In this document: positions 1 to 64,000 of the stretch, one piece after another
Layout: the number at the start of each line of letters is the position of its first letter
Numbering within the stretch: the stretch's first letter is position 1
Origin: Kibdelosporangium sp. MJ126-NF4
GTDB lineage: Bacteria > Actinomycetota > Actinomycetes > Mycobacteriales > Pseudonocardiaceae
Direction: 5' to 3'
NCBI RefSeq assembly: GCF_000826545.1
Contig: NZ_CDME01000002.1
Span: forward strand, 1,993,187 to 2,057,186
Length of the DNA: 64,000 nt
Notes under the pieces: model-generated
Seen by the model: only the letters and a program-made list of their open reading frames with translations
Databases searched by the model: none
Told to the model about the DNA's origin: nothing
Position numbers and translations under genes: made by a program

Positions 1-2
1 AG

Positions 3-1325
3 GCGGCCGACGACGCGCTGAACGCCGGTGGGGCGTTACGGCGTGCGTGGCGTGAGTACGAGACGCTTCGTCCGGTCGTGGTGCGGTCTACTCCAATCGA
101 GCGGACACCGGAACCGTCGGCGCGCAGCCTTTTCGTAGAACATGACGACGCCGAACTCCGTTACGACGGGCGGAACTACCGCGCGATCATGCGGCGCAGG
201 CTGGTCAACAACGGCAGTGATCCGATCACCCGATACATGATCCGGATCTCGGTCGACCGGTTCCCCGGCGACCCGGACCTGTCCAACCAGCTCTACCGCG
301 ACCAGCCGCTGACGTGGGAGGAACTGGATCTGCAGGCCTGGTGTGGCGAGGACCGTTCCGAGCCGATGCGGTGGGTGGCGCAGCACGACCGCGACGCGTT
401 CAAGGAGGTGTGGCTGCAGTTCGCCAACGCCAGCGGCCACTTCCCGCTCTACCCGGGGCAGAGCACGTGGATCGAGTACACCTACACCGTCCGCGATGAC
501 AAGTGGGGCAACTGGTTTCAGCGCGCGGTGCGGCTGCCGACGTCGTTGTTGTCGGTGCGGCTGGACTTTCCCGAGCACCTCGACCCGGCGGTGTGGGGGC
601 TGCACACGTCGATGACCGCGGAGTCGATGCCGTTCCGCACCGCGATCGACGAGCAGCGATCCGGCAACCGGCGGGTTTTCTCGTGGACGACGGAGGAACC
701 GCCGCTGCACGCGCGGTACCGCCTCGAGTGGCACTTCCGCCGCAAGCCGTCGACCCAACCGGCGGAACCGGCCGAGAAGCCAAGCCAGGTCATGCGTTCG
801 CTCGGTGTCGTGCAGTCCGACGACCCGATCCTGCACCGGTCGGCGAAACCGTTCCAACTGCCCGACGAGGCGGAAGACGCCAGACGGGTGATCGCGGAAC
901 TCGTGTCAGCCGCCAAACGGGTCTCCGCCGCGCACACGTTCGGCAAGGGAATCGGCTTGGCCGCCAACCAGATCGGCATCGACCGGGCGGCCGCGATCGT
1001 CTTCCCGCCCGGCACCGACGACGTGATCATGTTGCTGAACGCCAGGATCATCGAGAACGGCGAGCGCTACGACGCGCAGTACGAGGGATGCCTGTCGTTC
1101 TTCGACGTGCGCGGCCTGGTGCCGCGGCCGCTGGTGCTCCAGGTCGAGCACCAGGACCTCAACGGAGCACGCAAGATCACGATCTTCGAACGCGGAGTCG
1201 CGCGCCTCGTCGCACACGAGATCGACCACCTGCACGGCAAGCTCTACACCGACCGGCTGCCACCCGGATCGGAGGCGATCCCGATCGAGCAGTACGGCGG
1301 CAGCGGCCTGAACTGGCAGTACTGA
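3..1325 (+). CDS. Peptide deformylase-domain fusion protein, 5' end outside the window
   Basis: The C-terminal ~160 residues carry all three deformylase motifs: GIGLAANQ, EGCLS and HEIDH. The Fe/Zn ligands (Cys and two His) and catalytic Glu are therefore present, and deformylation or a related hydrolysis is plausible. The first in-window start is GTG at 78, but the frame is open back to base 3 and reads LNAGGALRRAWREYE. Such a segment often follows an HTH domain in actinobacterial XRE-type regulators, so the gene most likely begins upstream. Between these lies a ~230-residue beta-rich region that I do not recognise. Ordinary deformylases are 170-200 residues, so this is not the housekeeping def gene. 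A palindromic terminator follows the stop directly. Deformylase domain confidence is high; the overall role is unknown. Confidence 0.8.
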   Translation, partial: AADDALNAGGALRRAWREYETLRPVVVRSTPIERTPEPSARSLFVEHDDAELRYDGRNYRAIMRRRLVNNGSDPITRYMIRISVDRFPGDPDLSNQLYRDQPLTWEELDLQAWCGEDRSEPMRWVAQHDRDAFKEVWLQFANASGHFPLYPGQSTWIEYTYTVRDDKWGNWFQRAVRLPTSLLSVRLDFPEHLDPAVWGLHTSMTAESMPFRTAIDEQRSGNRRVFSWTTEEPPLHARYRLEWHFRRKPSTQPAEPAEKPSQVMRSLGVVQSDDPILHRSAKPFQLPDEAEDARRVIAELVSAAKRVSAAHTFGKGIGLAANQIGIDRAAAIVFPPGTDDVIMLLNARIIENGERYDAQYEGCLSFFDVRGLVPRPLVLQVEHQDLNGARKITIFERGVARLVAHEIDHLHGKLYTDRLPPGSEAIPIEQYGGSGLNWQY

Positions 1326-1326
1326 C

Positions 1327-1372
1327 CTCGTGAGTGTTTCGGCCGCTTCTAACCGGCCAAAACACTCACGAG
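1327..1372. terminator. Bidirectional hairpin terminator between convergent genes
   Basis: An 18-bp inverted repeat with one mismatch (arms 1327-1344 and 1355-1372, starting CTCGTGAGTGTTT) encloses a 10-nt loop. It sits between the deformylase-fusion stop and the solute-binding protein stop on the other strand. Confidence 0.8.
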
Positions 1373-1375
1373 GGT

Positions 1376-2353
1376 TCAGCTGGGGTTGTCGAGCATCATG
1401 GTGCGCACGTCGATGTGCTTGGTGATCTCGCCCTGCTCGAGCATCAGGTCCGCGACCCGTTGCAGCCGCACGGGATCCACGCTCGTCGGGAACACCGGCA
1501 AGGTCATCAACTGGTAGGTGTCCGCGTCGATCCTGAGGTGTTTGGTCAGCACCTCGCCGACCTTGGTGCGGTCGCCGGTGTCCGCGACTCCCTTGTTCAG
1601 CGCCCGTTTGAAGGCGGCGATGAGCTTGGGGTTGGCGTCGGTGAACTCCTTGCGGGCGATCCAGCCGGACCACGGGAAGTTGGCGGTCGGGCCGGAGAAC
1701 GGGTCCATCAGCTTGACCAGGCCGGTCTTGGTCGCCGCGGTCAGGTGCGGTTCGGCGATCACCGCGGCGGCGACGTCACCGCGCTCCAGCGCGGCGGGCA
1801 TGCCCGCGATCTCCATCGAGACGTACTGGATCTTCGAGTAGTCCACCGACATCATCTTGAACTGGGAGTTGAGCGTCAGCTCGGAGATCCCCCGCTTGGA
1901 CGACACCGCGATCTTCCTGCCGGCCAGGTCGGCCGGTTTCCTGATCGGGCTGTTGCGGCCGACGACGCAGAGGATCAGGTTCTCGGTGGTCTGCACCGCG
2001 TCGGCGACGATCTTGATGTTGGCCACTCCGTTGACCTGTGGCATCAGCGCGGGCGGGTAGCTGGTCAGTCCGATGTCGAGCGCCCCGCCGAGCACGTTGT
2101 CGACGTTCGCCGAGCCCTTCGTTCCCGTCGTGAGCTGCACGTCGAGGCCCTCGGCCGCGAAGTGGCCCTTGTCGACCGCCAGGTGCAGTGGCGCGGAGTC
2201 GACCAGCCCCAGCGTGCCGATCCTGACCACCTTGCGTTCGAGCGGTCCGCCGGCCGGGCCTGGCTCCGACGAGCCCCCGAGCAACCCGCACCCGGTGGTC
2301 CCGGCCAGCAGCACAGCCCCCAGAAACCCTGCTACACACCGCCTCGATGGCAT
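1376..2353 (-). CDS. ABC transporter solute-binding lipoprotein, SsuA/NrtA/TauA-like
   Basis: Start ATG at 2353 is chosen because GGAGGAAAATTTC precedes it and the product opens with MPSRRCVAGFLGAVLLAG, a lipoprotein signal ending at a Cys (TTGC-GLLGG). The mature part resembles NMT1/THI5-like periplasmic proteins: an early RIGTLGLVDSAPLHLAVDKGHF strand-helix, then GLDVQL and the ligand-site loop GTKGSANVDNVLGGALDIG. These bind aliphatic sulfonates, nitrate, taurine or pyrimidine precursors for an ABC importer and are tethered to the outer membrane leaflet. No permease or ATPase gene is adjacent, so it is an orphan binding protein. It is divergent from the regulator at 2558, which may control it. 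The ligand cannot be read from sequence. Confidence 0.82.
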   Translation of the reverse strand: MPSRRCVAGFLGAVLLAGTTGCGLLGGSSEPGPAGGPLERKVVRIGTLGLVDSAPLHLAVDKGHFAAEGLDVQLTTGTKGSANVDNVLGGALDIGLTSYPPALMPQVNGVANIKIVADAVQTTENLILCVVGRNSPIRKPADLAGRKIAVSSKRGISELTLNSQFKMMSVDYSKIQYVSMEIAGMPAALERGDVAAAVIAEPHLTAATKTGLVKLMDPFSGPTANFPWSGWIARKEFTDANPKLIAAFKRALNKGVADTGDRTKVGEVLTKHLRIDADTYQLMTLPVFPTSVDPVRLQRVADLMLEQGEITKHIDVRTMMLDNPS

Positions 2354-2557
2354 GAAATTTTCCTCCCATTGGCTGATGGAGGATGCCGAGAGTAGCGAGA
2401 TCACTACGACTTCGCGCCCGATTGCCTGAAGATCACGCATTCGCTTAATTGTGTAGGGTAAACAATTTTCCAACTCCCGCACATATGTACAAGAGGCGTT
2501 GTGCACCACTGAGTCCGTTCTCGGTGATCGGCACACACGCGCCTTACGCTGCAGGGC
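2354..2557. promoter_or_regulatory. Divergent promoter region between binding-protein and regulator genes
   Basis: This 204-bp AT-richer gap holds promoters for both directions. On the + strand a TANNNT box (TACGCT, 2545-2550) ends 7 nt before the GTG at 2558, the spacing expected for a leaderless transcript. No convincing palindrome was found. Confidence 0.5.
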
Positions 2558-3583
2558 GTGCTGGAAGCCATTGGGATGACGCCGGACGAGGAACGCGTGT
2601 ACCGGCTGGTGGTCGGGGCGTTCCGGGCCGAGCCCGCGGATATCGCCGAGCGGCTCGGGTCCGGGGTCGACGAGGTTCTGCAGACACTGCAGTCCTTACA
2701 CACCAAGGGCCTGATCACCCGGGTCGCGCCGAACGAACAGCGGTACGTGCCGACGCCGCCGGATGTCGCGTTCGGCCCGCTGTTGCTGCGCGGCCAGGAA
2801 TCCCTGGAGTGGGCCCGCAACGCCGTCGCCGAGTTGGTCGAGGAGTACCGGGGCAGCGCCCGCCGCCGGGACCCGTCGCAGCTGGTCGAGGTGGTCACCG
2901 GGGCGGCCGCCATCCGCCAGCAGGTGGTGCAGTTGCAGCTCAACGCCACGTACGAGACGCGGTGGTTCTGCCGCGCCGGTCACGTGGCCATGCCCGCGTC
3001 GGAGAACACCGAGCAGTTCGCGGCACAGGCCAGGGGCGTGCGCTACCGCGTGATCTACGAACGGGACCTGCTGGAGGAACCGGGCATGATCGAGAACGTC
3101 GCCGCGGGTGTCCGGCACGGCGAGATCGCCAGGGCGGCGGCGACGCTCCCGGTCCGGCTCGGCATCGCCGACGACTCGATCGCGCTCTGCCCGCTGGTCT
3201 CGCACGCGGACGGGGCCACCGAGCCCACTGCCGCGCTGGTCAGGGAAAGCAACCTGCTCACCGCGCTGATCGCGTTGTTCGAAAGCTACTGGGACCAGGC
3301 GACACCGCTGCAGGTCGACCAGCCCGACCAGGTCGAGGCCGACGAGCGCTACCTGTTGTCGTTGCTGGTCAGCGGGGTCACCGACAAGGCGATCGCGACC
3401 CAGTTGCAGGTCAGCCAGCGGACCGTGCAACGCCGGATCTCCGACGTGATGCGCCGCGTGAACGCGCACACGCGGATGCAGTTGGCGTGGGAAGTCAGCC
3501 AGCGGGGGTGGCTGGACACGGAGGCCCCGGCCCCCACGACGTTGTGGGGACCGGGGCCGAATGGCGCCGTGGCCTCTGGCTAG
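2558..3583 (+). CDS. LuxR-type C-terminal HTH regulator with TrmB-like N-terminus
   Basis: The N-terminus (TPDEERVYRLVVGAFRAEPADIAERLG...LHTKGLITRV, about residues 7-60) looks like the winged helix of TrmB-type regulators. A middle ~190-residue region resembles the phospholipase-D-like ligand domain found in such actinobacterial proteins. The last ~60 residues form a LuxR-type HTH: LLSLLVSGVTDKAIATQLQ, then SQRTVQRRISDVMRRVNA. It has no phosphoacceptor receiver domain. GTG at 2558 lacks a strong ribosome site but has a -10-like box 7 nt upstream, so leaderless translation is likely. The stop shares a CTAG with the stop of the convergent subtilase gene. It is divergent from the binding-protein gene; the effector is unknown. 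Confidence 0.78.
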   Translation: MLEAIGMTPDEERVYRLVVGAFRAEPADIAERLGSGVDEVLQTLQSLHTKGLITRVAPNEQRYVPTPPDVAFGPLLLRGQESLEWARNAVAELVEEYRGSARRRDPSQLVEVVTGAAAIRQQVVQLQLNATYETRWFCRAGHVAMPASENTEQFAAQARGVRYRVIYERDLLEEPGMIENVAAGVRHGEIARAAATLPVRLGIADDSIALCPLVSHADGATEPTAALVRESNLLTALIALFESYWDQATPLQVDQPDQVEADERYLLSLLVSGVTDKAIATQLQVSQRTVQRRISDVMRRVNAHTRMQLAWEVSQRGWLDTEAPAPTTLWGPGPNGAVASG

Positions 3584-6500
3584 CGGAGGTTGAGGCCGTA
3601 CGCCCGCAACACCGTCTGCTCGACGGAGTTGCCCGCCGCGTCAGCGCCCTGCACGCGCAACGCGACGAAACCGTTGGTCTGGTCGAGCCTGGGGTGGTCG
3701 ACCACGGCACGTCCCTGGCGGTCGACCTCGACCTCGCGCCAGGTCTTCCCGTCGTCATAGGACACCCACGCCTTGAACTTCGCCGCCGTGGGGCCGGTCT
3801 GGTGACGGGCGTGCAGGCCGATGGTGACCCGGCGGTCGGCGGGGAGCTTGTTGGCCAGGTCGGCCGGTACCGAGTAGTCCACCTGGAGCAGCGGGAGCAA
3901 GCCCTTGCCCTGCTGGGACTTGAACGTCCACGCGGTGTCCGTGCGGGTGGCGAACTGCCAGTCCGCGTCACGACGCTCGACGGTCATCTCCAGCCGGTAG
4001 TTCGCCGGATCGGCGGTGACCGGGAAGTCGCGCCACGCGTCCGGCGCGGACGTGAGCAGCTTGCCGTCCTTGAACAGCCGCGCGGACTGTTTGTCCGGCT
4101 CGCCCATCATGTCGTCGTTGGTGAACGCGTAGTGCGTGTTCGCGCCGTCACTGAACTCCGGAATACGGATCTTCAGCATGTCACCGTCCCGAGTGGACTC
4201 GAGGCCGGGCACGCCCTTCGGGATCGCGGGCCGGGTGACCGGCGAGTACCACTCGTCGTCGACCTGCTCCCCCGCCCGGTAGCGGCGCGGCGCGTCGATC
4301 ATGCCGCCCGACAACGGGTTCATGCTCTCCCAGCTGATGTGGTGCTTGACCCGGTGCTGCCAGGTGGTGTCACCGGCGGTCACCCATTCGTCGCGGGCCC
4401 ACGGTGTGCGGACGGTCCGCTGGTACTGGTTGATCGCCGTCTTCTGCCACGGCCGCCAGCCGAACCGCTGCTCCTTGAGACGGTCGTCGCCGCCTGACTC
4501 GTGGTACGCGGTGCGCACGAGCGCCGAGTTGCGTTCACTGGCCCGGTAGGCGATCCGGTTGGGCACCTGTCCCTGTTCGACGTGCATCACGTCGTACAGG
4601 TACGGGCTTTCCGGAACACCGTGCAGGAAAATGAAAACTGGGAAGAGCTTGTTCGACTCGGCCAGCCGCGTGCCCTCCGCGTGGGTCACGGTGGCGGTGG
4701 GGATCGGCAGTTCGCCAGCGCGCGCACGCGACAGCCAGCCCTCGGGGCTTGTCACCAGCACCATGGCCGCGCCCGCTTTGGCGGCGTTCTGGGCGAGCAC
4801 CTCTTCGTCGTACTGCTCCGGTTTCGGCGCGACCAGAGCGATCTTGCCCCGGACGTCCTTGCCCCGGTAGTCCCCGGGTTGCCCGGCGCCCACGGTCACC
4901 GTCTGCCACAGGCGATAGCCGTTGATCTTCGGGGAACCGCCCGCGTAGTCCGGCTCCAGTTTGGTGTTCGGGGCCAGCGGGGTGGCGGCGAGCTCCGGCG
5001 CGACCAGTGACCAGCGGCTGCCGAACTCGAAGGACCCGGTGCGCACCTTCTCGGTCGGGGAGACGAACAGCTTGCGGGTGCCGTCGAACTTCATCGCGTA
5101 GTTGGTGAGGTTGCGGGTGCCGAACTCGCGGTGCGAGTAGAAGCTGAAGATCCCCTTCTGCCGCGACGGTTGCGGCGTCTGGACGACGACCTCGGTGGTG
5201 GCCTCACGCGCGTCGAGGACCACGGTGGTGTCCTTGGTGATCTGGAGCGTCGGCTTGATCACCATGAGGGCGGTCTTCTGGCTCTCGGACATCTCGGCGC
5301 CGAGGTAGTACATCCCCTCGGCCACCTCCGTCTCCCACTTGCCACCCTCCTTCGGAATCCAGGTGATGACCGTGTCGAACCGGGAGTCCTCGCCCCACAG
5401 GGCCATCGTGTTCGGATGCGTGGGCTTGCCGTTGGTGCCCAACGGGAGGACGGTCACCTTGTACCGCGGTGCCTCCTTGTTCAGTCCGACAGCTGTGTGC
5501 ACGAGCACGCCACCGGCGGTCGCGGTCAGACGGCCGCCGTACGCGCCGTTCTTCAGTTTCCCGCCGTCCACGACGATTCCCACGGTCGCCGTGCCACCCG
5601 GCTGGATCTCCACAGTGGACTTGTCGGGGCGGACGGCGTCACCGGCCGGGTTGCCGCTGAACGACTTGAGATCCAGTGCCAGGTTCAGGGTGACCGGCGC
5701 GTTGGTGGCGTTGGTGTACGTGACTTCCTTGCGCACCACGCCTGTGGTGACGGCGCCGATGTTGAGCGTGCCGGTGGCGTACACGGACTGCTTGAGCGCA
5801 CGCGGGACGTCGACCCGGCCGCCGCCCTGCTCGAACGCTGTCATGTCACCGGGTTTGGACGTACTGGCCAGCGCGTCCTTCAACTGCTTGCCGGTCCAGC
5901 CGGGGTTGCGCTGCGCCAGGATCGCCGCGGCACCCGCGACGTGCGGTGTGGCCATCGACGTCCCGGACGCGGCGGTGTACTTGTCGTCGACCGGCGTTCC
6001 CATCGTCGTTCCCGCCGCACGCGCGGCCACGATGTCCACGCCCGGTCCGGTGATGTCGGGCTTCACAGCCAGGTCGTTGACTCGTGGCCCGCGGCTGGAG
6101 AAATACGCGAGCTTGTCGGCCCGGTCGACCGCGCCCACGGTCAGCGCGGCGTCCGCCGAGCCCGGGGTGCCGACGGAGTACGGGCCCGTCTCACCGGAGT
6201 TGCCCGCGGCGACCACGAACAGCGCCCCGGTGCGTTCGCTGATCTCGTTGAGGCCCTGGCTCATCGGGTCGGTGCCGTCGGTCGGGTCGCCGCCGAGGCT
6301 CAGGTTCACGATCTTGGCACCGGAGTTCGCGGCCCACTCCATCCCGGCGAGGATCCACGACTCGTAGCCGTTGCCCTCGTCGTCCAGCACCTTCCCGATC
6401 AGCAGCTTCGCACCCGGTGCCACGCCCTTGCGGACGCCGTTGCCCGCGACCGTGGCGGCGACGTGCGTACCGTGGCCGAAGTGGTCGGTGGTGTCCGCGG

Positions 6501-7206
6501 CCGTGGTGAAGTTGACCGAACCGGCGATCTTCCCGCGCAGGTCCTGGTGGCCCGCGTCGGCGCCGGTGTCCAGGACGGCGACGGTCGTGCCCGTGCCGTC
6601 GTACCCGGCGGCCCACGCCTCCGGCGCACCGATCTGCGGAACGCTGTGGTCGAGCGACGCCCGGACCTTGCGGTCCAGCGAGATCCGCTCGACGCCTTCC
6701 GCCGACTTCCAGAACTCACCAGCCCGGCGCTTGTCCGCCCGCACCGCCTGGCTGTGCACGCTCGCCAGCGTGACGCCGGGCTCGGCCGCGGCCAGTGTGG
6801 CGCGCTGGGGCCCGTACCGGACGATCAGCGGCAGCTGCGGGGTCTGCTCGTCGGTGTAGCCCTGCCGGATCAGTTCGGTGACGTTGAACAGGGACCGGTC
6901 CAGCTGCCTGCTGCCGGACGGCGACAGTGCGTCCTGCGGGAACACGAAGAGGTTCCCGTCGACCTCGTTCTGGTAGAAGCCGATCTGCTCACGACCGGGG
7001 CCGGGTTGGATGGTCGCGGCCTGCTTGCCGTCCGCTGCCTGTTCGATGTGGACGGTGTCGCCGGTGACGAGGGTGACGGCGTGGCGGGCTGTCCTGCCCG
7101 CGACAGCCTGCGTCTCAGGAGCAGGCGCTGCGCCCGCGACCTGTCCGGCGCCCAGAACCAGCGCACCGGCGCAGCCGATGGTGAGAACGCGTGATCTCCA
7201 GTGCAT
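3580..7206 (-). CDS. Secreted subtilisin-like S8 serine peptidase, 1208 residues
   Basis: A signal peptide (hydrophobic residues 8-26, ending AGAAPA) precedes a propeptide. The S8 domain follows, with catalytic Asp213 (AVLDTGAD), His245 (HGTHVA) and Ser417 (GTSMATPHVAG); the oxyanion Asn lies in AAGNSGE. A protease-associated (PA)-like insert (GKDVRGKIALVAPKP) and long C-terminal beta domains follow, giving a protein about three times the size of simple subtilisins. Large Streptomyces-type S8 exoproteases share this layout. The ATG at 7206 has no strong ribosome site, but the signal peptide supports it. The gene is convergent with the upstream regulator (stops overlap by 4 nt) and appears monocistronic. 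It should act outside the cell in protein degradation. Confidence 0.92.
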   Translation of the reverse strand: MHWRSRVLTIGCAGALVLGAGQVAGAAPAPETQAVAGRTARHAVTLVTGDTVHIEQAADGKQAATIQPGPGREQIGFYQNEVDGNLFVFPQDALSPSGSRQLDRSLFNVTELIRQGYTDEQTPQLPLIVRYGPQRATLAAAEPGVTLASVHSQAVRADKRRAGEFWKSAEGVERISLDRKVRASLDHSVPQIGAPEAWAAGYDGTGTTVAVLDTGADAGHQDLRGKIAGSVNFTTAADTTDHFGHGTHVAATVAGNGVRKGVAPGAKLLIGKVLDDEGNGYESWILAGMEWAANSGAKIVNLSLGGDPTDGTDPMSQGLNEISERTGALFVVAAGNSGETGPYSVGTPGSADAALTVGAVDRADKLAYFSSRGPRVNDLAVKPDITGPGVDIVAARAAGTTMGTPVDDKYTAASGTSMATPHVAGAAAILAQRNPGWTGKQLKDALASTSKPGDMTAFEQGGGRVDVPRALKQSVYATGTLNIGAVTTGVVRKEVTYTNATNAPVTLNLALDLKSFSGNPAGDAVRPDKSTVEIQPGGTATVGIVVDGGKLKNGAYGGRLTATAGGVLVHTAVGLNKEAPRYKVTVLPLGTNGKPTHPNTMALWGEDSRFDTVITWIPKEGGKWETEVAEGMYYLGAEMSESQKTALMVIKPTLQITKDTTVVLDAREATTEVVVQTPQPSRQKGIFSFYSHREFGTRNLTNYAMKFDGTRKLFVSPTEKVRTGSFEFGSRWSLVAPELAATPLAPNTKLEPDYAGGSPKINGYRLWQTVTVGAGQPGDYRGKDVRGKIALVAPKPEQYDEEVLAQNAAKAGAAMVLVTSPEGWLSRARAGELPIPTATVTHAEGTRLAESNKLFPVFIFLHGVPESPYLYDVMHVEQGQVPNRIAYRASERNSALVRTAYHESGGDDRLKEQRFGWRPWQKTAINQYQRTVRTPWARDEWVTAGDTTWQHRVKHHISWESMNPLSGGMIDAPRRYRAGEQVDDEWYSPVTRPAIPKGVPGLESTRDGDMLKIRIPEFSDGANTHYAFTNDDMMGEPDKQSARLFKDGKLLTSAPDAWRDFPVTADPANYRLEMTVERRDADWQFATRTDTAWTFKSQQGKGLLPLLQVDYSVPADLANKLPADRRVTIGLHARHQTGPTAAKFKAWVSYDDGKTWREVEVDRQGRAVVDHPRLDQTNGFVALRVQGADAAGNSVEQTVLRAYGLNLR

Positions 7207-7316
7207 CGCACCAGGGTCGGGGCACGCAGTGGATCAAGTCACTACCTGACGGGTGTCACAGATGCGACATGTCGCAATTGTGACGACGTTGCGACATCCG
7301 GACGCCGGACGTCTCG

Positions 7317-8141
7317 CTACGAGAAGTGGTCGGGGTGTGGGCCGACCCTGGTGTCGTTGTGCATCTCGCTCAGCGTGAGCACGTCGTCCTCGGCGAGTTC
7401 GAAGTCGAAGATGTCGATGTTCTCGCGGATCCGCGACGGGGTGGCCGATTTGGGGATCACCACGTTGCCCAGTTCCAGGTGCCAGCGCAGGATCACCTGG
7501 GCGGGGGTCTTGCCGTACTTCTCGGCCATCAGGCCGATGCCCTCGTCGGCCACCAGCCTGCCGCTGGCCAGCGGGCTCCACGCCTGCGTCACGATCCCGT
7601 GCTCGCTGTGGTAGGCGCGCAGGTTGTCCTGGACCAGGTTCGGGTGCAGCTCGATCTGGTTGATGGCGGGCACCGTGCCGGTCTGTTCGCTGAGCCTGCG
7701 CAGGTGCGAGATCTGGAAGTTCGACACGCCGATCGCCCTGGCCCGCCCGTCGGCCGCGAGCTTCTCGAACGCCTTCCACGTCTGCACGAAGTCGCCGCGC
7801 GCGGGCGCGGGCCAGTGGATCAGGAACAGGTCGACGTGCTCGAGGCCGAGCCGGGCGAGGCTCTCGTCGAACGCGCGCAGCGCGGCGTCGTAGCCCTGGG
7901 CGTTCTTCCACAGCTTGGTGGTCACGAACAGCTCGTCGCGGGGCATGCCCGAGCGGGCGATGGCCCGGCCGACGCCTTCCTCGTTGCCGTAGATCGATGC
8001 CGTGTCGAAGCTGCGGTAGCCCGCGTCGATGGCCGTCTGGACCACATCGTCCACGGCACTGTCGTGCACCAGGCCGACCCCGAACCCCACCTGCGGGATG
8101 GACACGCCGTTGTTCAGCTCAACGACAGGTACCTCGCGCAT
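7317..8141 (-). CDS. Aldo/keto reductase
   Basis: A 274-residue NADPH-dependent AKR with a (beta/alpha)8 barrel. Seen are GVSIPQVGFG near the N-terminus, FDTASIYGNEEGVG (catalytic Asp and Tyr), LWKN (catalytic Lys region), LFLIHWPAP (catalytic His) and the cofactor-binding GVSNFQI...IPKSATPSRIREN near the C-terminus. ATG at 8141 is preferred over an upstream TTG because GGAAGG lies about 10 nt before it. Family members reduce 2,5-diketo-gluconate and assorted aldehydes and ketones in the cytoplasm. It is monocistronic, between the subtilase and the HAD-like gene. Confidence 0.9.
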   Translation of the reverse strand: MREVPVVELNNGVSIPQVGFGVGLVHDSAVDDVVQTAIDAGYRSFDTASIYGNEEGVGRAIARSGMPRDELFVTTKLWKNAQGYDAALRAFDESLARLGLEHVDLFLIHWPAPARGDFVQTWKAFEKLAADGRARAIGVSNFQISHLRRLSEQTGTVPAINQIELHPNLVQDNLRAYHSEHGIVTQAWSPLASGRLVADEGIGLMAEKYGKTPAQVILRWHLELGNVVIPKSATPSRIRENIDIFDFELAEDDVLTLSEMHNDTRVGPHPDHFS

Positions 8142-8195
8142 CAACGCACAGCCTTCCGACAACCTCGGCGCAACGACCAGAGGGATGTTAGTGAC

Positions 8196-8687
8196 TCAGC
8201 CGAGGCACTCCCGCACCGCCGCCAGTTCCATCCGGGTGATGCCGGTTCGCGGGTCGACCCGGATCAGCTCGGACACCAGACCGGCTCGCGAGCGCAGGAA
8301 CTCGTCACGCGCTGTGGTGTACATGTCGAAGTCGTCGTCGAGCCAGATCACCGGCCGGTCCCCGGCGTACCGGGCCACCGCCGGGAATTTCCATTCCATC
8401 CCGGTTTGTCCGAACTCGATGACCGGTAGCACCGGCAGGCCGATCGCCGGGCCGACCATCGTGTTGGCCTTGTGCTCCCACGTGGTCGCCCAGACCAGCT
8501 CGGCCTCCCCCGCCGCCGCCAGCAGCTCGGAGCCGTGACCGGGATTCAGCCACATACGTAGCGGCTTGCGTCGGCTCCACCCGGACAGCCGGAACTTGTG
8601 CTCGACGAAGCCCGCTGGCTTCGCGTCCGCCTTGGCGGCGAACGGATTCAGCGGGCCGTCGACGTCCAGCAGCAGCAAAGGGCGCAC
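8196..8687 (-). CDS. HAD-like hydrolase-fold protein, 163 residues
   Basis: The start GTG at 8687 lies 4 nt after the stop of the upstream hydrolase, so it is probably translationally coupled. The N-terminus LLLLDVDGPLNPF matches HAD motif I (DxDG). A later VWATTWEHKAN and PVIWLDDDFD fit HAD-like motifs, with an Asp cluster for Mg2+. Proteins of this kind are common but uncharacterised in actinobacteria (secondary HAD-superfamily members of ~150-170 residues). It is the last gene of the three-gene minus-strand epoxide-hydrolase operon. Its substrate is not evident. Confidence 0.7.
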   Translation of the reverse strand: MRPLLLLDVDGPLNPFAAKADAKPAGFVEHKFRLSGWSRRKPLRMWLNPGHGSELLAAAGEAELVWATTWEHKANTMVGPAIGLPVLPVIEFGQTGMEWKFPAVARYAGDRPVIWLDDDFDMYTTARDEFLRSRAGLVSELIRVDPRTGITRMELAAVRECLG

Positions 8688-8691
8688 GAGC

Positions 8692-9651
8692 TCAGCGTAG
8701 GAAATCGACCAGGGCCTTGAGCACCGCGTCCGGCTGCTCCTCCGGCAGGAAGTGCCCCGAGTTCTCGATCTTGCCCAGCCGCACGTCGGTGCCCTTGTCC
8801 GGCAACGAGTGCTCCAGGGTGTCGTTGTACGACGCGGCCAGCCCGAGCATCGGCGCGGTGATCTTGCCGTAGGTCTTCTCGTCCTCGATGTCCTGGTAGA
8901 AGCCCTGGTACCAGGCGTTGCCCGCGCGGATGGCGTCCGGCCGGTCCCAGGCCGCCGCGTAGATCGCCCGTTCCCGCTCGCCGATCGAGGACTTGTCGAA
9001 CAGCAGCGTGTCGCACAGCCAGTCGACCATGTACCGGAACCGGCCGGTGAGCAGCTGCTCGGGCAGCGTGCGGACCTGGTTGAACGCGAACCACCAGACG
9101 TGCACCGGGACACCGGCCGGCGCCAGCAGCGGGATGTGGAACAGGCTCTCGTCCGGGTGGCCGACGTCCAGCAGGCTCACCGACCGGGTCGCCGCCGGGT
9201 GGTTGGCCGCGAAGCTGAACGCGACCATCGCGCCGATGTCGTGCCCGACGATGTCCACCTGGTTGTGGCCCAGGTGCCGGACCAGCTCGTGGATGTCGCG
9301 GGCCATGGTCTTCTTGTCGTAGCCGCCCGCCGGTTTGTCCGTCCCGCCCTGGCCGCGCATGTCCACCGCGATCACGCGGTAGCGGGTCGCGAGCGCGGGC
9401 ATGATCTTGTGGAACTCCCACCAGGTCTGCGGCCAGCCCGGCACGAGCACCAGCGGCCTGCCGCGGCCACCGGTCACGTAGTGCATCCGGATGCCGTTGA
9501 CCTTCGCGTAGCCGTTGCGGAAGCCGGGTAACGAGCGGACCAGCGCTTCGTCGGACGGAGCTGCCTGGGCGGCGAGGGCGGGCTGGCCGGTGGCGGCGAG
9601 CACCGCACCGGCCGCGCCGATGGAGAAGAGGTTGCGTCGGTTGAGGGACAT
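8692..9651 (-). CDS. Exported alpha/beta hydrolase, epoxide-hydrolase-like, Tat-type signal
   Basis: ATG at 9651 is chosen over an overlapping GTG at 9660 because AGGTGA lies 5-6 nt before it. The N-terminus SLNRRNLFSIGAAGAVLAATG with a following ALAA cleavage site resembles a twin-arginine signal. The mature part is an alpha/beta hydrolase: HYVTGGRGRPLVLVPGWPQTWWEF (oxyanion HG-type loop), DMRGQGGTDKP, nucleophile-elbow position VGHDIGAM (Asp as in epoxide hydrolases and dehalogenases) and a C-terminal GHFLPEEQP catalytic His. The Asp nucleophile argues for epoxide hydrolase or haloalkane dehalogenase chemistry outside the membrane. The gene follows the cytosolic epoxide hydrolase with only a few bases between them. 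Confidence 0.85.
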   Translation of the reverse strand: MSLNRRNLFSIGAAGAVLAATGQPALAAQAAPSDEALVRSLPGFRNGYAKVNGIRMHYVTGGRGRPLVLVPGWPQTWWEFHKIMPALATRYRVIAVDMRGQGGTDKPAGGYDKKTMARDIHELVRHLGHNQVDIVGHDIGAMVAFSFAANHPAATRSVSLLDVGHPDESLFHIPLLAPAGVPVHVWWFAFNQVRTLPEQLLTGRFRYMVDWLCDTLLFDKSSIGERERAIYAAAWDRPDAIRAGNAWYQGFYQDIEDEKTYGKITAPMLGLAASYNDTLEHSLPDKGTDVRLGKIENSGHFLPEEQPDAVLKALVDFLR

Positions 9652-9656
9652 GCTGA

Positions 9657-10808
9657 TCACCTGTAATCGCGGAAGAAGGTACGGAGGTCGGCGGCAAGCA
9701 GATCGGGGGCGTCCGTGCCGGAGTAGTGCCCGCCGCGGTCGAACTCGCTCCAGTGCACGATGTTGTGGTCGCGCTCGGCCAACGGGCGGATCGCCTGGAA
9801 GTCGTTGGCGAACACGGCCACACCGGTCGGCACGGTCCCGCGCGACGCGGGTTCCTGTGGCAGGTGGGCGTTCTCGTAGTACTGCTGCGCGGCCGAACCG
9901 GCGGTGTTGGTCAGCCAGTACAGCGACGCGATGGTCAGCACGAAGTCCGCGGTCAGCATCTTGTCCATTTCGGACGGGTGGTCACCGAAACCGCGCAGCA
10001 GGTCGAGCACCCAGGCCAGCTGGCCGACGGGCGAGTCGGCGAGCGCGTGCGCGAGGGTCTCCGGGCGGGTGGACTGGAGCTTGTTGAACCCGGAGTGCTC
10101 GTCCATGAACCGCTGCAGGAACGCGAGCCTGCGGTACTCCTCCTCGCCGAAGCCGTCGAACTCGGCCGGGTCGCCGCTGGGGAAGGAGAACACCTGGGTC
10201 ACGTGCACCGCGGGGACCCGGTCCGGCGCGATCGCGCCGACCACCGGCGAGATCATCGAGCCCGCGTCGTTGCCCGCGGCGCCGTAACGCTCGTAGCCGA
10301 GCCGGTCCATCAGCTGTACCCACGCCCTGGCGATCCGCGGGATGGCCCAGCCCTCGTCCGGGGCGGGACCGGAGAAGGCGAACCCCGGCATGGACGGGAT
10401 GACCAGGTGGAACGCGTCCGCCGGGTCGCCGCCGTGCGCCCTCGGGTCGGTCAGCGGGCCGATCACGTCGAGGTACTCGACGAACGTGCCGGGCCAGCCG
10501 TGCGTCAGGATCAGCGGGAACGCGTCCGGCTCCGGCGAGCGGACATGCAGGAAGTGCACGTCCGTACCGTCGATCTCGGTGACGAACTGGGGGAACTCGT
10601 TGATCCGCGCCTCGTTGGCGCGCCAGTCGTAGCCGTCCGCCCAGTACTCCGCCAGTTCTCTGAGCACGTCCGTCGGGACGCCGCGCTCCCAGCCGCCGAC
10701 CTGGGGGCCGGTCCAGCGGGTGCGGGCCAGCCGGTCGCGCAGGTGGTCGATCTCGGACTGCGGGATGTCGACGGTGAAGGGCCTGATCTCTACGTTTTCG
10801 CTGCTCAT
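9657..10808 (-). CDS. Epoxide hydrolase with EHN N-terminal domain
   Basis: The first ~110 residues ([25 protein letters not shown] ... [18 protein letters not shown]) are the epoxide-hydrolase N-terminal domain. The alpha/beta-hydrolase core follows: [20 protein letters not shown], then the nucleophile motif AAGNDAGSM containing the Asp, an acidic partner near the C-terminus, and the His in [10 protein letters not shown]. The 383-residue length is normal for the microsomal-type bacterial enzymes, which open epoxides to diols. No signal peptide is present. It is the first gene of the operon 10808-8196, and its product may act on the same chemical class as the exported neighbour. Confidence 0.9.
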
Positions 10809-10872
10809 GGGAATAGCTTCGCCCGGGAGCGGCGGTCGGCGTGATACGTGATCGCGCCAACGGGCGTCGGTT

Positions 10873-11904
10873 TCAGGACACGGTCCCAGCCATCCCGAAC
10901 GTCTCCCGGTAGGTCTGCGGCGTCACGCCGACCAGCCGCCGGAAGTGCGGCCGCAGCGCGGCGGCCGAGGAGAACCCGCAGTACCTCGCGATCTGGTCGA
11001 CCGGCAGCTCGGACGACTCCAGCAGTTGCTGCGCCCGGACCACGCGCTGGTGCGTCAGCCAGGTCGCCGGGGCGGTCCCGGTGATCTCCCGGAAACGCCG
11101 GTCGTAGTTGCGCCTGCTCATGTGCGCGTGCCTGGCCAACGCGTCCACGGGCAGGTTGGTGTCCAGTTTGGTCAGTGCCCACGCCATCGACGCGGTCACC
11201 GGATCCTCGTCGTCCAGCTCGGGCATGGGCGACTCGATGTACTGCGCCTGGCCGCCCGGCCGGTGCGGCGGCAGCACCATGCCCTTGGCCAGCCGGTTGG
11301 CCACGTCCGCGCCGCACAGCGTGCGGATCAGGTGCAGGCCGAGGTCCATTCCGGACGCGCCACCGCCCGCGGTGAGCACGTCGCCGTCGTCCACGTAGAG
11401 CGCGCCCGGGTCGACCCGGATCGACGGGTACATCTCGGCCATCAGGCTTGCCATGCCCCAGTGTGTTGTCGCCGGGCGACCGTCGAGCAGGCCCGTCGCG
11501 GCGAGCACGAACGCGCCGCTGCACAGCCCGGCCAGCCGCGCGCCCTTGCCGTGTGCGGCGCGCATCGCGTCGAGCACCGGCTCGGGCGGACGTTCCATGG
11601 GCGATCGCCAGTTCGGCACGATCACCAGGTCGGCGTCCCGGATCGCGGCCAGGTCGTAGGGCACCGGGCAGGCGAGCCCGCCGCCGGACAGCGTGGCGCC
11701 TGGCTCGCCGCCGACCATCCGGATGTCGACGTCCCGCAGTTCACCGAAGTTGGCCGCCATGTCGAACACACCGAACGCGAACGACATGATGCCGAGCGAG
11801 ACACCCTTGAACACCACCACGACCAGGCTGCGCACCGGGCGTGACCGGGTGATCGGCTGGGCAGTCGCCGACTGGCCGCCAGCCGATTCCAGCATCAGAG
11901 TCAT
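10873..11904 (-). CDS. GlxA-family regulator: DJ-1/PfpI domain plus AraC HTH
   Basis: Residues ~25-200 form a DJ-1/PfpI class I amidotransferase-like domain, with [19 protein letters not shown] holding the Cys at the nucleophile elbow and TTHWG after it. Residues ~235-335 are an AraC/XylS double [27 protein letters not shown] and [25 protein letters not shown]. Such proteins activate catabolic or detoxification genes by sensing small molecules. The ATG at 11904 has a TANNNT box (TAGGAT, 11916-11911) ending 6 nt upstream, consistent with leaderless translation. Its position just upstream of the epoxide-hydrolase operon on the same strand suggests it could control that operon. Confidence 0.88.
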
Positions 11905-11948
11905 GGCCGGATCCTAGCTGCCTGACACCCTGTGACCAGCGGTTTCAG

Positions 11949-12881
11949 TCAGGCCTGAAGGCCGTGGAAGGCCTCGATGGCGCGCTGGACGCGGTATCCG
12001 GCGGCGAAGTCGGCAAGGTCGGCGGACTTGCCGCCGCGGATCGCCTCGGCGAACAGCGTGAGCCTGCTGTGTTCCGAGCCGCTCTCGCCACGGAGCTCGA
12101 CCGGCTGCCACTCGCCGCCTTCGGTCACGAACAGCTGCGCCCAGTTGCGCAGCATGAAGGACCGGCGGGTGCCCCAGATGACCCACTCGTACAGCTCGGG
12201 CCCGGCCAGGCCCGACATCGCGGACACGTGCACCGGTACGTCACCGGCGCGCAGCAGGCCACGCGCGGCGACCTCGCTGCCGGTGCCGTCCGGACCGTCC
12301 GAGTAGTCCACACTGGTCTCGACGGCCGTCAGCGGCCCGGCGATCCGGTCGGTCAGGTACACGAAGTGGGACAACACTTCCCGGACGAAACCGCCCTGGT
12401 CACGCCCGGCGAGCCAGGTCGCGGTCGCCTGGAAGTCCCTCGGCCAGCGCGGGAACTGCGTCCGGATGTCCACGCCGCGAACCGTGCCGAGGTCCGCTTC
12501 GGCGACGTACCGCACGGCGTTGCGGTCGGACAGTGCGAAGTTGACGGCGTTGGCGAGCCCGGTTTCCGTTGCGGCGTCGAGCATCCGTTGCGCGTCGGCC
12601 AGGCTGACAGCCAGTGGTTTCTCACAGAACACGGCCTTGCCCGAACGCAGGGCGGTCACCGCCAGGTCGGCGTGGAACGCCGGTGGGGTGGCGATGTACA
12701 CCGCGTCCACGTCGGCGGCGGTGACGATCTCCTCCGGGTTGGTGGTGAAGGGGACCCCGGGATCGGTCTCGGTGACGTCACTCGCCCTGACCACCGTGAA
12801 GTCGGGGTGGCCGACCGCGACGTCCAGGGTTCTCCTGCCCATCACGCCCAGCCCGATGATGCCCAGCCGTATCTCACTCAT
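11949..12881 (-). CDS. Gfo/Idh/MocA family oxidoreductase
   Basis: The N-terminal Rossmann fold is clear (IRLGIIGLGVMGRRTLD), followed by DVDAVYIATPPAFHADLAVTAL and the hallmark CEKPLAVS. The C-terminal alpha/beta dimerisation domain holds the substrate site. ATG at 12881 is favoured because AAGGATG precedes it by about 6 nt; an upstream start would add 8 residues. Members oxidise or reduce sugars, inositols and related polyols with NAD(P). The divergent MarR gene begins 101 bp away across overlapping palindromes, making local regulation likely. The substrate is not identifiable. Confidence 0.88.
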   Translation of the reverse strand: MSEIRLGIIGLGVMGRRTLDVAVGHPDFTVVRASDVTETDPGVPFTTNPEEIVTAADVDAVYIATPPAFHADLAVTALRSGKAVFCEKPLAVSLADAQRMLDAATETGLANAVNFALSDRNAVRYVAEADLGTVRGVDIRTQFPRWPRDFQATATWLAGRDQGGFVREVLSHFVYLTDRIAGPLTAVETSVDYSDGPDGTGSEVAARGLLRAGDVPVHVSAMSGLAGPELYEWVIWGTRRSFMLRNWAQLFVTEGGEWQPVELRGESGSEHSRLTLFAEAIRGGKSADLADFAAGYRVQRAIEAFHGLQA

Positions 12882-12936
12882 GGGCACATCCTTGCCGATG
12901 CTCACCTCCGGCCCACGGGCGAGGACGTGTCGGCTC

Positions 12937-12957
12937 GTTCGTGCTGCGAACTGTTCG
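12937..12957. promoter_or_regulatory. Overlapping palindromes in the MarR/oxidoreductase divergent promoter
   Basis: GTTCG-tgctg-CGAAC (12937-12951) overlaps CGAACTGTTCG (12947-12957), so three alternating half-sites fall within 21 bp. The position, between divergent genes one of which encodes a MarR regulator, makes this a candidate operator. Confidence 0.5.
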
Positions 12958-12982
12958 TCGGCGAAATGGTATTTTCTGCCGC

Positions 12983-13429
12983 ATGGGTGATGACGGCACG
13001 CGGATCGGACTGGCCGCCGGGCTGGTGCGATCGGCGTTCCTGGTGAATGCCGTGTACGTCGAGTCGGCCAGGGAATTCGGCATCACCCAGCAGCAGGGCC
13101 AGTTGCTGTGCGTACTCATGGGCTCGTCCTACGGCATGACCGACCTCGGCTCGACCCTCGGTCTCGCCAAGTCGAGCCTGACCGGCCTCGTCGACCGGAC
13201 CGAACGCAACGGGCTCGTCCGCCGCTCGACCGACACCCAGGACACCCGCGCGGTACGGGTGGCGCTGACCTCGCGTGGCCGCGAACTCGCCGACAGGTTC
13301 TACGCCGAGACCTGCCGCCGGATCGACGCGTTGGCCACCGGCCTCGATGCCGCCGAACAGGCTGCGCTCGCCCGTCTGCTGGGCAGTGTCGTGCTGAACA
13401 ACAAGGTCCCGGTCGTATTCATGGAATAG
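12983..13429 (+). CDS. MarR-family transcriptional regulator
   Basis: A 148-residue winged-helix protein. The core FGITQQQGQLLCVLMGSSYGMTDLGSTLGLAKSSLTGLVDRTERNGLVRRSTDTQDTRAVRVALTSRG is typical of MarR: recognition helix, then the wing with the D-R residues. ATG at 12983 is preceded 7 nt upstream by TATTTT (12970-12975), suggesting a leaderless mRNA; an upstream in-frame start would add 14 unlikely residues. MarR proteins are dimeric repressors released by small phenolic or oxidising ligands. It is divergent from the Gfo/Idh/MocA gene, its likely target. Confidence 0.88.
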   Translation: MGDDGTRIGLAAGLVRSAFLVNAVYVESAREFGITQQQGQLLCVLMGSSYGMTDLGSTLGLAKSSLTGLVDRTERNGLVRRSTDTQDTRAVRVALTSRGRELADRFYAETCRRIDALATGLDAAEQAALARLLGSVVLNNKVPVVFME

Positions 13430-13508
13430 CGTGGGCGGCGAACTTCGCGGCCGACGCGTTCTTCGTGGACGCGCTCGGCAGCATCCACCGCAGCAGCGCC
13501 ACTCCTGC

Positions 13509-14669
13509 TCAGTGACCCGCCGCGGGGACAGCGGACCTGGGATCGTCCAGCAGGGGCTGGAAAGCCAGTTCGGCGGCGCCGAGCAGGGCCGCGTCGGCCA
13601 GTTCGCCCGGCGTGATCGGCACGTGTGCCAGCTCGGCGAGGAAGGCCCGCCCGGCCAGGGTGCGGCGGATGGTGTCCGGTTCGAGCGTGTACAGCGTGCC
13701 GAGGGTGCCGCCGAGGACGATCCGGTCGGCGTCGACGATGTTGGCCAGGCTGCCGAGACCGATCGCCAGCCGGGTGTTGACGCGCCTGACCGCGGCCAGC
13801 ACCTCGGGCGTGGGGTCCGCCAGCAGCGTGCGGACCCGGTCGGCGACCGCGCGCAACTCCACGTCCATGCCCAGCAGCCGCAGCAGCGCGCGGTGATCGG
13901 CCTCGACCTCAAGGCATCCCGTTGAGCCACAAGGACAGGAGGCGCCGTCCGGGTCGACGGTGATGTGGCCGGGTTCGATCGCGTACCCGTGCGCGCCGAG
14001 GAACAGCCGTCCGTCACTCACCACTCCGCCACCGAGGCCGACGTTCCCCGTCGTCAGGTAGAGCAGTTGCCGCGCGCCCCGACCGGCGCCGTGCCGGTGC
14101 TCGGCGACCGCGGCGAGGTTGGCGTCGTTGGCGATCGAGACCGGCAGATCCAGGTGCCGCTCGAGCAGCTCCTGCAAGTGCAACGCGGGCCAGCCCAGGT
14201 GCAACGCGGCGGGCGCGTACCCGTCTGTGCGCACCGGCGACGGCACGGCGACCGCGTAGCCGAGGGCGTTCGGCTGGGCGTGGGCCTTCATCAGCTCGCA
14301 GAGTTCGTCGAGCGCCGCACCGGGCTGGGAACTGGTCAGCGGGAGCGTCGAGCGGGAACGGATCCTGCCGCCCAGCGCCACCGCGCCGACGGTGAAACCG
14401 TCCGGCTGGATCTGGGCCGCGACGACCGTTGGCGCCTGCGCCGGGATGTCCACCTGATGCGACGGCCTGCCGCCCTCGGCCTTGCCCCCGGTCCGGTTGA
14501 TCCGGACGAGCGAACGGTCGGCCAGCTCACCGAGCAGGTAGCCCATCACGCTGCGACTGCAGCCGAGCCGGTCGGTCAGCTCCGCGCGACTGGCAGTGCC
14601 ACCCGAGACATGCAGCTCCAGCAACAGCTGCCCAAGCGTGTCCTTAGGCGCTTGTGTCACGCCGCCCAT
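13509..14669 (-). CDS. ROK-family transcriptional repressor
   Basis: The N-terminal winged helix (LLELHVSGGTASRAELTDRLGCSRSVMGYLLGELADRSLVR) is followed by a ROK sugar-kinase-like domain. That domain contains the zinc motif CPCGSTGCLE with an upstream His in YAIEPGHITVD, and the sugar-site segment LTTGNVGLGGGVVSDGRLFLG. NagC/XylR-type ROK repressors bind a sugar or sugar phosphate and release DNA. ATG at 14669 is chosen because TACGAT ends exactly 6 nt upstream; a GTG 9 nt further in is possible. It is divergent from a SemiSWEET gene with a near-perfect palindrome between them, so this transporter is the probable regulon member and the gene is probably autoregulated. Confidence 0.88.
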   Translation of the reverse strand: MGGVTQAPKDTLGQLLLELHVSGGTASRAELTDRLGCSRSVMGYLLGELADRSLVRINRTGGKAEGGRPSHQVDIPAQAPTVVAAQIQPDGFTVGAVALGGRIRSRSTLPLTSSQPGAALDELCELMKAHAQPNALGYAVAVPSPVRTDGYAPAALHLGWPALHLQELLERHLDLPVSIANDANLAAVAEHRHGAGRGARQLLYLTTGNVGLGGGVVSDGRLFLGAHGYAIEPGHITVDPDGASCPCGSTGCLEVEADHRALLRLLGMDVELRAVADRVRTLLADPTPEVLAAVRRVNTRLAIGLGSLANIVDADRIVLGGTLGTLYTLEPDTIRRTLAGRAFLAELAHVPITPGELADAALLGAAELAFQPLLDDPRSAVPAAGH

Positions 14670-14683
14670 CCCCGTATCGTACC

Positions 14684-14704
14684 TTTGTACAGCTGCTGCA
14701 CAAA
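14684..14704. promoter_or_regulatory. Candidate ROK operator
   Basis: A 21-bp palindrome with one mismatched pair: TTTGTACAGC, central T, GCTGCACAAA. It lies in the 49-bp gap between the ROK repressor and SemiSWEET starts and overlaps where both promoters must be. Confidence 0.65.
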
Positions 14705-14718
14705 CAAAGGGGTCGCCG

Positions 14719-14985
14719 GTGACCGTGTTGGGCCTGTGCGCGGGCGCGCTGACCACACTCGCCTTCCTGCCCCAGGTACTGCGGACCATCCGCACGCGCA
14801 GCGCCCGTGACCTGTCGTGGGCCTGGATCCTGATGATGTGCGCCGGAGTCGGTACCTGGCTGGTCTACGGCCTGCTCGGCGCGGACCTGCCGGTGATCGT
14901 CGCCAACGGCGTCACCCTCGTGCTGATCGCCGCGCTCGGCGTGGTCAAGGCGATGCAGGAACGGGTCGTCGTCCCCTCAGCCTGA
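14719..14985 (+). CDS. SemiSWEET family sugar transporter
   Basis: An 88-residue protein with three predicted helices and the PQ-loop: LGLCAGALTTLAFLPQVLRTIRTRSARDLS, then two more hydrophobic segments ending in a basic tail. This length and the FLPQ motif match bacterial SemiSWEETs, which dimerise to make a sugar uniporter in the membrane. GTG at 14719 is chosen for the AAAGGGG site 6 nt upstream. Its 3' end overlaps the convergent TetR gene by 9 bp. The divergent ROK repressor and shared palindrome suggest sugar-inducible expression. Confidence 0.88.
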   Translation: MTVLGLCAGALTTLAFLPQVLRTIRTRSARDLSWAWILMMCAGVGTWLVYGLLGADLPVIVANGVTLVLIAALGVVKAMQERVVVPSA

Positions 14986-15591
14986 CAGCAGCTCCCGAGC
15001 CAGCACGCCGTTCCACCACCGCTCGACCTGGTCCGGCGACCAGCCGCGTTCCCCGGTCAGCGTGCGATAGACATCGATGTTGCACAGCGCCGCGTAGACA
15101 TCGACCGCGGTCGCGATCTCCTGTCGCAGCACCCCGCCCGGCCACGACGAGAACACCTGCACGCGAGTCTCGTCAGCACGACGGCGCCCGGCGCGGTACA
15201 CGTCCGCCAGTTCCGGCTCGACACGGCCCGCGTCGCGCATCAGCGTGATCACGTCGCCCGACCGCTCGAACAACCGCCGGTCGTAGCCGATCATGGCCGC
15301 CAACTGACGCACCGGTTCGGCCCCGGACTCCAACTCCTCGACCATCCGCGGCCCGTCCGCGGTGAGATCGGCCGAGTCGGCCACAGCCAGTGCGAGGCCC
15401 GTCTTGGTGCCGTAGACGGAATACACCGTCGGCACCGACACACCGGCCGCCTGCGCCACGTCACGCACGGTCGTCGCGGCCCAGCCCTGCTCGACGAAAA
15501 GCCGCCGGGCCGCCCGCGCGATCTCGGCACGCGTCTGCAGCGCCTGCGTCGAGCGCCGCAGGGAGTCGTACTTGCGTCGCGGGGTCTCCAT
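14977..15591 (-). CDS. TetR-family transcriptional regulator
   Basis: The N-terminal HTH is clear: TRAEIARAARRLFVEQGWAATTVRDVAQAAGVSVPTVYSVYGTKTGL (about residues 20-66). A ~130-residue helical ligand domain follows, with length 204 as usual. ATG at 15591 has AAAGGCGG upstream. The neighbouring membrane-protein gene at 15621 is divergent with only 29 bp between starts, so this regulator almost certainly covers that promoter. The ligand is unknown. Confidence 0.87.
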   Translation of the reverse strand: METPRRKYDSLRRSTQALQTRAEIARAARRLFVEQGWAATTVRDVAQAAGVSVPTVYSVYGTKTGLALAVADSADLTADGPRMVEELESGAEPVRQLAAMIGYDRRLFERSGDVITLMRDAGRVEPELADVYRAGRRRADETRVQVFSSWPGGVLRQEIATAVDVYAALCNIDVYRTLTGERGWSPDQVERWWNGVLARELLSG

Positions 15592-15608
15592 AACCGCCTT
15601 TCACTTGC

Positions 15609-15620
15609 TATATTGATTAT
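15609..15620 (+). promoter_or_regulatory. -10 element for a leaderless transcript
   Basis: TATATT at 15609-15614 ends 6 nt before the ATG at 15621, and no ribosome site fits in the 29-bp gap on this strand. Confidence 0.5.
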
Positions 15621-16280
15621 ATGCACAGTAAAACCAATACGTTCACCCAGGTCAGCGGGGCTGCTGGGCTGGGGTTCGCGATCTTGATCGTGGTGGGCAA
15701 CGCGATCGTAGTTCCGGCGGGCCTTCCCGTCCCCGGAACGGACTTCGGCGAGGTCAGCGAGTTCTTCACGCACCACGGCACAGCCGTCGGCCTGGCGTCC
15801 GCGCTCGGACCGGTGACCTGGCTGCTGGCCACCCTGTTCGGCGCGGGAGCGGTCGCGGCGCTCTGGACGTCCGAACGCGGATGGGCACTGGCCGGATTCG
15901 GCGGGCTGCTCCTGCAGAACGGGGCCTTCATGCTGGTGATCGCGAGCAGGCTGGCGTCGGCGTCGGCCACACCGGACAGGGCACTGCTGGCGTTCCATGA
16001 CGCCTTGTTCACCCTCAACGGCACTTTCCTCGCCACCGCCATGATCGGCCTGTCCATGGCGGGACTGCGCTCGGGGCTGACCCGGCGCTGGCACTCGACA
16101 CTCGGCTTCGTCTCGGCGGGCCTCATGCTCACCTCGGCCACACTGACACCGCTGGTGATCGACGAGGAGGGGCCGCTCGGCCTGATCGGGCTCACCGGCT
16201 GGGTGATCTGGGTGATCTGGATCGGGACGTACGGCGTGACCCTGATCCGCCTGCGGCCACAGCACATCGTGCGTGGATGA
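15621..16280 (+). CDS. DUF4386-like multi-pass membrane protein
   Basis: A 219-residue integral membrane protein with six likely helices: FAILIVVGNAIVVPAG, TWLLATLFGAGAVAALW, GGLLLQNGAFMLVI, LFTLNGTFLATAMIGLSMAGL, TLGFVSAGLMLTSATLTPLVI and VIWVIWIGTYGVTLIRL. The pattern resembles actinobacterial DUF4386-like proteins of unknown function. The ATG immediately follows a -10-like box. It is divergent from, and probably controlled by, the adjacent TetR. No catalytic motif is visible. Confidence 0.65.
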   Translation: MHSKTNTFTQVSGAAGLGFAILIVVGNAIVVPAGLPVPGTDFGEVSEFFTHHGTAVGLASALGPVTWLLATLFGAGAVAALWTSERGWALAGFGGLLLQNGAFMLVIASRLASASATPDRALLAFHDALFTLNGTFLATAMIGLSMAGLRSGLTRRWHSTLGFVSAGLMLTSATLTPLVIDEEGPLGLIGLTGWVIWVIWIGTYGVTLIRLRPQHIVRG

Positions 16281-16355
16281 GACATTGCCCCACGGCCTGG
16301 CCGCGCCGTCCGGTACCGTGCGCGCGTCCAGCATTCCGGCCACCCGGAGGAGCGC

Positions 16356-16862
16356 ATGCACTTCATCCCGCCTTTTCCCAAGCAGTTACCGGACATCAGC
16401 GGAAAGGGCCTGGTCGCGGCGGCGGACGAATACGCCATCCGGGTGCGCGCGTTCTACAACTCCCGCGCCGTCTGGCATCGGCGCTTCCACCGGCTCAGTG
16501 GCGTCCTGATCATCCTGGCCGGTGCCGGGCTCCCGGTTCTGGCGAACCTGGAGTACCCGGCCAAGGCGACGGTCATCTCGATCGCCGGTATGGCCGTCGC
16601 GGTGCTCACCGGGCTGCATGCCTTCTATCACTGGGATCAGTCGTGGATCCTGTTGCGCACCACCGAGGGAGAGGTCACCGCGGCCTACTGGGCGTGGCGC
16701 GCCGCGTTGCCTCCGAACGGCGACGACACCGACGAGCAGACCGTCGCGAGGACGACCGCCTTTCTCGCTCAGCTGGGGCAGATCCGCACCAACGAGGCGT
16801 CGAACTTCTTCGCGAACGTCACGTTCCCCGCAGCGTCGGGAGGTCAGTCCGCTTCCCGATAA
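16356..16862 (+). CDS. Two-TM SLATT/DUF4231-like protein
   Basis: A 168-residue protein. An N-terminal amphipathic helix (EYAIRVRAFYNSRAVWHRRFHRLS) leads into two adjacent membrane helices (GVLIILAGAGLPVLANL and VISIAGMAVAVLTGLHAFYHW). A charged helix follows (SWILLRTTEGEVTAAYWAWRAALP). This layout is that of the SLATT/DUF4231 superfamily, described as a membrane effector module often tied to nucleotide-sensing conflict systems. No SMODS, SLOG or nuclease partner is adjacent, so it is a stand-alone version. CGGAGGAGCGC precedes the ATG. The 3' end overlaps the convergent phosphodiesterase gene by 19 bp. Confidence 0.7.
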   Translation: MHFIPPFPKQLPDISGKGLVAAADEYAIRVRAFYNSRAVWHRRFHRLSGVLIILAGAGLPVLANLEYPAKATVISIAGMAVAVLTGLHAFYHWDQSWILLRTTEGEVTAAYWAWRAALPPNGDDTDEQTVARTTAFLAQLGQIRTNEASNFFANVTFPAASGGQSASR

Positions 16863-17593
16863 CGTCGTGGCAGGTACCCGGAGAAGAAGACGTTGTCGGC
16901 CAGGTCCTTCGCCCGGTGTTCTTCCTCGTCCGAATGAGCGGTGTAGCCGATCACCGGCAGCCCGCGTGACCGCCAGAACGACACGAACGTGGTCGGCAGT
17001 TCGCTGAGCTCGTAAGCGATGTACTGGGGCCGCGTGATCAGGTTGGTGACCATGGTCCGGCCGATCGCGCGCAGGATCGGACCGACCGAGGCGAGCCCGC
17101 CGGAGATCTGCCCGACGGGCCGCTCCGGCAGGAGCTTGCGCAGCCGATGGACCGCGATCGGGTCGAAGGACTGGATCGCGGCTTCGCCGGAGTATCGCCG
17201 GAGCCTCGCCGCGACCGCCTGTTCCAGACCGGAATCACCGCTGGCACGCCAGCGTCGCACGTCGACCACCACCGGGACCGTGCCGTTCACCACCTCCAGC
17301 ACGTCGTCGAGGGTGGGAATCGGCTGTCCCGTCGCCGCGACCGGCAGTTGGCGCGTCTGGTGCAGGTCAAGCTCGGAGACCGGTGGCGTCGAGCTGCCCA
17401 CGACCCGGGTCAGGTCGCGGTCATGCACCACGACCGGATGACCGTCGCTGGTCAGCTGCACGTCGAACTCGAAGGGCACGCCCAGGTCGATCGCGTGCCG
17501 GAACGCGGCCGAGGAGTTCTCGGCGAACTCCTCGGCGTCGTACAGGCCGCGGTGGGCGATGGGGTCCGACAGCAACCAGGACGGCAGTGACAC
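16844..17593 (-). CDS. Glycerophosphodiester phosphodiesterase
   Basis: A 249-residue GDPD-fold protein. It shows the hallmark AHRGLYDAEEFAENSSAAFRHA (His-Arg and Glu-Asn), then FEFDVQLTSDGHPVVVHDRDL with the metal ligands Glu/Asp and catalytic His. No signal peptide is present, so it is cytoplasmic and converts glycerophosphodiesters to glycerol-3-phosphate plus alcohol. GTG at 17593 is preferred, 8 nt after the gcvP stop; a TTG overlapping that stop is an alternative. Spacing suggests co-transcription with gcvP, though no functional link is evident. Confidence 0.86.
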   Translation of the reverse strand: MSLPSWLLSDPIAHRGLYDAEEFAENSSAAFRHAIDLGVPFEFDVQLTSDGHPVVVHDRDLTRVVGSSTPPVSELDLHQTRQLPVAATGQPIPTLDDVLEVVNGTVPVVVDVRRWRASGDSGLEQAVAARLRRYSGEAAIQSFDPIAVHRLRKLLPERPVGQISGGLASVGPILRAIGRTMVTNLITRPQYIAYELSELPTTFVSFWRSRGLPVIGYTAHSDEEEHRAKDLADNVFFSGYLPRRYREAD

Positions 17594-17601
17594 GGGGAAA
17601 C

Positions 17602-20475
17602 TCAACTGGTGTACGCGTCCAGCGGCGGACAGGAGCAGACCAGGTTGCGGTCGCCCTTGGCACCGTCGATCCGCCGCACCGGCGGCCACGCCTTCGGCCG
17701 GTCCGACGCCACGGGGAACGCCGCCACCTCCCGGCTGTACGGGTGCGCCCACTCCCCCGCGATCGACGCGGCCGTGTGCGGCGCGTTGCACAGCGGGTTG
17801 TCGTCCTTGGGCCACTCGCCCGCGCCGACCTTGTCGATCTCTCCCTTGATGGCGATCATGGCGTCGCAGAAGCGGTCCAGCTCCGCCAGGTCCTCGCTCT
17901 CGGTCGGCTCGACCATCAGCGTCCCCGCCACCGGGAAGGACATCGTCGGCGCGTGCAGGCCGTAGTCGGCGAGGCGTTTGGCCACGTCGTCCACGGTCAC
18001 GCCGGTCTCCTTGGTGATCGGGCGCAGGTCGAGGATGCACTCGTGGGCCACGAAGCCGCCCTCGCCGGTGTACAGCACCGGGTAGTACTCGTTCAGACGG
18101 CGGGCCACGTAGTTCGCCGCCGCCACCGCCGTCAGCGTCGCGTCACGCAGGCCGTCCGCGCCCATCATGCGCACGTACGCCCACGAGATCGGCAGGATCG
18201 ACGCGCTGCCCCACGGCGCCGCGCTGATCGGGCCGACGCCGGTCTTGGGGCCTGCCTGCGGCTGCAGCGGGTGGTTGGGCAGGAACGGTGCCAGGTGCTC
18301 GCGGACACCGATCGGGCCGACGCCCGGACCGCCGCCACCGTGCGGGATGCAGAACGTCTTGTGCAGGTTCAGGTGCGACACGTCCGAGCCGAAGCGGCCG
18401 TACTGCGCCAGGCCGATCAGCGCGTTGAGGTTCGCGCCGTCCACGTACACCTGGCCGCCCGCGTCGTGCACCAGCGCGCAGACCTCGCGCACGGTGTCCT
18501 CGTACACGCCGTGCGTCGACGGGTACGTGATCATGATCGCGGCGAGGTCGTCCTTGTGCTCCTGCACCGAGGAACGCAGGTGGTCCATGTCGATGTTGCC
18601 GTGCTCGTCGCACTTCACGACCGCGACACGCATGCCCGCCATCACCGCGGACGCCGCGTTGGTGCCGTGCGCGCTCGCCGGGATCAGGCAGAGGTCACGC
18701 CCGGTCTCGCCGCGGTCGCGGTGGTAGGCCCGGATGGCCAGCAGACCGGCGAACTCGCCCTGGCTGCCCGCGTTGGGCTGCAACGACACCGCGTGGTAGC
18801 CGGTGATCTGGGCCAGCCAGCTCTCCAGGTCGGAGATGATCTCCAGCAGCCCGGCCGCGTCCTCGGCGGGCGCGAACGGGTGCAGCGCGGAGAACTCCGG
18901 CCAGGTGATCGGCTCCATCTCGGCGGTCGCGTTCAGCTTCATCGTGCACGAGCCCAACGGGATCATGCTCCGGTCGAGCGCGATGTCCTTGTCCGACAGG
19001 CCACGCAGGTAGCGCAGCAGCGCGGTCTCCGAGCGGTGCGTGTGGAAGACCGGGTGCGTCAGGTACTCCGAGGTCCGCAGCAGCCCGGCCGGAATGATGT
19101 CCGATGTGGACGCGTCCACCGCGTCGACGTCGCCGGAGACGCCGAAGGCCGCCCAGACGGCGGAAACGTGTGCGCGCGTGGTGGTCTCGTCGCACGCGAT
19201 GGCGACGTGGTCGGCGTCCACGAGCCACAGGTTGATGTCACGCTCGCGGGCCGCGCGCACGATGTCGGAGGCGCGCCCGGGAACGCGGACCCGGATCGTG
19301 TCGAAGAACTGCGAGTGCACGACCTCCACGCCACCGGCACGCAGCCCGGCAGCCAGCACAGTCGCCATCCGGTGGGCTCGCAGCGCGATCGACTTCAGGC
19401 CAGCCGGGCCGTGGTAGACCGCGTACATCGACGCGACGACCGCGAGCAGGACCTGCGCGGTACAGATGTTGCTGGTCGCCTTTTCCCGGCGGATGTGCTG
19501 CTCACGGGTCTGCAGCGCCAGCCGGTAGGCCATCGAGCCGTCCGCGTCGAAGCTGACACCGACCAGGCGGCCGGGCAGTTGGCGCTCCAAGCCCTTGCGC
19601 ACGGCCATGTACCCGGCGTGCGGGCCACCGAAGCCCATCGGCACACCGAAGCGCTGCGTCGTGCCGACCACGACGTCGGCGCCGATCTCACCCGGCGCGC
19701 GCAGCAGCGTCAGCGACAGCAGGTCCGCCACCACGACCACCTGCGCGCCACGGGCGTGCGCCTGCTCGATCAACTCCGCGTGGTCCCGTACGACACCGCT
19801 GCCGCCCGGGTAGGACAGCAGCACGCCGTAGAACTCGCCGTCCGGCAGGCCCTTGGTCAGGTCGACGACCTCGACCTCGATGCCCAGCGGCTCCGCGCGC
19901 GTCTCGATCACGGCGATGGTCTGCGGGAACGTGTCGGCGTCGACGAGGAACCTCGGGGACTTCGCCTTGCCGCCGCGTCGCACGAGCGTCATCGCCTCGG
20001 CCGCGGCTGTGCCCTCGTCGAGCATGGAGGCGTTGGCCACGGGCACGCCGGTCAGGTCGGCGACCATGGTCTGGAAGTTCAGCAGCGCCTCGAGCCTGCC
20101 CTGCGAGATCTCCGGCTGGTACGGCGTGTACGCGGTGTACCAGGCCGGGCTCTCCAGCACGTTGCGCAGGATCACCGGCGGGGTCAGTGTGCCGTAGTAG
20201 CCCAGACCGATCATCTGCGTGATCGGACGGTTACGCGCCGCGAGCGCCCGCAGTTCGGCCAGTGCCTCGGCCTCGGTCGCGGCCGGGGGCAGGTCCAGCA
20301 CCAGGTCGTCCTCGCGAATGGAGTCCGGCACCGCGCGCTGGGCCAGCGTGTCGAGCGAGTCGACGCCCACCACGTCGAGGATCCGGGCGAGTTCCGCCTG
20401 CCGGGGACCGATGTGCCGGTCGGCGAACGGCGTCCCGTGCTCGAGGTCTGCCAGCGAGATGCGGTCCTGGGTCAT
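17602..20475 (-). CDS. gcvP: Glycine dehydrogenase (decarboxylating), P-protein
   Basis: A 957-residue fused P-protein, as in actinobacteria and E. coli. The N-terminus [17 protein letters not shown] is typical. The C-terminal half carries the PLP lysine in [22 protein letters not shown]. The enzyme decarboxylates glycine and passes aminomethyl to lipoyl-GcvH. ATG at 20475 is selected by GGAGG 7 nt upstream. A tandem glycine riboswitch occupies the leader, so glycine should induce it. gcvH lies four genes away (23535); gcvT and lpd are not in the window. Confidence 0.97.
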
Positions 20476-20516
20476 CGTGTTGCCTCCGGCATGGAGAGTC
20501 GGGCGTGCTCCGGCAA

Positions 20517-20718
20517 GCCCTCCCCCTCTGTCCATGCCCGGATGGGCGCCTGAGAGCTTCACCCGCACACGTCACGTGCGGACTTTCACCGTCGGCGGGG
20601 CTTCGAACCCACTTTCCAGAGGCGTCTTCTTCGTGCGGTCCTGGGTACCTGAGAGGTTCCGGGGAGGAATTGCTCCTTCGGTGCCGGGCCTCTAGCGCAA
20701 CCCGGTCTCTCCCGCACG
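20517..20718 (-). ncRNA. Tandem glycine riboswitch upstream of gcvP
   Basis: Read on the minus strand, aptamer 1 shows GCGGGAGAGACC, ACCGAAGGAGCAA and CCTCTCAGG. A linker follows, then aptamer 2 with CTCTGGAAAG, CCGACGGTGAAAGTCC, GCTCTCAGG and a closing GACAGAGGGGGAGG. These are the conserved elements of the two-aptamer gcvT-type riboswitch. It ends about 40 nt before the gcvP start. In known cases glycine binding switches expression on. Boundaries are approximate. Confidence 0.93.
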
Positions 20719-20788
20719 ACGTCGGCGACTGCCTGCCAAGGATACCTTGCGGCAGATCATCGTTTGATCCACTCTCACTGGAGTCTTC

Positions 20789-21361
20789 TCACCCGGCGTT
20801 ACGCGCGCGTCGCCTTGCGGTCAGCTCGTCGTCATGCTGGATCAACTCGGCGCCGTCGGCCCGCTCGGCCGTGAACTCGTGGATGGTGCCGCTGATCTCG
20901 CGCATGGCGCCGCTCACCGCGATGCCGAACACGCCCTGGCCGCCTTGCAGCAGGTCGACGACCTCTTCCGGCGACGAGCACTCGTACACGGTCGTACCGT
21001 CGCTGAAAAGAGTGATTTTCGCGAGGTCACGCACGCCCCTGCGGCGCAGGTGGTCGACGGCCACCCGGATGTTCTGCAGCGAGACGCCGGTGTCCAGCAG
21101 TCGCTTGACCACCTTCAACACCAGGATGTCCTTGAAGGAGTACAGCCGCTGGCTGCCTGATCCGTGCGCGGTTCGGATGGACGGGGCGACCAACCCGGTG
21201 CGCGCCCAGTAGTCCAGTTGCCGGTACGTTATCCCCGCGATCTGACAGGCGGCCGGGCCGCGGTAGCCGACCAGCTCGTCCGGCAGTGAAGCGTCCGGGA
21301 ACAGTTCGCCCTGTTCACCGGCATCCACACCGGCGAGCGGACTGTCGGGCCGTTGCTCCAT
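20789..21361 (-). CDS. MerR-family regulator, Rv1830 (ResR)-like position
   Basis: A 190-residue MerR-type protein. The HTH reads GYRGPAACQIAGITYRQLDYWARTGLVAPSIRTAHGSGSQRLYSFKDILVLKVVKRLLDTGVSLQNIR, then a C-terminal SPEEVVDLLQGGQGVFGIAV region. ATG at 21361 is picked by GGGAGG 7 nt upstream. In M. tuberculosis the gene at this place (Rv1830) is a MerR regulator affecting cell growth and division. Orthology here rests on gene order and domain type. It lies upstream of gcvP and its riboswitch leader on the same strand. Confidence 0.87.
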   Translation of the reverse strand: MEQRPDSPLAGVDAGEQGELFPDASLPDELVGYRGPAACQIAGITYRQLDYWARTGLVAPSIRTAHGSGSQRLYSFKDILVLKVVKRLLDTGVSLQNIRVAVDHLRRRGVRDLAKITLFSDGTTVYECSSPEEVVDLLQGGQGVFGIAVSGAMREISGTIHEFTAERADGAELIQHDDELTARRRARNAG

Positions 21362-21594
21362 CACACTGCCTCCCATCGTCCCCGACGCCCGCCCCCCAGG
21401 AGCAGGAAACCGCCGGTCATGAGCATTCGACGGCGGCATCTATGGTGGTGACGCCGTCGTCATGGGCTCGTATCTGACGGTAGGACGGGCAGGCACCGCG
21501 GTCAACGCGACGCGCGGTGCGGCAGCGATCGAGAGAAGTGGTGCACACCACTCGCAGGTTTGATCCGCCCTGGATTGGGCAGTGCGGGGGCTAC

Positions 21595-21640
21595 GCGGAC
21601 ACCCGAATGGCCCAGCAAGGGCCGGGGCTCAGGTGTCCGC
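21595..21640 (-). terminator. Hairpin at the end of the DUF151 gene
   Basis: GCGGACACC (21595-21603) pairs with GGTGTCCGC (21632-21640). The right arm lies in the last codons of the DUF151 gene, so the hairpin forms directly after its stop on the minus-strand transcript. Confidence 0.55.
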
Positions 21641-22102
21641 ACCTCTAAAATCCTCCGGCGAGACCGAATCCAGGAACTCGCGGAACTTCTCCACTTCGTC
21701 TTCCTGCTCGTCCGGGATGATCAGGCCCGCCTCGGCGAGCACCGAGTCCTCCGCGTGGATCGGGACGCCGATCCGCAGCGCCAGCGCGACCGAGTCGCTG
21801 GGCCGCGCCGACACCCTGATGTCGCCGTCGAAGACGAGTTCGGCGAAGAACGTGCCTTCACGCAGGTCGGTGATCCGGACCTGCTCCAGTTCCCGGCCGA
21901 GTGCCGCGATCACGTCCTTGAGCAGGTCGTGGGTCAGCGGCCGGGCAGGCCGCACGCCCTGCTGCTCCAGTGCGATCGCGGTGGCCTCCACCGAACCGAT
22001 CCAGATCGGCAGGTAGCGTTCGCCCTCGGTCTCGCGTAGCAACAAGATCGGCTGGTTGGCGGGCAACTCGACCCGCACGCCAACGACGCGCATCTCGCTC
22101 AT
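21629..22102 (-). CDS. Bifunctional nuclease (DUF151) family protein
   Basis: A 157-residue protein closely matching the Rv1829 type: MRVVGVRVELPANQPILLLRE, YLPIWIGSVEATAIALEQQGV, RPLTHDLLKDVIAALG, VSARPSDSVALALRIGVPI and an acidic C-terminus EVEKFREFLDSVSPEDF. The family is annotated as bifunctional nuclease, but the physiological role in actinobacteria is unclear. GGGAGG lies 9 nt before the ATG at 22102. It sits between the two MerR genes exactly as in mycobacteria. Confidence 0.92.
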   Translation of the reverse strand: MSEMRVVGVRVELPANQPILLLRETEGERYLPIWIGSVEATAIALEQQGVRPARPLTHDLLKDVIAALGRELEQVRITDLREGTFFAELVFDGDIRVSARPSDSVALALRIGVPIHAEDSVLAEAGLIIPDEQEDEVEKFREFLDSVSPEDFRGADT

Positions 22103-22270
22103 CGGCCATCGCCTCCCTCAGCAACGCTCAACCGCGACGACCCCCTGCTGCCAAGAGGATCGCGCATCGTCAACAATGACGCTACCCGCCATCCGGGCCC
22201 CACGCTTGACTTCCCAGGCTTGCATATCGATCACGATGTAACCCGCCACCACCTCGTATGATGGCCTTTT

Positions 22271-22966
22271 CTAGCCACCGGCCACCCGGCGCAACCCCAT
22301 CTTGACCAAAAGTGTGTGCAGGGCAACAGAAAGCGACGCCAACTCACGTAATGCCTCGTCAGCGCGGGCGCGGGCATGGCTGTCCCGCTGCCGGTAGAGG
22401 GGTGTCACGATCTGTTCCAGCAACCCGACTTCCCGGTCGGCCGCCGCGCGGAACGCCCGCAGGTGACGTGGCTCGATGCCGAACTGCGCCATGGCCCTGA
22501 CCACCACTCCCAGTTCGGCGTCCACCGGGTCGTAGCGGCCGTCGCCACCCGGTTTGATCAGTCCGAAGTCCTCGAGCTCGGTGAGCGTTGCCGAGGTCAG
22601 ACCGGTCTCGGCCAACAGGTCGTCCCGGCTCAGCGAGCGCGGTCCGTCCTCGTCGACCTGCTCGGCACCGGGTAAACCACGGGGACCGGGGCCTTCACCT
22701 CGGTCCACGGCGGCGAGCTGGTGCTTGATGACCTTCAACGGCAGGTACTGGTCACGTTGTGCGCGCAGCACAAACCGCAGCCGCTCCACGTCCGCCGCGG
22801 TGAACTGCCGGTAACCGGACGGTGTCCGGCCCGGCAGCACCAGACCTTCCGACTCCAGGAACCTGATCTTGGAGATCGTCACGTCCGGGAACTCGGCACG
22901 CAGCTGTCCCAGCACCGTGCCGATGCTCATCCCGTCAGGCAGCGGCCGTCCGGCCGACGCCGTCAC
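22271..22966 (-). CDS. ftsR: MerR-family regulator, FtsR-like
   Basis: A 231-residue protein with N-terminal MerR HTH: MSIGTVLGQLRAEFPDVTISKIRFLESEGLVLPGRTPSGYRQFTAADVERLRFVLRAQRD. A second DNA-binding-like or dimerisation helix set follows (LSRDDLLAETGLTSATLTELEDFGLI). The corynebacterial FtsR and mycobacterial Rv1828 share this form and the position next to garA; FtsR activates ftsZ. The start overlaps the garA stop by ATGA, giving translational coupling. The symbol rests on gene order and motif recognition. Confidence 0.87.
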   Translation of the reverse strand: MTASAGRPLPDGMSIGTVLGQLRAEFPDVTISKIRFLESEGLVLPGRTPSGYRQFTAADVERLRFVLRAQRDQYLPLKVIKHQLAAVDRGEGPGPRGLPGAEQVDEDGPRSLSRDDLLAETGLTSATLTELEDFGLIKPGGDGRYDPVDAELGVVVRAMAQFGIEPRHLRAFRAAADREVGLLEQIVTPLYRQRDSHARARADEALRELASLSVALHTLLVKMGLRRVAGG

Positions 22967-23412
22967 TGGCCCCCTGGGCCCGTGAGGAACACCAGCCGGA
23001 ACTTGCCGATCTGCACCTCGTCGCCACCGGCGAGCACGGCCTGGTCCACCGGCTCGCGGTTGACGTACGTCCCATTCAGGCTGCCGACGTCGATGACGAC
23101 GAACTCGCCGCCCTCACGCCGGAACTCCGCGTGCCGCCGGGAAACCGTGACATCGTCGAGAAAGATGTCGCTGTCCGGGTGACGGCCCGCGCTCGTGGTG
23201 TCCCGGTCCAGCAGGAACCGCGAGCCCGCGTTCGGGCCGCGCTTCACCACGAGCAGCGCCGAACCGGCCGGCAGCGCGTCGATCCCGGCCACCTGCGGAT
23301 CGGGCTGAGGCGCGTGCTGCCCCTCGACATCGGCGAGGAAGTCGGCCCGGAAGACGGACGTCCGCTCCGGAGACTGCTCCGGCGGAACGCCGGGTCCGTC
23401 GTTCGTGCTCAC
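22963..23412 (-). CDS. garA: FHA-domain regulator GarA/OdhI-like
   Basis: A 149-residue protein. A short N-terminal phospho-motif (SPERTSVFRADFL) is followed by an FHA domain with SAGRHPDSDIFLDDVTVSRRHAEF and VIDVGSLNGTYVNR, holding the phosphothreonine-binding Arg, Ser and Asn. In mycobacteria and corynebacteria the unphosphorylated protein inhibits 2-oxoglutarate dehydrogenase and controls glutamate dehydrogenase; PknB and PknG switch it off. GTG at 23412 is chosen for AGGAGGAGA about 6 nt upstream. A longer in-frame start at 23538 overlaps the gcvH stop (ATGA). The mycobacterial ETTSVFR motif reads ERTSVFR here. Confidence 0.92.
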   Translation of the reverse strand: MSTNDGPGVPPEQSPERTSVFRADFLADVEGQHAPQPDPQVAGIDALPAGSALLVVKRGPNAGSRFLLDRDTTSAGRHPDSDIFLDDVTVSRRHAEFRREGGEFVVIDVGSLNGTYVNREPVDQAVLAGGDEVQIGKFRLVFLTGPGGQ

Positions 23413-23534
23413 CTGAGCTCTCCTCCTGCTACTGGATTCGCTGGTTCCGCCAAACGTACCGTGCGGTCCGTGTGGCGAATCGGCTGGTCCCCCCGACGCA
23501 CCGCGGCGCCTGCGGAACCAGTCCAAGATCCTTC

Positions 23535-23918
23535 TCATGCCTGACCGGTCAGTGCGCGGTATCCGTCCGCGTCAAGCAACTCGCCGAGCTCTTCCGGGTT
23601 GGCGATCTTCAGCTTGAACATCCAGCCCTCGCCGAACGGGTCCGAGTTGATCAACTCGGGCGTGTCGTTGAGCGCCTCGTTGACGGCGGTCACCTCACCG
23701 CCAAGCGGGGCGTAGATCTCGGACACGCTCTTGGTCGACTCGACCTCACCGACCGAGTCCTTCGCCGACACGGCGCCGCCGACCTCCGGCAACTGCACGA
23801 AGACCACGTCACCCAGCTGTTCCTGGGCGAAGGCGGTGATGCCGATCGTCACGGTGTCGCCCTCCACAGCGATCCACTCGTGGTCTGGCGTGTACTTCAA
23901 CTGCTCCGGAGTGGTCAC
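23535..23918 (-). CDS. gcvH: Glycine cleavage system H protein
   Basis: A 127-residue lipoyl-carrier. The lipoylation site is Lys63 in VESTKSVSEIYAPLGGEV, followed by the standard NPFGEGW-like segment DPFGEGWMFKLK. It shuttles the aminomethyl group from GcvP to GcvT. GTG at 23918 follows AAAGAGGAGA with 7 nt spacing. Its stop overlaps an ATG that opens an extended garA frame. No riboswitch is visible ahead of it, unlike gcvP. Confidence 0.96.
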   Translation of the reverse strand: MTTPEQLKYTPDHEWIAVEGDTVTIGITAFAQEQLGDVVFVQLPEVGGAVSAKDSVGEVESTKSVSEIYAPLGGEVTAVNEALNDTPELINSDPFGEGWMFKLKIANPEELGELLDADGYRALTGQA

Positions 23919-23967
23919 GTACCCGTCTCCTCTTTCTGATCACCGACTGCGCTGGCTGGCGCAGAGC

Positions 23968-24543
23968 TTAGATGTGGCGCGGTCGCCGGATCGCGGTGAC
24001 CGCCTGCAGGATGTAGATCAGCCCCGACCAGACATACAGCACGACGCCCCAGACGGTGAACGCGTAGGCGATCGGCCTGGCCACGTCGGCCAGCGCCGTG
24101 TCGATCTGGGCGAACAGCAGGAACGGGAACGCGTACAGCAAAACGAACGTGGCGCCCTTGCCGAGGTAGAGCACCTCGGGCGGACCGTACCCGGCACGGC
24201 GCAGCAGCGGCAGGCAGACCAGTACGGCCAGGTCACGAGCGATGAGGACGATCACGACCCAGAGCGGCACGATGTCGCGCACGACGAACGCGATCATGGC
24301 GGCGAGCGTGTAGAGCCGGTCGGCGAGCGGGTCGAGCATCGCACCGAACTTGCTCATCTGGTTGAGCCAGCGCGCGACCTTGCCGTCGAGCCAGTCGGTG
24401 ATCCCGCTGACGATGAACACGACGATCGCCCAGCCGTCCTCCTGGGGCCCGAGCAGCAGCCAGAGGAACAGGGGCACCCCGGCCAGCCGCAGAACGCTCA
24501 ACGCGTTCGGCACCGTCCACACCCGATCGCTGCCCTCAGCCAC
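23968..24543 (-). CDS. CDP-alcohol phosphatidyltransferase (PgsA-like)
   Basis: A 191-residue membrane enzyme with the CDP-alcohol motif DWLDGKVARWLNQMSKFGAMLDPLAD (DG-AR-G-D-D) near residue 50 and about six hydrophobic segments. The family transfers phosphatidyl groups from CDP-diacylglycerol to glycerol-3-phosphate or other alcohols. Position next to gcvH-garA matches M. tuberculosis pgsA2 (Rv1822). The acceptor alcohol is not determinable, so no symbol is given. The start is GTG at 24543. Confidence 0.9.
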   Translation of the reverse strand: MAEGSDRVWTVPNALSVLRLAGVPLFLWLLLGPQEDGWAIVVFIVSGITDWLDGKVARWLNQMSKFGAMLDPLADRLYTLAAMIAFVVRDIVPLWVVIVLIARDLAVLVCLPLLRRAGYGPPEVLYLGKGATFVLLYAFPFLLFAQIDTALADVARPIAYAFTVWGVVLYVWSGLIYILQAVTAIRRPRHI

Positions 24544-24570
24544 CCGCTGCCACCCTCCAGACGTGAAAAT

Positions 24571-24607
24571 CCCCTGGTCAACCCGGGTTGAACGGGTTGA
24601 CCAGGGG
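24571..24607 (-). terminator. Intrinsic-type terminator for the 24634 gene
   Basis: Arms CCCCTGGTCAACCC (24571-24584) and GGGTTGACCAGGGG (24594-24607) form a perfect 14-bp stem with a 9-nt loop. On the minus strand it is followed by ATTTTC, a short U-run. Confidence 0.8.
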
Positions 24608-24633
24608 AAACTCTAGTGGTTGCGGTGTGCGGC

Positions 24634-24876
24634 TCAGCTGGCGCGGGTGAGGGTCCAGCCCCTGCGCTCGATCTCGGCGCTGGTGAACTCCATCGGGCGG
24701 CCGCGGTCGTCACAACCGACCCAGCGGGCCCTGACGAGAGCCGTCTCGAGGACGTACGCGTGACCCCTGCTCCACACGACGCTGCACGGCGCTGTCGGAA
24801 GCTTGCGCCTTGGCTGCGTCGTCTTGGCTTGGGGTTTGGACTCAGTCTCGGGTTCTGCCACACCAGTGTCGGTCAT
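24634..24876 (-). CDS. Small conserved-type hypothetical protein, 80 residues
   Basis: ATG at 24876 is preceded by GGAGG with 8 nt spacing. The product has a charged, flexible N-terminus (TDTGVAEPETESKPQAKTT) and a compact C-terminal half (PCSVVWSRGHAYVLETALVRARWVGCDDRGRPMEF) with an ending that could form a small beta fold. I do not recognise it. It is followed by a strong terminator, and the two-nucleotide context (good ribosome site, high GC3) supports real coding. Confidence 0.65.
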   Translation of the reverse strand: MTDTGVAEPETESKPQAKTTQPRRKLPTAPCSVVWSRGHAYVLETALVRARWVGCDDRGRPMEFTSAEIERRGWTLTRAS

Positions 24877-25051
24877 GTCCCCCACCTCCATGAGGGGTGT
24901 CGGCTTACGGAGCCGCTCCGTTAGCCATATACAGATGATGCGGCACGGTTCACGTTGCCCTTGACAATTCACACGTGTATGGCGCCGATCGGCGCACTCA
25001 GGGCGCCGATCGGTCGAAGATCATTCATGCGGGACGATCGCACGCGGGTCG

Positions 25052-26860
25052 TCAGCCGCCGGTCACCGAGCGCCCAGCGGTCACCGAGCCTTCGGTCCGG
25101 CTGACATCGACCAGGTCAGCGGGGATAGTCCCGGCTTCCGAAGCGGTGGCCGCCAACTCGGCACCGACACTCTCCGGAGCAGGCCGACCACTGCCAGCCA
25201 GCCAGGACGCTATCGCGGCGATCAGACAAGCGGCAATGGCGAACCAGAAGGCAACGTGCAAACCGTCGGCGAACGGGTCGGTGATCAGGCTCGGAAAGAA
25301 ACTCCGGCCGGTGAGAAAGTCCACCTGGTCGGCAGGAAGCTGACTGAGCGTGGGCCCGAGCAACTGCTGGATGGGGTTGTAGCCGAGGAACGCGGCGAAC
25401 AGCACGGCGACCGCGGGCAGCTGGGCGATCTGGTTCGCGTCGGCCGCGGGCACGCCGTGCGCGGTCAGGCCCGTGCTCAGCGCCCCGGGCAGGCTCGTGG
25501 TCAGCCCGGCGATGATCAGGCTGAAGAAGATGCCGATCGACAGGACCATGGCGGCGTTCTGGAAAGTGGCGGTCATCCCGGCGCCCGCGCCGCGGGCGTT
25601 ACCCGGCAGGCTGCTCATCACGGCGGCCCGGTTGGGCGAGGAGAACATGCCCATACCGATGCCGTTGACGAACAGCAGTGCGGCGAAGACGGTGTAGTCG
25701 AAGTTGACAGGCAGGATGGTCAGCGCGAAGAACGTGCCCGCTGTGATGATCATCCCAGTAGTGGCGAGCCCCCGAGCGCCGATCCGGTCGGACAGAATGC
25801 CGGAGAAAGGCGCGGCGACGAGGAACCCGACGGTCATCGGAACCATGTAGATGCCAGCCCAGAGCGGAGTCTGCTCGAACGAGTAGCCGTGCTGCGGCAG
25901 CCAGATCCCCTGCAGCCAGATGATCAGGATGAACTGAAGACCGCCCCGGCCGAGCGAGGCCATCAGGTTGGCGACGTTGCCCCACGTGAAAGTGCCGATC
26001 CGAAAAAGACCGATATGGAAGAGGGGATTAGCGGACCTCCGCTCGATGGCCACGAACCACACGAGGACAAGCGCGCCGCCGATGAGTGCGCCGAGCACCC
26101 ACGGATTGGTCCAGCCCATGGAGTGGCCACCGTAGGGCTGGATGCCGTACGTGATGGCGACGAGAACGGCGATGAGCCCCACCGCGAAGGTGATGTTGCC
26201 GCCCCAGTCCATCCTGGCCTTCTGACGCACACCTGTGTCATGCAGCTTGAGATACGCCCAAACGGTGCCGATCAGGCCGAACGGAACGGAGACGAGAAAG
26301 ACCCAGTGCCAGTGGATCGGGGCGAGCACACCGCCGATGACCAGGCCGAGGAAGCTGCCCGCAATAGCGGCGATGCCGTTGATACCCAGCGCGAGCCCCC
26401 GCTGGTTGGCGGGAAAAGCATCGGTGAGGATGGCACTGGAGTTGGCCATCAGGAACGCGCCACCAATGCCCTGCACGATCCGCCACGAGATGAGCCAGAT
26501 AGCGGCGGCATCACCGCTCATCCACGTGACGGCGAGCATGATCGACGAGACCGTGAAGACAAGAAACCCGAGGTTGTACATCCTGGCGCGGCCATACATG
26601 TCCCCCAGCCGCCCAAAGGTGACCACGAGAACAGCGGTCACGACCAGAAAGCCCATCATCATCCAGAGCAGGTAGCTCGTATTGCTCGCATCGAGTGGAT
26701 TGACCCCGATGCCCTTGAAGATGTCCGGCAGCGCGATCAGCACGATGGACGAGTTGATCGTCGCAATGAGCAGCCCGAGCGTCGTGTTGGACAGCGCAAT
26801 CCACTTATAGCGCGGCCCCAGTTCACTCACGGACTTCAGCCCGGTACCCCGCCTGGCCAC
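25052..26860 (-). CDS. MFS drug exporter, DHA2/EmrB-QacA type, 14 TM
   Basis: A 602-residue transporter with about 14 hydrophobic helices. Seen are the MFS motif A variant GRLGDMYGRARMY after helix 2, motif C-like GINGIAAIAGSFLGLVIGG in helix 5, and the repeat RIGARGLAT in the second half. DHA2 members are H+-antiporters for drugs or metabolites. GTG at 26860 is preferred (GGGAGG 5 nt upstream) over an upstream GTG. A GTTGC-ATTAA-GCAAC palindrome lies 51-65 bp upstream and may bind a repressor, but no regulator gene is adjacent. Confidence 0.9.
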   Translation of the reverse strand: MARRGTGLKSVSELGPRYKWIALSNTTLGLLIATINSSIVLIALPDIFKGIGVNPLDASNTSYLLWMMMGFLVVTAVLVVTFGRLGDMYGRARMYNLGFLVFTVSSIMLAVTWMSGDAAAIWLISWRIVQGIGGAFLMANSSAILTDAFPANQRGLALGINGIAAIAGSFLGLVIGGVLAPIHWHWVFLVSVPFGLIGTVWAYLKLHDTGVRQKARMDWGGNITFAVGLIAVLVAITYGIQPYGGHSMGWTNPWVLGALIGGALVLVWFVAIERRSANPLFHIGLFRIGTFTWGNVANLMASLGRGGLQFILIIWLQGIWLPQHGYSFEQTPLWAGIYMVPMTVGFLVAAPFSGILSDRIGARGLATTGMIITAGTFFALTILPVNFDYTVFAALLFVNGIGMGMFSSPNRAAVMSSLPGNARGAGAGMTATFQNAAMVLSIGIFFSLIIAGLTTSLPGALSTGLTAHGVPAADANQIAQLPAVAVLFAAFLGYNPIQQLLGPTLSQLPADQVDFLTGRSFFPSLITDPFADGLHVAFWFAIAACLIAAIASWLAGSGRPAPESVGAELAATASEAGTIPADLVDVSRTEGSVTAGRSVTGG

Positions 26861-27292
26861 ACCGACCTCCCTCACACGTCATCACTTACTTAGCCACGCT
26901 AACCAATACGGTTGCATTAAGCAACTATGCAGCTGTGTGACACACCACGCGAAGCCCACGAAGACACCAACCAACCCACCAACCCACGACAGCGGCACAG
27001 ACGAGCACGCCACAGGGGCACAGGAAGCGACTAAACCGGTCCCAACCAGGCTGAAGAGAAGAAACTGGCTGGTACGCAACCAACACAGGGCAACCAGCGC
27101 CGGGACCGCAAGCCGAGGCTGGAAACCGAACTCCAACGCAACCAACAGCGCAACGCAATCAGAAGTAATCCGTCAAAACCGAGCACGGCGGCAAGCAACC
27201 CACTGGTGAGCAGAGCGTGACTCACCATCCACATCCCAAAGCGCCAAGTGGGCCTCGCGTGCCGCCCCGGCGCCACCGCTCCCGCCGCCCCT
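26861..27292. other. Gene-free 432-bp region with T-poor plus strand
   Basis: No convincing gene was found. The first 70 bp contain the palindrome GTTGC-ATTAA-GCAAC (26911-26925). From about 26935 to 27230 the + strand is strongly depleted in T and contains many CAACC-type words (GCAACCAAC, GCAACCAGC, GCAACCCAC). The region ends at a palindromic repeat unit beside the insertion sequence. Confidence 0.6.
26911..26925. promoter_or_regulatory. Palindrome upstream of the MFS exporter
   Basis: GTTGC-ATTAA-GCAAC is a perfect 5-bp inverted repeat with 5-nt spacer in AT-rich DNA, 51-65 bp before the exporter start. It could be an operator. Confidence 0.4.
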
Positions 27293-27315
27293 GCAACCAA
27301 GGTGGCCTTCGGTGC
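27293..27315. repeat. Palindromic repeat unit, left member of an IS-split pair
   Basis: A 23-bp imperfect palindrome beginning GCAACCAAGG and ending TTCGGTGC, immediately left of the insertion sequence target duplication. It matches units at 28989-29011 and 52822-52874. Confidence 0.7.
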
Positions 27316-27473
27316 GCTGGACCTGGATTCACCGTTGATCTTGGGTTGTGATCTTGGTGGTGGGTGGTTGTGGTGGTGGGCCAGTGGTTTCGGTGTGAGG
27401 CGTGCCGGGGTCGCTGGTCTGTCCAGCTTTTCCACTATTGGTCCGGTCGGGCCAGGGGGCGGTGGTGGGCGGG

Positions 27474-28862
27474 TCAGGCCGGTCGGGGTGGTGGGTGGGT
27501 GTGGTGGGTGCCGGTGAAGACGCGCTGCCAGGGGTGTTCGTGGGTCCAGCCTCGGGGCAGATGCAGGGTGAGGCGGCGGGCGGAGCGGGAGATCCGGGCA
27601 GCGACGGTGATGAGCCGGCGGCGCAGGGTGGTGGTGCGGGCTCGTGCCTCGGCTCCGCCTGCCAGGCATGCCAGGGCGCGCATGAGGTTGTGGGTCAGGG
27701 CGGCGAGTGACAGCCAGGCGGCGTTGGCTTGGAAGTCACCGCTGGGAAAATGGGCGACGGGGCCGGATTGCAGGTCGGCGAAGACGTGCTCGATGGTCCC
27801 GGCCCGGCCGCGGTGCTGGGCGTCGGCGGTGAGCGGGTCGAACGGGCTGTTGGTGAGGAAGGCGTGGTAGCGGTGGACGGTGATCAGCTGGCCTTGGCCG
27901 TCGAGGGTGGGGATCGGGGTGCGGCGGGCGATGAGCCGTCCGGTGGTTTTCTGGCCGGGGTTGAGGGTGGGGTTGGTGAAGGCGGTGTAAGAGGTTTCGG
28001 CGATCTGCGCGGTGGTAACCAGTTCGCCGGTGTCCTCGTCGCGTACGGGGCGGGCGTAGGTGATGGTTGTCCACGCCGACTCGTCGATGGCGGCGATCGC
28101 GGCGCGGATGGGCTTGCGTTGCGGCACGGTGACCGAGAACCAGGTCCCCGACCGGGCGATCTCGCTGATGAGCTCGCCGACGTAGAACCCGGAATCCATC
28201 CGCACCAGGAGGTTGTTCACCGCGCCGCTGGCGCGGGCGGTGCGCAGTTGAGCGCGGGCGAACGAGGCCGCCTTGCGGCGGGTGTCGGCGTTGCCGCCCC
28301 GTAGCCGGGTGCCGGTGAGCACCGGCGCGGCCAGTTCGGTGGCCAGCGTGCCGGCCAGGAAGTTCAGGCCCAGCACCCTGGTGTAGCCGTAGGCGGCGCC
28401 CTGCTTCTGGCGGCCGTGGACCTGGGTGATCTTGGAGTCCAGGTCGAGAAACGCCAACTGGTCCAGGCCGGGCAGCAGGCTGGTCTGCCCGGTCAACCGC
28501 ACCAGCACCTCGGCGAGCAGTGTCTGCAGCTGCGCGACATGGCCCGGGGTGAACCAACGCAGGAACCCACCGATCGTCGACGGGGCGCGTACCCCGGTGA
28601 ACACCCGGTCCATCCCGCCCTCACGCAGCAGGTCCAGATCAGAGATCGAGTCCGCGCCCGCGGCCATCCCCGCCACGATCGTGGTGATCTTCGCGGCGGC
28701 GTTCGCCCCGGCGCTGCCGCCCAGCCGCACCAACTCGCCGGCCAGCGCGGGCAGTCCGATGTTCTCCATCAACCGCACCAGTGGCACCAGCCCGGCGTGC
28801 GACACGAGATTCGGGTCGTCGAACCTGGCGCGGGTCCTGACGGGGGTATGAGATGATCGCAT
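27474..28862 (-). CDS. IS1380-family transposase
   Basis: A 462-residue DDE-type transposase. The IS1380-like pattern includes the N-terminal GLVPLVRLMENIGLPALAGEL, the first Asp in LAFLDLDSKITQVHGRQKQGAAYGY, the second in LLVRMDSGFYVGELI, and the C-terminal region with NAAWLSLAALTHNLMRAL. The ATG at 28862 sits next to a long hairpin in the element leader. The frame is intact, with no stop or shift. High GC matches the host. Confidence 0.92.
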   Translation of the reverse strand: MRSSHTPVRTRARFDDPNLVSHAGLVPLVRLMENIGLPALAGELVRLGGSAGANAAAKITTIVAGMAAGADSISDLDLLREGGMDRVFTGVRAPSTIGGFLRWFTPGHVAQLQTLLAEVLVRLTGQTSLLPGLDQLAFLDLDSKITQVHGRQKQGAAYGYTRVLGLNFLAGTLATELAAPVLTGTRLRGGNADTRRKAASFARAQLRTARASGAVNNLLVRMDSGFYVGELISEIARSGTWFSVTVPQRKPIRAAIAAIDESAWTTITYARPVRDEDTGELVTTAQIAETSYTAFTNPTLNPGQKTTGRLIARRTPIPTLDGQGQLITVHRYHAFLTNSPFDPLTADAQHRGRAGTIEHVFADLQSGPVAHFPSGDFQANAAWLSLAALTHNLMRALACLAGGAEARARTTTLRRRLITVAARISRSARRLTLHLPRGWTHEHPWQRVFTGTHHTHPPPRPA

Positions 28863-28866
28863 CCAG

Positions 28867-28935
28867 CAGATGCCCTCTCACTCGGCTCGTTTTGTTCCGT
28901 CGCAAGAACAATCGTCCCAAGTCAGAGGGCATCTG
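28867..28935. repeat. Long inverted repeat in the IS leader
   Basis: CAGATGCCCTCT (28867-28878) pairs perfectly with AGAGGGCATCTG (28924-28935) across a 45-nt loop, just upstream of the transposase ATG and inside the element end. It may block read-through translation or mark an excision/recognition structure. Confidence 0.6.
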
Positions 28936-28988
28936 TGTGTCTACGACACGATCAACTCACCAAGATCTTCAGTGGATCCAGGTCTGGC

Positions 28989-29011
28989 GCAGCCAAGGCG
29001 GCCTTTGTTGC
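28989..29011. repeat. Palindromic repeat unit, right member of the IS-split pair
   Basis: A 23-bp imperfect palindrome beginning GCAGCCAAGG and ending TTTGTTGC, one base right of the duplicated CTGG. Removing the IS and one CTGG joins it to the 27293-27315 unit with a short GCTGGC spacer. Confidence 0.7.
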
Positions 29012-29175
29012 GCGGGGCTGCGCCGTGCTAGTGTCGCTGACGTGACTACCGGGTCGGCCAAGAGCCACGCACAGACGGGATCCCCGGTCTTGTCATGATC
29101 ACCCGGCGGGCCCGTGGCCCGCCCGCCTCCCCGCTCCAGTCGAGACGAACTGGTGTTGGGAGAGGAGGTGAGAAC

Positions 29176-29394
29176 ATGACAGAACCCTTCGCACCGTTCA
29201 TCGAAGCGCAGCGGGACGGCACTGTCCTGACCGGACATGTCGTGAGCGAGATGCCTTTTGGTGTCTTCGTCGAGCTTGCGCCGGAGATCCATGGACTGCT
29301 GGTCGGAAGCAAGTTGCCTGCTGGCACTGAGGTCCGGGTCAAGGTCGTGGATGTCGACGTCGAGAAGCAGCGGATGAGCCTCAGCCAGGCATAG
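29176..29394 (+). CDS. S1 RNA-binding domain protein, 72 residues
   Basis: Almost the whole protein is one S1/OB domain: GTVLTGHVVSEMPFGVFVELAPEIHGLLVG, then GTEVRVKVVDVDVEKQRMSLS. The conserved aromatic and Gly pattern of S1 motifs is present. GGAGGTGAGAAC precedes the ATG at 29176. Stand-alone S1 proteins may bind mRNA or ribosomes; here no partner gene indicates a target. A perfect 8-bp GGCGGGCC/GGCCCGCC hairpin lies in the leader (29105-29123). Confidence 0.85.
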   Translation: MTEPFAPFIEAQRDGTVLTGHVVSEMPFGVFVELAPEIHGLLVGSKLPAGTEVRVKVVDVDVEKQRMSLSQA

Positions 29395-29546
29395 ACCTGA
29401 CTCGCTCGCGGCAAGGCGCCTTGCCGCGATCGCACCGGGCTCTCAGCGCGTTGAGCGAGGTTGAGTTACGGGCTGCCCACCAGACTCGGCGACAACGACC
29501 CCAACCCCGAGCAGCATCGGTCAACTCCCGAATCAGCCGACCTTGA

Positions 29547-30149
29547 TCACGCCCGCGCCTCGCTGTGCAACGCGCCGTCGAGAATCTCGGCCCACCGATC
29601 AATAATGCCAGCTCGCCGCTTGCTGTCGTCGGTCAGCAAGTTCGCCAACCCGAGACCACGAGCCATATCCAACGTTGCCTGCACGATCTCCCTGACGCCC
29701 GGTGTGCTCTCGTCGACGCCGAGCAGTTCGAGTGCGAGCTTGTGCGTCTCCCGTCCGAGGTGCGCCTCCAGCGTCACCACCGACTCGCGCAACTGCGGGT
29801 CCGAAGTCGCCGCGACCCACATATGCAGTGCCGCACGGAAAAGCGGGCCGGTATAGAGCCGGACGATCAGGTCGACCACCGCTCGGGTGCGTTCCGGGCC
29901 GGTCGGCAGGTCGATGCTGTGTTCTCGTGCCCAGAGACGCCTGGCGTCGCCGACGAACTCGACCGACGCCGCGAACAGATCCTCCCGAGTCGGAAAGTGA
30001 TGCTGCGCCGCACCCCGGGACACCCCGGCCCGTTCGGCGACAACCGCGACTGTGCTGCCCGCCCAGCCAAGCTCGGCCAGTGCCTCGATGGCGGACTCCA
30101 GCAGCCGCTGCCGAGTGGCGCGGCTGCGGTCCTGTTGCGGTTGGCGCAC
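29547..30149 (-). CDS. TetR-family regulator of the acyl-CoA dehydrogenase operon
   Basis: A 200-residue protein with a TetR HTH: RSRATRQRLLESAIEALAELGWAGSTVAVVAERAGVSRGAAQHHFPTREDLF. A C-terminal ligand domain of TetR_C type follows. The GTG start at 30149 lies 11 nt after the stop of the upstream acyl-CoA dehydrogenase, with GGAG before it, so it is the last gene of that operon. The palindrome at 32513-32528 before the operon is the obvious candidate operator. An acyl-CoA ligand is a reasonable inference. Confidence 0.87.
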   Translation of the reverse strand: MRQPQQDRSRATRQRLLESAIEALAELGWAGSTVAVVAERAGVSRGAAQHHFPTREDLFAASVEFVGDARRLWAREHSIDLPTGPERTRAVVDLIVRLYTGPLFRAALHMWVAATSDPQLRESVVTLEAHLGRETHKLALELLGVDESTPGVREIVQATLDMARGLGLANLLTDDSKRRAGIIDRWAEILDGALHSEARA

Positions 30150-30160
30150 TCCACTTACTC

Positions 30161-31318
30161 CTAGTAGGACTTCGGCAGCCCCAGCGAGTGCTGGGCGACG
30201 AAGTTCAGGATCATCTCACGGCTGACCGGCGCGATCCGCCCGACCCGCGACGCGAGCACGAGCCCACCGAGCCCGAACTCAGTCGCCATGCCGTTGCCGC
30301 CGTGCGTGTGCAGCGCCTGGTCGGCCGCCTTCGCCGCAGCCTCCGCCGCCGCGTACTTGGCCATGTTGGCCGCCTCACCTGCGGCCATGTCGTTGCCGGA
30401 GTCGTAGAGCGCGGCTGCCTTCTGCGTCATCAGCCTGGCCAGTTCGATGTTGATGTGCGCGTCGGCCAACGGGTGCGCGAGGCCCTGGTGCGCACCAATC
30501 GGCGTGCCCCAGACGTTGCGCGTCTTGGCGTACTCGGTCGCCTTGCTCAACGCGAGCCGCCCGATCCCGCTGGAGAACGACGCCGCCATGATCCGCTCCG
30601 GGTTCAGGCCCGCGAACAGCTGCGCCAGCGCCGCGTCCTCCGAGCCGACCAGCGACTCGGCGGGCAGCCGCACGTCGTCGAGGAACAGCGTGAACTGCCG
30701 GTCCGGCGAGACCATCTCCATGTCGATCTTCTGGTACGTGAAGCCCTTCGCGTCCGTCGGCACGATGTACAGCGCGGGCTTGAGCTTGCCGGTCTTGGCG
30801 TCCTCGGTTCGTCCGACGATCAGCACCGCGTCGGCGCCGTCGACACCGGAGATGAACACCTTCTGGCCGGACAGCACCCAGTCGCCACCGTCCCGGCGAC
30901 CGGTGGTGACGATCTTGTGCGAGTTGGATCCCGCATCCGGTTCGGTGATGCCGAACGCCATCACGACGCTGCCGTCGGCGAAGCGCGGCAGCCACTCCTG
31001 CTTCTGCGCGTCGGTGCCGAACCGGGCGATGATCGTCGCGCAGATCGCCGGGGACACCACCATCATCAGCAGCGGACACCCGGCCGCGGACAGCTCCTCG
31101 CAGACGGCCGCGAGATCGCCGATCCCGCCGCCACCGCCGCCGTACTCCTCGGGCACGTTCACGCCGAGGTAGCCGAGCTTCCCGGCTTCCTCCCACAGCT
31201 CAGTGGTGTGCCCGCCCTCGCGGGCCTTCTTGGTGTAGTAGTCGTGGCCGTACCGCTTGCCGAGGTCGGCGACCGCCTTGCGCAGCGCCAGCCGCTCGTC
31301 GGACTCAACAAATGTCAT
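30161..31318 (-). CDS. Acyl-CoA dehydrogenase (second of a pair)
   Basis: A 385-residue FAD flavoprotein with the ACAD fold: GYLGVNVPEEYGGGGGGIGDLAAVCEEL, the FAD/substrate signature MAFGITEPDAGSNSHKI, and the C-terminal helical domain with LHTHGGNGMATEFGL. The usual YEGT catalytic motif is absent (the C-terminus reads SREMILNFVAQHSLGLPKSY), so its base lies elsewhere or the subunit is regulatory. The ATG at 31318 overlaps the previous stop (ATGA), as for heteromeric ACAD pairs known in steroid side-chain degradation. The substrate is unknown. Confidence 0.9.
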   Translation of the reverse strand: MTFVESDERLALRKAVADLGKRYGHDYYTKKAREGGHTTELWEEAGKLGYLGVNVPEEYGGGGGGIGDLAAVCEELSAAGCPLLMMVVSPAICATIIARFGTDAQKQEWLPRFADGSVVMAFGITEPDAGSNSHKIVTTGRRDGGDWVLSGQKVFISGVDGADAVLIVGRTEDAKTGKLKPALYIVPTDAKGFTYQKIDMEMVSPDRQFTLFLDDVRLPAESLVGSEDAALAQLFAGLNPERIMAASFSSGIGRLALSKATEYAKTRNVWGTPIGAHQGLAHPLADAHINIELARLMTQKAAALYDSGNDMAAGEAANMAKYAAAEAAAKAADQALHTHGGNGMATEFGLGGLVLASRVGRIAPVSREMILNFVAQHSLGLPKSY

Positions 31319-32478
31319 GAGGTGTATCCCAATCGTTTCGCGGCCAGGCCGGTGAGGATTTCCGTTGTTCCGCCGCCGATACCGAGGATCCGCATGTCCC
31401 GGTACTGGCGTTCGACCTCGGCCTCGCGCATGTAGCCGATGCCGCCGTGCAGCTGCACCGCCTTGTCGACCACCCATTCGCCCGTCTCGACCGCGGTGTT
31501 CTTGGCGAAACAGGCCTCGGCGATCACTTCTTCGCCCGCGAGGTACTTCAGCGCGATGCTACGGGTGTACGTGCGGGCCACGTCAATCTTGCGGGCCATG
31601 TCGGTCACCGTGTGCTGCACAAGCTGCCGGGAGATCAGCGGACGGCCGAAGGTCTCCCGCATCCGCACCCACTCCAGCGTCAGGTCCAGCGCTCGCTGCG
31701 CGGCCGCGTACGCCTGGACCGCGAGCGACAGCCGCTCGGTCACGAAGTGCTGCGCGACCTGGATGAACCCGGAGTTCTCCGCGCCGACCAGGTTCGTCGC
31801 AGGCACTCGGCAATCCACATAGGACAGTTCGGCGGTGTCGGAGCAGAGCCAGCCCATCTTGTCCAGCCTGCGTGACACCGTGAAGCCCGGTGTGCCCCGC
31901 TCGACGACCAGCAGCGAGATGCCGTGCGCGCCCGGCTCACCGGTCCGCACGACGGTGGTGACGAAGTCCGCCCGGCAGGCGGAGGTGATGAACGTCTTGG
32001 CGCCGTTGACGATGTAGTCGTCGCCGTCGCGTTTGGCGGTCGTGGTGATGTGGGCGACGTCGGACCCGCCGCCCGGTTCGGTCACCGCGAGCGACCCGAT
32101 CAGCTCACCGGCCAGCGTCGGCCGGACCCAGCGTTCGATCTGCCCGGCGTCCCCGGCGGAGATGATGTGCGGCACCGCGATCCCGCAGGTCAGCAGGGAC
32201 GCGATCAGGCCACCGGCCGCCCCGGCGTACAGCAGCTCCTCGGCGATGGTCAGCGCGTCGAGATAGTCGCCGCCGCCTCCCCCTGCCTCCTCCGGGAACG
32301 CGACCCCGAGCAGGCCGAGCTCGCCCGCCTTGCGGTGCAGCTCGCGCGGGAGCTCACCGGCACGTTCCCATTCATCCTGATGGGGGATTACGTCGGTCGC
32401 CATGAACCGGCGCACGGTCTGCCTGAGCGCCTCGCGTTCGGGCGTGCGGAAGGGATCGCTGATGTCGACACCGCTCAC
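31315..32478 (-). CDS. Acyl-CoA dehydrogenase (first of a pair)
   Basis: An ACAD with GLLGVAFPEEAGGGGGDYLDALTIAEELL, the signature GSLAVTEPGGGSDVAHITTTA, and the C-terminal QLHGGIGYMREAEVERQYRDMRILGIGGGTTEILTGLAAKRLGY. The start is uncertain: GTG at 32478 (VSGVDISDPF) is used; GTG 9 nt earlier or a TTG 36 nt earlier is possible. It is the first gene of the operon ACAD-ACAD-TetR. The two subunits may form a heterotetramer. A perfect 16-bp palindrome lies 35 bp upstream. Confidence 0.88.
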   Translation of the reverse strand: MSGVDISDPFRTPEREALRQTVRRFMATDVIPHQDEWERAGELPRELHRKAGELGLLGVAFPEEAGGGGGDYLDALTIAEELLYAGAAGGLIASLLTCGIAVPHIISAGDAGQIERWVRPTLAGELIGSLAVTEPGGGSDVAHITTTAKRDGDDYIVNGAKTFITSACRADFVTTVVRTGEPGAHGISLLVVERGTPGFTVSRRLDKMGWLCSDTAELSYVDCRVPATNLVGAENSGFIQVAQHFVTERLSLAVQAYAAAQRALDLTLEWVRMRETFGRPLISRQLVQHTVTDMARKIDVARTYTRSIALKYLAGEEVIAEACFAKNTAVETGEWVVDKAVQLHGGIGYMREAEVERQYRDMRILGIGGGTTEILTGLAAKRLGYTS

Positions 32479-32512
32479 AGCACACACCGTGGCACGCCCC
32501 CGGGATAAAAGC

Positions 32513-32528
32513 AAGCACGCGTGCTTGT
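32513..32528. promoter_or_regulatory. Candidate TetR operator for the acyl-CoA dehydrogenase operon
   Basis: CAAGCACGCGTGCTTG is a perfect 16-bp palindrome in the 84-bp gap between the divergent ACAD operon and the P-type ATPase. It resembles operators of TetR regulators of fatty-acid and sterol catabolism. Confidence 0.6.
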
Positions 32529-32562
32529 TTTAGGGTGTTGACCATCTGGGAAAGCCCAGGGG

Positions 32563-35500
32563 GTGAAGATCCTGGGTATTCCCGTGCCGACGCCGTTCAG
32601 CATCGCCCGCGCGCTGCTCGACAGGAACAGGCGCAACGTGTGGTCGTGCGATGGACGGCTGCACGTCGAGGTGCACGGCGTTCAGGGACCCCAGGGCACC
32701 CGGGTGGCCCGGCGTGTGGAGAAACGGCTGGCCGAGCAGCCCGGCGTGGTCTGGGCGAAGGTGAACGCGCCCGCGTCCCGGGTGATCATGGCGGTGACCG
32801 GCGAGGCACGCCCGACCGACCTGGTCAAGCTCGTCGAGCGAGCCGAGTCCGAACCGGACACTGACGAGGAGCGGATCGCCGAGGACGAACTGCACCACCC
32901 GGCGGACGGCGCCACCGGCACGCGGTTGCTGCCGACACTGGCGGTGGACGCGTTCGGCCTGCTGCTGTCGGCGATCACCAAGATCTCCCCGTGGGCGCCG
33001 CTGCCCGCCGAGGTGGCTGGTCTGCTGTCGGCCGTCGACATGCATCCGAAGCTCAAAGCCCGGCTCGGCCAGTACATGCAGGGCCACGAACGCGCGGACT
33101 CGGCGACGTCCATGGTCGCCGCCGTCGCGCACGGTCTGGCCGCTCGGAGCGAAAGCACGATGCTGGACGCGGCACAGCGCGTGCAGCAGTACCGGGAAGC
33201 CAAGGCGCACAAGGACGCGTGGTGCGCGGCCGAGGCCGATCTGATCACCGGGCCGGACGACGCGGGCGCGGATCCGGTCGTCACCGAGCGGCCCCGGCCG
33301 GTTCCCGACGGCCCGGCGGAACGCTACGCCCACCGGGCGTTGGTGGCCGGTGCGGCGGCGGGCGCGGTCACGTTGCCGTTCGCCGGGCCGCGCAGGGCCA
33401 TGGGCCTGGCGCTGGCCTCGCTGCCCAAAGCGGTCGGAGTCGGCCGGGCGTCGTTCGCGGCCCACCTGGGCCGGATGCTGGCCAAGCGCGGCACGCTCGT
33501 GATGGACCGGTCCGCGTTGCGCCTGCTGGACAGCGTCGACGTGCTGGTGCTGGACACCTCGTCGCTGAGCTCGGGACGCTGGCTGCTCAGCGACCTGGTC
33601 CCGTTGCCCGGCACCGATCCCTCGGACCTGGTCGAGCGCGCGTTCGGCCTGTTCGACCCGGCGGACCCGGACACGGTACGACGCGACAGTGGATGGGTGC
33701 TCGGCCCGGTCGACGAGCTCGAACTGGAGGGCCGCAAAGGCGTCAGACAACGCAAGAGCCTGGCGAAACGGGCGAAGGTTCTCGGCCTGGCGCACGGCGA
33801 CCACCTCGAAGCGGTGCTGGCCGTGGACAAGGAACCGTCGCCCGCCGTGCACGCCATCACCACCGCGGCCCGCGAAACCGGGCTGGAACTGGTCACGGTC
33901 ACCGACAACCCGGTCGACACGATCCGCCACCTGCAGAGCGAGGACCGTGTTGTCATGGTCGTGTCCAGTGACCGTGAGGCACTCGGCACAGCAGACTGCG
34001 GCATCGGCGTGCAGGACGATGACATTCCCCCGCCGTGGGGCGCGCATCTGCTGGTGGGTACGGACCTGGACGCGGTCGTGTTGCTGATCGAGGCGACTCA
34101 GGCGGCACGGCTGGTCAACCGGGACGGCATCCGGTTCGCGCAGGCGGCGAGCGGCATCGGTGCCGTCGGCGCCCTGAGCTCCCGGCGCACCAGCCCTGCG
34201 GCGAGCAGTCTGCGTGCGGTCAACGGCGGGGCAACACTGGCCTTTGTGGACGGAGTGTGGCGGGCACGGCAAGTGCGTGGCAAGAGTGCGAAACCGGACT
34301 CCGCACAGCCATGGCATCTGATGCCGGTCAGCATGGTGCTTGAGGCCGTCCGGTCCGATCCGGGCGGTCTGCCGTCGGCCGAGGCGCAACGGCGGCGGCG
34401 CGGGACGCTGCTGCGGGACGGTGTTCCCGACACGAGTCTCGGCAGCGCCTTCCTCGCCGAACTGGCCAACCCGCTCACGCCCGTGCTGGCCGGTGGAGCG
34501 GCGCTGTCGGCGGCTGTCGGGTCACCGGCTGACGCGGGCCTGGTCGCCGGAATCACCGGTGTGTCCGCGTTGATCGGCGCGGTGCAGCAGGTCCGCACCG
34601 AACGCTCCCTTGCCGAACTGCTGTCCCGATCCGCTGTCCACACCACCGTGCTGCGGGACGGGAAACACACGACGATCGACGCGAACGAACTGGTCGTGGG
34701 CGATGTCGTCGACCTGGACGCCGGTGACGTCGTCCCGGCGGACTGCCGCCTGGTCGAAGGCTCCGGTCTGGAGCTGGACGAGTCCTCGTTGACCGGGGAG
34801 TCGTTGCCGGTCGCCAAGGATCCGGCTCCGGTGGTCGCGGACCTGGCCGAACGCGCCTCGATGCTGTACGAGGGCACGACGATCGCGGCGGGTCACGCCA
34901 AAGCGGTGGTCGTCGCGGTGGGCGACGCGACCGAGGTCGGCCGCAGCATGGCCGCCGCGCAACGCAACACACCGGTCACCGGTGTCGAGGCGCGGCTGGC
35001 CGAGCTGACCCGGCACGCGCTGCCGGTGGCGATCGGCTCCGCCGCGGCCGTCTCGGGGGCGGGGCTGCTGCATGGCGTGCCGATGCGTGAAAGCCTTGGT
35101 GCGGCGGTGAATCTCGCGGTCGCGTCCGTCCCGGAAGGACTGCCGTTCCTGATCAACGCCGCCCAGTTGGCCGCCGCCCGCCGGTTGGCCGACAAGGGCG
35201 CGCTGGTCCGCAATCCCCGCACGATCGAGGCCCTCGGCCGGGTGGACGTGCTGTGCTTCGACAAGACTGGCACGCTCACCGAGGGCAAACTCAGCGTCGG
35301 CCGGGTCGACTCGCTCGCCCACTCGCGCCACGACGTGCTGACGGCGGCGATGCGGGCGACACCGCATGCCGACAACCCCGAAGACCTGGCACATCAGACC
35401 GACCGCGCGGTGCTGGAAGGGGCACGCGACGCGAAGACGGCGAACAACGGCTGGAAAAAGGTGTCCACGCTGCCGTTCGAGCCGTCCCGTGGCTACCACG

Positions 35501-36762
35501 CGACCGTCGGGGACACCGGCCACGGGCAGGTGCTGAGCGTCAAGGGCGCGCCGGAGGTGATCCTGCCGCGGTGCCGCAACCGCCGGGGAATGCTGAAGCG
35601 CGCGGAAAAGCTGGCCGCCGCGGGACATCGCGTCCTCGCCGTCGCCGAGAAGACCGTGAACGCGGCCGAGGTGACCGACGAGTGCGTGCGGGACCTGACA
35701 CTGCTCGGGTTCCTCGCGTTGGCCGACCCGGTCCGCGACAGCGCGCCACCGGCCGCGGCTGCCCTGCGTGACGCGGGCGTGCAGATCGTGATGATCACGG
35801 GCGACCACCCGGCCACCGGTGAGGCCATCGCCAGCAAGGTCAACGGATCCGGCAACTCCACTGTGGTCACCGGCGCCGATGTAGAGGAGCTCGGCGACGA
35901 CGAACTGGCTGAACTGCTGCCCGAAGTGGACGTGATCGCCCGGTGCAGCCCGGCGCAGAAGGTCCGGATCATCGAGGCGTACCGCGCGATGGGCCGGGTC
36001 GTGGCGATGACCGGTGACGGCGCCAACGACGCCCCCGCGATCCGGCTCGCCGATGTCGGGATCGCGTTGGGGCAGCGCGGAACCCCGGCCGCGAAGGCCG
36101 CCGCCGACCTCGTGGTGACCGACGACCGGCTTGAGACGATCATCGCCGCGTTGGTCGAGGGCAGGGCGATGTGGGCGTCCGTCCGCGAGGCACTGGGCAT
36201 CCTGCTCGGCGGCAACGCGGGCGAGATCGCGTTCAGCGTGCTCGGCTCGGTCCTCACTGGACGGTCGCCGCTGGGCGCGCGGCAACTGCTGCTGGTGAAC
36301 CTGCTCACGGACCTCGCGCCCGCACTGGCCATCGCACTGTCCCGCCCGGACGGTGAGTCTGTGCAGGATCTGTTGCGGGAAGGGCCAAGCGCGTCACTGG
36401 GAGCTGCGCTTGGCCGCGACATCACGGCACGCGCGATCACCACGACTCTCGGCGCGGGCACGGCATGGACCGCCGCCCGGTTCACCGGACGGGCCCGCCG
36501 GGCGAGCACAGTCGCGTTGGCGTCGCTGGTGGCCACGCAACTCGGGCAGACGCTGATCGCGGGCGGCAGGGACCGCACCGTGCTCGCGGCGGGACTGGGT
36601 TCGGCGGCGATCCTCGGCGGGGTGATTCAGACGCCCGGCGTCAGCCAGTTCTTCGGCTGCACGCCGTTGGGGCCGATCGGCTGGGGCATCGCGTTGTCCA
36701 GCGCGGCAGCCGCCAACCTGGCAGCGCCGGTGGTTACTCGGCTGATGCCGTCGTCAGAGTGA
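32563..36762 (+). CDS. Large cation-translocating P-type ATPase, CtpI/CtpH-like
   Basis: A 1399-residue ATPase. The phosphorylation site is Asp900 in CFDKTGTLTEG; the actuator loop LTGESLPVA and the hinge MTGDGANDAPAIRLADVGIALGQRGTPAAKAAADLVV are intact. The N-terminal ~110 residues resemble an HMA ferredoxin-like fold (LHVEVHGVQGP...GVVWAKVNAPASRVIMAV) without a CxxC. A second long region (residues ~280-560) contains a degenerate ATPase-like segment, as in mycobacterial CtpI and CtpH. The ion is unknown; an alkaline-earth or divalent metal is likely. GTG at 32563 has a weak GGGAAAG site. The 3' end overlaps the convergent sucrase-like gene by 29 bp. Confidence 0.9.
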   Translation: MKILGIPVPTPFSIARALLDRNRRNVWSCDGRLHVEVHGVQGPQGTRVARRVEKRLAEQPGVVWAKVNAPASRVIMAVTGEARPTDLVKLVERAESEPDTDEERIAEDELHHPADGATGTRLLPTLAVDAFGLLLSAITKISPWAPLPAEVAGLLSAVDMHPKLKARLGQYMQGHERADSATSMVAAVAHGLAARSESTMLDAAQRVQQYREAKAHKDAWCAAEADLITGPDDAGADPVVTERPRPVPDGPAERYAHRALVAGAAAGAVTLPFAGPRRAMGLALASLPKAVGVGRASFAAHLGRMLAKRGTLVMDRSALRLLDSVDVLVLDTSSLSSGRWLLSDLVPLPGTDPSDLVERAFGLFDPADPDTVRRDSGWVLGPVDELELEGRKGVRQRKSLAKRAKVLGLAHGDHLEAVLAVDKEPSPAVHAITTAARETGLELVTVTDNPVDTIRHLQSEDRVVMVVSSDREALGTADCGIGVQDDDIPPPWGAHLLVGTDLDAVVLLIEATQAARLVNRDGIRFAQAASGIGAVGALSSRRTSPAASSLRAVNGGATLAFVDGVWRARQVRGKSAKPDSAQPWHLMPVSMVLEAVRSDPGGLPSAEAQRRRRGTLLRDGVPDTSLGSAFLAELANPLTPVLAGGAALSAAVGSPADAGLVAGITGVSALIGAVQQVRTERSLAELLSRSAVHTTVLRDGKHTTIDANELVVGDVVDLDAGDVVPADCRLVEGSGLELDESSLTGESLPVAKDPAPVVADLAERASMLYEGTTIAAGHAKAVVVAVGDATEVGRSMAAAQRNTPVTGVEARLAELTRHALPVAIGSAAAVSGAGLLHGVPMRESLGAAVNLAVASVPEGLPFLINAAQLAAARRLADKGALVRNPRTIEALGRVDVLCFDKTGTLTEGKLSVGRVDSLAHSRHDVLTAAMRATPHADNPEDLAHQTDRAVLEGARDAKTANNGWKKVSTLPFEPSRGYHATVGDTGHGQVLSVKGAPEVILPRCRNRRGMLKRAEKLAAAGHRVLAVAEKTVNAAEVTDECVRDLTLLGFLALADPVRDSAPPAAAALRDAGVQIVMITGDHPATGEAIASKVNGSGNSTVVTGADVEELGDDELAELLPEVDVIARCSPAQKVRIIEAYRAMGRVVAMTGDGANDAPAIRLADVGIALGQRGTPAAKAAADLVVTDDRLETIIAALVEGRAMWASVREALGILLGGNAGEIAFSVLGSVLTGRSPLGARQLLLVNLLTDLAPALAIALSRPDGESVQDLLREGPSASLGAALGRDITARAITTTLGAGTAWTAARFTGRARRASTVALASLVATQLGQTLIAGGRDRTVLAAGLGSAAILGGVIQTPGVSQFFGCTPLGPIGWGIALSSAAAANLAAPVVTRLMPSSE

Positions 36763-37708
36763 TGTTCTCGGTGATGTAGCCACCGGGGGCGACCATCGCG
36801 TTGCACCGGCTCGGGCCGCGGCCGATCACGGCGCGCCGCGAGATGGTGACCTCGTATCGCTCCTGGCCCGCGCGGACGGTCACCACGCGCGCCTCGGATT
36901 CCAGGTCGGTTTCCACGGGGTGTTCGGAAACGGCGACCACGTCGTCGATGCCGCGCAGGCCGGTGTGCTTGCGCAGGGCGATCTCGGCGTACTGGGACCA
37001 TTGGGTTTCGGCGGCCGTGCGGCCGCGCAGGTGTTCCGGGTCGACCTGACCGGCCAGGGCGCCCTTGACGACGTTGTGCGCTTCGTCGGGGTCGAGTTGC
37101 CCGTGCAGGAAACCGTCCGGCACCACCAGGAGGTTGCCCGCCCAGCGGTCACCGCCGACGTGACTGACCTCCCATGCGCGACCTGGATAGGTGGCACCGA
37201 GCGATGCGGCCAGTGGCCTGCCGAGCAGCGCGCAGCACATGTCCTTGGTGCCGTGCGTGCAGACGAGGAACATCGGGCCGAGGTACGGCTTGCCGATGCC
37301 GCCGCGGCCGTCGACGATCGCGTCGAGGTCCAGGTCGGCGAGGTCCTGGAGTTCGTTGATGCGGAAGGATTCCATCCAGTGGCCACGGGGCCCGGATGTG
37401 CCGCCGACGAACACACGCCTGCCGGCCAGGTTCGGCTCGCGGGTGTGCCTGCCGGGCTGGCGGATCAGCAGGGGGCGCAGCCCGTGCGCGCGCAGCTCTT
37501 CGAGCCGGGCACGGCGTTCGGCGGGAAAGGCCTCTTCGATGGCGAGTTCCAGCGCGTCCGACGGCCACGGGCCCGGGTATTCGATCAACAGCCAGGCCCG
37601 CATGTGGGCGGCTGTGCCCGCTGGACTGCCACCGAGCATTCGCGCCACCACGGCGCAGCCCGGCAGCTTCCCGGCGGGAGCTGCGGCGCCAGAGAGCTGC
37701 GCGGTCAT
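36734..37708 (-). CDS. Sucrase/ferredoxin-like family protein
   Basis: A 324-residue protein of the sucraseferredoxin-like, thioredoxin-fold [2Fe-2S] group. CTHGTKDMCCALLGRPLA holds the cysteines, and EVSHVGGDRWAGNLLVVPDG is the conserved His-containing signature. Members are proposed redox or iron-handling proteins, and several lie in siderophore loci. An IdeR/DtxR-like box (TTAGGCATGCCTAA) is 34 bp upstream of the ATG, suggesting iron-repressed expression. It follows the JmjC gene with a 57-bp gap on the same strand, so it may have its own promoter. Confidence 0.85.
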   Translation of the reverse strand: MTAQLSGAAAPAGKLPGCAVVARMLGGSPAGTAAHMRAWLLIEYPGPWPSDALELAIEEAFPAERRARLEELRAHGLRPLLIRQPGRHTREPNLAGRRVFVGGTSGPRGHWMESFRINELQDLADLDLDAIVDGRGGIGKPYLGPMFLVCTHGTKDMCCALLGRPLAASLGATYPGRAWEVSHVGGDRWAGNLLVVPDGFLHGQLDPDEAHNVVKGALAGQVDPEHLRGRTAAETQWSQYAEIALRKHTGLRGIDDVVAVSEHPVETDLESEARVVTVRAGQERYEVTISRRAVIGRGPSRCNAMVAPGGYITENITLTTASAE

Positions 37709-37741
37709 CCGACCGCCACCCCCTGGCGCTGCGAACTTATC

Positions 37742-37755
37742 TTAGGCATGCCTAA
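37742..37755. promoter_or_regulatory. IdeR/DtxR-like iron box
   Basis: TTAGGCATGCCTAA is a perfect palindrome in AT-rich DNA. Its TTAGG/CCTAA halves match DtxR-family iron boxes. It lies between the JmjC gene stop and the start of the sucrase/ferredoxin-like gene. Confidence 0.7.
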
Positions 37756-37765
37756 TCTTACATGC

Positions 37766-38956
37766 CTAGGCCACAGCCAGCAGCCCCTGGGTGATCAACT
37801 CGCCGAGAAGGGCACGGACAGTCACCCGATCCAGCGTCGGTTCGGCCATTTCCACCAGCGTCTCCACCGTCGTCGGCGTCCCGCTGAGCAGGGCGGACAG
37901 CACAGGCCCGGCGGCGGCACCGAAGGTGAACCGGCTGCCGGATGCGAGAAGCGTCACTGTCGCGTCCTGGTGCTGCAGGACCGCACGCGGCGTCAGCAGA
38001 CGGACAGTCGCCGTGTCCTGCGGCGGCAACAGGTCCGACGTCGCCGCCCACGGCAGGCCGATCCGGGTGTACGCCGGGCCGTGCGCGTCACGGTCGGTGA
38101 GGAACCGGTCGACCAGGTCCGGCGTCAGCAGCGCCTCGATCCCCGCCCTGAGCTCGGCGGCGTGTGCGTGGCGTGCCGATTCCGGCCCGAACCTGGGCAG
38201 GTCGCGGCGGAACCGCTCGTCGACGCGCAACTGGTCGGCGAGCCAGTTGACCAGGTCGATCCCGGTCGCCGGGTTGAACCCGATGGTCAGGTGCAGCGAC
38301 TGCTCGCCGATCGCCGACACGTCGTGCCAGTGGCCGCGCGGCACGTACAACGCGTCGCCGTCCTCCAGCATGAACTCCGCGATCGGCTCGGCGGGCGGCT
38401 GCGGCGGCGGCTCGACGTCCCGATGCAGCGGCGACGGACGCGTGGCACCGTGGATCCGCCAGCGTTTGCGGCCGGAGATCTGCAGGATGAACGCGTCGTG
38501 GTCGTCCCAGTGCACGTCGAAACCGTGTGTCTTGCCCCAGCCCGCGTACAGGTTCACCTGAACCCGTTCCCGCAGGTCGTGCTCCAGCCGCGCGGTCAGG
38601 TCGGCCACCGGGTCGACGAGTTCCTGCACGGCGTCGAGCACCAGGGTGGCGCCGTTGCGCAGGTGTTCGGTGAGCGGCGCGGACAGCAGCTTCGGGATCT
38701 GCGGGCCACGCTTGGGCGTCACCATCTCCGTGTACGTGTGGGTGGGAACGACGTCGCCGTCCATGGCCAGCCGCAGCCGCGGGAAGTCGAGGCGGTGCTG
38801 GCGCAGCACGGTGTTCAGCGTCGACCACGGCATCAAGGAGGCGAACCGGCCCGCAGTTCCGGGGAACCGGTGGTGGGACTGGCCTTGCACCGAACCGAGG
38901 AACTGGCTGACCTCGAGCGGTGCCACGAGGTCAGCCAGGGTGAACGATCCGGCCAC
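37766..38956 (-). CDS. JmjC/cupin-4 2-oxoglutarate-dependent oxygenase
   Basis: A 396-residue protein with a RoxA/YcfD-like core. The Fe ligands His149 and Asp151 lie in FDVHWDDHDAFILQISGRKRW, and the distal His211 in GDALYVPRGHWHDV. A winged-helix-like C-terminal domain follows (VLSALLSGTPTTVETLVEMAE...LLGELITQGLLAVA). Such enzymes hydroxylate residues in ribosomal proteins or peptides. The start GTG at 38956 directly abuts the stop of a 41-residue peptide gene (TGA|GTG), so the two are strictly coupled in translation. This supports the peptide being its substrate; hydroxylation of ribosomal protein is the alternative. Confidence 0.88.
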   Translation of the reverse strand: MAGSFTLADLVAPLEVSQFLGSVQGQSHHRFPGTAGRFASLMPWSTLNTVLRQHRLDFPRLRLAMDGDVVPTHTYTEMVTPKRGPQIPKLLSAPLTEHLRNGATLVLDAVQELVDPVADLTARLEHDLRERVQVNLYAGWGKTHGFDVHWDDHDAFILQISGRKRWRIHGATRPSPLHRDVEPPPQPPAEPIAEFMLEDGDALYVPRGHWHDVSAIGEQSLHLTIGFNPATGIDLVNWLADQLRVDERFRRDLPRFGPESARHAHAAELRAGIEALLTPDLVDRFLTDRDAHGPAYTRIGLPWAATSDLLPPQDTATVRLLTPRAVLQHQDATVTLLASGSRFTFGAAAGPVLSALLSGTPTTVETLVEMAEPTLDRVTVRALLGELITQGLLAVA

Positions 38957-39082
38957 TCAGTCGTTGCCGTCGTTGTCGGTCACGGCACCGTTGGCCTTGC
39001 CACGGTCCACGGCGGTGGTGAGCGGCTCGACGCCGATCAGCAGGCCGCTCGCCGGGGGTGTGTTCGCCTGTTCCTGAGCCAT
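38957..39082 (-). CDS. 41-residue peptide, candidate RiPP-like precursor
   Basis: The ATG at 39082 follows GTGAGGTACGG, a usable ribosome site. The product opens MAQEQANTPPASGLLIGVEP and ends in an Asp/Asn/Gly-rich tail (GAVTDNDGND). There is no Cys, Trp or Tyr, and no transmembrane stretch. Codon third positions are mostly G or C, as in real genes here. The stop touches the JmjC start, and a promoter-like TATCTA lies upstream in the 76-bp gap. A leader (GLLIGVEPLTTAV) plus Asp/Asn-rich core arrangement, and the partner oxygenase, fit a ribosomally made, hydroxylated peptide. This is inference; it could also be an antitoxin-like or regulatory microprotein. Confidence 0.68.
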   Translation of the reverse strand: MAQEQANTPPASGLLIGVEPLTTAVDRGKANGAVTDNDGND

Positions 39083-39158
39083 CCGTACCTCACAGAGTGT
39101 TAGATAGGACCGGACACTTCGTAACCACTGGCCAGATTACGTGATCAACAGCGCGGTT

Positions 39159-40040
39159 TCATCGGTCATTCGGGGTGGTTCCCATTACCTTGACGTGATC
39201 CAGCTCCAGCAACGCCAGGTAGTCGCGCAACGGCCGGTCGCCGACGGTGATCCGCAGCCACAGCTGGCCGTCCACAGTGGTCACTTCCAGCCCGTTCTTC
39301 GCCAGGTCGGCGACCGTCTCGTCAGCGGCACCGGCCGGGCGGAACACCACGGTCGCCAGGGTGGGCCGGTCCCACAGCCGCAGGCCCGGCCGGGCGGTCA
39401 CGGCGTCGGCGAGGGCGGCCGCCATGTCGCACCGGCGTTCGGCGGCCGGTCCGATGTCCGACCGACAGGCGCGGAACACGGCGGCGACCTCGGGATGCCC
39501 CATCATCCGCACTCCGGTCAACGAACCGACGTCGCGCACGGCCAGCAAACCCGTCGAAGCCCCCAGTTCGGGCAATTCGACCGTCACCGAGTCGGCGAGG
39601 TCGATCCCGTCGAGCAAGGGCCGCAAGCGATCGCTGAACAGCATCGCTCCCCCACCGGCCGCGTCCACGTGTAACCAGCTGCCCCGGCGGCGGCACACCC
39701 TGCCGATGTCGCGCAACGGATCGATCGAGCCGGTGTCGGCCGTTCCCGCCGAGGCCACGACCACCGACACGTCCGGCAGCCGCGCGAGCGCCTCGGCGAC
39801 GTGCGCGATCGAGTCGAGCACCACCGGCGGCGGCAACTCCAACTGCTCGGCCGCGTCCGCCACGCTCGGCCGGGCGCTGCGGGCACAGACCACACGCACC
39901 GGCGCGCCCGCCGCGTCCTTCTTCGCCAGCAGCATGCCGAGCAGCGTGGACTCCGTGCCGCCGTTGGTGATCACCGCCCCGGGCGCGCCGCGCGGGAAGC
40001 ACAACCGTGCGACACCGGACTGAATCGACGGCTCGATCAT
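39159..40040 (-). CDS. PLP-decarboxylase-fold protein lacking the catalytic lysine
   Basis: A 293-residue relative of group II pyridoxal-dependent decarboxylases. It retains VITNGGTESTLLGMLLAKK (phosphate-loop region) and WLHVDAAGGGAMLFS (His124 and Asp126). The segment that normally reads DSVTVD-HK reads ADSVTVELPELGASTGLL here, so the PLP-binding lysine is missing. The N-terminal ~110 residues of the family are absent too. The ATG at 40040 overlaps the previous stop (ATGA), and the frame is intact with normal codon use. It is therefore more likely a repurposed protein than simple decay. Role unknown. Confidence 0.78.
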   Translation of the reverse strand: MIEPSIQSGVARLCFPRGAPGAVITNGGTESTLLGMLLAKKDAAGAPVRVVCARSARPSVADAAEQLELPPPVVLDSIAHVAEALARLPDVSVVVASAGTADTGSIDPLRDIGRVCRRRGSWLHVDAAGGGAMLFSDRLRPLLDGIDLADSVTVELPELGASTGLLAVRDVGSLTGVRMMGHPEVAAVFRACRSDIGPAAERRCDMAAALADAVTARPGLRLWDRPTLATVVFRPAGAADETVADLAKNGLEVTTVDGQLWLRITVGDRPLRDYLALLELDHVKVMGTTPNDR

Positions 40041-40987
40041 TCCGGCGCCAGTGCCCTGACCACCTTGCGCGGGTCCGCACCGGTCGGCAGCACACTGATC
40101 ACCGGCGTGTCCAGACCGGACTCGACGTACTGGGCGACGATCTCCCGGCAGCGTTCCGGGCTGCCGTGCACGATCAGCGCGTCGACCACCTCGTCCGGGA
40201 TGACCTCGTTGGCCCGCTGCCGGTCGCCCGCCGCCCACGCTTCGTGCATGGGTTTGAGCAGCTCCCCGCGGCCGAGCCAGTCGTGGAACGCCGCGTACAC
40301 CGGCACGGTCAGGTAGCTGGAGATCAGCAGCCTGCCCAGGCCGCGTGCCGCGTTCACGTCCTCGGTCGGGCAGACGAACACCCTGGCCACCAGTTCGAAG
40401 CCCGCGCCGACCTCGGCACGGACCTGGGGCACGTCGGACGGCGCCAGCCAGTTCGTGATCGCGCCGTCGGCCTCCTTGCGCGCCAGCTTGAGCATGCCCG
40501 GCCGCAGCGCGGCGAGCATGATCCTGGGCGGCGGCTTCGGCGGGTTCTCCAGTCGGAACTTCGAGATCTCGAATGTCGGGTACTTCTCGGTGACCTTCTG
40601 CCCGGTGAACGCGGAACGCAGAAACCGCAACGTGTCCCGAGTACGCGCGTACGGTTCGGTGAACTCCTGTGCGTTCCACCCCTGCACGATCACCGGCGAC
40701 GAAGTGCCGATACCGAGTACGAAACGGTCCGGCGCCAGCTCGGCGATGGTGGCCGCGGTCATGGCCAGCAAGCCGGGACCGCGCGTGTACACCGGGGCGA
40801 TCGCGGTGCCCAGGCGCAGTTCCGGTGCCCACTCGGCGGCCAGCGCGAGCGGCGTGAACGCGTCGGTTCCGGCGGTTTCGGCGGTCCACACGTCGGTGTA
40901 CCCGAGCTCCGGCAACTCTCTGACCAGGTCGCGGTGTTCGGCGAGCGGAACTCCGATCAGTGGCAGCGTGATGCCCCAGCGGCCCAT
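40037..40987 (-). CDS. LLM-class flavin-dependent oxidoreductase
   Basis: A 316-residue luciferase-like monooxygenase family protein. Seen are GITLPLIGVPLAEHRDLVRELPELGYTDVWTAET, APVYTRGPGLLAMTAATIAEL, FVLGIGTSSPVIVQGWNA and PPRIMLAALRPGMLKLARKEADG. This fits the F420-dependent actinobacterial subgroup, but FMN cannot be excluded. ATG at 40987 has AAGGGA 9 nt upstream and lies 23 bp after the S9 peptidase stop. It is coupled to the lysine-less PLP-fold gene by an ATGA overlap, so the two products probably act together. The substrate is unknown. Confidence 0.88.
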   Translation of the reverse strand: MGRWGITLPLIGVPLAEHRDLVRELPELGYTDVWTAETAGTDAFTPLALAAEWAPELRLGTAIAPVYTRGPGLLAMTAATIAELAPDRFVLGIGTSSPVIVQGWNAQEFTEPYARTRDTLRFLRSAFTGQKVTEKYPTFEISKFRLENPPKPPPRIMLAALRPGMLKLARKEADGAITNWLAPSDVPQVRAEVGAGFELVARVFVCPTEDVNAARGLGRLLISSYLTVPVYAAFHDWLGRGELLKPMHEAWAAGDRQRANEVIPDEVVDALIVHGSPERCREIVAQYVESGLDTPVISVLPTGADPRKVVRALAPE

Positions 40988-41010
40988 TCACATATTCCCT
41001 TCTTGCGCCT

Positions 41011-43098
41011 CTACCGGACCTTACCCAGTGCGTCCTTCAGCCAGGTCGTCTGCAACAGCAGGAAATTCTCGGCGGACGCCTCGTCCTGGGGTGTCATGTG
41101 CGTCACGTTCGGCAACGGCAGCAGCGTGTGCGGCTTCCCGGCAGCCACGAGTGCGGCGGAGAGACGCAGGGAATGGGCCACGACGACGTTGTCATCGGCC
41201 AGCCCGTGGATGATCATGAGTTCGCGCTCGAGGTTCGGCGCGTCGGCGGGCAGCGAGTTGCGCTCGTACACCTCCGGGTGAGTGTCGGGCCTGCCGAGGT
41301 AACGCTCGGTGTAGTGCGTGTCGTACAGCTTCCAGTCGGTCACGGGCGCGCCCGCGATGGCCGCGTGGAACACATCAGGACGGCGCAATACGGCGAGAGC
41401 CGCCAGATAGCCGCCGTAGGACCAGCCGCGGATGCCCACGCGGGACAGATCCAGGTCGGGGTACTCCCGCGCGGCCGCGTGCAACCCGTCGATCTGGTCC
41501 ATCAGCGTGACGTCGGCGAGGTCGAACGCGATCTCGCGTTCCCACACCGGTCCCCGGCCCGGCGTGCCGCGGCCGTCGATCACCAGCACCGCGAAACCCT
41601 GGTCCGCCAGCCATTGCGAGGTCAGGTAGGCGTTGCGGGAGGCGAGCACCCGCTGCGCGTGCGGGCCGCCGTACGGGTCGAGCAGGACGGGCAGCTTGCC
41701 GCTGCCCGGCTCGTGTCCGGCCGGGAACAGCAACGCGCCACGGAGTTTTCGCTCGCCGAGCGTCAACCGGATGACCTTCGGTTCCAGTGACGGCGTGACG
41801 GCGAGCGACTCGATGTTCGCGATCCGAGCGCCGTCGCGCAGCACGGCCACCTCCGGCCCGGCCGCGTCCATTCGCCACGATGTCAGCACGGTGACCCCAC
41901 CGGCCCGCGTCGCCGACGACACACCCTCTACAGAGGACACTCGGGTGACGCCATCCGGTCCCGCGCGGTACACGTGCACCTGAGCCGGGTCGTCGGCGGA
42001 CGCCGTGAACAGCACGTCCTCGCCCGCGTCGAGCACCGAGCGCACCTGCAACGCACCATCGGTGACGCGCTTGCCGTCGACGACGAGACGGTTGGCGTCG
42101 TCCTCGGCGACGACCCGCACCAACCGTCCGTCGGGCGTCCACGCCGGAGCGCCCGCGACGATGTCCACCCAGTGCGGGTCGGTCTGCTCGTGCAGCAGCT
42201 CGGTGTCGCCGGTGTCCGGGTCGACCGTCCGGATCTGCATGGTCCGCTGGTCACGGGTCTGCACGCCGATCAGCGGGGAACCGCCCGCCGACCAGTGCAC
42301 GGTCGCCAGGTACTCGCCGTCGGTCCAGTCCACGCTGACACGGGACCCGTCCAACCCGAGCACGAACAGCCGCACCTGCACGTTCGGCGTGCCCGCGGCG
42401 GGATAGTGCACGGTGTGCGGCTGGACGGCGGGGTTGGCCGGATCCGAGATGTGCCACTGGTGCACCGCCGAGCGGTCGGTGTGGCTGACGATCAGCCGAC
42501 GGCCGTCCGGCGACCACCAGTAGCCGCGGGATCGGCCCATCTCCTCGGCCGCGATGAACTCGGCGAGACCGTACGCCCGGTTCTCCCCCTCCGGCTCGGC
42601 CAGCGCGCGGTCGCCCGTACCGTCCACATTCACCACACGCAGCGCGTTGCCCGAGACGTACGCGATGTGTGTTCCGGTCGGGTCCGGGCGTGGGTCCACC
42701 ACGGGTGTGGCGGTGTCCAACTGCCGCGTCTGCCCGCTCAGCGCGTCGGTGACGTACAGGCGGCCGGACAGGGCGAACGCGACGGTCCGCGCGGCGGCGT
42801 CGGTCGCGTTGCCCACGATGCCACTGGCCTGCAACCTGCTGCGCTCGCGGCGGGCACGCTCCTCGGCGGACAGTTCCTCGTCGCCGTCGGCCAGCAGCAC
42901 GGCGGGATCGGCCAACACGGACTCCTTGCCGGTGGCCAGATCGAGCTGCCACAGGCTGTGCCTGCGTTCCTCCCCGGACGGTGACCGCAGGAACAGCACA
43001 CGGTCGCCGTCCGGCGCGACCTTGATCTCCTTGGGGGTGCCGAGCGTGAAGCGCTGGGTGCGGGCCTGCAGCTTGAGGAAGGATGTCTCGCGAGTCAC
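41011..43098 (-). CDS. S9 family peptidase (dipeptidyl-peptidase IV-like)
   Basis: A 695-residue serine peptidase. An N-terminal beta-propeller of ~430 residues (KEIKVAPDGDRVLFLRSPSG...) precedes an alpha/beta-hydrolase domain. The nucleophile elbow is GWSYGGYLA, with Asp in HGLADDNVVVAHS and His in NVTHM. A DPP4-type WD-rich region includes SRGYWWSPDGRRLIVSHTD. No signal peptide is seen, so it is likely cytoplasmic, cutting short peptides. It heads the minus-strand gene set that contains the LLM and PLP-fold genes, and could process a peptide product. Confidence 0.9.
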   Translation of the reverse strand: MTRETSFLKLQARTQRFTLGTPKEIKVAPDGDRVLFLRSPSGEERRHSLWQLDLATGKESVLADPAVLLADGDEELSAEERARRERSRLQASGIVGNATDAAARTVAFALSGRLYVTDALSGQTRQLDTATPVVDPRPDPTGTHIAYVSGNALRVVNVDGTGDRALAEPEGENRAYGLAEFIAAEEMGRSRGYWWSPDGRRLIVSHTDRSAVHQWHISDPANPAVQPHTVHYPAAGTPNVQVRLFVLGLDGSRVSVDWTDGEYLATVHWSAGGSPLIGVQTRDQRTMQIRTVDPDTGDTELLHEQTDPHWVDIVAGAPAWTPDGRLVRVVAEDDANRLVVDGKRVTDGALQVRSVLDAGEDVLFTASADDPAQVHVYRAGPDGVTRVSSVEGVSSATRAGGVTVLTSWRMDAAGPEVAVLRDGARIANIESLAVTPSLEPKVIRLTLGERKLRGALLFPAGHEPGSGKLPVLLDPYGGPHAQRVLASRNAYLTSQWLADQGFAVLVIDGRGTPGRGPVWEREIAFDLADVTLMDQIDGLHAAAREYPDLDLSRVGIRGWSYGGYLAALAVLRRPDVFHAAIAGAPVTDWKLYDTHYTERYLGRPDTHPEVYERNSLPADAPNLERELMIIHGLADDNVVVAHSLRLSAALVAAGKPHTLLPLPNVTHMTPQDEASAENFLLLQTTWLKDALGKVR

Positions 43099-43152
43099 AG
43101 CGAAACCCTAACCTTTCTTGGTTTCCCCATCGGTGATCCTCAGGGTGTTCAC

Positions 43153-44151
43153 ATGCACACCACGCACAGTGGTGGCATGACAGCGACGCAGGAACCGCAG
43201 CAGCAGCAGCAGTACCCCTACGGCTACGGCCCGGCCCACTACCCGGCTTCGACGCCTCCGCCCGCGTACGGCGGTGGACTACCACCCACGGGCGGGCCGG
43301 TCCCGCCCCCTCTCGCCGGGCCTGGCAAGCCACGCGGGGTGCGCCGGGGCGCTGTCGCCCTGTCGGTCGCCGCCGTGCTGGCCGCGGGCCTGGTCGGCGG
43401 CGTCACGGGCGGTCTGATCGGCGGGAACGACCAGGGCACCGTCCCGCCGTCGTCGGCCCCGATCTCCCAGAGCGTCGGCAACAACAAGGCGACGGACGTC
43501 AGCGCGATCGCGGACAAGGTCCTGCCGAGCGTGGTGCAGGTGAACGTACGCTCGGGCAACGCGCAGGGGCTCGGCTCCGGCGTGATCCTGACCGCCGACG
43601 GGCGGATCCTGACCAACAACCACGTGGTCGCCGGTGCCTCACAGGTGACCGTGACCACGAACGACGGCCGCACGTACCAGGCCAAGGTGGTCGGGACGGA
43701 CGCGGCCAGCGATCTCGCCGTGCTGCAACTGCAGGGCGCGAGCGGCCTGACGCCTGCCGCGCTCGGCGACTCCGGCGCGGTGAAGATCGGCGACCAGGTG
43801 GTGGCGATCGGGTCGCCGGGTGGCCTGCAGGGCACCGTGACCACCGGCATCGTCAGCGCGCTCAACCGTGACGTGAACGTCTCCGAGGACGAGGGCCGCG
43901 GCAACCCCTACGCCTCCAACAACAACGGTGGCGAGCAGACCACGTACAAGGCCATCCAGACCGACGCGTCGATCAACCAGGGCAACTCGGGCGGACCGCT
44001 GGTGAACTCCGCCGGTCAGATCATCGGCATCAACTCGGCCATCTACTCGCCGGTGTCCACTCCGGACGGCAAGGCGGGCAGCGTCGGCATCGGCTTCGCC
44101 ATCCCGATCAACGACGCGAAGGCCGTGATCGACAAGATCGTCAGCAGCTGA
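43153..44151 (+). CDS. HtrA-like trypsin-fold serine protease, membrane-anchored, no PDZ
   Basis: A 332-residue protein. A cytoplasmic Pro/Gln/Gly/Tyr-rich tail (~60 residues) leads to one TM segment (VALSVAAVLAAGLVGGVTGGLIGG), then an S1C protease domain: His in LTNNHVVAG, Asp in DAASDLAVLQL, Ser in [11 protein letters not shown]. It ends after the catalytic domain, so the PDZ of HtrA/DegP is absent. ATG at 43153 or the ATG at 43177 may start it. It probably faces outside the membrane in protein quality control. A duplicated, broken copy lies at 44748-45136. Confidence 0.9.
   Translation: MHTTHSGGMTATQEPQQQQQYPYGYGPAHYPASTPPPAYGGGLPPTGGPVPPPLAGPGKPRGVRRGAVALSVAAVLAAGLVGGVTGGLIGGNDQGTVPPSSAPISQSVGNNKATDVSAIADKVLPSVVQVNVRSGNAQGLGSGVILTADGRILTNNHVVAGASQVTVTTNDGRTYQAKVVGTDAASDLAVLQLQGASGLTPAALGDSGAVKIGDQVVAIGSPGGLQGTVTTGIVSALNRDVNVSEDEGRGNPYASNNNGGEQTTYKAIQTDASINQGNSGGPLVNSAGQIIGINSAIYSPVSTPDGKAGSVGIGFAIPINDAKAVIDKIVSS
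43873..44075 (+). repeat. Direct repeat tract, copy A
   Basis: This 203-bp segment of the intact protease differs from 44905-45107 in the pseudogene copy at only four positions by my alignment, while flanking homologous DNA is clearly more diverged. Confidence 0.8.
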
Positions 44152-44165
44152 TCTTCCCACGCCAC

Positions 44166-44196
44166 AACGCGTCCACCTGACGACAGTGGACGCGTT
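44166..44196. terminator. Hairpin terminator after the HtrA-like protease
   Basis: A perfect 11-bp stem, AACGCGTCCAC (44166-44176) and GTGGACGCGTT (44186-44196), with a 9-nt loop. A homologous hairpin follows the pseudogene copy. Confidence 0.75.
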
Positions 44197-44338
44197 GGCG
44201 CGCGCGGGCCAACCGGATCGCCGACCCGAATGCACTAATTCGCACGGAAACATCGGCGAACCGGATACCCTTTCGGTGTCGGGGTAGGTCGGTATCAGCG
44301 GAACGGACATGCTTTGGGGCTCCGAGGAGGGTCGAAGC

Positions 44339-44638
44339 ATGCTGCGATGGTTCACTCGCCGATCAACGCGCCGGGAGCTTTCCCTGCACAAGCGTCTCGT
44401 GTCCCGCTACGCCAAGTTCATCGACGAACTGCACCCGATGTACCAGGTTCTGTCGTGGGAGCCGATCGCCTACATCGACAACGCGCAAGGCGACACCCGC
44501 AAGTGTGCACCGCTGATGTCGAACGGCGTGGCCGACCTGCCCGTCCTACACCGGGCAGGGATGAAGCTGGAACCCAAGAGAAAAGATACTCACGTCCCGC
44601 GAACGCTGGTCGCGAGTATCTCCTCTCTGACACGTTAG
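44339..44638 (+). pseudogene. Miniature internally deleted copy of the 45306 gene
   Basis: ATG at 44339 follows GAGGAGGGTCGAAGC, homologous to the start of the 45306 gene. The 99-residue frame strings together three blocks of the full protein: KRLVSRYAKFIDELHPMYQ (residue region ~80-100), then KCAPLMSNGVAD, then DLPVLHRAGMKLE. The N-terminal membrane helices and the intervening ~110 and ~60 residues are missing. The frame stays open through these joins. It could be a short expressed paralogue, but decay after duplication is likelier. A hairpin (AGATACTC/GAGTATCT) lies near its end. Confidence 0.7.
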
Positions 44639-44747
44639 GACTGAACGTCAGCCGTCTGTCCCGTTTCCCCGCCGTTCCCGCGAACACGGACAGGCAGACG
44701 CAGAACATCACACAAGGTAACCATCCCTATCGCACAGTGACAGAGTT

Positions 44748-45136
<389 letters not shown>

Positions 45137-45151
45137 TCGCAAACCAGGACC

Positions 45152-45179
45152 ACGCGTCCATCCCGCCAGGTGGACGCGT
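45152..45179. terminator. Hairpin after the protease pseudogene
   Basis: ACGCGTCCA (45152-45160) pairs with TGGACGCGT (45171-45179). It is the duplicate of the terminator at 44166-44196. Confidence 0.65.
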
Positions 45180-45305
45180 TCGCCGTGCCCAGCAATTTGA
45201 GTACTAATCCACACTAGGAGCTCCGGAAACCGGATATCCTGACCTTTGTCGGGTGGTGGTGGCATCAGTGGACCGGACATGCTCGCGCTCTGAGAGGAGC
45301 GGATC

Positions 45306-46247
45306 ATGGTACGACGCGAAGTCCATTGGTTAGGCAACTATCGGACTGGCACAAGGCCACCGACAGTCGTATGCACGGCAATCGGGACCGTGTCATTGTT
45401 GGCGATTTCCTGCATGGTGTTGGGCGATCTCATTGCCCGAATCTGCAGTCTCGTGTTCCTGATGGCAGTGTTCGCAAGCTGGGTCAGGCTTTCCCAGGCG
45501 AGTCGACAGTCGTTGAACAATGACCTGGAGAAGCACAAGCGGCTGGTTTCGCGCTATTCCAAGTTCCTCGACGAGTTGCACCCCATGTACCAGATCATCC
45601 AGTGGGAGCAGGTGGCTCACATCGTCAACGGACGCGGAGACACCAAGGAATTCGTCGCCCTGCGAGCTCGAGTCCTGCGGTCGGACCTGCAACTGATCCG
45701 CCTCGTCTTCGGCTGTGGCTGGCCTCAGCCAGCCAAGTATCGCCGCAAGGTGACATTCACTGTCCGCAACCTGTTCCCCGGAGACACACTCGGCACCAGC
45801 CCTCCGATAACCCATTCATGGCTGTGCGAGGGCAGGTTCGACCTCATCATCCAACTGCCGACACCACCGCGCGTCGGCAGCGAGATCGGATTCGCGGTGT
45901 CCATGGACTGGCCAGGCAAGTGCGCGCCGCTCATGACCGACGCCGTCACCGACGTGTTCGCATTCAGGTTCGTCCAGCAGGACGTCAAATACGTCACGTA
46001 CCGCGTAGTCCTACCGCCAGGCTACGACGCCTACCACGAGCCAATCGGTATCGAGCATGACGATGTGCGAACGAGCCAGACCTTGACCGAGGACGGACGG
46101 CGGCAATACGTCTTCGAGGCGTTCGACCTGCCGATCATGCATCGCGCTGGGTTCAAGCTACAACTGGCGGGACGCACGCGCCCACCGGCCATCGGACGAG
46201 GCCAGGGCCTGGATGTTTTCCGCACGCCTGCTTCACCTCCCGAGTGA
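45306..46247 (+). CDS. Uncharacterised protein with two N-terminal TM segments
   Basis: A 313-residue protein. Two hydrophobic helices come first (VVCTAIGTVSLLAISCMVLGDLI and ICSLVFLMAVFASWVRL), then a helical linker (LEKHKRLVSRYSKFLDELHPMYQ). A beta-rich cytoplasmic domain follows (KVTFTVRNLFPGDTLG, FDLIIQLPTPPRVGSEIGFAVSMDWPGKCAPLM). I do not recognise the family. GAGAGGAGCGGATC precedes the ATG. It is the intact copy of the gene whose remnant lies at 44339, and it pairs with an HtrA-like protease in the duplicated module, so the two may work together at the membrane. Confidence 0.75.
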   Translation: MVRREVHWLGNYRTGTRPPTVVCTAIGTVSLLAISCMVLGDLIARICSLVFLMAVFASWVRLSQASRQSLNNDLEKHKRLVSRYSKFLDELHPMYQIIQWEQVAHIVNGRGDTKEFVALRARVLRSDLQLIRLVFGCGWPQPAKYRRKVTFTVRNLFPGDTLGTSPPITHSWLCEGRFDLIIQLPTPPRVGSEIGFAVSMDWPGKCAPLMTDAVTDVFAFRFVQQDVKYVTYRVVLPPGYDAYHEPIGIEHDDVRTSQTLTEDGRRQYVFEAFDLPIMHRAGFKLQLAGRTRPPAIGRGQGLDVFRTPASPPE

Positions 46248-46259
46248 GACAGTCCTGCC

Positions 46260-47381
46260 GTGCTCGCCTACATCGCCGGGATCGTGCTGTTCGCGCTGTG
46301 TATCTGCCTTTCGCTGGCCCTGCACGAGGCGGGGCACATGCTCACCGCCCGCGCCTTCGGGATGAAGGTGCGGCGGTTCTTCGTCGGGATGGGGCCGACG
46401 CTGTTCTCGTTCCGGCGCGGTGGCGTCGAGTACGGCCTGAAAGCCGTGCCAATCGGTGGTTTCTGCGATATCTCCGGAATGACCACCCTTGACGAGAATG
46501 TCCGGGACGAGCGGCCGATGTGGAACTTCAAGACCTGGCAGCGGACCGCGGTGATGGCCGCGGGCCCGCTCACCCACTTCCTGCTCGGGTTCCTCATCCT
46601 GTTCGTGATGGCGACGACCATGGGCCTGCCCAACACGGCGAGCAAGCCGGTGCTCGGAGCGACCGACAGTGGCGCGGCCGCGGCGGCCGGGATCCTGCCG
46701 GGTGACCAGGTACTGGCGGTCGCGGGCAAGCCGACTCCGACGTGGCAGGAGATGGTCGGTGTGGTGCGCGCCCAGTCCGGGCCCACGCCGGTGCAGGTCC
46801 GGCGCGGCGACGAGGTGCTGACGTTCAGCGTGGACGTTCCACGGGTGTACCGCGAGGGCGTCGGCGAGATCGGTGTCATCGGCGCGTCCGTCCAGGTGAA
46901 CTTCCAGTACGGCCCGCTCGACGCGGTCGGCGCGACGACGTCGTACACCGGGCAGATGTTCGCACAGACCTTCCAGCGGCTGATCGAGATGCCGCAACGG
47001 GTTCCGGCGCTGGTGACCGCGGTGTTCGGCGGCGAACGGGACCGGAACACCCCGGTCAGCGTGGTCGGCGCGAGCAGGCTCGGCGGTGAGGCCGCGGAGG
47101 CCGGGCTGTGGTCGGTGTTCCTGCTTCTGCTGGCCGGGTTGAACTTCTTCCTCGGCGTGTTCAACCTGCTGCCACTGCTGCCGATGGACGGCGGGCACAT
47201 CGCGGTCACGTGGTACGAGAAGATTCGCGACAAGATCCGGGGACTACGCGGCCGTCCGGCCATCGGACCGGTGGACTACACGCGCCTGGCAACCGTGACC
47301 ATGGCACTGGTGGTCGTCGGCGGTCTGTTCGTGGTGCTCACTATTACAGCTGACATCGTCAACCCGATCCGGTTGACTTAG
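46260..47381 (+). CDS. Site-2 (M50) metalloprotease with PDZ domain
   Basis: A 373-residue intramembrane protease. The zinc motif HEAGH is in the first TM helix (LSLALHEAGHMLTARAFGMKV), and LLPLLPMDGGH supplies the third ligand near residue 310. A single PDZ domain sits between (AAGILPGDQVLAVAGKPTPTWQEMV). Members such as RseP/Rip1 cleave anti-sigma factors or other membrane proteins. The GTG start is 12 nt after the two-TM gene stop, suggesting an operon. With the HtrA-like protease nearby, a sequential proteolytic signalling chain is conceivable but not shown. Confidence 0.9.
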   Translation: MLAYIAGIVLFALCICLSLALHEAGHMLTARAFGMKVRRFFVGMGPTLFSFRRGGVEYGLKAVPIGGFCDISGMTTLDENVRDERPMWNFKTWQRTAVMAAGPLTHFLLGFLILFVMATTMGLPNTASKPVLGATDSGAAAAAGILPGDQVLAVAGKPTPTWQEMVGVVRAQSGPTPVQVRRGDEVLTFSVDVPRVYREGVGEIGVIGASVQVNFQYGPLDAVGATTSYTGQMFAQTFQRLIEMPQRVPALVTAVFGGERDRNTPVSVVGASRLGGEAAEAGLWSVFLLLLAGLNFFLGVFNLLPLLPMDGGHIAVTWYEKIRDKIRGLRGRPAIGPVDYTRLATVTMALVVVGGLFVVLTITADIVNPIRLT

Positions 47382-47385
47382 CGGC

Positions 47386-47751
47386 ATGGGAGCCTACCTG
47401 ACGGTGCGAGGCTGGTTGGAGTGCGACAACGACCAGCTGGATGGCATCAAAGCCATTATCGCCGCGCACGACAAAGGCTGGGACTACTCGAAGTACTGGG
47501 CGTTCCCAGAGCTTGGTTCGTTGGGTCAGTTCGCGTTCTACGGGGGAAGCATCCGTGAGCAGGCCACCGACTGGCTGCTGGACCAGATCAGGGAGATGGC
47601 GACGCTGACCGGTGTGGACGAGGACAACCCGTGGGTCCATGGCATGTTCCTGGCCAGCCACGAAGTGGACGGCATGAGCGAATGGCTGGTCAGCGGCGGT
47701 CAACTGGTCATCACACCGGCCGACCCGAAGTACCATCCCTTCGACGCCTGA
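47386..47751 (+). CDS. Conserved-type hypothetical protein, 121 residues
   Basis: The protein starts MGAYLTVRGWLECDNDQLDGI and contains many aromatic residues (WDYSKYWAFPE, FAFYGG, PWVHGMF). No TM or signal is present. It looks like a small alpha/beta cytoplasmic protein; I do not recognise its function. It begins 4 nt after the site-2 protease stop, so it is in the same transcript. A convergent terminator follows. Confidence 0.7.
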   Translation: MGAYLTVRGWLECDNDQLDGIKAIIAAHDKGWDYSKYWAFPELGSLGQFAFYGGSIREQATDWLLDQIREMATLTGVDEDNPWVHGMFLASHEVDGMSEWLVSGGQLVITPADPKYHPFDA

Positions 47752-47776
47752 ACCTGATCCGCCGCACCTGACAGGT

Positions 47777-47815
47777 GCGCGTGATCAGCGGAAGGCGGAT
47801 CCGCTGACCACGCGC
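47777..47815. terminator. Bidirectional terminator between convergent genes
   Basis: A 15-bp stem with one mismatch (arms GCGCGTGATCAGCGG and CCGCTGACCACGCGC) around a 9-nt loop. A second palindrome, GCACCTGACAGGTGC, overlaps it at 47764-47778. Confidence 0.8.
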
Positions 47816-47828
47816 TCGCCGGGTTGCC

Positions 47829-49325
47829 CTAGATATTGCGAGGGAACCCCAGGTTCACGCCGCCGTGCGACGGGTCGAGCCACCTGTTGGTGACCACTTT
47901 GGACCGGGTGAAGAAGTGGATCCCGTGTGTCCCGTACGCGTGTGTGTCGCCGAACAGCGAGTCCTTCCAGCCGCCGAACGAGTAGTACCCGACCGGCACC
48001 GGGATCGGCACGTTCACGCCGACCATGCCGACCTCGACCTCGTTCTGGAACCGCCGCGCGGCGCCGCCGTCGTTGGTGAAGATCGCCGTGCCGTTGCCGT
48101 ACGGGTTGCTGTTCACCAGATCCAGCGCTTCGTCGTAGGACGGTGCGCGCATGACCGACAGCACCGGGCCGAAGATCTCGTCGGTGTAGATCGACATGTC
48201 CGTGCGCACCTGGTCGAACAGGGTCGGGCCGAGCCAGAAACCCCCGGCGGCCCCGTCGATCTGGTGCCCCCGGCCGTCCACGGCCAGTGTCGCCCCCGAC
48301 GCGACACCGGCCTCCACATAGGACTCGACACGGTCGCGGTGCGCGCGGGTCACCAACGGGCCCATCTCGCAGCCCGGCCGCCTGCCGTCCCCGATGTGCA
48401 GCCCGGCCATCCGGGCGGAGATCTTCTCGACGAGTTCGTCACCGACCGGGTCGACGGCGACCACGACCGAGATGGCCATGCACCGCTCCCCCGCCGAGCC
48501 GAAGCCCGCCGACACCGCCGCGTCCGCGGCCAGGTCGAGGTCCGCGTCCGGCAGGACGACCATGTGGTTCTTGGCCCCGCCCAACGCCTGCACGCGCTTG
48601 CCGTGCCGTGTCCCGATCTCGTAGACGTACCGGGCGATCGGCGTCGATCCGACGAACGAGACAGCTTTGACAGCACGGTGTTCCAGCAGGCCGTCGACCG
48701 CGACCTTGTCGCCGTGCAGCACGTTCAGCACGCCGTCGGGCAGCCCGGCCTCGGCCAGCAGCTCCGCGATGAACACCGACGCCGACGGGTCCTTCTCGGA
48801 CGGCTTGAGCACGACCGTGTTGCCGCAGGCGATCGCGTTCGGGACGAACCACAACGGCACCATCGCGGGGAAGTTGAACGGCGAGATCACCGCGACGACA
48901 CCGAGCGGCTGCTGGATGGAGTACACGTCCACCTTGGTGGAGACGTTCTCGCTGAACCCGCCTTTGAGCAGGTGCGGTATCCCGCAGGCGAACTCGACCG
49001 CCTCCAGTGCCCGCTGCACCTCGCCCGCCGCGTCGTCGAGCACCTTGCCGTGCTCGGCCGTCACGATCGCGGCGAGTTCCCCCTTGCGCGCCGCGAGCAG
49101 TTCGCGGAACTTGAACAGCACGTTCGACCGTTTCGCCAGCGAGGCGTCCCGCCACGCGGGGAAGGCCGCGGCCGCGGCGGCGACCGCGGAGTCCACTTCG
49201 GACTGCGCGGCGAAGTCCACGACGCCGGTGACCTGACCGGTCGCCGGGTCGTAGACCTCGCTGGTCCGCTCGGCGACACCGCCCCAGTGCTTGCCGTTGA
49301 TCCAGTGGGTGATCCGCGTGGTCAC
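47829..49325 (-). CDS. mmsA: CoA-acylating (methyl)malonate-semialdehyde dehydrogenase
   Basis: A 498-residue ALDH. The catalytic Cys is in SAGFGSAGERCMAIS, and FNFPAMVPLWFVPNAIACGNT and the ALGGAKNHMVVLPDAD segment are typical of MMSDH rather than ordinary ALDHs. The enzyme converts malonate or methylmalonate semialdehyde to acetyl- or propionyl-CoA. It overlaps the upstream aminotransferase by 4 nt and completes the beta-alanine branch of pyrimidine breakdown encoded further right. Confidence 0.93.
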   Translation of the reverse strand: MTTRITHWINGKHWGGVAERTSEVYDPATGQVTGVVDFAAQSEVDSAVAAAAAAFPAWRDASLAKRSNVLFKFRELLAARKGELAAIVTAEHGKVLDDAAGEVQRALEAVEFACGIPHLLKGGFSENVSTKVDVYSIQQPLGVVAVISPFNFPAMVPLWFVPNAIACGNTVVLKPSEKDPSASVFIAELLAEAGLPDGVLNVLHGDKVAVDGLLEHRAVKAVSFVGSTPIARYVYEIGTRHGKRVQALGGAKNHMVVLPDADLDLAADAAVSAGFGSAGERCMAISVVVAVDPVGDELVEKISARMAGLHIGDGRRPGCEMGPLVTRAHRDRVESYVEAGVASGATLAVDGRGHQIDGAAGGFWLGPTLFDQVRTDMSIYTDEIFGPVLSVMRAPSYDEALDLVNSNPYGNGTAIFTNDGGAARRFQNEVEVGMVGVNVPIPVPVGYYSFGGWKDSLFGDTHAYGTHGIHFFTRSKVVTNRWLDPSHGGVNLGFPRNI

Positions 49326-50626
49326 GCCTTGTTCTCCTTGTCCACGGTGGCGATCGACTCGGTCAGGATGGCGAGGCCCTCCTCGGCCTCCTCCTCGGTC
49401 AGCGTCAGCGGCGGCGCCAGCCGGATCACGTTGTTGCGCAGGCCGCCCTTGCCGACCAGCAGCCCGCGTGCCTTGGTCTCCTCCAGCAGCCGGGACGCGG
49501 CGGCCGGGCTCGGCGAGCGGCCGTCCGGGCCGACCAGTTCGATGCCGACCATCAGGCCCTTGCCGCGCACGTCGGCGACCACCGGGTGCTCCGCGGAGAC
49601 GTCACGCAGCCCGTTGATCAGCATGCTGCCCAGTTTGGCCGCGTTCGCCTGCAGGTCCTTGTCCAGCAGGTAGTCCAGCGCCGCCTTCGCGCCCGCGGTG
49701 GAGATCGGGTTGCCGCCGAAGGTGGAGATGGAGTTGGCTGTCAGGCAGTCCATCAGGTCGCCTCGGGCCACCACGCCACCGATCGCCAGTCCGTTGCCCA
49801 GTCCCTTGGCGAACGTCATCGCGTCCGGCACGACGTCGTGCGCCTGGATGCCCCAGAAGTGCTCGCCGGTCCGGCCCCAGCCGGTCTGCACCTCGTCGGA
49901 GACGAACAGGATCCCGTACTCGTCGAGGACTGCCTTCATCGCGCCGAACAGCCCGTCCGGCGGGACGGTGAACCCGCCGACGCCCTGGATCGGCTCGGCG
50001 ATCATGCAGGCGACGTCGCCCGAGGTGGTGACCTCGATGACCTCCCGCAGGTCCTCGACGCACGCCGCGATGTAGTCCGCGTCGGAGTAGTCGGCGAACG
50101 GCCCGCGCAGCCGGTGGCCGCCGTGCACGTAGCTGACCTTCACCGGGGAGAGGGAACTGGCCGACCAGCCGCGGTTGCCGGTGATCCCCATCGCGGCGAA
50201 AGTCCGGCCGTGGTAGGAGTTCCGCAACGCGAGGACCTGGTTGGAGCTGCGGTACTGGGTGGCCAGCAGCAGCGCGGCCTCGTTGGCCTCGGTGCCGGAG
50301 TTGGTGAAGAACACCTTGGCGTCCGGGATACCTGACAGCTCGGCGATCTTCTCGGCCAGTTCGACCTGTTTGCGGATCAGGTACAGCGTGGACGTGTGCA
50401 GCACGCCCGAGTCGAGCTGGGCCCGGACCGCGTCGCTGATCTCGGCGATGTCGTAGCCGATCGCGTTGGTCAGGATGCCCGCGAAGAAGTCCAGGTACTC
50501 CTTGCCCTGCGAGTCCACCACGCGGCGGCCCTGTCCGCTGACGATCTCGATAGGCTCCGCGTAGTAGAGCGACAGCCAGTTCGGCAGCACGGCGCGGTGG
50601 CGTTGCAGCAGGTCGTGTTCGGGCAC
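49322..50626 (-). CDS. Class III aminotransferase, likely beta-alanine/omega-amino acid
   Basis: A 434-residue PLP enzyme. Visible features are VFFTNSGTEANEAALLLAT, SYHGRTFAAMGITG, ILFVSDEVQTGWGRTGEHFWG and the PLP Lys in MTFAKGLGNGLAIGG. The family includes beta-alanine:pyruvate, GABA and alanine-glyoxylate transaminases. Being coupled to malonate-semialdehyde dehydrogenase, and next to a PucR gene and pyrimidine genes, it most likely makes malonate semialdehyde from beta-alanine. It is divergent from pucR with a 113-bp gap. Confidence 0.9.
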   Translation of the reverse strand: MPEHDLLQRHRAVLPNWLSLYYAEPIEIVSGQGRRVVDSQGKEYLDFFAGILTNAIGYDIAEISDAVRAQLDSGVLHTSTLYLIRKQVELAEKIAELSGIPDAKVFFTNSGTEANEAALLLATQYRSSNQVLALRNSYHGRTFAAMGITGNRGWSASSLSPVKVSYVHGGHRLRGPFADYSDADYIAACVEDLREVIEVTTSGDVACMIAEPIQGVGGFTVPPDGLFGAMKAVLDEYGILFVSDEVQTGWGRTGEHFWGIQAHDVVPDAMTFAKGLGNGLAIGGVVARGDLMDCLTANSISTFGGNPISTAGAKAALDYLLDKDLQANAAKLGSMLINGLRDVSAEHPVVADVRGKGLMVGIELVGPDGRSPSPAAASRLLEETKARGLLVGKGGLRNNVIRLAPPLTLTEEEAEEGLAILTESIATVDKENKA

Positions 50627-50739
50627 AGCGTCCTCCAGGATCCGCGGGGTTTCCCGTGCCCCGAGTGTGCGGGCGAACCGGACTCGTCCTCTACGGACAA
50701 CCTGTACCGGAAACCGCTCACAAGCCTTACATTGTGTTC

Positions 50740-52365
50740 GTGTACCCGACCGTTGCCGACGCGCTCGCCCTGCCCGTGATCCGGGAGGGCAGGCCCCGAG
50801 TGGTGGCCGCGCACGGCGGATTGGACCGGCGCGTGCGCTGGGTGCACGTCGCCGAGGTCGCGGACATCGCGCACCTGCTGCGGGGTGACGAGCTCGTGCT
50901 CACCACCGGCATCGCGCTGCCGGACGAGCCGGACGGCCTGGCCAGGTACGTCGACGAGCTGGCCGACGTGGGCGTCGCGGGCATCGTGGTGGAGTTGCTG
51001 CGGCACTGGAGCGACAAGCTCCCGCAGGCGTTCGTGGCCGCGGCGGAGCGCCGTGGCGTGCCGCTGGTGACATTGTCGGAGGAAACCCGGTTCGTGACCG
51101 TGACCGAGGCCGTTGTCGGGCTGATCGTGGACGCGCAGGTCGCGGAGCTGCGCGCGGCCGAGCAGGTGCACGAGACGTTCACGGCGCTGACCGTCGCCGG
51201 TGCCGAACCGGCCGAGGTGCTGCGCGAGGTCGCGCGGACCGCGGGGCTGCCGGTCGTGCTGGAAACGCTGTCGCACGATGTCCTCGCCTACGACACGGCC
51301 GGAGGGAACCCGAGCGACCTGTTACGTGACTGGGCACGCCGCTCCCGCACGGTCCACGTGACCGACCGGACCAGCTACGACCCCGATGCGGGCTGGCTGG
51401 TGACCGTGGTCGGCGCACGCGGCAACGACTGGGGCAGGCTCGTGTTGCTGTGCCCGCAGCAGCCGCAGCACCGGCAGATCGTGGTCGCCGAACGAGCCGC
51501 GTCCGCGCTGGCCGTGCACCGGCTGGTCGCGCGTGACCGCGAAGGCCTGGAACGGCACGCACACCGGACGCTGCTCACGGAGATGCTGTCCACACCGGGC
51601 GCGGACATCAACGCCCGCGCCGCCGCGCTGGGCGTGCCGCTGGAGCACCGCAGGCTCGTCGGTGTCGCCGTCCGGCCACGGACCAGTGTGAATCCGGCGC
51701 CCGCGATGGCGACCCAGGAAGTGCTGCGCGATCTGGCCGAGGCCACGGCGTTGGCGTCCCGGCGCACGCAGATCGCCGCGTTGGTGGGCGTCGTCGACGA
51801 CACCAGTGTGCGGGCGTTGCTTTCCCTGCCGCCCCAGGCGGAAGTCGCCAACGTGCTGCACAGGCTGGCCAAGGAGATCCATCAGGCGGCGGGCGCCACG
51901 CCACGCGCGGTGCCGGTGGTGATCGCTGTCGGCACCACGGTCGAGCGGATCACGGGCGCGCGCCGGACGATGGTGGAGGCCGCGCACGTCGCCGACGCCG
52001 CCCTGCGGTCCACTTCGGACCGCCTGTACCACCGGCTTGACGACGTGCGGCTGCGTGGCCTGCTGCACCTGTTGGCCAACGACGAACGCGTGTCGGCGTT
52101 CACCGACCGTGAACTGGGCCCGCTGCTGGCCCGCGACGCCGCGCACGGCAGCCGCCTGGTGGAGACGCTGCGGCACTACTGCGAGCACGGCGGCAACAAG
52201 TCGGCGGCCGCGACCGCCGCGCACATGTCCAGAACCGCGTACTACCAGCAACTTTCGCGGATCGAGCAGGTACTCGGGGTGTCGCTGGAGGACCCTGAAT
52301 CGATGCTGTCGCTCTACGTGGCCCTGTTGACCCTGGATGTGCAGGCCCATCACCCGACCGAGTAA
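50740..52365 (+). CDS. PucR-family transcriptional regulator
   Basis: A 541-residue regulator. The N-terminal PucR domain reads TVADALALPVIREGRPRVVAAHGGLDRRVRWVHVAEVADIAHLLRGDELVLTTGIALP. A GGDEF-like CdaR middle domain follows, and the C-terminal HTH_30 is LVETLRHYCEHGGNKSAAATAAHMSRTAYYQQLSRIEQVLGVSLEDP. GTG at 50740 is chosen because TACATT (50728-50733) ends 6 nt upstream, pointing to leaderless translation; GTG at 50734 is possible. Family members activate purine and allantoin catabolism, so it likely controls the adjacent aminotransferase/mmsA pair and perhaps the permease operon at 54635. Confidence 0.9.
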   Translation: MYPTVADALALPVIREGRPRVVAAHGGLDRRVRWVHVAEVADIAHLLRGDELVLTTGIALPDEPDGLARYVDELADVGVAGIVVELLRHWSDKLPQAFVAAAERRGVPLVTLSEETRFVTVTEAVVGLIVDAQVAELRAAEQVHETFTALTVAGAEPAEVLREVARTAGLPVVLETLSHDVLAYDTAGGNPSDLLRDWARRSRTVHVTDRTSYDPDAGWLVTVVGARGNDWGRLVLLCPQQPQHRQIVVAERAASALAVHRLVARDREGLERHAHRTLLTEMLSTPGADINARAAALGVPLEHRRLVGVAVRPRTSVNPAPAMATQEVLRDLAEATALASRRTQIAALVGVVDDTSVRALLSLPPQAEVANVLHRLAKEIHQAAGATPRAVPVVIAVGTTVERITGARRTMVEAAHVADAALRSTSDRLYHRLDDVRLRGLLHLLANDERVSAFTDRELGPLLARDAAHGSRLVETLRHYCEHGGNKSAAATAAHMSRTAYYQQLSRIEQVLGVSLEDPESMLSLYVALLTLDVQAHHPTE

Positions 52366-52400
52366 CACAGAGTCATGCCGAATGGGCCGATAGTCGAGGT

Positions 52401-52814
52401 ATGCAGTCTTCCCTCAAACCCCTCGCCGTCGGCGCGTGCGTTTCCGCACTCGCCTCCGCACTGCTGATCGCACCCGCATCGGCGGCGCCCGCAGTACCGA
52501 CCCTCCTGCTGTCCGTCCAGACCGAACAGTCACTGTTGCTCGCGGACAGCCGTACCCTGGGTTGCGACGAATACCCGGAAGTCACCACGGGTACGCACCC
52601 GCGCAGGGAGCAGGCCTGTGCGGAACTGTCGAAGGTGAATGGCGAGTTCGGCAAGCTGCCGACCAACGCCGAGCCCAAGATCTGCACGATGGAGTACAAC
52701 CCGGTCACCGCTCGCGCGACGGGCACGTACAAGGGCAAGCGCATCGAGTTCAAAGCGGTGTACTCGAACCCGTGCGTGGCGGCCTCGGACAGCAGCGACG
52801 TCTTCCGCTGGTAG
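52401..52814 (+). CDS. Secreted subtilisin inhibitor-like protein (SSI family)
   Basis: A 137-residue precursor with signal peptide (LAVGACVSALASALLIAPASA). The SSI fold is shown by Cys55, Cys73, Cys95 and Cys125 in the usual spacing, GTHPRREQACAELSKVNGEFGKL, and the reactive loop CTMEYNPV, with P1 Met97 and P1' Glu98 (SSI itself has CPMVYDPV). It should trap extracellular serine proteases by a standard substrate-like mechanism. It faces a streptogrisin-like protease gene across two hairpins, a plausible enzyme/inhibitor pair. Confidence 0.92.
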   Translation: MQSSLKPLAVGACVSALASALLIAPASAAPAVPTLLLSVQTEQSLLLADSRTLGCDEYPEVTTGTHPRREQACAELSKVNGEFGKLPTNAEPKICTMEYNPVTARATGTYKGKRIEFKAVYSNPCVAASDSSDVFRW

Positions 52815-52821
52815 TGCCCTT

Positions 52822-52874
52822 GCAACCAAGGCGGCCCTCGGTGCGTCTGGTGCAACAAAGGCCACATTGGTTGC
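52822..52874. repeat. Paired palindromic repeat, uninterrupted copy
   Basis: Two 23-bp palindromic units, one starting GCAACCAAGG (52822-52844) and one ending ATTGGTTGC (52852-52874), are separated by GTCTGGT. The same unit pair is found split by the insertion sequence at 27293-29011. Confidence 0.75.
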
Positions 52875-52890
52875 ATCCAGGTGGGCGTGA

Positions 52891-52927
52891 ACAGGCCCCT
52901 CGCGTGCATGGCGCGCGAGGGGCCTGT
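52891..52927. terminator. Strong bidirectional hairpin between inhibitor and protease genes
   Basis: A perfect 14-bp stem, ACAGGCCCCTCGCG (52891-52904) and CGCGAGGGGCCTGT (52914-52927), with a 9-nt loop, lies between convergent genes. Confidence 0.85.
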
Positions 52928-52944
52928 CTTCTACCCCCTACCTG

Positions 52945-54396
52945 CTACGGCTTCGACACCCCAAGGGTGTACGAGCCGGAGCCGCTGTAGGCGTGCACGC
53001 GGTACCGGTAGGTACCTGCCGTGCCGTTGTAGTTGACGGTCTCCGTGTTCTGCGGGCTGTCCGACTTGGCCACGACAGTCCACGTCGAACCGTTCTGCTT
53101 CTCCAGGTACAGGTCGTAGTCCGTACCGGACGGGCCCGTCAGGCAGCCCACGTGCGCACCGGAGGCGTTCGATGTGTACGAACCGCCATTGGGCTGGTAC
53201 ACACTCTGGTTCGAGGTGAGCGAACCGTTGTAGGTGTTCTGCGGGTTCTGGCAGGTGCCGGGACCGGGGCCGCCACCGCCGGTCACCAGGGTCAGCCCGT
53301 AGGTCTGCAGGATCTCGTTCACCGGCTGGAAGTACGTCGTCCCGCCGGAACTGCAGTTGCCCGATCCGCCCGAGGTGACACCCTGTGCCTGGCTGCCGGC
53401 CAGCAGGGAGCCGCCAGAGTCACCGGGTTCCGCGCACACGTTGGTCTGGATCAGACCGGACACAGTGCCCTGCGGGTAGGTCACCGAGCTGTTGCGGGCG
53501 CGGATCGTGCCGCAGTGCCAGCCGGTCGTCGACCCGGACCGGCACACGGACGCGCCGACGGCCGCGTCCTGCGAACCGGCGACGGACACCGTCCCGCTCG
53601 AGTAGTTGTTCACCAGGCCACGCGGGGTGTTGCCCGCCGCGACCTGGACCCACGCGTAGTCGTTGCCGGGGAAACTCGACCCCCGGAACGTGCCGCTGGG
53701 CTGCGTCGTGGTGGCACCGTTGGTGCCACAGTGTCCAGCGGTGACGAATCCGCCGTTCACCGAGAAGCCCACCGAGCACCGGGTTCCGCTCCCGATGTAG
53801 TAGGCGTTGCCACCGATGACGTCGATCAGGGGCCGTGGCGACTCGTCGCTCGCCTCGACCCGCACGGCCGTCATGTCCGCGCCGCTCGACGCCGCGAACC
53901 GGTAGGCCGCGCGGAAACCGCTCGGCCGGGACTTGACGACGACGCTGTTGCTGGCCGGGTCGACGAACCAGCCGGGCACCGTGCCCGGCGCGGCGGCCGA
54001 GTTGGCGTCCAGTGTGGCCTTGACGGCGTCCAGGTGTTCCTCGGTGCGTCCGACGAGCCGCGCTTGTCCGCCTGCCGCGCGCACGGCGTCGGCGGATTTG
54101 CTGTCGGTCACGCCGACGACGAGCGTGCCCTCGTTGATCCACGCGCCACCGAACGTCGAGCGCATGCGTTTGCGCAGGGCGTTGCCGGTGTCACTGGCCT
54201 GCCGGTCGGCGGCGAGTCGGGCCACAGCGGCGCCGGGGCTCAGCCCGATGTCGCGCTGCATGGCGGTGAGCATTTCCTGGGACAGCTCCGGCGCAGGTGC
54301 CGGGGCGGCGTCCGCGGTGCCCGACAGTGTTGCGATCGCGAGCAACGCGACCGCCGCCACTGTGGTCCGGGACGCACGGGGTAAGTGATGGGACAT
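52945..54396 (-). CDS. Secreted streptogrisin-like S1 protease with C-terminal PPC-type domain
   Basis: A 483-residue preproprotein. A signal peptide (VAAVALLAIATLSGTADA) is followed by an alpha-lytic/streptogrisin pro-region (AVARLAADRQASDTGNALRKRM ... NEGTLVVGVTD). The chymotrypsin-fold domain has His in FVTAGHCG, Asp in NDYAWVQ and Ser in CAEPGDSGGSLLAG. A Gly/Pro linker (GGGGPGPGT) joins a C-terminal pre-peptidase (PPC)-like beta domain (YDLYLEKQNGSTWTVVAKSDS). AAGGAG lies 8 nt before the ATG at 54396. It is self-matured outside the cell. The neighbouring SSI could inhibit it. Confidence 0.93.
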   Translation of the reverse strand: MSHHLPRASRTTVAAVALLAIATLSGTADAAPAPAPELSQEMLTAMQRDIGLSPGAAVARLAADRQASDTGNALRKRMRSTFGGAWINEGTLVVGVTDSKSADAVRAAGGQARLVGRTEEHLDAVKATLDANSAAAPGTVPGWFVDPASNSVVVKSRPSGFRAAYRFAASSGADMTAVRVEASDESPRPLIDVIGGNAYYIGSGTRCSVGFSVNGGFVTAGHCGTNGATTTQPSGTFRGSSFPGNDYAWVQVAAGNTPRGLVNNYSSGTVSVAGSQDAAVGASVCRSGSTTGWHCGTIRARNSSVTYPQGTVSGLIQTNVCAEPGDSGGSLLAGSQAQGVTSGGSGNCSSGGTTYFQPVNEILQTYGLTLVTGGGGPGPGTCQNPQNTYNGSLTSNQSVYQPNGGSYTSNASGAHVGCLTGPSGTDYDLYLEKQNGSTWTVVAKSDSPQNTETVNYNGTAGTYRYRVHAYSGSGSYTLGVSKP

Positions 54397-54551
54397 GCCG
54401 TGATCTCCTTCACGATGCAGGGGTTTGGGATACGGCTGGCCCACCGTAAGCAGGCAGATCGCCACAACCGAGACGGTTCTGCTCATAAGGGTGGCTGATG
54501 ACGCAGCGGTCGAAAGATCAGTCCGCAACATACATACTGTTCATCGTATGG

Positions 54552-54584
54552 ACCAACGGTGAACACTGTGACTCTGCCGTTGGT
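54552..54584. promoter_or_regulatory. Inverted repeat upstream of the NCS1 permease
   Basis: ACCAACGG (54552-54559) and CCGTTGGT (54577-54584) are perfect inverted 8-mers with a 17-nt spacer, 51-83 bp before the permease start. It could bind a PucR-type dimer or be an attenuator hairpin. Confidence 0.4.
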
Positions 54585-54634
54585 ACAACGACCGCGATGA
54601 GATGCCCGGATACCCACGAGCGGGGAGGGACTTC

Positions 54635-56185
54635 ATGGACGGCACGCACTTAACCCATCCCGACGGCCGCGTGGACCTGGTCGACTCGTCCGGCATCGCC
54701 GCCAGCCGCTTCTACAACCCCGAGCTGGCGCCCGTGCCGGTCGAGGGCAGGCGCTGGTCGACGTACAACTACTTCGCGCTGTGGATGGGGATGGCCCACA
54801 ACATCCCCAGTTACACGCTCGCGGCCTCGCTGATCGCACTGGGCATGGACTGGGTGCAGGCGTTCATGACGATCACGCTCGGCAACCTGATCGTGCTGGC
54901 CCCGATGCTGCTCAACAGCCATGCGGGCACCAAGTACGGCATCCCCTTCCCGGTCTTCGCCCGCGCCTTCTACGGCGTGCGCGGCGCGAACCTCGCCGCG
55001 CTGCTGCGCGCGTTCATCGCGTGCGCGTGGTTCGGCATCCAGACGTGGGTCGGCGGCGAGGCGCTGTACGTCATCGTCGGCAAGCTGACGGGCAGCGGCT
55101 GGATCAACGCGGCCGAGGTCGGCGGCCAGCCGTGGACGCTGTGGCTGTGCTTCGCGGCGTTCTGGGTCGTGCAGATGCTGATCATCTGGCGTGGCATGGA
55201 GGCCATCCGCCGGTTCGAGAACTGGACCGCGCCGCTGGTGTCGATCGGTTTCCTGATCCTGCTGGCGTACGTGGTGATCAAGGCAGGCGGGTTCGGCCCG
55301 ATCCTGTCGGAGCCGTCCAAACTGGGCTGGGGCGGGGACTTCTGGAAGGTGTTCGCGCCCGCGCTGATGGGGATGATCGCGTTCTGGTCGACGCTGTCGC
55401 TGAACATGCCGGACTTCACCCGGTTCGGCGGCAGCCAGCGCAAGCAGGTCACAGGCCAGATCCTCGGCCTGCCGACGACGATGTCGTTCATCGCGCTCGT
55501 GGCGATCCTGACCACGTCCGGCGCGATGTCGCTGTACGGCGAGGCGATCTGGGACCCGGCGCAGCTGGCGAGCCGGTTCGACAGCCCGCTCCTTGTCGTG
55601 ATCGCGTTGATCGCACTGGTGCTGGCGACCGTGTCGGCCAACCTGGCGGCCAATGTGGTCAGTCCGTCCTACGACTTCTCCAACGCGTTCCCGAAGAAGA
55701 TCACGTTCGCGACGGGTGGCCTGATCACCGGCGTGGTCGGCATCCTGATCCAGCCGTGGCGGCTGATCTCGGACCCGAGCATCTACATCTTCGCGTGGCT
55801 GGGCTTCTACGGCGGGCTGTTGGCCGCGATCGCGGGCGTGTTCGTCGCGGGGTACTGGACACTGGCCAAGACCCGGTTGAACCTGGCGGACCTGTACAAG
55901 GACGGCGAAGGCGCGTACTGGTTCCACGGTGGGTGGAACTGGCGCGCGGTCGTCGCGACACTGCTCGCGGGCGTGCTCGCGGTCGGCGGCGCGTACGGCG
56001 GGCCGTTCCCCGCCGACGGCCTGATCCCGTTGCTCAAACCGCTCTACGACTACAGCTGGGTGGTCGGCGCCGTTGTCGGCTATGTCGTCTACCTGGTTCT
56101 TTCCGTCAGCACCAAGCACACCGAGGAGGAAGCTAGTGCCGCAGATCGTTCGCGCCGGATTGATCCAGCAGCGGTGGACGGGTGA
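54635..56185 (+). CDS. NCS1-family nucleobase/hydantoin:cation symporter
   Basis: A 516-residue transporter with about 12 TM segments. The NCS1 signatures are YNYFALWMGMAHNIPSYTLAASLIALGM, NSHAGTKYGIPFPVFARAFYGVRGAN and the GGxxW segment FGIQTWVGGEALY. NCS1 proteins import uracil, allantoin or hydantoins with Na+ or H+. GGGAGGGACTTC precedes the ATG at 54635. Its 3' end overlaps the amidohydrolase gene by 50 bp, so it leads the catabolic operon 54635-59364. Confidence 0.92.
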   Translation: MDGTHLTHPDGRVDLVDSSGIAASRFYNPELAPVPVEGRRWSTYNYFALWMGMAHNIPSYTLAASLIALGMDWVQAFMTITLGNLIVLAPMLLNSHAGTKYGIPFPVFARAFYGVRGANLAALLRAFIACAWFGIQTWVGGEALYVIVGKLTGSGWINAAEVGGQPWTLWLCFAAFWVVQMLIIWRGMEAIRRFENWTAPLVSIGFLILLAYVVIKAGGFGPILSEPSKLGWGGDFWKVFAPALMGMIAFWSTLSLNMPDFTRFGGSQRKQVTGQILGLPTTMSFIALVAILTTSGAMSLYGEAIWDPAQLASRFDSPLLVVIALIALVLATVSANLAANVVSPSYDFSNAFPKKITFATGGLITGVVGILIQPWRLISDPSIYIFAWLGFYGGLLAAIAGVFVAGYWTLAKTRLNLADLYKDGEGAYWFHGGWNWRAVVATLLAGVLAVGGAYGGPFPADGLIPLLKPLYDYSWVVGAVVGYVVYLVLSVSTKHTEEEASAADRSRRIDPAAVDG

Positions 56186-56978
56186 CAAGGAGTCGATGAT
56201 CGCGGCCGCGGTCGAGCACATCGCGACCGCGGCCTCGCAGGGAGCCCAGGTGGTCTGCCTGCAGGAGCTGTTCTACGGCCCGTACTTCTGCCAGGTGCAG
56301 GACGCGGACTACTACTCCTACACCGAGCGGATCCCGGACGGGCCGACCACCAAGCTGATGCAGGAGGTGGCCCGCAACCACGGTGTCGTGCTCGTCGTAC
56401 CGATGTACGAGGAGGAGCAGCCCGGCGTCTACTTCAACACGGCCGCGGTGATCGACGCCGACGGCACGTACCTCGGCATGCACCGCAAGAACCACATCCC
56501 CCAGGTGAAGGGCTTCTGGGAGAAGTTCTACTTCCGGCCGGGCAACCTCGGCTACCCGGTGTTCGACACCGCGGTCGGCCGGATCGGCGTGTACATCTGC
56601 TACGAGCGGCACTTCCCGGAGGGCTGGCGGGCACTCGGCCTGGCGGGCGCGCAGATCGTGTTCAACCCGTCGGCCACCAGCCGTGGCCTGTCGGAGTACC
56701 TGTGGCGGCTGGAACAGCCCGCCGCGGCCGTCGCGAACGAGTACTACGTCGGCACGATCAACCGTGTCGGCGTGGAGCCGTTGGGTGACAACGACTTCTA
56801 CGGCCAGTCGTACTTCGCGGACCCGCGTGGGCAGCTCGTCGGGGACGCGGCGTCGGACACCGAGGAGGAAGTGGTCGTCCGCGACCTGGACATGGACCGG
56901 CTGGCCGAGGTCCGCAACCTGTGGCAGTTCTACCGTGACCGCAGGCCGGACACCTACGAGGGCCTGGTGAAGCCCTGA
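56136..56978 (+). CDS. Nitrilase-superfamily amidohydrolase, likely beta-ureidopropionase
   Basis: A 280-residue carbon-nitrogen hydrolase. The catalytic triad is Glu in CLQELFYGPYF, Lys in MHRKNHIP and Cys in VYICYERHFPEG. The ERHFPEGWRALGLAGA and PSATSRGLSEYLW segments are typical of N-carbamoyl-beta-alanine/N-carbamoylputrescine amidases. With dihydropyrimidinase next to it, N-carbamoyl-beta-alanine is the probable substrate, yielding beta-alanine, CO2 and NH3. GTG at 56136 is chosen for GAGGAAGCTA just before it, overlapping the permease end. Confidence 0.9.
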   Translation: MPQIVRAGLIQQRWTGDKESMIAAAVEHIATAASQGAQVVCLQELFYGPYFCQVQDADYYSYTERIPDGPTTKLMQEVARNHGVVLVVPMYEEEQPGVYFNTAAVIDADGTYLGMHRKNHIPQVKGFWEKFYFRPGNLGYPVFDTAVGRIGVYICYERHFPEGWRALGLAGAQIVFNPSATSRGLSEYLWRLEQPAAAVANEYYVGTINRVGVEPLGDNDFYGQSYFADPRGQLVGDAASDTEEEVVVRDLDMDRLAEVRNLWQFYRDRRPDTYEGLVKP

Positions 56979-58363
56979 TGCGGACGCTGATCAAGGGCGG
57001 GACCGTGCTCAGCTCGACCGGCGCGGTCGTGGCTGACGTCCTTGTCGACGGCGAGACGATCGCGGCGCTGTCGGCGCCGGGCATCGAGTGGCAGGCCGAC
57101 AAGGTGATCGATGCGACCGGCAAGTACGTGCTGCCGGGCGGGATCGACGGGCACACGCACATGGAGATGCCGTTCGGCGGGACGTCGTCGAACGACACGT
57201 TCGAGACCGGCACCACCGCGGCCGCGTGGGGTGGCACGACCACGATCGTCGACTTCGCCGTGCAGGCGAAGGGAACCACCTTGCAGTCCACTCTGGACAA
57301 GTGGCACAGCAAGGCCGACGGCAACTGCGCGATCGACTACGGCTTCCACATGATCGTCTCGGACGTCAACGAGACGTCGCTCAAGGAGATGCGGACCTGC
57401 GTCGACCAGGGCGTGAACAGCTTCAAGATGTTCATGGCCTACCCTGGCGTGTTCTACGCGACCGACGGTGAGATCCTGCGGGCGATGCAACGCGCCGAGA
57501 ACATCGGCGGCCTGATCATGATGCACGCCGAGAACGGCATCGCGATCGACGAGCTGGTCGCGCAGGCGTTGCAGGAAGGACGGACCGACCCGGTCCAGCA
57601 CGGCCTGACGCGTCCCTCGGCGTTGGAGGGCGAGGCGACGTCACGGGCGATCACCCTGGCGAAGGTGACCGGTTCACCGTTGTACATCGTGCACCTGTCG
57701 GCCGCCGAGGCGCTCGCGGCCGTCGCGGCGGCACGCGACACCGGCCAGAACGTGTTCGCCGAGACCTGCCCGCAGTACCTGTACCTGTCGATCGAGGACC
57801 TGGCCAAACCGGACTTCGAGGGCTCGAAGTACGTGGCCTCTCCCCCGCTGCGCCCCAAGGAGCACCAGGCGTCGCTGTGGAACGGGCTGCGCACCAACGA
57901 TCTCTCGGTGGTGTCGACGGATCATTGCCCGTTCTGCTTCACCGAGCAGAAGGAACTCGGCCGGGGTGACTTCTCCAAGATCCCCAACGGGATCCCCGGC
58001 GTCGAGCACCGGATGGACCTGCTGCACCAAGGGGTGGTCGCCGGGGAGATCTCGCTGGCCCGCTGGGTCGAGATCACCTCGACGACGCCTGCCCGGATGT
58101 TCGGGCTGTACCCGCGCAAGGGCACCATTTCACCAGGGTCCGACGCGGACATCGTGGTGTACGACCCGACTGCGACCCAGACTCTCTCGGTCGAGACGCA
58201 CCACATGAACGTGGACTACTCGGCGTACGAGGGAATGCGGATCACGGGCAAAGTGGATACCGTGCTGTCGCGTGGCCGGGTCGTGGTGGAGGACAACGCG
58301 TTCCACGGTGCGGCCGGACACGGCCAGTTCCTGTCCCGTGACCTGTGCCAGTACCTGAACTAG
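56978..58363 (+). CDS. hydA: Dihydropyrimidinase / D-hydantoinase
   Basis: A 461-residue amidohydrolase. The binuclear metal site is visible: His59 and His61 in GIDGHTHME, carboxylated Lys150 in VNSFKMFMAYPG, His in MMHAENG, His in IVHLSAAEA and Asp in VVSTDHCPF. It opens dihydrouracil, dihydrothymine or hydantoin rings. The ATG overlaps the previous stop by one base (TGATG). It feeds the adjacent amidohydrolase. The length matches the family. Confidence 0.95.
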   Translation: MRTLIKGGTVLSSTGAVVADVLVDGETIAALSAPGIEWQADKVIDATGKYVLPGGIDGHTHMEMPFGGTSSNDTFETGTTAAAWGGTTTIVDFAVQAKGTTLQSTLDKWHSKADGNCAIDYGFHMIVSDVNETSLKEMRTCVDQGVNSFKMFMAYPGVFYATDGEILRAMQRAENIGGLIMMHAENGIAIDELVAQALQEGRTDPVQHGLTRPSALEGEATSRAITLAKVTGSPLYIVHLSAAEALAAVAAARDTGQNVFAETCPQYLYLSIEDLAKPDFEGSKYVASPPLRPKEHQASLWNGLRTNDLSVVSTDHCPFCFTEQKELGRGDFSKIPNGIPGVEHRMDLLHQGVVAGEISLARWVEITSTTPARMFGLYPRKGTISPGSDADIVVYDPTATQTLSVETHHMNVDYSAYEGMRITGKVDTVLSRGRVVVEDNAFHGAAGHGQFLSRDLCQYLN

Positions 58364-58374
58364 GAGAGCTCCGG

Positions 58375-59364
58375 ATGGACATCGGCGTCGTACTGCAGAC
58401 CGATCCGCCCGCGACCGAGGTCGTGCGGCTGATGAAGGCCGCCGACGAGCGGGGCTTCACCTACGGGTGGACGTTCGACTCGGTGGTGCTGTGGCAGGAG
58501 CCGTTCGTGATCTACTCGCAGATCCTCGCGGCGACACGGAACCTGACCGTCGGCCCGATGGTGACCAATCCGTCCACACGCGACTGGTCGGTGACGGCGT
58601 CACTGTTCGCGACGCTGAACGACATGTTCGGCAACCGGACGGTGTGCGGGATCGGCCGTGGCGACTCGGCGAGGCGCGTGATCGGGCAGAAACCGGCAAC
58701 GCTGGCCACCCTGCGCGACGCCATGCACGTGATCAAGGAGCTCGCCGAGGGCCGCGAGGTCGAGCACCACGGCACGCCGGTGCGCATCCCCTGGGTGCGT
58801 GACGGCAGGCTCGGCATGTGGATGGCCGCGTATGGACCGAAGGCGCTGCGACTGGTCGGCGAACAGGCGGACGGATTCATCCTGCAGACAGCCGACCCTG
58901 CCATCACCCGGTGGACGATCGGCGCCGTGCGGGACGCTGCCGCGGCGGCGGGGCGGGATCCGGCCGAGATCACCATATGCGTCGCCGCTCCGGCGTACGT
59001 CGGCGACGACATCCCGCACCAGCGTGACCAGTTGCGATGGTTCGGCGGCATGGTCGGCAACCATGTCGCGGATCTCGTGGAGCGCTACGGGGATTCCGGG
59101 CCGGTGCCCCATGAGCTGACCGACTACATCAAAGGCCGGGCGGACTACGACTACGCCCACCACGGCAGGGCGGGCAATCCGTCGACGGACTTCGTCCCCG
59201 ACCAGATCGTCGACCGCTTCTGCCTGGTGGGGCCGCAGGCGGCGCACATCGAGCGGCTGCAGGAGCTCAAGGAGCTCGGTGTCGACCAGTTCTCGCTGTA
59301 CCTGATGCACGACCAGCGCGACGAGACGCTCGATGCCTACGGCGAAATCATCGCGAAGCTCTGA
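58375..59364 (+). CDS. LLM-class oxidoreductase linked to the hydantoinase operon (CPS_4043-like)
   Basis: A 329-residue luciferase-like family protein. DIGVVLQTDPPATEVVRLMKAADERGFTYGWTFDS, VGPMVTNPSTRDWSVTASLFATLNDMFGNRTVCGIGRGDSARR and WMAAYGPKALRLVGEQADGFILQ are typical. It resembles the subgroup labelled TIGR03842, recurrently encoded beside dihydropyrimidinase. GGAGAGCTCCGG precedes the ATG at 58375. No classical dihydropyrimidine dehydrogenase gene is in the window, so a ring-reducing or related redox role for this protein is attractive but unproven. F420 versus FMN use is undetermined. Confidence 0.85.
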   Translation: MDIGVVLQTDPPATEVVRLMKAADERGFTYGWTFDSVVLWQEPFVIYSQILAATRNLTVGPMVTNPSTRDWSVTASLFATLNDMFGNRTVCGIGRGDSARRVIGQKPATLATLRDAMHVIKELAEGREVEHHGTPVRIPWVRDGRLGMWMAAYGPKALRLVGEQADGFILQTADPAITRWTIGAVRDAAAAAGRDPAEITICVAAPAYVGDDIPHQRDQLRWFGGMVGNHVADLVERYGDSGPVPHELTDYIKGRADYDYAHHGRAGNPSTDFVPDQIVDRFCLVGPQAAHIERLQELKELGVDQFSLYLMHDQRDETLDAYGEIIAKL

Positions 59365-59458
59365 GATTCGCTAGGCTCAGACCTGGGTGACCTGGGGAAC
59401 AGGCCTCCGGCCCACACTCGGCCGAAAGCGCCACCGCACCGGAAAACCCAGGTCAGGC

Positions 59459-59493
59459 CTCGTGGGTGGTTGGCTCGCCCAACCACCCACGAG
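59459..59493. terminator. Perfect hairpin after the hydantoinase operon
   Basis: A 15-bp perfect stem, CTCGTGGGTGGTTGG (59459-59473) and CCAACCACCCACGAG (59479-59493), with a 5-nt CTCGC loop. The outer sequence CTCGTGGGTG recalls the stem at 1327-1372. No U-run follows. Confidence 0.7.
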
Positions 59494-59594
59494 GGCTGAC
59501 CAGAAACGGCTGCCCTTGTGGGCGAGCTCGTGTTCCCCCTCGAACGCGTCGCCGGACCGTGTTCGCCGGGCGCCGAACGACCACAGTGTGCGCC

Positions 59595-60107
59595 ATGAGA
59601 ATCGCACGCCTTGCCGCCTTGCCGTTGGCTGTCAGTGCCGTGATCGGCCTTGCCGCCTGCTCGAACGGGGGCAGTGCCCCTGGCGCTGGTCTGTCTGGCG
59701 TGAATGTGCCGAAGGCCGGTGGGGCGGGCAAAGTCCCCGACCTGTGCTCGGCGCTCCCTGGCGACCTGGTGAAGAAGCTGATCGGTGACGGGGCCGAGAA
59801 GACCGAGGACGTGCCGGGCACTTGCGCGTACAACGTGGAGTCGACCGGGTTCTCGGTGACGGTCTCGGCCGAGCTGGACCCCAGCCCGGAGCAGTGGGAG
59901 ATCGGCCGGAAGGCCTCCGAGAAGTCCGGCAAGAAGGTCGACGGGATCGGCGACACCGCCTACGTCGACTCGATGAACGTGCTCTACGCCCGCAAGGGCG
60001 ATGTCAACATCGACGTGCAGATCGTCAACGGCGACACCGACCCCGCGGCGAACCTCGAAGAAGAGAAGAAGATCCTCAAGGACGTGATCTCCCGCAACAA
60101 CCTTTAG
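59595..60107 (+). CDS. DUF3558-type lipoprotein
   Basis: A 170-residue protein. The signal peptide RIARLAALPLAVSAVIGLAAC ends in the lipobox LAAC. The mature part has DUF3558-like features: PDLCSALPGDLVKKLIGD, the paired Cys in VPGTCAYNVE, and DPSPEQWEIGRKAS. Members are abundant surface lipoproteins of actinomycetes with no known function. The ATG at 59595 has no clear ribosome site. The stop overlaps the stop of the convergent PPK2 gene. Confidence 0.85.
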   Translation: MRIARLAALPLAVSAVIGLAACSNGGSAPGAGLSGVNVPKAGGAGKVPDLCSALPGDLVKKLIGDGAEKTEDVPGTCAYNVESTGFSVTVSAELDPSPEQWEIGRKASEKSGKKVDGIGDTAYVDSMNVLYARKGDVNIDVQIVNGDTDPAANLEEEKKILKDVISRNNL

Positions 60108-60931
60108 TCGGCTGCCTTGACCCGCTTGAGTTCCTCGTCGACGTCGAAGGACGGCTCCGGGTACTGCGGGTCCATCTCTTCCAGCGTCTCCAGCAGCAGT
60201 TGCGAGACCGCCCAGTTGCGGTACCACTTGTGGTCGGCCGGGACGACGTACCACGGCGCGGTGTCGGTGTCGCACCGCGTCAGCGCGTCGGTGTAGGCCT
60301 GCTGGTAGTCATCCCATTTGGACCGGGCGCCGAGGTCGGCCGGGTTGTACTTCCAGTGCTTCTCCGGCCGTTCCAGCCGGGCGATCAGCCGCTTGCGCTG
60401 CTCCTCGCGGGAGATGTGCAGGAAGCACTTGATCAGCACGACGCCACTGTCGGCCAGTTCCTGCTCGAAGGCGTTGATCTGGTCGTAGCGCTCTTCCCAC
60501 TCGTCCGGCTTGACCAGGCTGTCGACCCTGGCGATGAGCACGTCCTCGTAGTGCGACCGGTCGAACACGCCGATCATGCCGGGGGTGGGCAGCGCACGCC
60601 GGATCCGCCACAGGAACTCGTGCTTCAGCTCGGTGCGGGTCGGCTTCTTGAACGACCTGATGTGCAGCCCCTGCGGGTTGACCAGTCCGCAGGCGTGCCG
60701 GATCGTGCCGCCCTTGCCCGAGGTGTCCATGCCCTGAAGCACGAGCAGGACGCTCTTGTCCGCGCCCGCGTACAACGCTTCCTGCAACTGGTCGAGCCGG
60801 TCGGCTGTGGCCTCGATCTGTTTGGCCGCGTTCGACTTCGACGTCGGCCCGACGGGGAAGTCACCCGGTTTGATGCCGGACTTCTTGCCGCCGCGTACCC
60901 GCAGCGCGTCCCGCACACGTCCTTTACCCAT
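60104..60931 (-). CDS. ppk2: Polyphosphate kinase 2 family protein
   Basis: A 275-residue PPK2-fold kinase. The Walker A-type loop is VLLVLQGMDTSGKGGTIRH (residues ~61-79), and the lid/Walker B region includes IGVFDRSHYEDVLIARV. PPK2 enzymes phosphorylate nucleoside mono- or diphosphates from polyphosphate. The class cannot be fixed by eye. ATG at 60931 is preceded by TACGCT ending 6 nt upstream, consistent with a leaderless message. It is divergent from rocD. Confidence 0.93.
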   Translation of the reverse strand: MGKGRVRDALRVRGGKKSGIKPGDFPVGPTSKSNAAKQIEATADRLDQLQEALYAGADKSVLLVLQGMDTSGKGGTIRHACGLVNPQGLHIRSFKKPTRTELKHEFLWRIRRALPTPGMIGVFDRSHYEDVLIARVDSLVKPDEWEERYDQINAFEQELADSGVVLIKCFLHISREEQRKRLIARLERPEKHWKYNPADLGARSKWDDYQQAYTDALTRCDTDTAPWYVVPADHKWYRNWAVSQLLLETLEEMDPQYPEPSFDVDEELKRVKAAD

Positions 60932-61060
60932 CCCGGGAGCGTAGCGAATCCCGGGCCAAAACAATGATCGAACGTCGAAACAGTGAATCACGCAACGAAC
61001 CATCGCTGCAAGCAACAGGCAGCGGATGATATCGCCGTCAACAGGGCTTAACCTGTCGAT

Positions 61061-62258
<1,198 letters not shown>

Positions 62259-62266
<8 letters not shown>

Positions 62267-62924
62267 CACGTTGGCGCCACCGCACGACAGCCGCGTGTGT
62301 GACGAGGTACAGCACAACACCGTTGAGCGTGTGCCAGATGTAGTGCGTGCCGATGGGCATGTCGTCACACAGCGGCTGATCGAGCGTGCGCGAGGTCAGC
62401 GACACGGCGAAAACCAGTGCTGTGGCCAGATACCAGCGCCAGTGCGCCTTACGGTCCGGCTGACGGGAGAAATACAGCAGGCCCGCGAGCACGACCAAGC
62501 CGAGCACGGCGGACAGGTAGGTGCCCGGCATCCGCAGCGGCAGCAGTGAGATGAGCGCGGTGGACGCCAGGAAGATCGGCGCGGCGATCCATGCTCGCGA
62601 CCACGGCAGATCCCAGTACAACCGGGCCCACAGCACGATGAAGTAGACCATGAACACCGCGATCGACCCGCTGTCCAGCGCGAGGCCCCAGCGGGTGGCG
62701 GTGGTGTGGAACGCGCTGCTGCCGAAGAAGATCACGAAGATCAGCACGGGCAACGCGTACAGCTCACCTGCCGGTGCGCCCGAGGCGCGAGCCGTTCGAC
62801 GGATGAGCAGCCATGCGACGACAGAGGCGATCAGGAACGAGACGTTGCTGACCGCGTTGAGCGGCTCACTCCAGAACGAACCGTCGGTCCGTTCACAGTA
62901 GTTGTCCACAAACTCCCGCTGCAT
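62259..62924 (-). CDS. Ceramidase-domain (CREST superfamily) membrane protein
   Basis: A 221-residue protein with about seven TM helices. It starts with NYCERTDGSFWSEPLNAVSNVSFL, as in alkaline ceramidases. The CREST metal-hydrolase residues are recognisable: Ser and His in FFGSSAFHTTAT, Asp in LALDSGSIAVF, and paired His in GTHYIWHTLNGVVLY. The family hydrolyses amide-linked lipids; the substrate in actinobacteria, which usually lack ceramide, is uncertain. GAGG precedes the ATG. Confidence 0.88.
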
Positions 62925-62953
62925 GCCTCACGAGTACCACGTGAGTGGCCATC

Positions 62954-64000
62954 TCAGCGACTTCTCAGCACGGCCATGGCCGCGTTGTGCCCGGGGATAC
63001 CGCTGACTCCTCCCCCGCGCCGCGCGCCCGCTCCGCACAGCAGCACACGGTCGTGTTCGGTCTCCACGCCCCACGTGCCTTCCTGCCCGTCGTCGGCGTA
63101 CGGCCACGACAGGTCGCGGTGGAAGATGTGCCCGGCGGGCAAGCCGAGTTCGTTCTCCAGGTCGACGGGTGTCTTGGCCTCGACACACCCGGGCAGCACG
63201 CAGTCCGCGATCGGCTCGGCCAGCACGCTGTCCAGTGACCGCAGCGTCGCCCGCAGCGCCTGTTCGCGTGTTTTGTCGTTGTCGGCACGGAAAAGCCGGG
63301 CGGGCATGTGCAGCCCGAACAAGGTCAGCGTCTGCATACCGGCGGCCCGCTCCGCGGCGCCGAGGATGGACGGGTCGGTCAGCGAGTGGCAGTAGATCTC
63401 ACACGGCGGCAGGCTCGGGATCCGGCCGTCCGCCGCCTCCCGGTAGGCCGTCGCGAGCTGCTGGTAGCTCTCGTTGACGTGGAAGGTCCCGGCGAACGCG
63501 TCCTGCGGATCGACGCGGCTGTCCTTGAGCCGGGGCAGCCGCCGCAACACCATGTTCACTTTGAGTTGGGCGCCTTCCGGTTGCGCGTCAGGCGTTTCAC
63601 CCAGTAGTGCGGCGAGGCGATCCGGTGACACGTTGGCGAGGATGTGTCCACCCGCGACGGTCCGCTCCCCGTCCCCGGTCCGGTAGGTCACCGCGCCGCC
63701 GGGGTCGATCGCGGTCACCTCGGCGCCGGTCGCGATCCGGGCACCGGCTTCCCGCGCGGCCCTGGCCAGTTCGGCCGTGACCGCGCCCATCCCGCCGACC
63801 GGCACGTCCCAGTCACCGGTTCCGCCGCCGATCACGTGGTACAGGAAACACCTGTTCTGGCGCAGCATCGGGTCGTCCGCGGGCGCGAACGTGCCGATCA
63901 GCGCGTCGGTCAGCACGATGCCGCGGACCGTGTCGTCGGTGAACGTGGACTCGATCACCTCGTGCAACGGCCGCTCGAACAGTGCGTTCCAGGCATGGTC
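62954..64000 (-). CDS. FAD-dependent oxidoreductase, phytoene-desaturase-like, N-terminus outside window
   Basis: The frame is open from 62954 to the window edge, so the N-terminal Rossmann FAD motif is not visible. Present are VGGMGAVTAELARAAREAGARIATGAEVTAIDPGG (typical of COG1233 flavoproteins) and a C-terminal WGVETEHDRVLLCGAGARRGGGVSGIPGHNAAMAVL that closes the FAD site. Members desaturate or isomerise carotenoids or oxidise other lipophilic substrates. No carotenoid genes are in view. It is followed by the ceramidase-like gene on the same strand after 29 bp. Confidence 0.85.
   Translation of the reverse strand, partial: DHAWNALFERPLHEVIESTFTDDTVRGIVLTDALIGTFAPADDPMLRQNRCFLYHVIGGGTGDWDVPVGGMGAVTAELARAAREAGARIATGAEVTAIDPGGAVTYRTGDGERTVAGGHILANVSPDRLAALLGETPDAQPEGAQLKVNMVLRRLPRLKDSRVDPQDAFAGTFHVNESYQQLATAYREAADGRIPSLPPCEIYCHSLTDPSILGAAERAAGMQTLTLFGLHMPARLFRADNDKTREQALRATLRSLDSVLAEPIADCVLPGCVEAKTPVDLENELGLPAGHIFHRDLSWPYADDGQEGTWGVETEHDRVLLCGAGARRGGGVSGIPGHNAAMAVLRSR

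Follow-up and report, generated by a model that had tools for sequence, protein, structure and literature searches.

JmjC enzymes that act on RiPPs are already known from the biphenomycins: according to two reports, JmjC/cupin enzymes hydroxylate Orn in biphenomycin-type RiPPs (PMC12257519, PMC12707348). A further report describes RRE-like folds fused to JmjC domains (PF08007), with bacterial homologues in RiPP-like contexts; in the passage concerned, neither a precursor family nor an Asp/Gly core nor a partner of the ferredoxin kind is mentioned (PMC12710340). Within PF08007, the closest described proteins are NO66, MINA53 and YcfD (RoxA). The window analysed here, a stretch of 64,000 nucleotides from Kibdelosporangium sp. 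MJ126-NF4, encodes an enzyme that is ~20% identical to these hydroxylases but is paired with a short peptide gene. It would resemble the biphenomycin enzymes PbsQ, BpmG and BipG, as described, in being a JmjC/cupin oxygenase directed at a residue of a RiPP precursor. Those three enzymes, however, have Orn as their target and are accompanied by MNIO, radical SAM and arginase proteins, none of which belongs to the three-gene cassette of the window, in a comparison drawn at the level of descriptions. The closest known kind of the third gene product is that of the Suc_Fer-like / thioredoxin-like [2Fe-2S] ferredoxins. A description of the peptide family was not found in the literature searched, a partial set with few subscription papers and no bioRxiv preprints. 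The features of the locus, with positions in the window and the basis of each assignment, are:

36734..37708, minus strand: Suc_Fer-like protein, PF06999, containing a [2Fe-2S] ferredoxin domain of the thioredoxin-like kind (conserved partner in the cassette)
37742..37755, no strand: palindrome TTAGGCATGCCTAA, candidate DtxR/IdeR-like operator before the ferredoxin gene (sequence)
37766..38956, minus strand: JmjC_2 (PF08007) oxygenase, ribosomal-oxygenase-like, 396 aa, GTG start (Pfam and predicted fold)
37769..38008, minus strand: C-terminal domain, a strand followed by a helix, at enzyme residues 317-396 (within the part aligned to the winged helix that ends NO66/YcfD)
38324..38326, minus strand: codon of His211, Fe(II) site (alignment)
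38504..38512, minus strand: codons of His149 to Asp151, Fe(II) site (alignment)
38957..39082, minus strand: precursor-like peptide gene, type A, 41 aa (tail found at all 38 close loci; under purifying selection)
38960..38986, minus strand: putative core tail AVTDNDGND, peptide residues 33-41 (pLDDT <50 in the fused model)
39020..39049, minus strand: putative leader motif SGLLIGVEPL, peptide residues 12-21 (of these, 15-20 form a strand in the fused model)
39087..39091, minus strand: Shine-Dalgarno-like GAGG(T) ahead of the peptide ATG (sequence)

The 41-codon ORF translates as MAQEQANTPPASGLLIGVEPLTTAVDRGKANGAVTDNDGND, and its TGA stop abuts the GTG of the JmjC ORF in the same frame, with zero bases between them. 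An earlier note on this DNA had described this arrangement, together with a ribosome site for the peptide gene, an intact Fe triad and a peptide divided into a leader-like half and an Asp/Asn/Gly tail. All four observations hold: the GAGG lies before the ATG, the HxD...H residues His149, Asp151 and His211 are all in place and do not vary across an alignment of 59 rows (H191, D193 and H253 in fusion numbering), and a structural model of peptide and enzyme as one chain separates an ordered strand from a disordered core. Alignment A1 leaves out 7 of the 28 possible paired rows. Neither Pfam nor NCBIfam gave a match for the window peptide, NCBIfam gave none for the P0150, P0151, L060 or L117 peptides, and an Rfam scan of 36500-41500 gave none either; in public protein sets the window peptide is represented by 29 proteins at E<=1. 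A 727-codon open frame on the plus strand (36920-39103), antisense to the peptide gene, the oxygenase gene and part of the ferredoxin gene, is probably a by-product of high GC content.

A scan of public genomes with the enzyme as query yielded 42 loci with a relative (L001-L042). Those at 62-95% enzyme identity (L001-L038), here called close loci, come mostly from Kibdelosporangium, Actinocrispum, Kutzneria, Amycolatopsis, Saccharothrix and Actinosynnema, and all 38 have a frame ending in DGND(G) upstream of the enzyme. An Asp/Gly-type small ORF occupies this position at L040, L041 and L042, and an upstream small ORF was not found at L039. Residues A, D, D, G, N and D of the AVTDNDGND tail are invariant throughout the close loci, as are K18, G21, A22, D25, D27, G28, N29 and D30 in the numbering of the 30-residue tail. 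For 37 distinct tails taken together, pN is 0.107 and pS 0.336; purifying selection is strongest over the last 18 codons (pN 0.037, pS 0.303), and in both shifted frames pN exceeds pS. The 41-codon ORF is a real gene, and its presence is beyond chance. Because the core half of type A is steadier than the more variable leader half, its conservation would suit a fixed product better than a diversifying antibiotic. One of the close loci, L004 (JOAA01000014.1), is titled Rhodococcus rhodnii and carries the cassette at 87% enzyme identity among Kibdelosporangium-like neighbours; its label may be wrong, or the assembly mixed.

The pair is not confined to these genera. In 121 of 200 sampled genomes of one actinomycete order an enzyme relative is present at E<=0.001, and at the distant loci L055-L075 (31-39% identity) an Asp/Gly-rich small frame was found at the enzyme start in 20 of 21, all except L058, many of the peptides having long repeats such as DGGADGGA. 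Among 394 genomes of the class Actinomycetes, 125 have an enzyme match at E<=1e-15; 29 loci from the best rows of this search (L101-L129) include 26 with a small frame that combines a leader-like part and an Asp/Asn/Gly core, while 20 weaker, hand-picked rows have the peptide in 16, the Suc_Fer-like protein in 15 and at least one of them in all 20. The loci at which the peptide was not found are L039, L058, L085, L106, L115, L129, L150, L154, L161 and L164, some of them contig ends. Two enzyme copies in genome G072 stand beside different peptides, of type A (L047) and type D (L082). Outside the Actinomycetes, two Phenylobacterium contigs, both from the scan that yielded the 42 loci, have an Asp/Asn/Gly-rich small ORF at the enzyme start, and among 200 genomes of that genus's order only the query's own genome matched. 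Plasmid records matched 142 times (Streptomyces 82, Escherichia 25, Acinetobacter 9, and others). The five that were read, all from Streptomyces (L141-L145), carry a cassette of peptide, JmjC enzyme, aldo/keto reductase and kinase-like protein, in which the peptide is annotated 'hypothetical protein' and the enzyme 'cupin'; some of the five have a divergent HTH or TPR gene upstream. These observations support a pairing that is conserved and recurs over the enzyme clades, in most of the JmjC_2 relatives read in Actinomycetes. The earlier note had proposed to look for selection on the 41-codon frame and for small frames beside homologous oxygenases, and both searches came out in its favour. Its proposal of a RiPP is borne out as far as co-occurrence, purifying selection and the leader and core halves are concerned, and the role of the peptide as substrate is one that we infer.

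The association was also set against controls. A small ORF rich in D, N, G, S or T lies just upstream of 91 of 118 JmjC ORFs versus 17 of 552 other large ORFs at the same loci, and a strict form of the criterion gives 74 of 118 versus 5 of 552, the criterion having been fixed after the peptides had been seen. The 118 include close relatives and nine duplicate loci (L131-L137, L139, L140), some other duplicates having been left out, and thus are not independent events; at many of the 27 misses a peptide is present, excluded by its distance or by the rule for start codons. A profile trained on types B-E of the peptide, none of its sequences being of the window type, was searched against 16142 segments (1.02 Mb). 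This test is not blind, since the training peptides were chosen partly by a leader pattern modelled on peptides seen beforehand. The window peptide was the top segment of the window (E=0.012), and all 38 close peptides outranked the first non-peptide segment (weakest 0.56 versus 0.86, in a listing of the window and L001-L042), and for six of them E is no better than 0.02-0.16, reaching 0.56 at worst. A tree of 83 enzymes, with one faulty row (L121) and type labels assigned after the peptides had been read, requires 9 changes for the eight peptide types, with a minimum of 7 and a shuffled mean of 47.6; types F, C and G do not each form one clade (2, 2 and 3 changes). Peptide types follow enzyme clades.

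The JmjC ORF matches JmjC_2 (PF08007) at E=5e-28, and Cupin_8 as well. Its predicted fold agrees along its length with the protein hydroxylases NO66/MINA53/YcfD, including C-terminal regions as in NO66/YcfD, and the model thereby supports a protein-hydroxylase fold. The curated ROXA-like_wH model is matched by 4 of 59 members at E<=0.01 and by 4 of 24 at E<=0.05, the window's enzyme not being among them. The order of strands and helices in the C-terminal part fits an RRE; the match to the RRE-like PqqD is weak at the sequence level (1 of 59 members, E=0.0073), as is that to the lasso PqqD (1 of 24 members, E=0.038). PF08007 matches also occur in E. coli, B. subtilis, Synechococcus and Haloferax, in a search that covered the enzyme family, and were counted against a RiPP assignment. 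AlphaFold2 was run on the in-frame read-through of peptide and enzyme as one chain, and returned a ribosomal-oxygenase fold, a confident leader strand (mean pLDDT 92 over block 11-20) and a disordered core, in a model whose tether may partly force the docking. Guidance by the leader would be in keeping with this ordered strand in the tethered model and with a leader-like part that is common to the peptide types.

RiPP clusters usually consist of a common precursor-enzyme core with exchangeable neighbours. In the clade of the window the neighbour is the Suc_Fer-like gene, whose product combines the PF06999 match with a thioredoxin-like ferredoxin domain with conserved Cys/His; it is present in 38 of 38 type A loci and lies downstream in 18 of the 19 loci L057-L075, the exception, L064, being a short contig piece. 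Comparison of this protein with the sequences of solved structures gave nothing useful. The counts support the ferredoxin as a conserved partner of the peptide-enzyme pair in this clade, a partnership that, like the much wider family to which the pair belongs, goes beyond the earlier note. Within L101-L129, an aldo/keto reductase is found at 12 of 12 type B loci, together with a second protein common to them. This second protein is kinase-like: among four examples tested, that of L132 passes the APH cut-off (E=4e-8), another two give weaker matches and the last gives none. Type C loci of the same set have a relative of prolyl oligopeptidase upstream of the peptide in 14 of 14 (Pfam-checked for two), a candidate for leader removal, and loci of types D, E and H have the kinase-like protein and, within the sequence stretch examined, none of the remaining partners. 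The S9 peptidase at 41011-43098 was considered as the leader peptidase of the window type and rejected; it is found in just 15 of 38 close loci, and is therefore not counted as part of the cassette. No protease or exporter is among the members of the window's cassette, which was likewise weighed against a RiPP assignment. In 17 of 38 close loci the upstream neighbours include a luciferase-like monooxygenase (40037-40987, in the region 39159-40987 of the window), and the frame adjoining it has only a partial match to pyridoxal-dependent decarboxylases.

The 14-mer palindrome before the ferredoxin gene is exact in 27 of 38 close loci and has one mismatch in the other 11. It is a candidate for an operator of the DtxR/IdeR type, whose consensus spans 19 bases. 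Five of ten other palindrome sites lie by iron- or NRPS-type genes. One-mismatch strand hits number 10 in G001, 5 in G003 and 6 in G086, with 3, 2 and 0 for a reversed-pattern control, so that some of these sites are due to chance, and one of five genomes lacks the exact palindrome. In G001 a single further exact copy was found, next to a gene of the EspG family, which belongs to ESX secretion (L080). By eye, an ATG inside the palindrome could be a leaderless ferredoxin start in some relatives, for example L008 and L015; the frame of the window stops early. Because the DtxR-like palindrome precedes the ferredoxin gene, an iron-linked role of the cassette is possible. 3-Hydroxyaspartate is a ligand in non-ribosomal siderophores. 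It can be speculated, although we think it doubtful, that the cassette is a ribosomal route to a metallophore, in which the JmjC enzyme would turn core Asp into 3-hydroxyaspartate and an iron-regulated [2Fe-2S] ferredoxin would reduce or release the bound iron.

We propose that the cassette is probably a RiPP-like system, in which a leader-guided JmjC enzyme hydroxylates the core of a short precursor, with the ferredoxin as a third member in the clade of the window. A genetically encoded short, precursor-like peptide stands beside a candidate modifying enzyme in 38 of 38 close loci. The short gene would encode the precursor, whose leader, GLLIGVEPL, would add a beta strand to the JmjC enzyme of ribosomal-oxygenase type, the likeliest docking site being the C-terminal winged-helix domain, which would act like an RRE. 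The docked leader would bring the Asp/Asn/Gly core, which is flexible, within reach of the Fe(II)/2-oxoglutarate site, and the enzyme would then hydroxylate core residues, most likely at the beta carbons of Asp/Asn, after which the matured product would leave its leader. Coupled translation would keep precursor and enzyme together. The ferredoxin, probably iron-regulated, may donate electrons or have as its target a product that binds iron.

Other explanations can be weighed on the same evidence. The zero-base TGA-GTG junction recurs in 27 of 38 close loci, in frame, as would suit a TGA that is read through to yield a functional peptide-oxygenase fusion. The remaining 11, however, have TAG or TGA with 3-16 bases to the enzyme start, some of them out of frame. 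Coupling is thus usual and not obligatory, read-through is not required, and the fusion, rejected on these 11 loci, is extremely improbable. The same coupling would suit an enzyme that is a YcfD-like ribosomal protein oxygenase behind a translated leader ORF of purely regulatory function, as would the agreement in fold with NO66/MINA53/YcfD and the label of ribosomal protein L16 Arg81 hydroxylase that one source gives to several relatives. This is very unlikely, in our view, as the peptide is conserved at the amino-acid level, and more so in its C-terminal half, the peptide types have leader-like parts yet different cores, the two enzyme copies of G072 accompany different peptides, copies occur on plasmids, and 79 of the 200 sampled genomes of the order are without a match.

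The confident leader strand of the fused model and the nearly invariant type A core would also be expected of a peptide that binds the enzyme as an inhibitor, chaperone or adaptor subunit. Across the clades, however, the core may be a short tail or a long series of Asp/Gly repeats, and the place beside the peptide is taken by tailoring enzymes in some and by a peptidase in others; this variation suits a substrate better than a binding partner, a role that we regard as quite improbable. If the peptide is the substrate, the change may still be other than beta-hydroxylation of Asp/Asn, such as hydroxylation of Arg or Lys in VDRGK, a cross-link or oxidation of the backbone. R16, K18 and G21 of the 30-residue tail are also invariant, YcfD is filed as an arginine hydroxylase, and partially available reports have BipG acting on Orn and 2OG-dependent macrocyclisation in RiPPs. 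The repeat cores of many relatives, however, consist mainly of Asp, Gly and Ala, with few or no Arg and Lys, and such a change seems rather unlikely, if a serious contender.

Hydroxylation of Asp/Asn in a leader-guided precursor remains our preferred proposal, and the pairs point to a little-studied group of ribosomally made, modified peptides. If this is right, the common and unnamed actinobacterial pairs of a 'cupin' and a 'hypothetical protein' would constitute a system for modifying peptides, with substrates recognisable in the sequence itself, and would be a source of hydroxylated Asp/Asn peptides. They would also be suited to examining the relationship between ribosomal oxygenases and RiPP enzymes. 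In the clade of the window, peptide modification may be tied to iron supply; were the metallophore proposal true, the cassette would represent a ribosomal route to hydroxyaspartate iron chelators, and the repeat-type relatives would be its multi-site versions.
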